Source: Candidatus Yanofskybacteria bacterium RIFCSPLOWO2_01_FULL_49_17
GTDB taxonomy: Bacteria; Patescibacteriota; Minisyncoccia; 2-02-FULL-40-12; GWA2-44-9
Direction: 5' to 3'
DNA: 32,490 bases
Assembly (NCBI GenBank): GCA_001795695.1
Contig: MGKO01000007.1
Location: 35,978-68,467, forward strand
Positions 1-32,490 of the stretch are shown here, piece by piece. The translations under genes were made by a program, and so were the position numbers. Numbering within the stretch: the first letter of the stretch is position 1; each line of letters opens with the position of its first letter. Under the pieces are notes generated by a model that saw only the letters and a list, made by a program, of their open reading frames with translations, did no database searches and was not told where the DNA came from.

Positions 1-146
1 CCGAGCGACCGCCAGAATTTCTTGAGTTTCCTCATTTCCTCAATGATAACATAAATATTTTCTCAATGATTCCCAGATAAGACAGTTTGGTCGGGCTTGC
101 TCTTATAATAAAATTACCTATTTTTACCCCGTCTCTTTGTGGATAA

Positions 147-173
147 TTAGCACTCTTGACGTGAGAGTGCCAA
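147..173. promoter_or_regulatory. CIRCE operator (HrcA binding site)
   Basis: TTAGCACTC-N9-GAGTGCCAA, one mismatch from the canonical TTAGCACTC-N9-GAGTGCTAA, immediately upstream of hrcA. Confidence 0.96.
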
Positions 174-191
174 TTGGAATATACTGGTCTC

Positions 192-995
192 ATGGATAAA
201 ATAGATGTTTATTCTCACGGCAACTTGACCCCGAGGCAGCAGGACCTTTTGAGGTTTGTCATTAAGGAGTTTATTAATTCAGCTAAGCCCGTCGCTTCGG
301 CCACTATTCATAGAAAAGCGCATCTCCACGTCAGCCCGGCCACGATTCGGGCCGAGCTTAGCCATCTGGAGGACAGGGGATTTTTGTCCCAGCTCCACAC
401 TTCTGGCGCCAGGGTGCCGACCGATAAGGCCTATCGGCATTTCGTCAATTCTCTCAATCTGCAACAGTCGCCCGAACCAGCCGTCAACGACAAACGGGCC
501 ATTAGGACCGCTCTGGCCGATGCCGGACAGAATCCAAGGCAGATAAACAAAGCCGTGGCGGATACTTTATCAAAGCTCACTGCCAATCTGGTCATCACCG
601 GCACCGAAGAACAGAATGACTTTTTCAAATTCGGCCTTTCAAATCTGATGAACTTGCCGGAGTTCCGTGAGTTTGACCGGATGTTCCAGCTAACTAATTT
701 CTTTGAAGAATTTGACCGGATGTTTGACTTGCTGGAGCGTCAATTGTTTGGCCCCGCCTTCGCTAAAGCTTCGGCGGGCAATGCCAACTTCAAGATAATC
801 CAGGTTTCCATTGGCCGGGAGAATCCGGTCAGCGGCATAAAAGAGGACTCGGTCATTGCCACCCGATATCCTTTACCCAACGGCTATATCGGCTCACTGA
901 CCCTTATCGGTCCGACCCGTATGGATTATGAGAAGAACATCGCTCTTATTAAGTTCACCAAGGAGGAACTTAATAAGAGAATTCCTAATATCTAA
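192..995 (+). CDS. hrcA: Heat-inducible transcription repressor HrcA
   Basis: N-terminal winged-helix (LTPRQQDLLRFVIKEFINSAKPVAS...VSPATIRAELSHLEDRGFL), C-terminal IGRENP motif, CIRCE upstream, grpE-dnaK downstream. ATG at 192 preferred over the TTG at 174 that abuts CIRCE. Confidence 0.95.
   Translation: MDKIDVYSHGNLTPRQQDLLRFVIKEFINSAKPVASATIHRKAHLHVSPATIRAELSHLEDRGFLSQLHTSGARVPTDKAYRHFVNSLNLQQSPEPAVNDKRAIRTALADAGQNPRQINKAVADTLSKLTANLVITGTEEQNDFFKFGLSNLMNLPEFREFDRMFQLTNFFEEFDRMFDLLERQLFGPAFAKASAGNANFKIIQVSIGRENPVSGIKEDSVIATRYPLPNGYIGSLTLIGPTRMDYEKNIALIKFTKEELNKRIPNI
753..778. repeat. Short palindrome-like insert inside hrcA (encodes AFAKASAG)
   Basis: CCCGCCTTCGCTAAAGCTTCGGCGGG with CCCGCC/GGCGGG arms; low-complexity peptide within HrcA. 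Confidence 0.6.
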
Positions 996-1012
996 TATCT
1001 AATTTCTAAATA

Positions 1013-1447
1013 ATGACTGAAGAAAATAATAAAAAAGAAGAACCGAAACAGCAGACAGCGGAGGAAAAAACGGAAGAGTACTTAAATAATTGGAAGAGAG
1101 AGAGGGCGGACTTCCTGAACTATAAGAAGGATGAGGCAAGGAGGGTGGAGGAGTTCGTCAAGTTCGCCAACAAAGACCTTATTCTGGAAATGATAGAACT
1201 GGTAGATGACCTGGAAATTGCCTCAAAAGAGGTTCCCGGCGTCGGGCTGGAGCAGGTAACAAAGAAGTTCCAAGACCTTTTCAAAAAATACGGCGTGGAA
1301 AGGATAAAGATGGGCAATAAGCTTGAACCTGCCATTCATGAAGTCATAGAAACAGAACCGGGCGGGAATAAAATGAAAGAAGTCAGAGCCGGCTACACTA
1401 TGAGAAGTAAAATTATCCGGCCGGTACGAGTACGAATAATAAAATAA
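1013..1447 (+). CDS. grpE: Nucleotide exchange factor GrpE
   Basis: 144 aa; coiled-coil then ...NKLEPAIHEVIETEPGGNKMKEVRAGYTMRSKIIRPVRVRI; between hrcA and dnaK. Confidence 0.93.
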   Translation: MTEENNKKEEPKQQTAEEKTEEYLNNWKRERADFLNYKKDEARRVEEFVKFANKDLILEMIELVDDLEIASKEVPGVGLEQVTKKFQDLFKKYGVERIKMGNKLEPAIHEVIETEPGGNKMKEVRAGYTMRSKIIRPVRVRIIK

Positions 1448-1486
1448 GTTTTTGTCCAAGAGCGAAGCGATTGGTAACAAAAAGTT

Positions 1487-1521
1487 ACCCCCTCTTTCAG
1501 AGGAATCTTGAAAGAGGGGGT
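1487..1521. repeat. 13-bp inverted repeat between grpE and dnaK
   Basis: ACCCCCTCTTTCA-gaggaatct-TGAAAGAGGGGGT, perfect arms. Confidence 0.8.
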
Positions 1522-1565
1522 GAAAAGATTGCAACCACTCACTATGTTCGCGGGCAATCATGTTC

Positions 1566-3440
1566 ATGGCTAAAATATTAGGAATTGACTTGGGAACAAC
1601 AAACAGCGCGATGGCGGTCGTTGAAATAGGCCAGCCGCGGATATTGGAAAACAAGGAAGGCATGCGCACCACGCCGTCAATCGTTGCTATCGGCAAGAAC
1701 GGCGAGCGTTATATCGGAGTGACGGCCAAACGCCAGGCAGTGACCAATCCGGCCAATACCATCTTCTCCGTGAAACGCCTCATAGGGCGGCGCTATGACG
1801 ATGCCGAGGTCCAGCGCGACAAGGCCTTGCTTCCTTATGAAATTCGCAAGGGTTCAAGCGGGGATGTGGAAGTAAAACTTGGCAATGAGTGGAAAAAACC
1901 AGCGGAAATTTCGGCCATGATATTGCAGAAGCTCAAAGCGGACGCCGAGGACAAGCTGGGCGAGAAGATAACCGAAGCCATCATCACCGTGCCGGCTTAT
2001 TTTGACGACGCTCAGCGCAAAGCGACCAAGGACGCAGGCGAGATTGCCGGTCTGACCGTAAAGCGCGTCATCAACGAGCCGACCGCGGCCGCGCTGGCCT
2101 ATGGCTTCAACAAGAAAAAAGACGAGAAGATAGTCGTCTACGACTTTGGCGGCGGCACTTTTGATATTTCCGTGCTGGAGGTTTCCGAGGATACCATTGA
2201 AGTCAAAGCCACCGGGGGCGACACCCATCTGGGCGGAGACGATATTGACCAGCGCATCATTCAGCACTTCATTTCCGAGTTCAAGAAAGAATCGGGCATG
2301 GACGTGTCCAAAGACCAGCTCGTGGTCCAGCGCCTGAAGGACGCGGCCGAAAAAGCCAAGCATGAGTTATCATCCACTTTGCAGACCGAGGTAAATATTC
2401 CGTTCCTGACGGCGGATTCTTTCGGCCCGAAGCATTTCACGATGTCTTTCACTCGGGCCAAATTGGAAGAACTTGTCCGTGACCTGGTGGGCAAATCCAT
2501 TGAGCTGACCAAGAAAACGGTCCAGGAAGCGGGCCTGAAAATGTCCGATATCCATGAAGTAGTGATGGTCGGAGGCCAGACCCGCATGCCTCTCATTGTT
2601 GAAGAGGTTAAAAAACTTTTCGGCAAGGAACCGCACAAAGACATCAATCCCGACGAAGTGGTTGCGCTGGGCGCGGCCGTCCAGGGCGGCATCATGCAGG
2701 GCGATATCCGCGATGTCCTGCTCCTTGACGTTACGCCGCTCTCGCTCGGCATTGAGACGCTCGGCGGCGTGATGACCAAGATGCTTGAAAAGAACACAAC
2801 TGTGCCGGTTTCCAAAAGTCAGATATTCTCAACCGCGGCCGATAATCAGCCGTCGGTGGAGATACATGTCCTCCAAGGCGAGCGGGCCATGGCGACAGAC
2901 AACAAGACCCTCGGCCGGTTCATTTTGGACGGCATCCCGCCGTCGCCGCGCGGCGGGCCGCAGATAGAAGTTTCTTTTGACATAGACGCCAACGGTATTC
3001 TTAACGTCAAAGCCAAGGACAAGGCCACCGGCAAAGAGCAGTCCGTCCGCATTGAGGGCTCGTCCGGCCTCTCCGACGAGGAGAAAAAGAGGATGACGGC
3101 CGATGCCGAGAAATTCGCGGCCGAGGATGCTAAGAAAAAAGAACTGGCTGAAGCCCGCAATATGGGCGAGACCTTGGCTTACACGACCGAAAAGATGGTC
3201 AAAGACAACGAAAGCAAAATTAAAGACGATGACAAAAAAGAATTAAATGCTAAAATGGAAAAAGTCCGCAAGGCGGTAAAAGGAGACAATGTAGATGAAA
3301 TAAAGAAAGCAACCGAAGAATTGTCAAAATCCGCCCAGCGCATTGGCGGCGAATTGTACAAACAGACCAACAACTCACAACCGACAACTAACAACGCAGA
3401 AAAAACCGAAGAGAAATCAGAATCAGAAGCTAAAAGCTAA
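1566..3440 (+). CDS. dnaK: Molecular chaperone DnaK (Hsp70)
   Basis: [70 protein letters not shown] 1566 preferred over 1560. Confidence 0.98.
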
Positions 3441-4186
3441 TGACTATAAGCTATAAGCTAGTCGGCTGGTATGTGGTGACGGCGCTGTTGGCGTGGGGGA
3501 TGTGGGGCGCCGGAAAGTCGCTCGGGTTCAACTCGGTCACCGGATTAGACATCAATGTTTTGGTGACCCTGATATTTTTGCTGTTGGTCAGCTTGTCGGT
3601 CATCGGTTATGCCCTCTTTCGTTCAAGATTTACACCGCTTATTTCCGGAGCCGTCATCGGCCTGTCATTCTTGGCTTGGTACGGCTTCACCAAGCTCAAT
3701 CTGCTTGGTGCCGGGATATTGATATTACTGGCATTTGAGTCCTATCGACGGGCGGGCAGGCAGATACAGCGAGTAAAGATAAATCTGTTGGAGATATTGA
3801 ACCACGGCCTATATCCTCTGGTCATTGGTATCTTTATCTTGGTTTCCTTCGTGGCCTATCAAAGCCCGCTGGCCGAACAATTGGAGGATACCAAGCGTCT
3901 GCCGAGCCAGACCCAGCAATTTCTGGAGGAAGTGGCGGATAAGATCGTCGGGCCGCAGCAGGTGGCCGAGCAGACCTATCAGCAAGCCAACGCGTTCCTA
4001 AAACCCTATTTCCAATATGCTCCGCCCCTCTTGGCATTCGGTCTTTTTCTTATCTTGTGGGGCTTGTCCTGGCTTTTCGTCTGGCTGGGTGTGGCCGTCG
4101 GCATATTCATTTTCTGGCTGATGAAAAAGACCCGGTTCGTCCAGGTCCAGGAAAAAGAGGTCAAAGCGGAAATAATAATCGTATAA
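3440..4186 (+). CDS. Hypothetical multi-pass membrane protein
   Basis: 248 aa with several hydrophobic segments; start overlaps the dnaK stop (TAATG). Confidence 0.8.
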   Translation: MTISYKLVGWYVVTALLAWGMWGAGKSLGFNSVTGLDINVLVTLIFLLLVSLSVIGYALFRSRFTPLISGAVIGLSFLAWYGFTKLNLLGAGILILLAFESYRRAGRQIQRVKINLLEILNHGLYPLVIGIFILVSFVAYQSPLAEQLEDTKRLPSQTQQFLEEVADKIVGPQQVAEQTYQQANAFLKPYFQYAPPLLAFGLFLILWGLSWLFVWLGVAVGIFIFWLMKKTRFVQVQEKEVKAEIIIV

Positions 4187-4187
4187 A

Positions 4188-4261
4188 CCTCGCCGTTGAG
4201 AAGCAGTTATTTTTTAGCACAAAGCGTAGAATTAAGGCGGCCCTGCTTCTCAAGGGCGGGG
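4188..4261. repeat. 19-bp imperfect inverted repeat
   Basis: CCTCGCCGTTGAGAAGCAG ... CTGCTTCTCAAGGGCGGGG, 11 bp perfect core, one G-G mismatch and one T-G pair, 36-nt loop. Confidence 0.75.
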
Positions 4262-4264
4262 TAA

Positions 4265-4456
4265 AAAAACGAGCCCTCGATCCTCGGGCCAATCAGTATC
4301 ATGTCCGAAGACATACTATTGGGGGTAAGGAGAGAGCTCGGGCCGCGGGACTGCCGATGGGCGGCTGATAGGCCTTATGCCAGGCGGAGATGATATGATA
4401 TCAGCGGGCCATCATTTTGGCGTCAACCACGACGATTCGCGAAGAACTTGTGGCCC
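4265..4456 (-). ncRNA. Candidate structured non-coding RNA, family unknown
   Basis: No convincing ORF; minus strand has an extended -10 (TGGTATAAT, hexamer at 4465-4460), several stem-loops including one with a UUCG loop, and a hairpin-like end followed by T7 near 4264-4270. Confidence 0.35.
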
Positions 4457-4547
4457 CATATTATACCATGACGGCAGAAGCCCTTGTTAGCTCTTAGGGG
4501 CCACTATCAGAACTAACCAGTCATTTCATCCTAATCATTATATCATA

Positions 4548-4576
4548 TTGAAATATAACATCAAATATTGTAAAAT
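4548..4576 (+). promoter_or_regulatory. Sigma70-type promoter of dnaJ
   Basis: TTGAAA - 17 bp - TAAAAT; predicted TSS only a few nt before the ATG at 4586. Confidence 0.75.
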
Positions 4577-4585
4577 GTATAAAAA

Positions 4586-5407
4586 ATGGCCGCAAAAGAT
4601 TACTACACAATTTTAGGGATGCCGCGGACGGCTTCGGCCGAGGATATAAAAAAGGCCTATCGCAAACTGGCCCACGAGCATCATCCTGATAAAAAACACG
4701 GCAACGAAGCCAAGTTCAAGGAAGTGAATGAGGCCTATCAGGTCCTGTCCGATCCTAAAAAACGCTCGCAATATGACAATTTTGGTTTTGCCTATAACGA
4801 AGGCGGTTTTGATCCTGGCCAAACCGGAGGATATAATTTCACCCAAGAAGATATTTTCAATATGTTCGGCGGGATGCGTGGCGGACAGGGCGGCGGAGCG
4901 GAGGACATCTTTGATATGTTCTCGGAGATGTTCGGCGGTTATCGCCAACCGAGGAGCGATGAGCCACGAAAGGGAGAAGACCTTTATCTTGAGGTGACCC
5001 TCGGTAAAAAAGACCTCGGAACCACCAGGACAATAGAGTATGACATTCAAGATAAGTGTACCGAGTGCAAAGGAGAAGGCGTGGCGCCAGGATATAAGAT
5101 AGTAAACTGCCAGACCTGCAAAGGAACTGGCCAGGTCCGTCAGACATCACGAAGCGGATTCGGCGTCTTCTCGCAGATATCGCTATGCCCAACCTGCAAA
5201 GGCCAGGGACGGATGCCGGAAAAGGAGTGCTCTGTCTGCCGAGGGTCCGGCCGTTCAAAGTCACGCCAGTCGCTGGAGATACATATTCCAAAAGAATTGC
5301 CGCACTCCTACAATATTCTTGTGCCTCGTGGCGGCAATCTGCCTGTCGGCAGGCAGGCGCTGGCCGGTGAGCCCGGCGATTTGGTGGTCAATATCCGAAT
5401 CAAATAG
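4586..5407 (+). CDS. dnaJ: Chaperone protein DnaJ, C-terminally short
   Basis: J domain with HPD, G/F region, four CxxCxGxG-type zinc repeats; ends after the first part of the substrate-binding C-terminal region. Confidence 0.92.
5339..5356. repeat. Short palindromic insert in dnaJ (encodes LPVGRQA)
   Basis: CTGCCTG-tcgg-CAGGCAG. Confidence 0.6.
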
Positions 5408-5462
5408 AAATAGTATTGATACTGAGTTTGCCGAACGTATCAATCTCAAAATAAAATAGAAC

Positions 5463-5499
5463 AGGCCGTCGTTCCCCGAAAAACGGGGAACGACGGCCT
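5463..5499. terminator. Bidirectional intrinsic terminator
   Basis: AGGCCGTCGTTCCCCG-aaaaa-CGGGGAACGACGGCCT, 16-bp perfect stem between convergent genes. Confidence 0.9.
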
Positions 5500-5919
5500 T
5501 TAAGGCGCCGTGGCAAAACCCTTGCGTTTGACCGGCTCGTTGAGCAGGATACGGCCGATCCTTTCGGCCTCTCTGGAACCGAATCTGATCAACCGCAGAT
5601 CTCTTTCAGCGAGATCCGCGATCAGTTCTTCGCGTTCATGCGGATTTGGCATGAACGTTCTTTTCAAAACGAGCGTGAAACGGCGCTTACGGACGATCTG
5701 GTCAGCCGCTACTGGCCGGTGGCCGTTGAATGAAACGAGATAGTCGCCGTCCGGCCCTTCTTTCATGTTCTCCAACTTCTGCATGAAGATTGCGGTAGCA
5801 AGATCGTGCTTTCGGTTCGAGTCGCGTCTTTTCTTCACGACTGTGGCGATGGCGGCCACTGCGCTGGCTGCTAAAGCAGTGATCCCGAGGACTTTCCATT
5901 TGGTCTTCATGACACGCAT
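5500..5919 (-). CDS. Hypothetical protein with N-terminal transmembrane segment
   Basis: 139 aa, hydrophobic N-terminus, followed by the strong terminator; same-strand neighbour at 5924-6130. Confidence 0.75.
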   Translation of the reverse strand: MRVMKTKWKVLGITALAASAVAAIATVVKKRRDSNRKHDLATAIFMQKLENMKEGPDGDYLVSFNGHRPVAADQIVRKRRFTLVLKRTFMPNPHEREELIADLAERDLRLIRFGSREAERIGRILLNEPVKRKGFATAP

Positions 5920-5923
5920 CCTT

Positions 5924-6130
5924 TCAGGCAGCGTCGTCGGGAGGAGGTTCGTACACGACGAATCCTCTCCTCTTATTCTGCTCGCTCAAGTTCGCCCGCA
6001 GATTACTCTTGCTGATCTTCGGGCCCCGGTTAGAGAAGATGAAGAAGAGATTGACTGTCTGGCCGATTGCCATCGGGACAATGAGAATTGCTGCGATAAT
6101 GGTCAGGATATTCCAATCAATTGTCATCAC
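5924..6130 (-). CDS. Small hypothetical membrane protein
   Basis: 68 aa, one hydrophobic helix, just upstream of the 5500-5919 gene on the same strand. Confidence 0.65.
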   Translation of the reverse strand: MMTIDWNILTIIAAILIVPMAIGQTVNLFFIFSNRGPKISKSNLRANLSEQNKRRGFVVYEPPPDDAA

Positions 6131-6196
6131 TTGACTCCAAGATTAGGGGTGGGGAACTGACAACCATCATACCTTTTCCGTGATATAATATCAATC

Positions 6197-6721
6197 ATGG
6201 CGAAGCTTCTGAATGCTTTTAATTTAGACAGTTTTTCTTTAAGCAATTTCTCTTTGGGTTCGGGGGGCATCTTCGGATTGCTGGTCTTGGTCTGCATCTT
6301 GCTCTTTGTTTTAAGCTTGGGCAGGACCCGAACGCTCATTTCGCTCCTCTCCATTTATGTCGCGTTCGTTTTGCAAGCCGTGTTTCCGTACTTTGGCTGG
6401 CTGCAAAACAATAATTATCTGGCCAAAGACCTGGCCATGCTTCAGATCGCGGCCTTCGCAACGGCTTATATCGTTAGTTTTTTACTTTTGAATCGGGCGG
6501 TGGTTAGGGGCCATTTCAGTATGGCCGAAGCGTCTTTTGTCTCGGTCAGTTTGATGGGTTTGGTCCAGTTCGGACTTGTCGCGGCCATTATTTTGAATCT
6601 CGCCCCCGACTATCAGCGCTTTATCCCGGACTACGTCTTGTTCTACATCGCCAACCAAAAGGCCCTCTTTTACTGGGCCCTGGCGCCGCTGGTACTATTG
6701 ATCTTTCAGAAGAAAGATTAG
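6197..6721 (+). CDS. Hypothetical multi-pass membrane protein
   Basis: 174 aa hydrophobic; TATAAT at 6184-6189 eight nt before the ATG. Confidence 0.8.
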   Translation: MAKLLNAFNLDSFSLSNFSLGSGGIFGLLVLVCILLFVLSLGRTRTLISLLSIYVAFVLQAVFPYFGWLQNNNYLAKDLAMLQIAAFATAYIVSFLLLNRAVVRGHFSMAEASFVSVSLMGLVQFGLVAAIILNLAPDYQRFIPDYVLFYIANQKALFYWALAPLVLLIFQKKD

Positions 6722-6739
6722 AGTTTGAAATCTCTTAAA

Positions 6740-6769
6740 TTATTTTAGTACCAATTGGTACTAAAATAA
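6740..6769. repeat. Perfect 30-bp palindrome between convergent genes
   Basis: TTATTTTAGTACCAA|TTGGTACTAAAATAA. Confidence 0.9.
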
Positions 6770-6782
6770 AAATGAGCTGATC

Positions 6783-7355
6783 TTATCCCTTACTTACCCT
6801 CTCCACATACTCACCGGTCTCGGTATTGATGCGGATGACATCCCCTTGTTCTATGAACAGGGGGGTGTTGATGCTGGCGCCGGTCTCAATGGTGACCTGT
6901 TTGACTCCGCCCTGGGCGGTGTCGCCACGGATGGCCGGCGGCGCCTCGGTCACTTTGAAATCCATCTTCACCGGTAGGTCCACAGTGATAATCTTGCCCT
7001 CGAATTCTATGGCGTCCATCGGCGTGTTTGCCTTGAAAAACTTGACCGAATCGCCAAGAACATCCTCGGTCAATTGAAAACGCTTTGACAGGTCGTTGGT
7101 GTATGAAAAGAAATATTGGCCTCGGTGGCCGTAAAGATATTTGACAGTCCGGCGAGCGACGTTGGCTTCCTCAAAGACGTCTGACTGGGCGAAGTTCCGT
7201 TCCAACAACTTGCCGTTGATGAGATTACGCATCTTGACCTGGACCGTCGGCCGGCGCTGCTGCATCTTCAAATGATGGGTCTCAATAACGACGTAGGGCT
7301 GGTCCTCATATAAAATATATATTTTAGGTTTTAACTCGTTAAGAGATAGCGACAT
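6783..7355 (-). CDS. efp: Elongation factor P
   Basis: MSLSLNELKPKIYILYEDQPYVVIETHHLKMQQRRPTVQVKMRNLINGK...; internal ATG at 7355 matches the EF-P N-terminus better than the longer ORF. Confidence 0.94.
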   Translation of the reverse strand: MSLSLNELKPKIYILYEDQPYVVIETHHLKMQQRRPTVQVKMRNLINGKLLERNFAQSDVFEEANVARRTVKYLYGHRGQYFFSYTNDLSKRFQLTEDVLGDSVKFFKANTPMDAIEFEGKIITVDLPVKMDFKVTEAPPAIRGDTAQGGVKQVTIETGASINTPLFIEQGDVIRINTETGEYVERVSKG

Positions 7356-7542
7356 AGTCTTCGTCCCGATTTGGCCTAAGCAAAGCTTGGTTGCCAAATC
7401 GAGGATTCTCGATTTTATAATTGCGAAGCAAATAAAATCGGGAGTTTTAGTTCGTTTACACCTAATGGCATGGAATATGGGTTATAGAATATGGACCAAT
7501 AAACCTTGGAAATTATAGCAAAACCGGCCCTATTTCGCAAGC

Positions 7543-7571
7543 TTGACTTTAGGGCTAAATGAGAGTATGAT
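7543..7571 (+). promoter_or_regulatory. Sigma70-type promoter
   Basis: TTGACT - 17 bp - TATGAT, ending 10 nt before the ATG at 7582. Confidence 0.8.
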
Positions 7572-7581
7572 ATAAAACGTA

Positions 7582-8403
7582 ATGAATAAAGCTTATATCT
7601 ATATTATCTCGGCTATTTTATTGGTTTCCATTGCGATGCCGCTTTCCGCGGGGGCTTATTATTATCCGTATAACGCTCATTTATATATCCCGGGTATTGA
7701 TGGCGCCGAGCAATACAATCAACCATATTCCAATTCCGGCTATCAGACCAAACCGGTCACTTTGAATTTTGACATCTTTGGTTCTTCCAGCTCAAATCCT
7801 TCAGCTCAAAATCAAAGCAAGACATCAAGGTCTTCCGGCTCGATCTTCGACAATCTTTTTGGCAGTGCCGGTTCAGCTGTAGCCCAAGATGTCAATGGCA
7901 GTCCGATTGTTTTAGTGACCGCGGACAATACTAATGTCTATGCGATAATCTCCGGCAAAAAACACCTTATTCCGAACGTACCGGATGTCTTGTCCGAATA
8001 CAATTACAGCCAAGACCTGGTCCAAACAGTCGCTTATGCCCAGCTCAACAAATATCCCCGTGCTAATCTTGTAACGGTCAAAGGCGATTCAAAGCATATT
8101 TATTACTTGACCGAGGGCGGCCTGCTCCGTCTGATGCCGAGCGATAAAGTCATTGATTCATACGGCGGCCGCAAAGAAGACGCCATCACCATAGGCCGAG
8201 TTGAGTTCAATTTCTATCCAAAGAACCAATACATCTATCTGGAGAATCCGCTTAACCGCGACGTGTTTCAGATCGTCGGCGACGGCAAGCGCTACCTGAC
8301 CCCGATGGCCGCCCAGCGCATGAATGTCACGCCTGACCAGGTCGCTCCGGTCAACCAGTTTGAAATGGACTCGTATAAGATACTGGCACCGGTTGTGCAG
8401 TAA
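7582..8403 (+). CDS. Hypothetical secreted protein
   Basis: 273 aa, N-terminal signal peptide (IISAILLVSIAMPLSAGAYYY); VYAIISGKKHLIPNVPDVL-like segments. Confidence 0.85.
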   Translation: MNKAYIYIISAILLVSIAMPLSAGAYYYPYNAHLYIPGIDGAEQYNQPYSNSGYQTKPVTLNFDIFGSSSSNPSAQNQSKTSRSSGSIFDNLFGSAGSAVAQDVNGSPIVLVTADNTNVYAIISGKKHLIPNVPDVLSEYNYSQDLVQTVAYAQLNKYPRANLVTVKGDSKHIYYLTEGGLLRLMPSDKVIDSYGGRKEDAITIGRVEFNFYPKNQYIYLENPLNRDVFQIVGDGKRYLTPMAAQRMNVTPDQVAPVNQFEMDSYKILAPVVQ

Positions 8404-8426
8404 CATACGGATTTAAAAATAATTTG

Positions 8427-8483
8427 CTCCCACAAATTTAGATGGTTATAAAATTATCAACTAACTATCAAAATTTGTGGGAG
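8427..8483. repeat. 13-bp perfect inverted repeat pair, 57 bp overall
   Basis: CTCCCACAAATTT ... AAATTTGTGGGAG. Confidence 0.85.
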
Positions 8484-8551
8484 TAAAAGACTGCTCTTTC
8501 ACAATTCATGTCAAACGGCGAGGCGGTAGCCCAAGACCCGTTTGGTGCAAG

Positions 8552-8580
8552 CAATGGGAAATCGGGGTTCCATTGTTTTT
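8552..8580 (+). terminator. Terminator-like hairpin or attenuator
   Basis: CAATGGGAA-atcgggg-TTCCATTG followed by TTTTT, inside the leader of the 8708 gene. Confidence 0.6.
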
Positions 8581-8707
8581 AGGCAGTAGCCGTCAAAAAT
8601 CCCTGAAGTTTGACCCCGGTAGGCGGGCAAGTTCTCGCCGAATCTATTCGGAGCCGGGAACCGGTTTGATTTCTTGGCCAGCCCGCGGGCTTGGCCGAGG
8701 AGGAGTT

Positions 8708-9190
8708 ATGGTAAAAATACACGGGGTAGAAGTTTGGGTAACCCCCAGTCCGTTATCTGGGCTGTCTGATTTTAGGGTTTGGTTTAGCCCAAAAAATCAG
8801 GCCTGTCGCTATTCTCGTATAAATGGCGAGCGACAGCGTTATCGGTATGGCCAAAATGATTACTTTTATGGCCTACCGGAAGGAACCGATCTTCGGGCCG
8901 TCATCCGAGCAGCGCTTGGACGTCGGCTTCGCTATTTCGGTGGCGGAGCCTACGTCCTTCGCCATGACCGAGATAGTGCCTGTTGGGTATTATCTCGTCG
9001 GGATTGGCGGGAGAATTGGAACACCTTGGCCCGTTGGCGGTACAACCAGTATAAGTACCGGTTGTACCATCATCCGCGGCCATCACGGCGATGGATTGTC
9101 GCAGTAATCCGTGCGAACCGCCAATGCCCGCCGGGGCATTGGTTGGAAAGATACCACCGCATCGGCCGCGCTTTGGCAACCGCGGAGTAG
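8708..9190 (+). CDS. Hypothetical Arg/Tyr/Trp-rich protein
   Basis: GGAGGAG Shine-Dalgarno then ATG at 8708 (MVKIHGVEVWVTPSP...), terminator after the stop; in frame with track ORF 8477-9190. Confidence 0.6.
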   Translation: MVKIHGVEVWVTPSPLSGLSDFRVWFSPKNQACRYSRINGERQRYRYGQNDYFYGLPEGTDLRAVIRAALGRRLRYFGGGAYVLRHDRDSACWVLSRRDWRENWNTLARWRYNQYKYRLYHHPRPSRRWIVAVIRANRQCPPGHWLERYHRIGRALATAE

Positions 9191-9209
9191 TTTTTTGCGC
9201 AGTTCTCCA

Positions 9210-9235
9210 GGCCCACGCATCGCCGTGGGCCTTTT
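9210..9235 (+). terminator. Intrinsic terminator
   Basis: GGCCCACG-catcgc-CGTGGGCC-TTTT. Confidence 0.85.
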
Positions 9236-9236
9236 A

Positions 9237-10097
9237 CTATTTACAGTCTGATATTTTGAAATCGGAGTAGCCATTGAGGAAATCTTTGAATGAGGTTTCT
9301 TTTTTGCCTTCCGGTTGGAGGGTTTTTATTTTCAATTCGTTATTTTCCAGTCCGGCCAATTTTATGTTTAAAACTTTGTCTCTCCAGGTGGTCCAGGTGC
9401 CGGGCTCGGGATTTAAGGCGCGGATTTGATTGTAGATGTCGCGAGCCGGGCGTGACCAGTCAATCCGGCCGTCCTCACGCTTAAATATCTTGGTCGTTGT
9501 GGCTTGGGTGTTGTCTTGCGTCCGCGGTGTTATCCTTCCGGCAATATATTCAGGGATAGTTTCAATGAGCAGTTCGGCGCCCAGGCCGGCGAGCTTATCG
9601 TGTATCTCGGTAAAAGTTTCGTCCGGCGCCGGATGGAATTTTATCTGGGCTAGCATCGGCCCGGTGTCCATTCCGGCATCCAGTTTCATTATGGTCACGC
9701 CCATCACCTCGTCGCCATTCAAGATGGTAGTTTGAATAGGGGACGGACCGCGGTATTTTGGCAAGAGAGAAGGATGGATGTTAATGAAGCCGTACTTCGG
9801 TATTTCTAGCAAAGATTTTGGTATTAATTTGCCATAAGCCGCTACTACACACAAAGAGCATTCTGATATTCTTAAGAATTTGAGAATAGATTCATCGGAT
9901 TTTAGAGATTCAGGTTGAAGGATTTTTAATTCTAGTTCTTGGGCGGCAACTTTGATCGGCGGAGCGGTTACGACCTGCTTGCGTCCGACCGGCTGGTCGG
10001 GCTGGGTGACCACGGCGCATATCTCGTGTCCAGCCTCGCGCAATGCCTTAAGCGCCGGCACTGCAAAAGACGAAGTTCCAAAAAATATCAGTTTCAT
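9237..10097 (-). CDS. fmt: Methionyl-tRNA formyltransferase
   Basis: MKLIFFGTSSFAVPALKAL, VVTQPDQPVGR, INIHPSLLPKYRGPSPIQ, GVTIMKLDAGMDTGPML. Confidence 0.95.
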   Translation of the reverse strand: MKLIFFGTSSFAVPALKALREAGHEICAVVTQPDQPVGRKQVVTAPPIKVAAQELELKILQPESLKSDESILKFLRISECSLCVVAAYGKLIPKSLLEIPKYGFINIHPSLLPKYRGPSPIQTTILNGDEVMGVTIMKLDAGMDTGPMLAQIKFHPAPDETFTEIHDKLAGLGAELLIETIPEYIAGRITPRTQDNTQATTTKIFKREDGRIDWSRPARDIYNQIRALNPEPGTWTTWRDKVLNIKLAGLENNELKIKTLQPEGKKETSFKDFLNGYSDFKISDCK

Positions 10098-10124
10098 AAT
10101 CTAATAAATACTAAATCCTAACAT

Positions 10125-10513
10125 CTAAATCCTAAATAAATATAGAATCCTAAATTTTAAACTTTTCTAAAATTGAACCAAAAATTCTCATATATTCCAT
10201 AGCTTCCTCACTTAAAATTTTTTCGTCTAATAATTTCAGCCAGTATCTTGTTTCCTTGGCTTCTTTACGGCAGATTCTTATCTTCATCAGAAAATCTTTT
10301 TTACCAAGTGATTCGTTGGCTTCTATGTAGTTTGCTCCTATAGAACCACCTGATCTCATTAATTGTCTGCTTATCTCTAAGTTAGAAGTACTTTTAGGTA
10401 ATTTATCTATAAAATTCTTTATTTTCTTAGCAAATTCTAAAGTCCTATCTTCCAAGTCATATTTCTTCTTTTGTATTTCCGGCATTTGGAATTATTTAGA
10501 ATTTAGGATTTAG
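10125..10513. repeat. 13-bp inverted repeat pair flanking the four-helix-bundle gene
   Basis: CTAAATCCTAAAT (10125-10137) and ATTTAGGATTTAG (10501-10513), perfect reverse complements. Confidence 0.7.
10150..10485 (-). CDS. Four helix bundle protein (23S rRNA intervening-sequence / S23 type)
   Basis: FAKKIKNFIDKLPKSTSNLEISRQLMRSGGSIGANYIEANESLGKKDFLMKIRICRKEAKETRYWLKLL. Confidence 0.93.
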   Translation of the reverse strand: MPEIQKKKYDLEDRTLEFAKKIKNFIDKLPKSTSNLEISRQLMRSGGSIGANYIEANESLGKKDFLMKIRICRKEAKETRYWLKLLDEKILSEEAMEYMRIFGSILEKFKI

Positions 10514-10516
10514 TGC

Positions 10517-10981
10517 TTAGGATTTAATTTTAGTTCTGTCACGTATAGTTAGGCCGTTGAGATGGTCTGTCTCGTGCTGCAATACTCGGGCCAAAAATCC
10601 GCGGGCTCTGAACTTAACTTTATCGCCTTCCTCGTCTATGGCCTTGAACATTATTTTCTTTGAGCGGGCGACGGGTTTATACCAGTCGGGGATTGAGAGA
10701 CAGCCCTCCTCTAATTCGTCGCTGTCTTTGGAGTATTCGGTTATTTCAGGATTGAAATATGCGGAGGGAACCTTGTTCTCTTCAGCCAATTTTTCGTCTA
10801 TTACAAAAACAGCGACATCCGTCCCTATCTGATTGGCGGCCAGACCCACGCCCTTATTGTCCAGCATCGCTTTTTTCATATCCGAAATAAGCCCGGCATA
10901 TTTCCCGTTTTTGATGTCTTCCTGCTCCGCCAGCGTTATCTTCCCGCCCAATATCTCCTCCGGTAATTTCGTGATTTCCAT
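10517..10981 (-). CDS. def: Peptide deformylase
   Basis: GVGLAANQIG, EEGCLSIPDWY, ARVLQHETDHLNG; ATG at 10981 matches the Def N-terminus. Confidence 0.95.
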   Translation of the reverse strand: MEITKLPEEILGGKITLAEQEDIKNGKYAGLISDMKKAMLDNKGVGLAANQIGTDVAVFVIDEKLAEENKVPSAYFNPEITEYSKDSDELEEGCLSIPDWYKPVARSKKIMFKAIDEEGDKVKFRARGFLARVLQHETDHLNGLTIRDRTKIKS

Positions 10982-11018
10982 ACTAAAATAATATAGGAAA
11001 ACATAGCCCAGGCCCATA

Positions 11019-11046
11019 TTGACAAAATCAGCCAATAATATATAAT
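11019..11046 (+). promoter_or_regulatory. Consensus sigma70-type promoter
   Basis: TTGACA - 16 bp - TATAAT upstream of the 11097 gene. Confidence 0.85.
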
Positions 11047-11096
11047 GTACTCATACAGTTCGGCTTGCATCCGCAGGCCTTTGACAAGGAGTTCCC

Positions 11097-11729
11097 ATGA
11101 CCGCTTCTGCCAGCAAGTCCGTCATGCCTGTTCCGTTCGGCCAGTTCGCGGCTCTGATGCGGACGCCGGTTCTTCCGACGCCGCAACAGCTCTTTGACTA
11201 CCAGGTTGAAACCCTGGTCGGTCACAAGCTAGCCAAGTACGAAGAGGCCGACCGTTTCCGCAACCACCTGATGGTCGGCGCTTTTCTCTTCGTGCCAGCC
11301 CATCCCAAGTTGGACAACGCCACCCTCGAGCAATTGATGGCACTCATCGTCATCAACGGCAAGTCGGGCAAGAACTATCTGGACGCCGACTACCTGAAGG
11401 ACGAGGTGGCCATCCCGACCAACGCCCACCTAATGGTCAGCGTGGAGGACGGCAACGCGCGGCGCAACATCCGTCCGTCGGACAACCGCAAGGCCATCCT
11501 GGCCGAGGGTCGCCAGCCCTACAACGTCTGGCGGGGCATTGTCCACGTGCTCTACTTTCCGGAGGTGCTCCAGCATCATTATCTGGACCTCGTAGCGTCG
11601 CGCTGCGAGTCCGGGCGCTGGCCGAGCTTGTTTCTGTACGGCGGTCAGCCGGGCCTGGGCGCGGTCTGGGACGACGAAGCCTACTCCAAGTGGGGCACGC
11701 CGTCTTGCGGGAGTGTTGTCGGTGGTTGA
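11097..11729 (+). CDS. Hypothetical protein
   Basis: 210 aa; AAGGAG Shine-Dalgarno, consensus promoter upstream, terminator downstream. Confidence 0.8.
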   Translation: MTASASKSVMPVPFGQFAALMRTPVLPTPQQLFDYQVETLVGHKLAKYEEADRFRNHLMVGAFLFVPAHPKLDNATLEQLMALIVINGKSGKNYLDADYLKDEVAIPTNAHLMVSVEDGNARRNIRPSDNRKAILAEGRQPYNVWRGIVHVLYFPEVLQHHYLDLVASRCESGRWPSLFLYGGQPGLGAVWDDEAYSKWGTPSCGSVVGG

Positions 11730-11786
11730 TGGTTGTCACCTTGAGCTTTTGGACCTTGAAATTTGGTCCTTGGCTCGAGGCACATG

Positions 11787-11826
11787 ACGGGGGATATGGC
11801 TACACGCCGGCCCCCGTTTTCTTTTT
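11787..11826 (+). terminator. Intrinsic terminator
   Basis: ACGGGGG ... CCCCCGT followed by TTTCTTTTT. Confidence 0.8.
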
Positions 11827-13733
11827 CAGATCATTTGGCGCGGGTCTACGTCTATGAGCCAGTTGCTGGGAGCGTAGCGGACTAACTCTCGGACTAATTT
11901 GCTGTCAGAATTCAGAAATTTGATTATCACGGAAAAAGTGTAAAAGTCCTTCTCTTTAGAGAGGAACATGGGAGAGCTGTCGCTTATCTGGACACTTTGC
12001 TGAATGCGCAAGTGGGCGGCGGCCATTTTTAATTTTTCGATAAGCTGGCGGCCGGCGTTGACGGCAACTTGGGCTTTGCGGTGAGTGTAGGTAAGGCGGA
12101 TGATTTTTGAAAACGGAGGATAGGCGAGAGCTTGGCGGGCCTCGGCCTCGGCAGTATATAATTTTTCGTAATCATGGGCAAAAACCTCATGAGGAACTCT
12201 GGCGGTATCATAGCTTTGGGTGATTATTTTCTCCGGCTGGAAATCAGCTAATTTTTCTAATTGGTACCAGAGCCGCTCGTCGGTCTGATAGTCGGGGCTG
12301 ACCGAAAGAGCGTCAAATTGAGGAATGGCGACAAGGTCAAACGAATCGTCAAATATATAGCTGAAAACTTTGGTCGTGGCGATGAGAATTACGGACTGTC
12401 CGCCAGCTAGCGGATTTCTGACAGTTTCCATGATCTCATCTTCCTCGGTCTGGTTCTGTGTGACATCAGCATCCAAAATTACAATGGGGGTCTTTGTGAG
12501 TTGGCCGAATTCTATCATTTTTTGCAATTCCTCGTAGATTTTTTGCGAGCCAGCCGGTCCCGTCGGCTTTATTTCCGAGCTGTGGCAATTGGCGCAAAAT
12601 TGGGGATACGGCTGGTTGATTGAACAGTGATGGCAGACAAGTATCTTATCCATTGCCATATGAACCCGCATCGGGATGTTGCACCGCGGACAGTTGGAAG
12701 TGAAACCGCAGCGCTTGCAGACGACGATGCCGGCATATCCGCGGCGGGCGGCAAAGATCAATATTTTCTTGCCGGCTTTGACCGCTTCAGCCAGGCGGCG
12801 CTTCAAAGGAACGCTCAAAGCGCCGACATAGCCCTGCTTGAGCTCGGCGATAAGGTCAATGACTTCTACAGGCAAGACCTGTACAGGTCTTGCCTGGTAA
12901 TCACTAACGACCAATTCGCCTTTTTTGACCCGGATGTAACTTTCAACACCCAAAAAATCGGATATGACGGTGAGCTTCGCGCCATAAAGGCGTGCGGCGT
13001 ATTCGGCCAGAGCCGGCGCTTTGTATTTCGGGCTGTAATCGGATTTATAAAACTCGTGAAGCGGGTCAATGATGATGATATTTTTTAGGTTATTGAAAGG
13101 TAAAAATAACGCCTGCCTGGTGCCGATTATCATCTGCATCTCTCCGCCCTGGACCTGTTTCCAAAGTGCATGATATTCTTCATTTTTGATTCCGGAATGA
13201 ATGATGCTGGCCTCGGGGTTAGCTTTTTTGAAATGAGGGATGTAGCTCGTCTCGGGCACAAGAATAAGCATCTGACCGATACTTTTCGGCAGATGTTTCA
13301 GACCGTCCTTTGAGCGGCAGATGATGATATCAGGTTTGCCTGCGGTATTTGAAAATTTAAAATTTGGGCTTTGAATTTTAATAGCGTATTTCTTTTTTCC
13401 AAAAAACGGGGGCAGGGTGGCTTTCAAAGCCAGACCGAGAGGGGAAAGATACTCATTGGCCAGCCAGAGAGCCAATTTGAACTGGTATTCACCGACTTGG
13501 GACTCGGCAGAAAGAATAGACGTTATTTTATTTAACTGGAAGGCGGATTTTTTAACCAGGATGCGCCGCTTATCAATGGCGCTTGAGTTGATTACCACCG
13601 CCGAAACTTTGCGATTATGAAGAGGAACCTGAACGACCGCCCCTTTTGGCAGTTCTAAATCGCCATAATAACTTAAAATTTGAGGGACTTGAGGTGGAAG
13701 GACGGATAGAGGGATGACTTCCAGAATATACAT
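11826..13733 (-). CDS. priA: PriA-like primosomal protein N', helicase motifs degenerate
   Basis: N-terminal 3'-binding-type domain, GTRQALFLPF, zinc-binding CKRCGFTSNCPRCNIPM...CHHCSINQPYPQFCANCHSSEIKPTGPAGSQKIYEEL, C-terminal ALAYPPFSKIIRLTY. Confidence 0.9.
   Translation of the reverse strand: MYILEVIPLSVLPPQVPQILSYYGDLELPKGAVVQVPLHNRKVSAVVINSSAIDKRRILVKKSAFQLNKITSILSAESQVGEYQFKLALWLANEYLSPLGLALKATLPPFFGKKKYAIKIQSPNFKFSNTAGKPDIIICRSKDGLKHLPKSIGQMLILVPETSYIPHFKKANPEASIIHSGIKNEEYHALWKQVQGGEMQMIIGTRQALFLPFNNLKNIIIIDPLHEFYKSDYSPKYKAPALAEYAARLYGAKLTVISDFLGVESYIRVKKGELVVSDYQARPVQVLPVEVIDLIAELKQGYVGALSVPLKRRLAEAVKAGKKILIFAARRGYAGIVVCKRCGFTSNCPRCNIPMRVHMAMDKILVCHHCSINQPYPQFCANCHSSEIKPTGPAGSQKIYEELQKMIEFGQLTKTPIVILDADVTQNQTEEDEIMETVRNPLAGGQSVILIATTKVFSYIFDDSFDLVAIPQFDALSVSPDYQTDERLWYQLEKLADFQPEKIITQSYDTARVPHEVFAHDYEKLYTAEAEARQALAYPPFSKIIRLTYTHRKAQVAVNAGRQLIEKLKMAAAHLRIQQSVQISDSSPMFLSKEKDFYTFSVIIKFLNSDSKLVRELVRYAPSNWLIDVDPRQMI
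12869..12896. repeat. Perfect 28-bp palindrome inside priA
   Basis: CAGGCAAGACCTGT|ACAGGTCTTGCCTG. Confidence 0.92.
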
Positions 13734-13813
13734 ACTGACAACCTACAACAAACAATCTACAACTTCAATCAGTTAAAATAGAACTCCCCGCCGTGGATAT
13801 TAATATGAAGACA

Positions 13814-14131
13814 TTAATCCATGACGGGGACAGTTTTTCTTTCGCCTTCGACGGCTTCACAGCCGCACCGAAGGCAGGTGAACTTCACTTTCCCGGTATC
13901 GCGGAAAATGAAGCCGCATCGGACCTCAACCTCAACGGCCCGCGAGACGACGCGGCCGCAGCATCTGGTCTTCAACTGATACCAGCGAAACGGCCGCGCG
14001 TCCCACGCGTAGAAGCCATCCTCAAGGAGCTTCATGACGGCAGAGACGTTCCTGCCGTTATCCGCGATATCGTCGACATAGGCAGATGGGTCTCTGCCGA
14101 TGTCACCTAGCTTATCAAGCGACACAGGCAT
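13814..14131 (-). CDS. Small Cys-containing hypothetical protein
   Basis: 105 aa, GGAGG 6 nt before the ATG, CC/C and CLRC motifs; hairpin overlapping the stop codon. Confidence 0.7.
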   Translation of the reverse strand: MPVSLDKLGDIGRDPSAYVDDIADNGRNVSAVMKLLEDGFYAWDARPFRWYQLKTRCCGRVVSRAVEVEVRCGFIFRDTGKVKFTCLRCGCEAVEGERKTVPVMD

Positions 14132-14222
14132 AAAACCTCCAGAACTAAAAGCATTATACCATATTTTATCAACATGTCCACTAGGTAGTAGAAGTCCGAT
14201 AATGAGTATATAATTTAATCAG

Positions 14223-15596
14223 ATGTTTGGGCGCAAAAAAATAAAAGTCCGCCTAGCCCCGTCTCCGACGGGTTACATGCACGTCGGCACCGCTCAATCG
14301 GCGCTTTATAATTGGCTCTTCGCTAAAAAGAATGGCGGCGAGTTTCTGTTTCGGATAGAAGATACAGACATAGAGCGCTCCACTAAAGAATACGAGCAGA
14401 GCATTTTGGAGGCCCTGGAATGGCTGGAGTTGAAATGGGACGGTGAGGTGGTGCATCAAAGTAAACGCAGGATACATTATAGAAGGGCATTAGAAAAACT
14501 TATCACAAATAAAAAAGCTTTTTGGTGCAATCATACAAAAGAAGAACTAGAAGCGGAAAGAAAAGAAGAAGAAGAAAATAAACAACCTCCTAGACATATC
14601 TGCAGTTGTAAATCTAGCTCTGCTTTTGGGAGACATTATCCGGCCTCAAATCCCGGACAAAATTTTATCTTGCGTTTGGCAGTAAATGAGCAAAAAATAA
14701 CTTTTAATGATGTCATCCGCGGGCCGATAGAATTTGAAGCCAGTCTTCTCGGCGATTTCAGCATCGCCAAGAGCTTGGACGAGCCGCTCTATAACTTTGC
14801 GGTGGTGGTAGATGACGCCGAGATGGGAATTACTCATGCCATCCGCGGAGAGGACCATATTTCCAACACGCCCAAGCAGATTTTGATATACGAAGCGCTA
14901 GGTCTGCCGCTGCCGATATTCGCGCACTTGCCGCTCATCCTGGCGCCTGACAGGTCCAAGCTTTCAAAACGGCACGGCGGGATGGCGGTGGCGGATTACA
15001 AAAAAGATTACTTGCCCGAGGCGCTGATAAATTTTCTCGGCGGGCTGTCATACACTTTCAGTAAAGAGATAATTTCCCGCGAGGAGATGGTCAAGGAATT
15101 CGACTTGACCAAGGTCCATAAGTCAGGCGCAGTGTTTGATGTCAAGAAATTGAATTGGCTCAATTCGCAATACATCAAAAAACTGCCGCCAAAAGAATTT
15201 AAAAATTTAACGAATTTAAACATTTCAGACGCGGCCGCGGCCCTCATCACCGAGCGGCTGGAACGTTTAATGGACGCACAGGAGTTTTCGTATCTATGGT
15301 CAGAGCCGCAATACGGCAAGGAATTATTAAAATGGAAAAACAGCGGTTTTGAGCAGGTAAAAGCGTCTCTTTCCCGCTCGCTGGAGGTTTTGAAGGCAGC
15401 AGAAATGTCCCGAGAAGCCATACTTGCCGGTCTGGAAAAACTTAGCGTGGAGTTGGGGAATAAAGGACTGGTGTTTTGGCCACTGCGAGTAGCATTATCG
15501 GGAAAAGAAAAGTCGCCTGATCCGATAGATATCGCGTTGGCATTGGGTAAACAGGAAACCATTAAGAGAATTGAAAAAGCTATCTCACTTTTATAA
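14223..15596 (+). CDS. gltX: Glutamate--tRNA ligase
   Basis: VRLAPSPTGYMHVGTAQSALYNWLFAKKNGGEFLFRIEDTD, YNFAVVVDDAEMGITHAIRGEDHISNTPKQ, KLSKRHG. Confidence 0.97.
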   Translation: MFGRKKIKVRLAPSPTGYMHVGTAQSALYNWLFAKKNGGEFLFRIEDTDIERSTKEYEQSILEALEWLELKWDGEVVHQSKRRIHYRRALEKLITNKKAFWCNHTKEELEAERKEEEENKQPPRHICSCKSSSAFGRHYPASNPGQNFILRLAVNEQKITFNDVIRGPIEFEASLLGDFSIAKSLDEPLYNFAVVVDDAEMGITHAIRGEDHISNTPKQILIYEALGLPLPIFAHLPLILAPDRSKLSKRHGGMAVADYKKDYLPEALINFLGGLSYTFSKEIISREEMVKEFDLTKVHKSGAVFDVKKLNWLNSQYIKKLPPKEFKNLTNLNISDAAAALITERLERLMDAQEFSYLWSEPQYGKELLKWKNSGFEQVKASLSRSLEVLKAAEMSREAILAGLEKLSVELGNKGLVFWPLRVALSGKEKSPDPIDIALALGKQETIKRIEKAISLL

Positions 15597-16842
15597 AAGC
15601 CGGATATTATTTTTAGTGTTGGCCGGCCTGCTCACGGCCAGTTTTTCACTTGCGGAAACGATGGCAGACGTCAGCCAACTAAGGTCGGAGATAGACCGGC
15701 TGGAAGAGCAGATACAACAGCTTCAGAAAGAGCAGGAGCAGTATAAAAACAATATTTTCGGCGCCCAAGCCAAGGCCCAGACCCTCCAGAATCAGATAAA
15801 CAGTTTGAACAACCAGATAAAATATCTGGAGAGCCAGATAAAAGTGACCACGGTCAGCATCAACAAGACCTCGGTTGAGATAAACGAGACCCAAGGCGAC
15901 ATCCAAACCGCCGAACAAAAGATAGAAGCCCAAAAAAGGACCATCGGCCAGACACTGTTATTCTTGGACCGTCAGGATAAAGAAGGGCTTTTAGTGACCC
16001 TCCTGAAAAATGACAGCATGTCTGATTTTTTCCGGCAGGTCCAATACGCCAATTCTTTAAGTGAGGGACTGACGGACCTGGTCCGTGAACTGGAAGGCGC
16101 CAAGAAGGAGCTTGAAAGCGAAAAGAACCAGTTGGAGACAAAGAAGGAAGACCTTATCGTATTGAAGCAGAGACAAGCGTCTGAACGGGCCGCCGTCAGC
16201 GGCACGAAGGCGGAAACCAGCAATCTGTTGAAAGCGACCAAGGGCCAAGAGGCGGAGTTTCAGAAGATGCTGACAAAGTCCGAGGAGCTGGAAAGGCAGA
16301 TGAATTTGGAGATATTCAAACTTGAAGACCAGTTGCGCAAGGCCATTGACCCCAACAGTTTGCCTTTGGCCCGGCCGGGCGTCCTCTCCGCGCCGGTCCA
16401 GGGCCGGATATCCCAAGGATACGGCTGTTTGGAAACCAGATGGGCCCGTCGGTATTATCCTGACTGCAACAACGGCAAAGGAGGTTTCCATAACGGGCTG
16501 GACATCGCCGCGTCGTATGGAACGCCTTTGCGAGCGGCCGATGACGGCACGGTCATTGCCATCGGGAATGCCCCATATGCTTACGGGACATGGGCGGCGG
16601 TAGAGCACAGTAACGGGCTGGTGACCGCCTATACCCATATGTCCATCCGGTCCGTAAGCGTCGGCCAGCAATTGAGAAGAGGAAATGTGGTGGGAAGCAT
16701 GGGTAGTTCGGGCTTGTCCACCGGCAGTCATATCCATTTCATGGTCTACGCGCCCAGGACTTTCACTACCAAGACCAGCAGTATTTCGGGCGTTTTGCCA
16801 ATCGGTGCCACCTTAAATCCGTTGGATTATCTGCTAATATAA
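15571..16842 (+). CDS. Murein hydrolase activator / M23 family metallopeptidase
   Basis: Signal segment, long coiled coil, LytM domain with HNGLDIA and GSHIHF; TTG start overlapping gltX. Confidence 0.93.
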   Translation: MKKLSHFYKSRILFLVLAGLLTASFSLAETMADVSQLRSEIDRLEEQIQQLQKEQEQYKNNIFGAQAKAQTLQNQINSLNNQIKYLESQIKVTTVSINKTSVEINETQGDIQTAEQKIEAQKRTIGQTLLFLDRQDKEGLLVTLLKNDSMSDFFRQVQYANSLSEGLTDLVRELEGAKKELESEKNQLETKKEDLIVLKQRQASERAAVSGTKAETSNLLKATKGQEAEFQKMLTKSEELERQMNLEIFKLEDQLRKAIDPNSLPLARPGVLSAPVQGRISQGYGCLETRWARRYYPDCNNGKGGFHNGLDIAASYGTPLRAADDGTVIAIGNAPYAYGTWAAVEHSNGLVTAYTHMSIRSVSVGQQLRRGNVVGSMGSSGLSTGSHIHFMVYAPRTFTTKTSSISGVLPIGATLNPLDYLLI

Positions 16843-16860
16843 AAATTTAAATATTTAAAG

Positions 16861-18174
16861 ATGCAAAAAGTCGTTATTTTAGGTGGGGGGTTCGGGGGCG
16901 TGAGATGCGCTTTGGACCTATCACGATACGCGGGAGACGAATTGAGCGTCACTTTGATCGACCGCAACAGTTATCATCTCTTCACCCCGACTCTGTATGA
17001 GGTTGCCTCTGCGGCGCCGATAAAAGAGGATGATATGTTTCATCTCCAGCTTCGGCGAAGCATCAGCATCCCGTATTCTAAAATTTTTGCGGGCAAGAAC
17101 GTCCAGCTTGTCCAGGCCGAGATTGCTTCGGTAGATTTAGTAAATAAACGAGTCACTTTTGCTGGCGGAGATCCCGTTAGAAGTAGCCTCGCCGAGGTCC
17201 GAAGGACTCGCGCCTTTGGCGCGAGCGAGACTTCTAACGGGATTGACTTTGACTACTGCGTGCTGGCTTTAGGCAGCCAGTCATCCGATTTTGGTATTCC
17301 GGGGGTTTATGAATATGCCTACCAGTTCAAGACCATCAGCGACGGCTTGGCGTTGAACAAAAAAATGCAGGAATTGTTCCGTGACATTAAAGAGGGGAGA
17401 GCGGCATCCCCCATTTCTTTTCTTATCATCGGAGCCGGATTTACCGGCATTGAACTGGCCGCTGAACTGGCCAGCTGCGCGAGGATGTTAAGCAAGAAGC
17501 TCGGGTTGGACAAACGGGCCTACTCCCTGACCCTATTTGAAGCCGCTCCCAACATCCTGCCCATGGTCCAAGACAAAGAGCGAGATATTATTGTCAAACG
17601 TTTGACCGAGCTCGGGGTGGCCATAATGTCGAACTCATTCATTGAATCGGTAACGAGCGATTCGGTTAAATTAAAAAGCGGTCAAACGGTAAAAGGTTCA
17701 GCCGTGGTTTGGACGGCCGGCGTCCAGCCGAGCGTACTACTGAAGAGCATCCACGGCCTTGAGCTGACGCCAAAGGGAAAAGTTCCGGTGCGGCCTACTT
17801 TAGCCGTATCGGGATTGCCGAGCGTGTATGCTTTGGGGGACGTTATTGAGTTTATTGACCCCAAGACCCAAAAACCTGTTCCCGGTCTGGCCCACACCGC
17901 TCTGGCCCAGGGCCGAGTAACGGCCCGCAACATTGCGACCTCCATCAAAGGCCGACAGCTAAAAGAATATGTGCCGTATTATGATTCATGGATAGCGCCG
18001 GTAGGCGCGAAGTTCGCCGTGGCCCATCTCGGTCAAGGTTCAACCTTGACCGGATTCTGGGGCTGGCTTGTCCGCGGTCTGGCCGATCTGCGTTATTTTA
18101 TGTCCATCCTGCCCCTTAAGCAGGCCTTGGCCCTATTCCGCCGGGACCTGATGCTTTTCTCCAAAAACGACTAG
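16861..18174 (+). CDS. ndh: NAD(P)/FAD-dependent oxidoreductase, type II NADH dehydrogenase-like
   Basis: VVILGGGFGGVRCALDL, FLIIGAGFTGIELAAELA, YALGDVIEF, LAHTALAQGRVTARNI. Confidence 0.93.
   Translation: MQKVVILGGGFGGVRCALDLSRYAGDELSVTLIDRNSYHLFTPTLYEVASAAPIKEDDMFHLQLRRSISIPYSKIFAGKNVQLVQAEIASVDLVNKRVTFAGGDPVRSSLAEVRRTRAFGASETSNGIDFDYCVLALGSQSSDFGIPGVYEYAYQFKTISDGLALNKKMQELFRDIKEGRAASPISFLIIGAGFTGIELAAELASCARMLSKKLGLDKRAYSLTLFEAAPNILPMVQDKERDIIVKRLTELGVAIMSNSFIESVTSDSVKLKSGQTVKGSAVVWTAGVQPSVLLKSIHGLELTPKGKVPVRPTLAVSGLPSVYALGDVIEFIDPKTQKPVPGLAHTALAQGRVTARNIATSIKGRQLKEYVPYYDSWIAPVGAKFAVAHLGQGSTLTGFWGWLVRGLADLRYFMSILPLKQALALFRRDLMLFSKND
17171..17243. mobile_element. 73-bp ATCCCGTTAGAAGT palindromic element inside ndh
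   Basis: 14-bp perfect terminal inverted repeats ATCCCGTTAGAAGT/ACTTCTAACGGGAT with internal hairpins; same ends as 21424-21501. Confidence 0.88.
18030..18052. repeat. 23-bp palindrome inside ndh
   Basis: CGGTCAAGGTT-c-AACCTTGACCG, 11-bp perfect arms, encodes part of GQGSTLTG. Confidence 0.8.
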
Positions 18175-18227
18175 CCATTATTGTGATTGTGGATACAGAG
18201 GTCTCAATTAATGTTAGAATTAACAAA

Positions 18228-19343
18228 ATGAAAGTTATTACCCTTATGCGTATAACGAAGAGGTTTTCGGTTGCGATATTGATTGTCGGGATTATTTTAC
18301 TGTCTGAAGGATTGATCAGTCGCAATGCGTATGCGGCCGTTCCAAAAGTATTAAGTTTTCAGGGACGACTGACGGACACATCCGGCAATCTTAGAGGCGG
18401 GAGCGGAACGAATTTCTATTTCAAATTCAAGATCCATTCCACGCTGACCGGCGATAATCAGCTTTGGTTGTCCGGCGCGACGGCGATAACGATAAAAGTC
18501 ACCCAAGGTGTTTTTAACACTTTGCTTGGCGATACCTCGGCAGGATATAGCGCTTTGGATCTAGATTTTGATTCATCGGCCTATTACTTAGAAGTTCAAG
18601 TTTCCGATACCATTGATTCTGGTTTTGAGACCCTTTCTCCTCGCCAGAGGATTGTCGCTTCCGGTTTCGCGATAAACGCCGAGACGGTTCACGGCGGAAG
18701 ATTTATCAACGCGACCGGTGTCGGCCAATTCGGCGGCTTGGCAACGACTAGTTATTCAAGATTTGGGACAGCGGAAACTACCCACGCCGGCACAATAGAT
18801 GCACCCAACGACCTCCTTGTTTCCGGCGGGCTTGAAGTAAACAGCTCGGCCGCCTTTGACGGGATTGTTTCATTTGGCGCCGTCGCTTCTCACACCGCCG
18901 CCGGCGAATGGAACTTTGATTCCAACACCCTGGTCATTGATTCTGGCACCGATCGGGTTGGCGTCGGCACATCGGGTCCAACGAGAAAGTTTAACGTTTT
19001 GGAAGCAGTCAGCGTGGCGCAATTTCGCCTAGGCCAATCAAATTCTGTTTACGGTGAATTTTATGTTGATGGTTCCGGTGATATCAACATTTCTGCAACC
19101 GACGGCGCTGGCGGCGGCGGAAATATCAGAGGGGATGATACAAATTTATGGGTTTGTCTCGGGGTGGGCTGCGGGGTGAACGCTCCGGCGGAAAAGGGAA
19201 ACGCGATAATAGAAACCTCGATTCTTTTTGGCAACACCTTTAGGTTTAAACAAAATATTGATGGGGTTACCGCATCAAAATCCGTAATCATGTATGATGC
19301 AGGGAGCAACACCATACTTGAATTTGACCAAGACCTGCAGTGA
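18228..19343 (+). CDS. Hypothetical secreted/surface protein
   Basis: N-terminal signal segment, VLSFQGRLTDTSGNLRGGSGTNFYFKFKI...; ATG at 18228 preferred. Confidence 0.8.
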   Translation: MKVITLMRITKRFSVAILIVGIILLSEGLISRNAYAAVPKVLSFQGRLTDTSGNLRGGSGTNFYFKFKIHSTLTGDNQLWLSGATAITIKVTQGVFNTLLGDTSAGYSALDLDFDSSAYYLEVQVSDTIDSGFETLSPRQRIVASGFAINAETVHGGRFINATGVGQFGGLATTSYSRFGTAETTHAGTIDAPNDLLVSGGLEVNSSAAFDGIVSFGAVASHTAAGEWNFDSNTLVIDSGTDRVGVGTSGPTRKFNVLEAVSVAQFRLGQSNSVYGEFYVDGSGDINISATDGAGGGGNIRGDDTNLWVCLGVGCGVNAPAEKGNAIIETSILFGNTFRFKQNIDGVTASKSVIMYDAGSNTILEFDQDLQ

Positions 19344-19354
19344 TCCCTGTCCCC

Positions 19355-20131
19355 ATGACCCTTCTTCAGGAATTCAAAATATTTATAAAAAGTATCATAT
19401 CTTGGATTTATGCTCTGGTCGCTTTTGCCCTGTTCTTCTCTTTCTTTGGCTTGAATAGGGTTGCGATCTACGGTAGGGACCTGATCTTGCCAACACTTTC
19501 CAAGGATTCTCTTTCTATCCAGGCATTCAAGATGATGGAACGCGACCTTGTCCCTCCTGGTGTCCAGCTTATCGTGACCGATCCTTGGAGCGGCTTTGTG
19601 GTCCAGCTGGAGATAACGTTTATCTTGGCCTTTATCGCCAGTTTCCCCTTCCTCCTCTACAAGATCATCAGGTATATCTCGCCGGCCCTCTTTGAGCATG
19701 AAAAAAAAGCCGTCTTCAGATCGGTTGTCGCGTTCACGTTTCTGTTTCTGATGGGATGTGTTTTTGCCTATTATATTTTGATACCTCTGACCTTTAAGTT
19801 CATGTATCCCTTTGCCTCCTCACTGGGGGTAGCGACCTTATTTTCGCTTGACTCATTTATGGCCTGGATAATTGCCATCTTGATAACCACCGGGATAATC
19901 TTCCTTCTGCCGATCTTTATGACCGTTTTGAGCTATCTGGGGCTGGTCAGCCCCGGTTTTTGGAGGAGAAAATGGAAGTTCGCTCTTTTCTTTTTGCTCA
20001 TCTTCTCCGCGGTGATAACACCGGACGGGACGGGCATCACCATGATCATGCTGTTCGTCCCCCTTTCCTTGCTTTATGGGACCGGTTCTTTGATGTCCGG
20101 CCCGCCTGGCCGGCGGGCCGGACAGGGCTGA
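19355..20131 (+). CDS. tatC: Sec-independent protein translocase TatC
   Basis: Multi-pass; FLLYKIIRYISPALFEHEKKAVFRSVVAFTFLFLMGCVFAYYILIPLTFKFM...; followed by tatA genes; ATG at 19355 preferred over GTG 19340. Confidence 0.93.
   Translation: MTLLQEFKIFIKSIISWIYALVAFALFFSFFGLNRVAIYGRDLILPTLSKDSLSIQAFKMMERDLVPPGVQLIVTDPWSGFVVQLEITFILAFIASFPFLLYKIIRYISPALFEHEKKAVFRSVVAFTFLFLMGCVFAYYILIPLTFKFMYPFASSLGVATLFSLDSFMAWIIAILITTGIIFLLPIFMTVLSYLGLVSPGFWRRKWKFALFFLLIFSAVITPDGTGITMIMLFVPLSLLYGTGSLMSGPPGRRAGQG
20094..20124. repeat. 31-bp GC-rich inverted repeat forming the 3' end of tatC
   Basis: TGTCCGGCCCGCC-tggcc-GGCGGGCCGGACA, 13-bp perfect arms. Confidence 0.88.
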
Positions 20132-20221
20132 TAGTGGATTACTTTCTTTACACCATATTTCATTGTTGATAAACTTAACTAAAGGTCGATTAGCAAACAA
20201 AAATAATATAATAATATACAC

Positions 20222-20320
20222 ATGTTCGGACTAGGAATAACCGAAATAACACTGATTATAGTAGTCATAGCCGTAATCTACTTTTTTTATTGGAAACACA
20301 AGAGCAATAAAGTCAAGTAA
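20222..20320 (+). CDS. Micro TatA-like peptide (32 aa)
   Basis: Translated by eye: MFGLGITEITLIIVVIAVIYFFYWKHKSNKVK; same MFGLG start as the full TatA 26 nt downstream; TATAAT at 20207-20212. Confidence 0.7.
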   Translation: MFGLGITEITLIIVVIAVIYFFYWKHKSNKVK

Positions 20321-20345
20321 AGCAATAGCTAAGTAAACAAACGAT

Positions 20346-20546
20346 ATGTTTGGATTAGGACCTCCAGAGATAGTAATTATCTTGATATTGGCGGTGGTTT
20401 TCTTCTTCGGAGGGGAGAAATTGTCTAATTTGGCAAGAACATTGGGCAGATTTACCGGCGAATTTAAAAAAGGGAGAGCCGAGATAGAGGAAGAGCTTAA
20501 AAAGGTCGAGGAGGAATTAAAACTAAATGGGAAACCAAAAGAATAA
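20346..20546 (+). CDS. tatA: Twin-arginine translocase subunit TatA
   Basis: MFGLGPPEIVIILILAVVFFFGGEKLSNLARTLGRFTGEFKKG, TM helix, FGGEKL hinge, amphipathic helix. Confidence 0.95.
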   Translation: MFGLGPPEIVIILILAVVFFFGGEKLSNLARTLGRFTGEFKKGRAEIEEELKKVEEELKLNGKPKE

Positions 20547-20787
20547 AATAGAAAATGTAGACAGATACCGAAGAAGATTTTTATCAGCGATATTGATAGG
20601 CGGCGGGGCTTTTTTGACGACAAAAGTGTTGGGACCCTTACTCTCATTCTTTAACGAGCCGTCGACCAGAGGCAATTTTTCCGATAAGCCAAGCTTTGAC
20701 AGTTTTAAGATTGTGGAAGATAAAAAAGTATTGTCTATTTATGACAGCTCCGGAGAGGAAATACTTCAAATTGATAAAGAGGCATGA
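20527..20787 (+). CDS. Small protein with a twin-arginine signal
   Basis: VDRYRRRFLSAILIGGGAFLTTKVLG followed by about 50 residues; overlaps the tatA end by 20 nt. Confidence 0.82.
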   Translation: MGNQKNKIENVDRYRRRFLSAILIGGGAFLTTKVLGPLLSFFNEPSTRGNFSDKPSFDSFKIVEDKKVLSIYDSSGEEILQIDKEA

Positions 20788-21392
20788 AACAAAAGACAGA
20801 GTGCGGCAAACATAGATGGATCCCTCTTTTAGGGATGAATAAAGGGAAAACCGTTCCCACCTCTCTTTTTACTTGTTTGAAATGCGGGGATTTGAAGGTG
20901 GGCGAGGAGACAATAAAAATTTCCAGGTTTCGTCTGGATATGGGTGAACTGCCTATAAATAGTGCGGCTGGAATTCAACTGATGGAAACGCCCACCGCCA
21001 ATCAAACTGCCTCCGGCTTTATAGTCAGCATGACTTATGGCGAGTCTATTACTATTGGCGACCTTTTGTATTTCACATCAAGTGGCACCGTTAAACAAGC
21101 AGATGCCAACGGAACTTCTACTTATCCGGTGATGGGTTTGGCTCTGGCTACAGCAAGTAGCGGGTCAAACAGTGTTCTCTTGCACGGTATTTATAAAGAC
21201 ACTACTAAATGGACCGGAGGAACCAATTTGACAGTGGGAGGCGTTTGTTATCTGTCAACTACGGCAGGAGGAACAGCCCAAACTCAACCCTCGGCACTAA
21301 ATGATGTAATTCAAGTGGTGGGAGTTGCCATCAACGCGAGCAGAATTTATTTTAAACCGTCCGCGGACTACCTGACACACACCGGCGCCTAA
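20784..21392 (+). CDS. Phage-type DUF2190/decoration-like protein with N-terminal zinc-ribbon-like segment
   Basis: CGKHRW...TCLKCGDL at the N-terminus, then ITIGDLLYFTSSGTVKQADANGTSTYPVMGLAL...VGGVCYLSTTAGGTAQTQPSALNDVIQVVGVAINASRIYFKPS; ATGA overlap with the upstream gene. Confidence 0.75.
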   Translation: MKQKTECGKHRWIPLLGMNKGKTVPTSLFTCLKCGDLKVGEETIKISRFRLDMGELPINSAAGIQLMETPTANQTASGFIVSMTYGESITIGDLLYFTSSGTVKQADANGTSTYPVMGLALATASSGSNSVLLHGIYKDTTKWTGGTNLTVGGVCYLSTTAGGTAQTQPSALNDVIQVVGVAINASRIYFKPSADYLTHTGA

Positions 21393-21423
21393 ACTTATCA
21401 TTTAGTAGGGTAAAAACTCATTG

Positions 21424-21501
21424 ATCCCGTTAGAAGTAAGACGCCCCCAAGGGGGCGTCTGCCGACCATACTCAAAAAGCGGGTCGGACTTCTAACGGGA
21501 T
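21424..21501. mobile_element. 78-bp ATCCCGTTAGAAGT palindromic element (intergenic)
   Basis: 14-bp perfect terminal inverted repeats, internal AGACGCCCCC-aa-GGGGGCGTCT and CCGACC/GGTCGG hairpins. Confidence 0.9.
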
Positions 21502-21535
21502 TGGATTTTTTTGAATATTTTGCTACATTTCCGGT

Positions 21536-22318
21536 ATGCTGTCGGTAATAATTCCCTCCTACAAAGACCCGTTATTGGTAAAGACGATAGATTCGATTTT
21601 AGAAAATTCTGAAGGAGATATAGAGATAATTGCAGTTTTAGACGGATATTGGCCGTCTTTTGAATTAAGGATTGACCCGCGAGTAAGATATATTCACCTA
21701 GGAAGAAACAGGGGGATGCGCGGTGCGATAAACGCCGGAATTTCTGTGTCCCGGGGAGAGTTTATTATGCGAACCGATGAGCACTGCATGTTCGCCAAAG
21801 GATTTGATACGGCCATGACAGGGGCTTGCCAGCCCAACTGGATAATGACCGCCACCAGATATTTTCTAGATCCCTACAAATGGGAAGTGATGGATATTCC
21901 GCCTTTCATTTACGAAAAATTGAAAATTCGTGACGGCAAATTTGAGGGTCAGAGATGGCCCGGTCGGGACAAGGAGCGCAAGAACATGATGATAGACGAG
22001 ACAATGTCAATGCAGGGTTCGGTCTGGGTAATGCCCCGCAAGTGGTGGGACGAGGTCATTGGCGAACTCCAGACCGAAGGTTACGGGCCGCTGATACAGG
22101 ATTCTCACGAAATGGTGTTCAAAACCTGGCAAGCGGGCGGCAAGCTGATGCTGAATAAAAATACCTGGTTTGCCCACAAGCACTACTCATTTACCAGAAC
22201 CCACCAGCAGGGAACGCCGGAAAACCCGGCTAATAACGAAGCGGGGTATAAATATTCCTTGAATAAATGGAAAGATTATTACGAAAAAGTAATTATACCA
22301 AAATGGTTTCAATCATAA
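21536..22318 (+). CDS. Glycosyltransferase family 2
   Basis: MLSVIIPSYKDPLLVKTIDSIL...IIAVLDGYW...RTDEHCMFAKGFD; paralogous to the next two genes. Confidence 0.9.
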   Translation: MLSVIIPSYKDPLLVKTIDSILENSEGDIEIIAVLDGYWPSFELRIDPRVRYIHLGRNRGMRGAINAGISVSRGEFIMRTDEHCMFAKGFDTAMTGACQPNWIMTATRYFLDPYKWEVMDIPPFIYEKLKIRDGKFEGQRWPGRDKERKNMMIDETMSMQGSVWVMPRKWWDEVIGELQTEGYGPLIQDSHEMVFKTWQAGGKLMLNKNTWFAHKHYSFTRTHQQGTPENPANNEAGYKYSLNKWKDYYEKVIIPKWFQS

Positions 22319-23100
22319 TTCCGTCAGCAAAAGACAAAGACCTGCAGCGAACGGTTGATGACTTAAGGAGTAAAGCTCGGGGTGAAATTGAAATTGTCGT
22401 GGTTTTGGACGGCGCTTGGGCTGAAGTTCAAAATGCGGACGTTATTCTTTTTAATGAGAAACGAATAGGAATGCGCGGAAGCATTAATAAGGGAGTAGCC
22501 GCCTCTCACGGCGAATACATTATGAAAATAGATTCTCACTGCATGTTCGGTGAGGGTTACGACCTCAAATTATTAACCGGTATGCAAGATAATTGGGTTG
22601 TCATTCCAAGGCGGTATAAACTGGACACTGATAAGTGGGAGATTATGGATGAACCGCCCATAGATTATGAAAAGCTTTTTATAGACAGGCCGGATAAAAT
22701 AGGAGGGGTGTATTGGACGGGGCGGAGGATCCAAAGAGCCGATGTGATGATTGACGAGACCATGGTATTTCAGGGCTCCTGCTGGCTTATGTCGCGCAAG
22801 CACTGGGACTGGCTAGGCGGATTACAAGAAGAAGGTTACGGCACATTCACCCAAGAGCCGATAGAGATCGCTTTGAAAACTTGGCTCGGCGGAGGCCAAG
22901 TGATGGTCAACAAACTGACTTGGTATGCCCACAAGCACAGGAAATTCGGCAGGACAGTTTCTCCTTGCCCAAGCAAAGAAACGGAGATGGGCAATTTATA
23001 TTCTAAAGATTTCTGGCTTAACAACCGCTGGGACAAGAGAATACATGACCTCAAGTGGCTATTTGATAGATTCGGTCTTAAATATAATCCGGCAAAATAA
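22303..23100 (+). CDS. Glycosyltransferase family 2
   Basis: MVSIIIPSAKDKDLQRTVDDLRSKARGEIEIVVVLDGAW...KIDSHCMFGEGYD; ATG at 22303 inside ORF 22267. Confidence 0.9.
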   Translation: MVSIIIPSAKDKDLQRTVDDLRSKARGEIEIVVVLDGAWAEVQNADVILFNEKRIGMRGSINKGVAASHGEYIMKIDSHCMFGEGYDLKLLTGMQDNWVVIPRRYKLDTDKWEIMDEPPIDYEKLFIDRPDKIGGVYWTGRRIQRADVMIDETMVFQGSCWLMSRKHWDWLGGLQEEGYGTFTQEPIEIALKTWLGGGQVMVNKLTWYAHKHRKFGRTVSPCPSKETEMGNLYSKDFWLNNRWDKRIHDLKWLFDRFGLKYNPAK

Positions 23101-23101
23101 A

Positions 23102-23998
23102 ATGATTTCAGTAATAATACCGTCAAGAAGCGAGTTGTATCTGCAGAAAACCGTGGATGATGTTTTAAATAAGGCGAGGGGGGAGATAGAGGTAATTGTT
23201 GTGCTGGATGGTTATTGGCCTAAAGCGCCGTTAAAAGACGATAAGCGTGTTGTCATAATACATCACGGAGAATTAAGTTCAAATTTTGGGCTAAGGACAA
23301 GCGTAAATAGGGGTGTGGCAGTTTCCAAGGGTGAATACATAATGAAGATCGACGACCATTCCGCTCTTGATGAAGGGTTTGACATAAAGCTGACTGCCGA
23401 CTGCGAGGATAATTGGGTAGTTGTTCCCAGATTATATTCATTGAAAGACGAGGGATGGACCAAGGACGAAAACGGAAGAGCCACGTTTGACGCCGGCCAT
23501 GTGACATATCCTCCGACGGAAGGAACGCTGTCGGGGAAGCCCTGGAAATGGTGGAATGAGAACAGAAAGGACATCTTGATTGATGATTGCATGTTATCGG
23601 CCGGAGCGTGTTATTTTATGAAGCGGAGCCATTGGAACCAACTTGGTTTGTTTGACGAAAAAAATTATGGGGCCTTTCCGTCTCTTGAAAATCTGGAGGT
23701 GTGTCTTAAAACATGGCTTTCAGGCGGCAGAGTGGTGACAAATAAAAAAACATGGTGTGCCCACAGGTGGGGAGAAAGGGGACCGAAAAATAAGGGGTGG
23801 AATTATTCTAACGGCCAGATAAGAAAATCAAAAGAGAATAGGGTTGCGGCTGTAAAATATACTAACGATTTCTGGTTGAATAACCGATGGCCGGACAGAG
23901 TTCACGATTTTGAATGGGTGATTAATAAATTCTGGCCGGTTCCGGGCTGGCCCGATAACTGGAAAGAAGAAATAAAAAAATGGCCGGGTTTAATATAA
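23102..23998 (+). CDS. Glycosyltransferase family 2
   Basis: MISVIIPSRSELYLQKTVDDVLNKARGEIEVIVVLDGYWP...KIDDHSALDEGFD; ATG at 23102 inside ORF 22925. Confidence 0.9.
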   Translation: MISVIIPSRSELYLQKTVDDVLNKARGEIEVIVVLDGYWPKAPLKDDKRVVIIHHGELSSNFGLRTSVNRGVAVSKGEYIMKIDDHSALDEGFDIKLTADCEDNWVVVPRLYSLKDEGWTKDENGRATFDAGHVTYPPTEGTLSGKPWKWWNENRKDILIDDCMLSAGACYFMKRSHWNQLGLFDEKNYGAFPSLENLEVCLKTWLSGGRVVTNKKTWCAHRWGERGPKNKGWNYSNGQIRKSKENRVAAVKYTNDFWLNNRWPDRVHDFEWVINKFWPVPGWPDNWKEEIKKWPGLI

Positions 23999-24002
23999 AA
24001 AT

Positions 24003-24497
24003 ATGAGCAAACCAGTAATAGAATGGGCAACCCACCTGCCTTTGTTGGTGAGGATGTTTGATAAAACAGAAGGAGATGTTTTGGAGTTGGGCATGGGATA
24101 TTTTTCTACCATGATATTAAAATGGTTGTGTGAAATGAGCGGAAGAACCCTGTATTCTTACGAAAGCAATAAAGAGTGGTACGGCCAGGTGGTAAAAGAA
24201 GACCCCAAGCCATTTCATAAAATTATTTTTTGTTCTGATTGGGCGAGCGCAGATATAGAACGCCACTGGGGTCTTGTCTTTATAGACCATAGTCCTTTGA
24301 GGAAAAGACACATTGATATAAAACGGCTAGCCAATCATGCTGATGTTATTGTCATACACGATACCCAGCCGGAAAGCGATAAATATTATAACTACAGCAA
24401 GATTTTCCCATTATTTAAATACCGTCTGGATTTCACTAAATTTAAGCCATGGACGAGCGCGGTTAGTAATTTTATAGATGTTTCAAAACTGGGATAA
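24003..24497 (+). CDS. SAM-dependent methyltransferase-like protein
   Basis: GDVLELGMGYFSTMILKWLC...YSYESNKEWY...LVFIDHSPLRKRHIDIKRL. Confidence 0.7.
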   Translation: MSKPVIEWATHLPLLVRMFDKTEGDVLELGMGYFSTMILKWLCEMSGRTLYSYESNKEWYGQVVKEDPKPFHKIIFCSDWASADIERHWGLVFIDHSPLRKRHIDIKRLANHADVIVIHDTQPESDKYYNYSKIFPLFKYRLDFTKFKPWTSAVSNFIDVSKLG

Positions 24498-24624
24498 TCC
24501 CACACATAACAAAGACCAGAAATAAATATTTAAAATGCTATGACTCACAATCTTAATAATCGTTTAAATATTAAAGCAAAGTTCTGCATGTCTTTGCAAT
24601 ATGCATCTTTGTTATGTGTGGGAT
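24497..24624. mobile_element. 128-bp palindromic element with 19-bp terminal inverted repeats
   Basis: ATCCCACACATAACAAAGA (24497-24515) and TCTTTGTTATGTGTGGGAT (24606-24624), perfect; internal hairpins 24525-24534/24563-24572 and 24576-24581/24592-24597. Confidence 0.88.
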
Positions 24625-25144
24625 GAAATTCACTAAATACGAAAAATACGGAGATTACCACTGGCGGCAGTACGAACAAGGACACGGATATAAAATTCAT
24701 GCCGACAAAGTTAAAAATTGGGTTAAAGAGAAGAAGGTGCTTGATGTGGGAGCCGGAGACGGATTAATTACTTACCTGCTGGGGGCAAAAGGAATTGATA
24801 ATGAACCGACAGGGGTTATGTTAGCCCAAAAAAGAGGCGCGAACGTTGTTTTAGGAGATGCTTATTCCTTACCAAATGAAGAATTTGAAGCCGTTACCAT
24901 GATAGATGTTTTGGAACATTTGGAATTCCCTGATAAGGCCCTTCAAGAAGCAGGAAGGGTAGCAGAATACTTATATGTAACCACGCCAGTAAAAGGAAAA
25001 AGAAAGGGGAGATTCCATTATCAGGAATGGACGTCCAAAGAGTTGAATGAATTAGTAGAGAAAAATGGTTTTATGCTTCAAGAAATGGAGATAGTTGAGC
25101 CGCCGGCAAACACTATATATGCTAAGTTCAAAAGGATTACATAA
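24623..25144 (+). CDS. Class I SAM-dependent methyltransferase
   Basis: KVLDVGAGDGLITYLLGAKGIDNEPTGVMLAQKRG...VTMIDVLEHLEFPDKAL; ATG at 24623 preferred. Confidence 0.88.
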   Translation: MKFTKYEKYGDYHWRQYEQGHGYKIHADKVKNWVKEKKVLDVGAGDGLITYLLGAKGIDNEPTGVMLAQKRGANVVLGDAYSLPNEEFEAVTMIDVLEHLEFPDKALQEAGRVAEYLYVTTPVKGKRKGRFHYQEWTSKELNELVEKNGFMLQEMEIVEPPANTIYAKFKRIT

Positions 25145-25147
25145 ATT

Positions 25148-25762
25148 ATGAAAGTTTGTCTTGATCTCCACGATTTCAGTATCGTAAATAACCGTCTGGA
25201 GCTTTTGTTGAAATTAAAGGAGCGTTTTCCCGGATTTAAAATTTCTCTTTTTACCGTCGCTACGGACATAAGCGCGGATTGGGGACCGTTTTGTATCCGC
25301 GGGGATTTTTTAAAGGAAATTAAAAAGCATCTGGATTGGATTCAAATAATCCCGCACGGTTTAACTCACAACAAAGAGCTGGAATTCTGCGATTACGATA
25401 CTTTTAAGGATAAAATTATACCGGCAATAAAAGATGCTTTTGACAGAGATGGATTGCCTTTTGAAAAAGGTTTCTGCGCTCCTCATTGGAGGTGGAGCGA
25501 AGGAGTAGTCAGGGCGTTGGATGAAGAAGGATGGTGGGGAGCGGTAGACAGAAATCAGCCGAACATGCTTTCCACAAAAAAGTTCTACAGATTTTCGCAT
25601 AGTTTGCATGAGCCGTATCACGAGTCGGGAGCCGAAGTGTTAAAGTTACACGGACATGTTTACGGACTCAAAAATGATTTAGGCAAATGTCTTGCCGGTC
25701 TTTTGAAATTACCCCAATCGGCCGAGTGGCATTTTGTAACAGAGTTTTTAGAATCCCGTTAG
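25148..25762 (+). CDS. Polysaccharide deacetylase-like protein
   Basis: VCLDLHDFS, IIPHGLTHNKE, GFCAPHWRWSEGVVRALDEEGWWGAVDRN. Confidence 0.75.
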   Translation: MKVCLDLHDFSIVNNRLELLLKLKERFPGFKISLFTVATDISADWGPFCIRGDFLKEIKKHLDWIQIIPHGLTHNKELEFCDYDTFKDKIIPAIKDAFDRDGLPFEKGFCAPHWRWSEGVVRALDEEGWWGAVDRNQPNMLSTKKFYRFSHSLHEPYHESGAEVLKLHGHVYGLKNDLGKCLAGLLKLPQSAEWHFVTEFLESR

Positions 25763-26034
25763 AGCCAATATGTACTATTATGTCTATGTATTACAGAGTA
25801 AAAAGGACAAGTGCCATTATACTGGCTTTACGGTGGATATACGGAAGCGCCTTAAAGAACATAATGAAGGGTTATATGAATCGTGGACAAAAGGAAGAGG
25901 ACCGTTTGAACTAATATATTGCGAAATGTGTAAAAATAAAGAAGATGCGAGAAAAAGAGAAACATATCTTAAAACCGGCATGGGTAAGCGCTACTTGAAA
26001 AACAGGTTAAGGCGCTTCCTGGCTCTAACGGGAT
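25753..26034. mobile_element. 282-bp element: GIY-YIG nuclease gene between 15-bp terminal inverted repeats
   Basis: ATCCCGTTAGAGCCA (25753-25767) and TGGCTCTAACGGGAT (26020-26034), perfect; first 11 bp identical to the 17171 and 21424 elements. Confidence 0.9.
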
Positions 26035-26036
26035 GA
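25770..26036 (+). CDS. GIY-YIG nuclease domain protein
   Basis: MYYYVYVLQSKKDKCHYTGFTVDIRKRLKEHNEG...GPFELIYCEMCKNKEDARKRETYLKTGMGKRYL. Confidence 0.95.
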   Translation: MYYYVYVLQSKKDKCHYTGFTVDIRKRLKEHNEGLYESWTKGRGPFELIYCEMCKNKEDARKRETYLKTGMGKRYLKNRLRRFLALTG

Positions 26037-26725
26037 AACCAGCTATAATCTACTATACTTCAAACCGGGAAAACGAAGAGTTTGAGCAAAAAATCAGGGA
26101 TAATATCTTGAATATTTGTGGCGGCATACCGATTGTTTCCGTGTCCCAAAAACCAATAGATTTCGGGAAGAATATCTGCATCGGCGAGGTTGGCGTCAAT
26201 GACGACAATCTTTTTAGGCAGGTGCAAATAGCTTGTCAAAATACAGATGCCGATTATGTTATAACGACAGAAGCGGATGTCATTTATCCGGAAGATTATT
26301 TTAAATTTATTCCGTCAAGTTTATCCCAAGTTTACAGAAGCGATAATATGTGGATTTTGTATAAGAGCAAGAGAAGGACCAGGTATTATAAAAAAGAATA
26401 TTCTGAAGGTGGCCAGGTAATCGGAAGAGAGTTTTACTTATCCATACTTGAAAAAGCGCTTAAGAATCTGCCCTTGTGGAACCCGCTTGTGTATAAAAAT
26501 GGCGCTTGTCTGGATTGTCCGGATCACCAAGGACCGGTTAACAAAATAAGAAACCCATTTACTTACAGCCGGATAAAATGGCAATATTTCCACACAGACC
26601 CGATCATAAGCGTAAAGACAAACAAGGGATTGAGATCTTATGGCGGAAGAGCTTCAGAATACAGAGGCGACTTACCAGTTTGGGGAAATTGCGAAAACCT
26701 AAAGCAAAGATTTGGAATTTTATGA
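26033..26725 (+). CDS. Glycosyltransferase-like protein
   Basis: MKPAIIYYTSNRENEEF...PIDFGKNICIGEVG...VITTEADVIYPEDYF; paralogous to 28182 and 29449 genes. Confidence 0.7.
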   Translation: MKPAIIYYTSNRENEEFEQKIRDNILNICGGIPIVSVSQKPIDFGKNICIGEVGVNDDNLFRQVQIACQNTDADYVITTEADVIYPEDYFKFIPSSLSQVYRSDNMWILYKSKRRTRYYKKEYSEGGQVIGREFYLSILEKALKNLPLWNPLVYKNGACLDCPDHQGPVNKIRNPFTYSRIKWQYFHTDPIISVKTNKGLRSYGGRASEYRGDLPVWGNCENLKQRFGIL

Positions 26726-27573
26726 TAAATTACATGCTCTCATTTTTTGCAAAACATTCTTTTTTGGCCAATCAGAGATTTCCCAAAAGCAAAGATTTGA
26801 CAATAGTAAGATTGTCTTCGGAAATCCGCGCCAAACAAATCGCCGAGTATATCGGTGGCAAATATAATCCAAAAGACGGTTACGAAAACAACACCTGCGT
26901 CTATATTAAGCCGGGAAACGTGGACAGAATTCGCGATACGGATTACGTGGATTTTTCCGACGGTTTATATACAGGGCTTCTTGAGAAACTGAAACAAAGA
27001 CCTCAAATTAAGGTCCTCGCACACTCAACCCATCTATATAAGTATCTTAAAGACAGATTACCGAACGAAATTATTTACCTCCCCCAGCAACACCTTAACT
27101 GGGAAAGAGCCAAAAGGGACAGGAAAGAAGTGACAACCGGCGGGTATATAGGCAGTTCTTCGTCGATTTCAATAAAATTAAATACGGAAGTAAAAGAGGC
27201 TTTGGAGAAAATAGGGATGGATTACGTAATGTGCTATAACTGGAGGAGTAGGGAAGACGCGATAAATTTTTATAAAGGAATAGATTTCTTAGTTGTATAT
27301 GGCTATGGAAATTCCGATAAAAATAATCCGTGTGCCCAGCCAACCAAAATGATAAACGCCGCGTCGTTTGGGATACCTTCATTTGCGAGTTGGCAAGTTG
27401 GGTATGAGGAATTTGAGGACTATTATATGCGGTTTAAAACCATGGATGACCTGGTGGAGGAGGTACAAAAACTTAAAGATAATATTTATTACGACAAATA
27501 TGCGGAAAAGATAATCAAAAAAGCCGAGGAGTATCATATCAGCAAGATTGCCGAACTATATAAAAAACTATGA
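26722..27573 (+). CDS. Glycosyltransferase-like protein (GT-B/GT4 type)
   Basis: KVLAHSTHLYKYLKDRLPNEIIYLPQQHLNW...CAQPTKMINAASFGIPSFASWQVGYEEF; ATG at 26722 preferred. Confidence 0.7.
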   Translation: MINYMLSFFAKHSFLANQRFPKSKDLTIVRLSSEIRAKQIAEYIGGKYNPKDGYENNTCVYIKPGNVDRIRDTDYVDFSDGLYTGLLEKLKQRPQIKVLAHSTHLYKYLKDRLPNEIIYLPQQHLNWERAKRDRKEVTTGGYIGSSSSISIKLNTEVKEALEKIGMDYVMCYNWRSREDAINFYKGIDFLVVYGYGNSDKNNPCAQPTKMINAASFGIPSFASWQVGYEEFEDYYMRFKTMDDLVEEVQKLKDNIYYDKYAEKIIKKAEEYHISKIAELYKKL

Positions 27574-28175
27574 AAATAATAGACGAACTTAATTTACCCG
27601 GACAACAAGTGGAGATCCCTGATTGCACTAGAGATGATTTGCCAGAATTTTTTAAAGAAATGGGATACAAAGTCGGAGCGGAAATTGGCGTTTATACTGG
27701 CGGTTTTTCAGAAACATTGTGTAAGGTTGGTTTAAAGTTATATCCTATTGACCCATGGCGACTTTATCCTGATTATCAAAAAAATACACATTGTAGCCAA
27801 GGGGAAATGGAAAAGCAGTATGAAATGGTAAAAAAGAGAATGGCTTCTTATGACTGCGTGATTATGCGCAAAACATCAATGGAGGCGATAAAGGATTTTA
27901 AGGATGGAAGTCTGGACTTTGTTTATATAGACAGCAACCATAGTTTTAAATATATTGCTGAAGATATTTGGGAATGGTCAAAGAAAGTCAAAAAAGGCGG
28001 GATAATTTCCGGGCATGACTATTGGGATGGGAATCGTCCATTTTATTGCAATGTTAAGACGGTGGTTGATGCATATACTAAAGCTGCCCGGCTGGATAAG
28101 TGGTATATTTTGGGGAAGCAATTTAACGGCAAGGGGGACAAAATCAGAAGTTGGTTTTGGTTTAATCCTAAATAA
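27570..28175 (+). CDS. Class I SAM-dependent methyltransferase
   Basis: GYKVGAEIGVYTGGFSETLCKVGLKLYPIDPW...SLDFVYIDSNHSFKYIAEDIWEWSKKVKKGGIISGHDY. Confidence 0.85.
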   Translation: MKIIDELNLPGQQVEIPDCTRDDLPEFFKEMGYKVGAEIGVYTGGFSETLCKVGLKLYPIDPWRLYPDYQKNTHCSQGEMEKQYEMVKKRMASYDCVIMRKTSMEAIKDFKDGSLDFVYIDSNHSFKYIAEDIWEWSKKVKKGGIISGHDYWDGNRPFYCNVKTVVDAYTKAARLDKWYILGKQFNGKGDKIRSWFWFNPK

Positions 28176-28181
28176 TCCAAC

Positions 28182-28850
28182 ATGAAAGATATCACGATAA
28201 TATTCACAACCTATAATAAAGTACCAAAAGAGTGGGCAAAATACCACAAAGAAGTTTTGTTGGAAGCAATAGGCGACGCTCCAGTCATCAGTGTGACCAA
28301 AGAATCGACAGATTGGGGAGTAAATCTTTTACAAGATGAATACGGTATAGACAATCTGTTCAGGCAGTTTCTCCGGGCGGCCAAAATAGCTACGACACCA
28401 TATGTGGCAGTTGCCGAGGATGATACTTTATATCCCAAAGAACATTTTGAATATAGACCGCCATTAGACAAGGTTGCCTATGACCTGAATCGGTGGGCAA
28501 TACTGGCTTGGACCAAACCGATGTATTTCCATAAACCGGGTATATGCAATGCTGGAATGATCGCTCCAAGAGAACTTTTAATAAAGGCGATAGAAGAAAG
28601 ATTTAACGGCCGGACTCACCTTCCGGAGATGCTCCAAAAAGAAATAGGCCGCAATGAGTACGAAAAAAGATATGGCATAACCGAAATTCTAACTGCTCCA
28701 TATTATGGTGCCTACCCATTCATAGGTATCTGTCATACTGGATCCGTAGAGATTGATCAGCAGAAGAAGATTAAAAGAGTGTGGCCAGTAAGGGCTTATG
28801 ACATTCCAAAGTGGGGTAGGGCGGAGGAAATAATTAAAAAATTCCAATGA
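28182..28850 (+). CDS. Glycosyltransferase-like protein
   Basis: APVISVTKESTDWGVNLLQDEYG...YVAVAEDDTLYPKEHFEYRPP. Confidence 0.7.
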   Translation: MKDITIIFTTYNKVPKEWAKYHKEVLLEAIGDAPVISVTKESTDWGVNLLQDEYGIDNLFRQFLRAAKIATTPYVAVAEDDTLYPKEHFEYRPPLDKVAYDLNRWAILAWTKPMYFHKPGICNAGMIAPRELLIKAIEERFNGRTHLPEMLQKEIGRNEYEKRYGITEILTAPYYGAYPFIGICHTGSVEIDQQKKIKRVWPVRAYDIPKWGRAEEIIKKFQ

Positions 28851-29449
28851 AAATTATTGAAGGAATAAAACAAGAAGGGAAGCCGTTTGAAATCCCTGAT
28901 TGCACCAGAGACGATTTACCCGAGTTTTTTAAGGAAATGGGATACAGGGTTGGTGTGGAAATTGGGGTTCAGCGTGGCTATTACACAAAAAGTCTTTGCG
29001 AGGCGGGGCTAAAAGTATATGGAATAGACCCGTGGTTGCGATATGACGATAATCTATTGAGTTTAAAACAATATTTACACGATAAAAATTATGAAGAATC
29101 CAAAGCTACGCTTGCCCCATATGACTGCACCCTCATAAGAAAAACATCCATGGGAGCCATAAAAGATTTTGAAAATGAGAGTTTAGATTTTGTTTACATA
29201 GACGGTAATCATAGTTTTAAATACTTAACTGAAGACATTTTTGAATGGTCGAAAAAAGTGCGTAAGGGTGGTGTGATTTCTGGACACGACTATATCAATC
29301 GTGGGCCAGCAGGGTATTGTGATGTTAAATGGGTGATTGATGCATATACCATGGCTATGAAATTACCTAAATGGTTTATTTTGGGTAGAAAAAAGGCTTT
29401 GTCTGGAGAACGGGCAGATGAATGCAGAAGTTGGTTTTGGATAAAATAA
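28847..29449 (+). CDS. Class I SAM-dependent methyltransferase, paralog of 27570-28175
   Basis: PFEIPDCTRDDLPEFFKEMGYRVGVEIGVQRGYYTKSLCEAGLKVYGIDPW. Confidence 0.85.
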   Translation: MKIIEGIKQEGKPFEIPDCTRDDLPEFFKEMGYRVGVEIGVQRGYYTKSLCEAGLKVYGIDPWLRYDDNLLSLKQYLHDKNYEESKATLAPYDCTLIRKTSMGAIKDFENESLDFVYIDGNHSFKYLTEDIFEWSKKVRKGGVISGHDYINRGPAGYCDVKWVIDAYTMAMKLPKWFILGRKKALSGERADECRSWFWIK

Positions 29450-30135
29450 TGAAATCAATTATTTACTACACCGACAATAGACCCGATGAAGAGATACTCT
29501 CAAAAGTGCAAGAGAGTATTTTTAAAAGCGGATTGCCAATTATTAGTTGTTCTTTAAAACCAATTGATTTTGGAAAAAATATTGTTCTTGATTTGGAGTG
29601 TGGACCGGTGACAATGATTAAACAGATTCTCACCGCATTGGAAGCAAGTGAGGGAGAATATATATTTTTCTGTGAACACGATGTTTTATACGATAAATCA
29701 CATTTTAATTTTACTCCGCCGGACAAAGAAGCTTTTTATTACAATACGAATGTTTGGAGATGGGACTATGAAGGTGATAAAGTCATAACATACGACAGCC
29801 TAAGGTCTTTATCGGGATTGTGCGTATTTAGAGAAAAGGCCTTGGAACATTTTAAGAAAAGATTAGCCACAATAATAGAAAGAGGATTTGATAAGATACC
29901 GGGGAAAAATCCAAGCTGGGCAAGAAAGATGGGATATGAACCTGGCAAAAAAACAGGGGAAAAAACAGATGAATGGCGGTCAAAGTACCCCAATATAGAT
30001 ATCCGTCACAAAAAAACAATGACGCCGATAAAAATGACAATAGAAAGCTTTAGGCATAAACCAACCGGTTGGAAAGAATCAACGATAGACCAGTTGTCGG
30101 GGTGGGATTTAAAAGAAATGTTTAACTTACGCTAA
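29449..30135 (+). CDS. Glycosyltransferase-like protein
   Basis: MKSIIYYTDNRPDEEIL...PIDFGKNIVLDLECG...YIFFCEHDVLYDKSHFNFTPPD; TAATG overlap with the upstream gene. Confidence 0.7.
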   Translation: MKSIIYYTDNRPDEEILSKVQESIFKSGLPIISCSLKPIDFGKNIVLDLECGPVTMIKQILTALEASEGEYIFFCEHDVLYDKSHFNFTPPDKEAFYYNTNVWRWDYEGDKVITYDSLRSLSGLCVFREKALEHFKKRLATIIERGFDKIPGKNPSWARKMGYEPGKKTGEKTDEWRSKYPNIDIRHKKTMTPIKMTIESFRHKPTGWKESTIDQLSGWDLKEMFNLR

Positions 30136-30138
30136 ATT

Positions 30139-31149
30139 ATGGCTAAAGAACTTAGTATTTTAATTCCTTCCCGTTCGGAAATGTTCTTAGCCCGCACGAT
30201 AGAGGATATTTTGGCGAACGTTGAGGCGGACACGGAGGTAATTGCGGTCCTTGATGGCCAGTGGGCAGAACCGCCGATTCAACATCACGAAAGAGTGAAT
30301 TTAATTTATGTTCCCGAAGCTATCGGCCAGCGTGCGGGAGCCAATCTTGCCTGCCGCCTTTCCAAGGCCAAATACATAATGAAAGTTGACGCCCATTGCT
30401 CTTTTGACAAGGGGTTTGACCGCAAAATGCTGGAGGCATTTAAGGAAACAGGGGATAATGTAACAATGGCGCCGACTATGAGGAATCTTTGGGCTTTTGA
30501 CTGGAAGTGCATGAAATGCGGAAAGAAATGGTACCAAGGCCCAACGCCGACTAAGTGCGCCGAAAACAATTTCAGGGGAACAGGGCAACCGTGTGACAGT
30601 AATAATTTCAAAAGAAAAATGATGTGGGTTGGAAAGAGCAATCCCCAGAGCAATTCTTACTGTTTTGACGCGACTCCTCACTTTCAATATTTCAATGAAT
30701 ACACCAAACGGCCGGAATACAAAGAAGCATTAGAGAAAACCGGTTTGACTGAAACGGCATCTCTTCAGGGTTCTTGTTTTATGTGTACCCGCGATAAATA
30801 TTGGGAGCTTGAGTTGTGTGACGAAAAATTGGGCAATTGGGGGAATCAGGGAATAGAGGTGGCGGTGAAAACTTGGCTGTCAGGCGGCAGGGTATTAGTC
30901 AATCATAAAACATGGTACGCCCACATGTTCAGGACCCAGGGTGGGGATTTCGGTTTCCCATGGCCGAACTCCGGCAATGAAACCCAAAAAACGAAAGAAA
31001 ACGTTAAAAATCTTTTTTGGAACAACAAATGGCCGAAACAAAAATATCCTCTCTCGTGGCTGTTGGAAAAATTCTGGCCCGTGAAGGGCTGGACTGAAGA
31101 GGACCTAGCGAATCTTAAAAAAATTAATTTTGACTGGTCCAAACCCTAA
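30139..31149 (+). CDS. Glycosyltransferase family 2
   Basis: LSILIPSRSEMFLARTIEDILANVEADTEVIAVLDGQW...KVDAHCSFDKGFD...AVKTWLSGGRVLVNHKTWYAHMF, with an inserted CMKCGKKWYQGPTPTKC segment. Confidence 0.9.
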   Translation: MAKELSILIPSRSEMFLARTIEDILANVEADTEVIAVLDGQWAEPPIQHHERVNLIYVPEAIGQRAGANLACRLSKAKYIMKVDAHCSFDKGFDRKMLEAFKETGDNVTMAPTMRNLWAFDWKCMKCGKKWYQGPTPTKCAENNFRGTGQPCDSNNFKRKMMWVGKSNPQSNSYCFDATPHFQYFNEYTKRPEYKEALEKTGLTETASLQGSCFMCTRDKYWELELCDEKLGNWGNQGIEVAVKTWLSGGRVLVNHKTWYAHMFRTQGGDFGFPWPNSGNETQKTKENVKNLFWNNKWPKQKYPLSWLLEKFWPVKGWTEEDLANLKKINFDWSKP

Positions 31150-31164
31150 ATAATTTTAATCTCT

Positions 31165-31854
31165 ATGAAAATATTAATGACAGGTGGCTCAGGTTTATTG
31201 GGGAAAGAAATAAAGAAGATTGACCCAACGATTATTTCTCCTACTCACATAGAACTTGATATCACCGACACTAATTCAATTGAAGCGACTATTAAAAAAT
31301 ATAGACCCGACAGGATTCTTCATCTTGCCGCTGCCAATAAACCACCGGAGCACGAAACAAATCCCGAACCAGGCCTAACTGTCAATATCATTGGCACAGT
31401 AAATTTATGCCTAGCTTGCCACAGAGCGGGCATAAAACTTATCTACGCTTCCACGGATTATGTTTATACGGGAGCTGGACCACACAAAGAGGATGAGGCA
31501 CTCTTAGCTCCTTCAAGATTTGCCTGGTCTAAATTAGGAGGAGAGTGCGCGGTTCGGATGCTACATAATTTTCTTATTTTGCGCCTGGATTTCGGACCGA
31601 TACCTTTCCCTTGGGAGAAGGTCTATGACAATCAATATGTATCCAAGCTTTATGTAGATAAGATGGCGCCTTTAGTTTTAAAAGCGGTAAAATCTAAAGC
31701 CGAAGGGGTGATGAATCTCGGCGGACCAAGGATAAGTTTGAAAGAATATGCCAGAAAAACGAAACCAAATATAGAAGTTATCCCTAAACCGAATTGGGTT
31801 CCGGAAGATACCAGTATGGATATATCAAAAATGAAGAAAGAATTAAAATTATGA
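31165..31854 (+). CDS. NAD-dependent epimerase / RmlD-like sugar reductase
   Basis: MKILMTGGSGLLGKEI, RILHLAAANKPP, LIYASTDYVYTG. Confidence 0.88.
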   Translation: MKILMTGGSGLLGKEIKKIDPTIISPTHIELDITDTNSIEATIKKYRPDRILHLAAANKPPEHETNPEPGLTVNIIGTVNLCLACHRAGIKLIYASTDYVYTGAGPHKEDEALLAPSRFAWSKLGGECAVRMLHNFLILRLDFGPIPFPWEKVYDNQYVSKLYVDKMAPLVLKAVKSKAEGVMNLGGPRISLKEYARKTKPNIEVIPKPNWVPEDTSMDISKMKKELKL

Positions 31855-32490
31855 AATTAAATCTTGGCTGTGGCAAGGAACATAAAGAAGGATATGTCAA
31901 TATAGACATCCAGGAGCCTTGTGATTTAAAGCATGACCTCCGAACCCCCTTGCCCTTTGCCGACGATTCTGTCGACGAAATATTCAGTGAGGGTAATGTT
32001 ATTTCCCTCTTTTCGCTTAAAGAATGGCGGGATCTAAAAAAGGAGATGGCTCGGGTTCTCAAGGTCGGCGGCAAGTTAGAGATTATCCTTCTGGATTTTG
32101 AATATGTGCTTAAGGCATTTTTAGATAACAAGAATGGAGAAAGGTGGGGTTTATGGTGGCTGACAATATTTTCGGGTCAAGAAAACGAGTACAATTTTGC
32201 CAAAAATGGCTTTACTTATGAAAAATTGGTAGCTGATTTATTTGATGAAGGGATGGTTAATTTTAGCAGGAAAAGAGAGATTGGGGGAGATCCAAGATTT
32301 ATTCATTTAATTTGTTATAAACAATCACATGATCAGAAGATAAAGGAGACCATGAAAATCCTAATTGGCACGCCAATACACGAATGCAAAGATTATGCCA
32401 TGGAGAGATGGCTGGAGAACGTGTCCAAGCTGGAATATCCGGCTGATTTTATGATGGTGGACAATTCTCCGGGGCTTGAATACGTGGAGA
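31851..32490 (+). CDS. SAM methyltransferase-like domain read in frame into a possible glycosyltransferase-like domain (runs off the window)
   Basis: Translated by eye: MKLNLGCGKEHKEGYVNIDIQEPCDLKHDLRTPLPFADDSVDE... then ...MKILIGTPIHECKDYAMERWLENVSKLEYPADFMMVDNSPGLEYVE with no stop seen. Confidence 0.75.
   Translation, partial: MKLNLGCGKEHKEGYVNIDIQEPCDLKHDLRTPLPFADDSVDEIFSEGNVISLFSLKEWRDLKKEMARVLKVGGKLEIILLDFEYVLKAFLDNKNGERWGLWWLTIFSGQENEYNFAKNGFTYEKLVADLFDEGMVNFSRKREIGGDPRFIHLICYKQSHDQKIKETMKILIGTPIHECKDYAMERWLENVSKLEYPADFMMVDNSPGLEYVE

Follow-up and report, generated by a model that had tools for sequence, protein, structure and literature searches.

The 88-aa GIY-YIG nuclease gene at 25770..26036 of the window (by which we mean the whole stretch of 32,490 nucleotides analysed here) lies within what is most likely the autonomous copy of a minimal mobile element, the nuclease in all likelihood mobilising both itself and a set of gene-free copies with the same ends. 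Sequence comparisons across the family reveal inverted ends, a 4-bp target duplication, many unrelated insertion sites, empty sites, co-variation of the ends with the nuclease and a second inverted pair, and we infer that the GIY-YIG nuclease is the driver of mobility. The original prediction was of a small inverted-repeat element with a GIY-YIG gene inserted at a stop/start junction, and it finds strong support in family-wide ends, target duplications and the empty sites of relatives.

In the 4-bp-duplication model the element extends on the + strand from a terminal T to a terminal A (25754..26033). Its terminal arms are a perfect 15-nt match separated by 252 nt, the left at 25753-25767, in which the A at 25753 is flank, and the right at 26020-26034, in which the T at 26034 is a target base. 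The 88-aa ORF (25770..26036, + strand; Pfam GIY-YIG match, E=2e-17) is the only one within the approximately 280 bp, and its stop codon TGA is built with target bases; the coordinates and the Pfam match thus confirm the perfect arms around a GIY-YIG ORF that had been described. The stop/start junction was also correctly read at both ends. The left arm provides the last codons and stop (TCC CGT TAG) of the upstream ORF (25148..25762, + strand, 204 aa), and the right arm codes for LALTG, the final nuclease residues, after which comes the nuclease stop TGA (26034-26036), sharing bases with the ATG (at 26033) that opens the downstream ORF (26033..26725, + strand, 230 aa), the A of that ATG coming from the element. 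Neither neighbour has a Pfam match at 1e-3, the upstream ORF having been called a deacetylase in the original prediction. A second, perfect 13-bp inverted pair has its inner arm, GGAAGCGCCTTAA, within the ORF (25843-25855) and its outer arm (26007-26019) abutting the right terminal arm. The left flank 4-mer AGAA (25750..25753) is probably a decayed copy of the target duplication and the right flank 4-mer TGAA (26034..26037), which overlaps the ATG of the next gene, is the target copy; the duplication is thus imperfect at this locus.

The 613,638-bp source genome, which is related to Candidatus Yanofskybacteria, has 24 copies of the 11-mer ATCCCGTTAGA, mostly as inverted pairs and far beyond chance expectation, the reversed control giving 0 occurrences. 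Most of these pairs delimit segments of 60-120 bp without a gene, which are MITE-like, the window copy being the nuclease-bearing form of about 280 bp; none of the end pairs examined encloses any gene except the nuclease. Two gene-free elements with the same ends as the window copy are a 73-bp element at 17171..17243, which lies in frame inside an ORF (16861-18174, 437 aa) that from reading the sequence resembles NADH dehydrogenase, and a 78-bp element at 21424..21501, upstream of the ORF at 21536-22318. Three gene-free copies of 109 bp (L025, G000:C4:44300-47500), identical in the sequence read, are found in one operon, where they directly precede the start codons of genes reading as ribosomal proteins L24, S14 and S8. 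A similar in-frame use of a gene-free element is likely in the secA gene of another genome (L144 in G017). Internal folding of the gene-free copies past the end arms is only modest (median z of -1.2, with 18 of 65 below -2).

The set of distinct elements with ends of this type numbers 158, of which 88 are gene-bearing and 70 short. An exact 4-bp flank repeat is present in 80 of the 156 testable elements, compared with a mean of about 34 when flanks are permuted, and a 5-bp repeat in a single case; the duplication is therefore of 4 bp and not the 2-bp AT duplication first suggested. The repeated targets are TGAA (51 times), TGGA (8), TGAG (5), and also TAAA, TTTA, TTGA and a small number of other 4-mers. 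An exact 4-bp duplication is lacking in about half of the elements, and in these the left junction often coincides with an upstream TAA stop. An ATG adjoins the copies that end in T:A and a GTG those that end in C:G, so that the start codon begins with the final base of the element; a 5-bp ATGNN duplication was also considered, and gave way to one of 4 bp next to a terminal T:A or C:G pair, since the C/G-ended copies abut GTG. The insertion sites are at many unrelated genes, dozens per genome and mostly at start codons. Gene-bearing copies were oriented by their ORF and short copies with an ATG on the right, which biases the ATG count of the latter, and the right-hand ATG of the short copies opens a long ORF in most.

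Empty sites were sought by comparing joined flanks, minus one duplication, with genomes of the same genus. For gene-free copies, uninterrupted homologous junctions are found in same-genus relatives ahead of genes reading as a zinc transporter permease and ribosomal proteins S2, L2, L18 and L15, and also inside secA; for one nuclease-bearing copy (L057) empty sites are present in two relatives. The gene is accordingly no constant occupant of homologous loci; it is constant occupancy that the original prediction had recognised as counting against it. None of the relatives searched has both neighbour genes of the window copy, where an empty site reading TTAGAATGAAAC had been predicted. These junctions also bear on whether, instead of being mobile DNA, the repeats are hairpins that the host uses at gene junctions for regulation or RNA processing, as their intergenic position, often directly before start codons and within a ribosomal protein operon, might suggest; that reading is contradicted by the same junctions being empty in relatives of the same genus, and the target duplications, the in-frame copies inside genes and the scarcity of G-U pairs (see below) make it highly improbable. 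We note that the junction before recR is occupied in three species, by a gene-free element (L136), by a stretch with a GIY-YIG gene (G020:C20:2293-2854) and by a larger insert (G010:C10), and is possibly a hot spot.

The 22 closest homologues of the nuclease are 58-92% identical to it and are spread over genera and families, and all of those with both sides visible (one is truncated at a contig end) have the same ends or close variants of them. Ends and ORF go together: the close GIY-YIG homologues have these ends, the lack of which in other copies would have told against the original prediction, and the distant homologues have ends of their own. Among the best 80 of 446 relatives, taken from named genomes in a scan with the narrower of two nuclease alignments, 76 have inverted ends and 47 abut an ATG on the right. 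The hosts of these best 80 include Parcubacteria, Microgenomates, Omnitrophota, Planctomycetes, Desulfobacteraceae, a Woesearchaeon and others, and single host assignments may be wrong because the genomes are metagenome assemblies or similar. The median number of end motifs per genome is 26 where the matching nuclease subtype is encoded and 1 where it is not; at least 10 motifs are found in 17 of 22 genomes with the subtype and in 9 of 75 without it (p=1e-8, with kinship ignored). The nine motif-rich genomes that have no matching nuclease subtype would be accounted for if they had lost the gene-bearing copy. Several genomes (G032, G029, G021 and G035) are also richer in a variant end, TCCCGTACGA, than in its reversed control, and some of them encode a nuclease with that end variant.

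The second inverted pair is found at the same ORF position in all 15 of 15 close homologues, with many of its changes falling on third codon positions. When 61 nuclease-bearing elements are aligned, 93.7% of the pairs in the end arms and second inverted pair combined are standard, and over both helices there are 183 two-sided changes, compared with 54 after shuffling and no more than 26 after sliding, and only 16 one-sided changes. The compensatory changes are of the Watson-Crick kind, which points to a constraint at the DNA level, and the scarcity of G-U pairs likewise points to DNA and not RNA. In several other subfamilies, too, a perfect pair of 11-15 bp lies directly against the right arm (for example L079, L097 and L117), and in the short copies the arms pair at positions 11-13 though the bases vary between copies. 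Folding is offered as a suggestion only, since two-sided change could also arise if one and the same protein recognises each arm.

The nuclease belongs by its sequence to the GIY-YIG superfamily, in the Slx1-like stand-alone class. Residues Y6, Y17, G19 and H31 are invariant, R27 and E64 are conserved in at least 90%, and dN/dS values of 0.06-0.18 indicate purifying selection. Its nearest solved relatives in the PDB are UPF0213 proteins (1zg2 and 1ywl) and then SLX1, a structure-specific nuclease. The element encodes no enzyme known to transpose DNA (DDE, HUH, serine, tyrosine or Cas1). A phage origin was considered and rejected, the viral contigs holding no more than 11 relatives, most of them weak; the single homing-endonuclease match in PHROGs was marginal (E=0.0065), and PADLOC gave no match.

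Small GIY-YIG genes at a greater distance mostly have inverted ends of their own that differ from these, the other end types including CCxGGTAGTGAAA with TTTCTACTACCxGG, CCCAGTAAT and CCCCGTGAGATAA. End scores have a median of 28, compared with 16 for randomly paired ends of different loci, and end sequence is correlated with protein distance (Mantel r=0.51, and r=0.47 when the CCCGTTAGA type is left out, each reached in 0 of 5000 permutations with kinship ignored). A natural negative control is provided by a housekeeping-like GIY-YIG gene of the same genome (L038), the end score of which is at background. Gene-free short elements with GTAGTGAA / TCTACTAC ends adjoin insertions of the CCCGTTAGA type (flanks of L135 and L145), and thus other subfamilies have MITE-like copies too. 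This correspondence between ends and protein bears on whether the ends are moved in trans by an unseen conventional transposase, with the GIY-YIG gene as a captured passenger. Known MITE families are often moved in this manner, GIY-YIG chemistry alone does not account for strand joining, and a passenger gene would suit the nine motif-rich genomes mentioned above; we nevertheless think such a transposase unlikely, given several GIY-YIG subfamilies each with its own ends, ends that track protein distance, a nuclease gene under purifying selection, and end pairs that hold no other gene.

Some members of the wider class occupy special sites. The source genome has a second GIY-YIG element with different ends (L037, G000:C6:65802-66038 plus flanks) that interrupts RNase P RNA at the position of the P3 helix, and an element of an unrelated genome (L074) does likewise; the end arms could stand in for the P3 stem, and both loci fall below the Rfam gathering score, as is expected of interrupted copies of this RNA. 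Elements of other subfamilies are found at the 5' end of tmRNA (L117), at the 5' end of tRNA-Ala (L119) and just after tRNA-His (L077). In two others (L071 and L088; G039:C27) the nuclease ORF has no stop and is fused in frame before a pilin-like FTLIE motif, so that a prepilin peptidase could separate the nuclease from the pilin-like part. The nuclease ORF of L083 is also open into the downstream ORF. Insertions in such conserved sequences, and a recR junction occupied in more than one species, are what might be expected of a homing-type endonuclease that cuts its target and has the element copied by recombination repair without transposase-like processing of the ends, which is how GIY-YIG homing enzymes work. 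Homing requires homology on both sides of the cut, however, and the elements occupy dozens of unrelated sites per genome rather than one cognate homologous site; together with the fixed 4-bp duplication, the co-varying inverted ends and the gene-free copies, this renders a homing mechanism quite improbable.

We therefore return to the nuclease as the probable driver, for which the following scheme can be suggested. The nuclease would recognise the ends, perhaps in a folded or cruciform state, a mode suggested by the matching of the arms at positions 11-13 whatever their sequence. It would cut at the element ends and make a 4-nt staggered cut at the target, and joining would be completed by host repair or replication. 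GIY-YIG enzymes hydrolyse DNA and we know of none that joins strands, so that the joining step is unexplained by the known chemistry. An element that lands on a start codon should cause little damage: its right end would give back the A or G of ATG or GTG, the nuclease gene would be terminated by the TGA of the target, and an in-frame TAG for the upstream gene could come from the left end.

Autonomous DNA transposons use a handful of enzyme chemistries, and confirmation of the driver role would add a new enzymatic class of DNA transposon. We regard as evenly balanced the broader proposal of a transposon class with a minimal SLX1-like GIY-YIG transposase, acting on folded or cruciform DNA and targeting start codons, in which many small bacterial GIY-YIG proteins, above all those of candidate phyla, would be transposases and not repair enzymes. 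If this is true, the element (approximately 280 bp, with an 88-aa protein) would be among the smallest autonomous mobile elements, start codons would be near-neutral landing sites for it, and the numerous and scattered small GIY-YIG genes of streamlined candidate-phylum genomes would be explained. Should the nuclease prove not to be the driver, the elements would nonetheless form a large inverted-repeat family, of which a search of the open-access literature yielded no description.

The element resembles IS elements and MITEs in having terminal inverted repeats, a short target duplication of fixed length, gene-free copies and empty sites. It differs from IS elements, which use a DDE, HUH, serine or tyrosine enzyme, in that its sole protein is an 88-aa GIY-YIG nuclease, and also in its size of only about 280 bp, its location at start codons and a second inverted pair that reaches into the ORF. 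Membership of IS200/IS605 was rejected, as there is no HUH Y1 transposase here and there is a 4-bp duplication, IS200/IS605 elements making none; a group I intron or other known RNA was likewise rejected, the locus that holds the window element (L052) having no Rfam match at the gathering score. Rickettsia palindromic elements are palindromic units of about 100 bp that lie between genes and in frame inside proteins, and we know of no enzyme encoded by them; they differ from the element described here in sequence and in host. The free-standing GIY-YIG homing endonucleases of T4-like phages, the mobile elements of which have been reviewed (PMC2988022), are similar in being small nuclease genes that lie between host genes and form their own mobile unit; in contrast to them, the present element has many unrelated sites, inverted ends, a target duplication and gene-free copies, and its nuclease leaves no room for a DNA-binding domain of the NUMOD type. 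Slx1-like stand-alone proteins and UPF0213 have the same minimal domain and catalytic residues and give the best PDB sequence matches. A survey of the superfamily found stand-alone prokaryotic GIY-YIG proteins to be mostly vertically inherited (PMC1564403), whereas the gene described here is enclosed by terminal inverted repeats and has a scattered distribution over phyla. REP and REPIN sequences with their RAYTs provide a further parallel, in that short palindromic intergenic repeats are associated with a small enzyme gene; RAYTs, however, are tyrosine (HUH) transposases (PMC2817692), whereas here a GIY-YIG gene lies between the same ends as the gene-free copies and insertions duplicate 4 bp.
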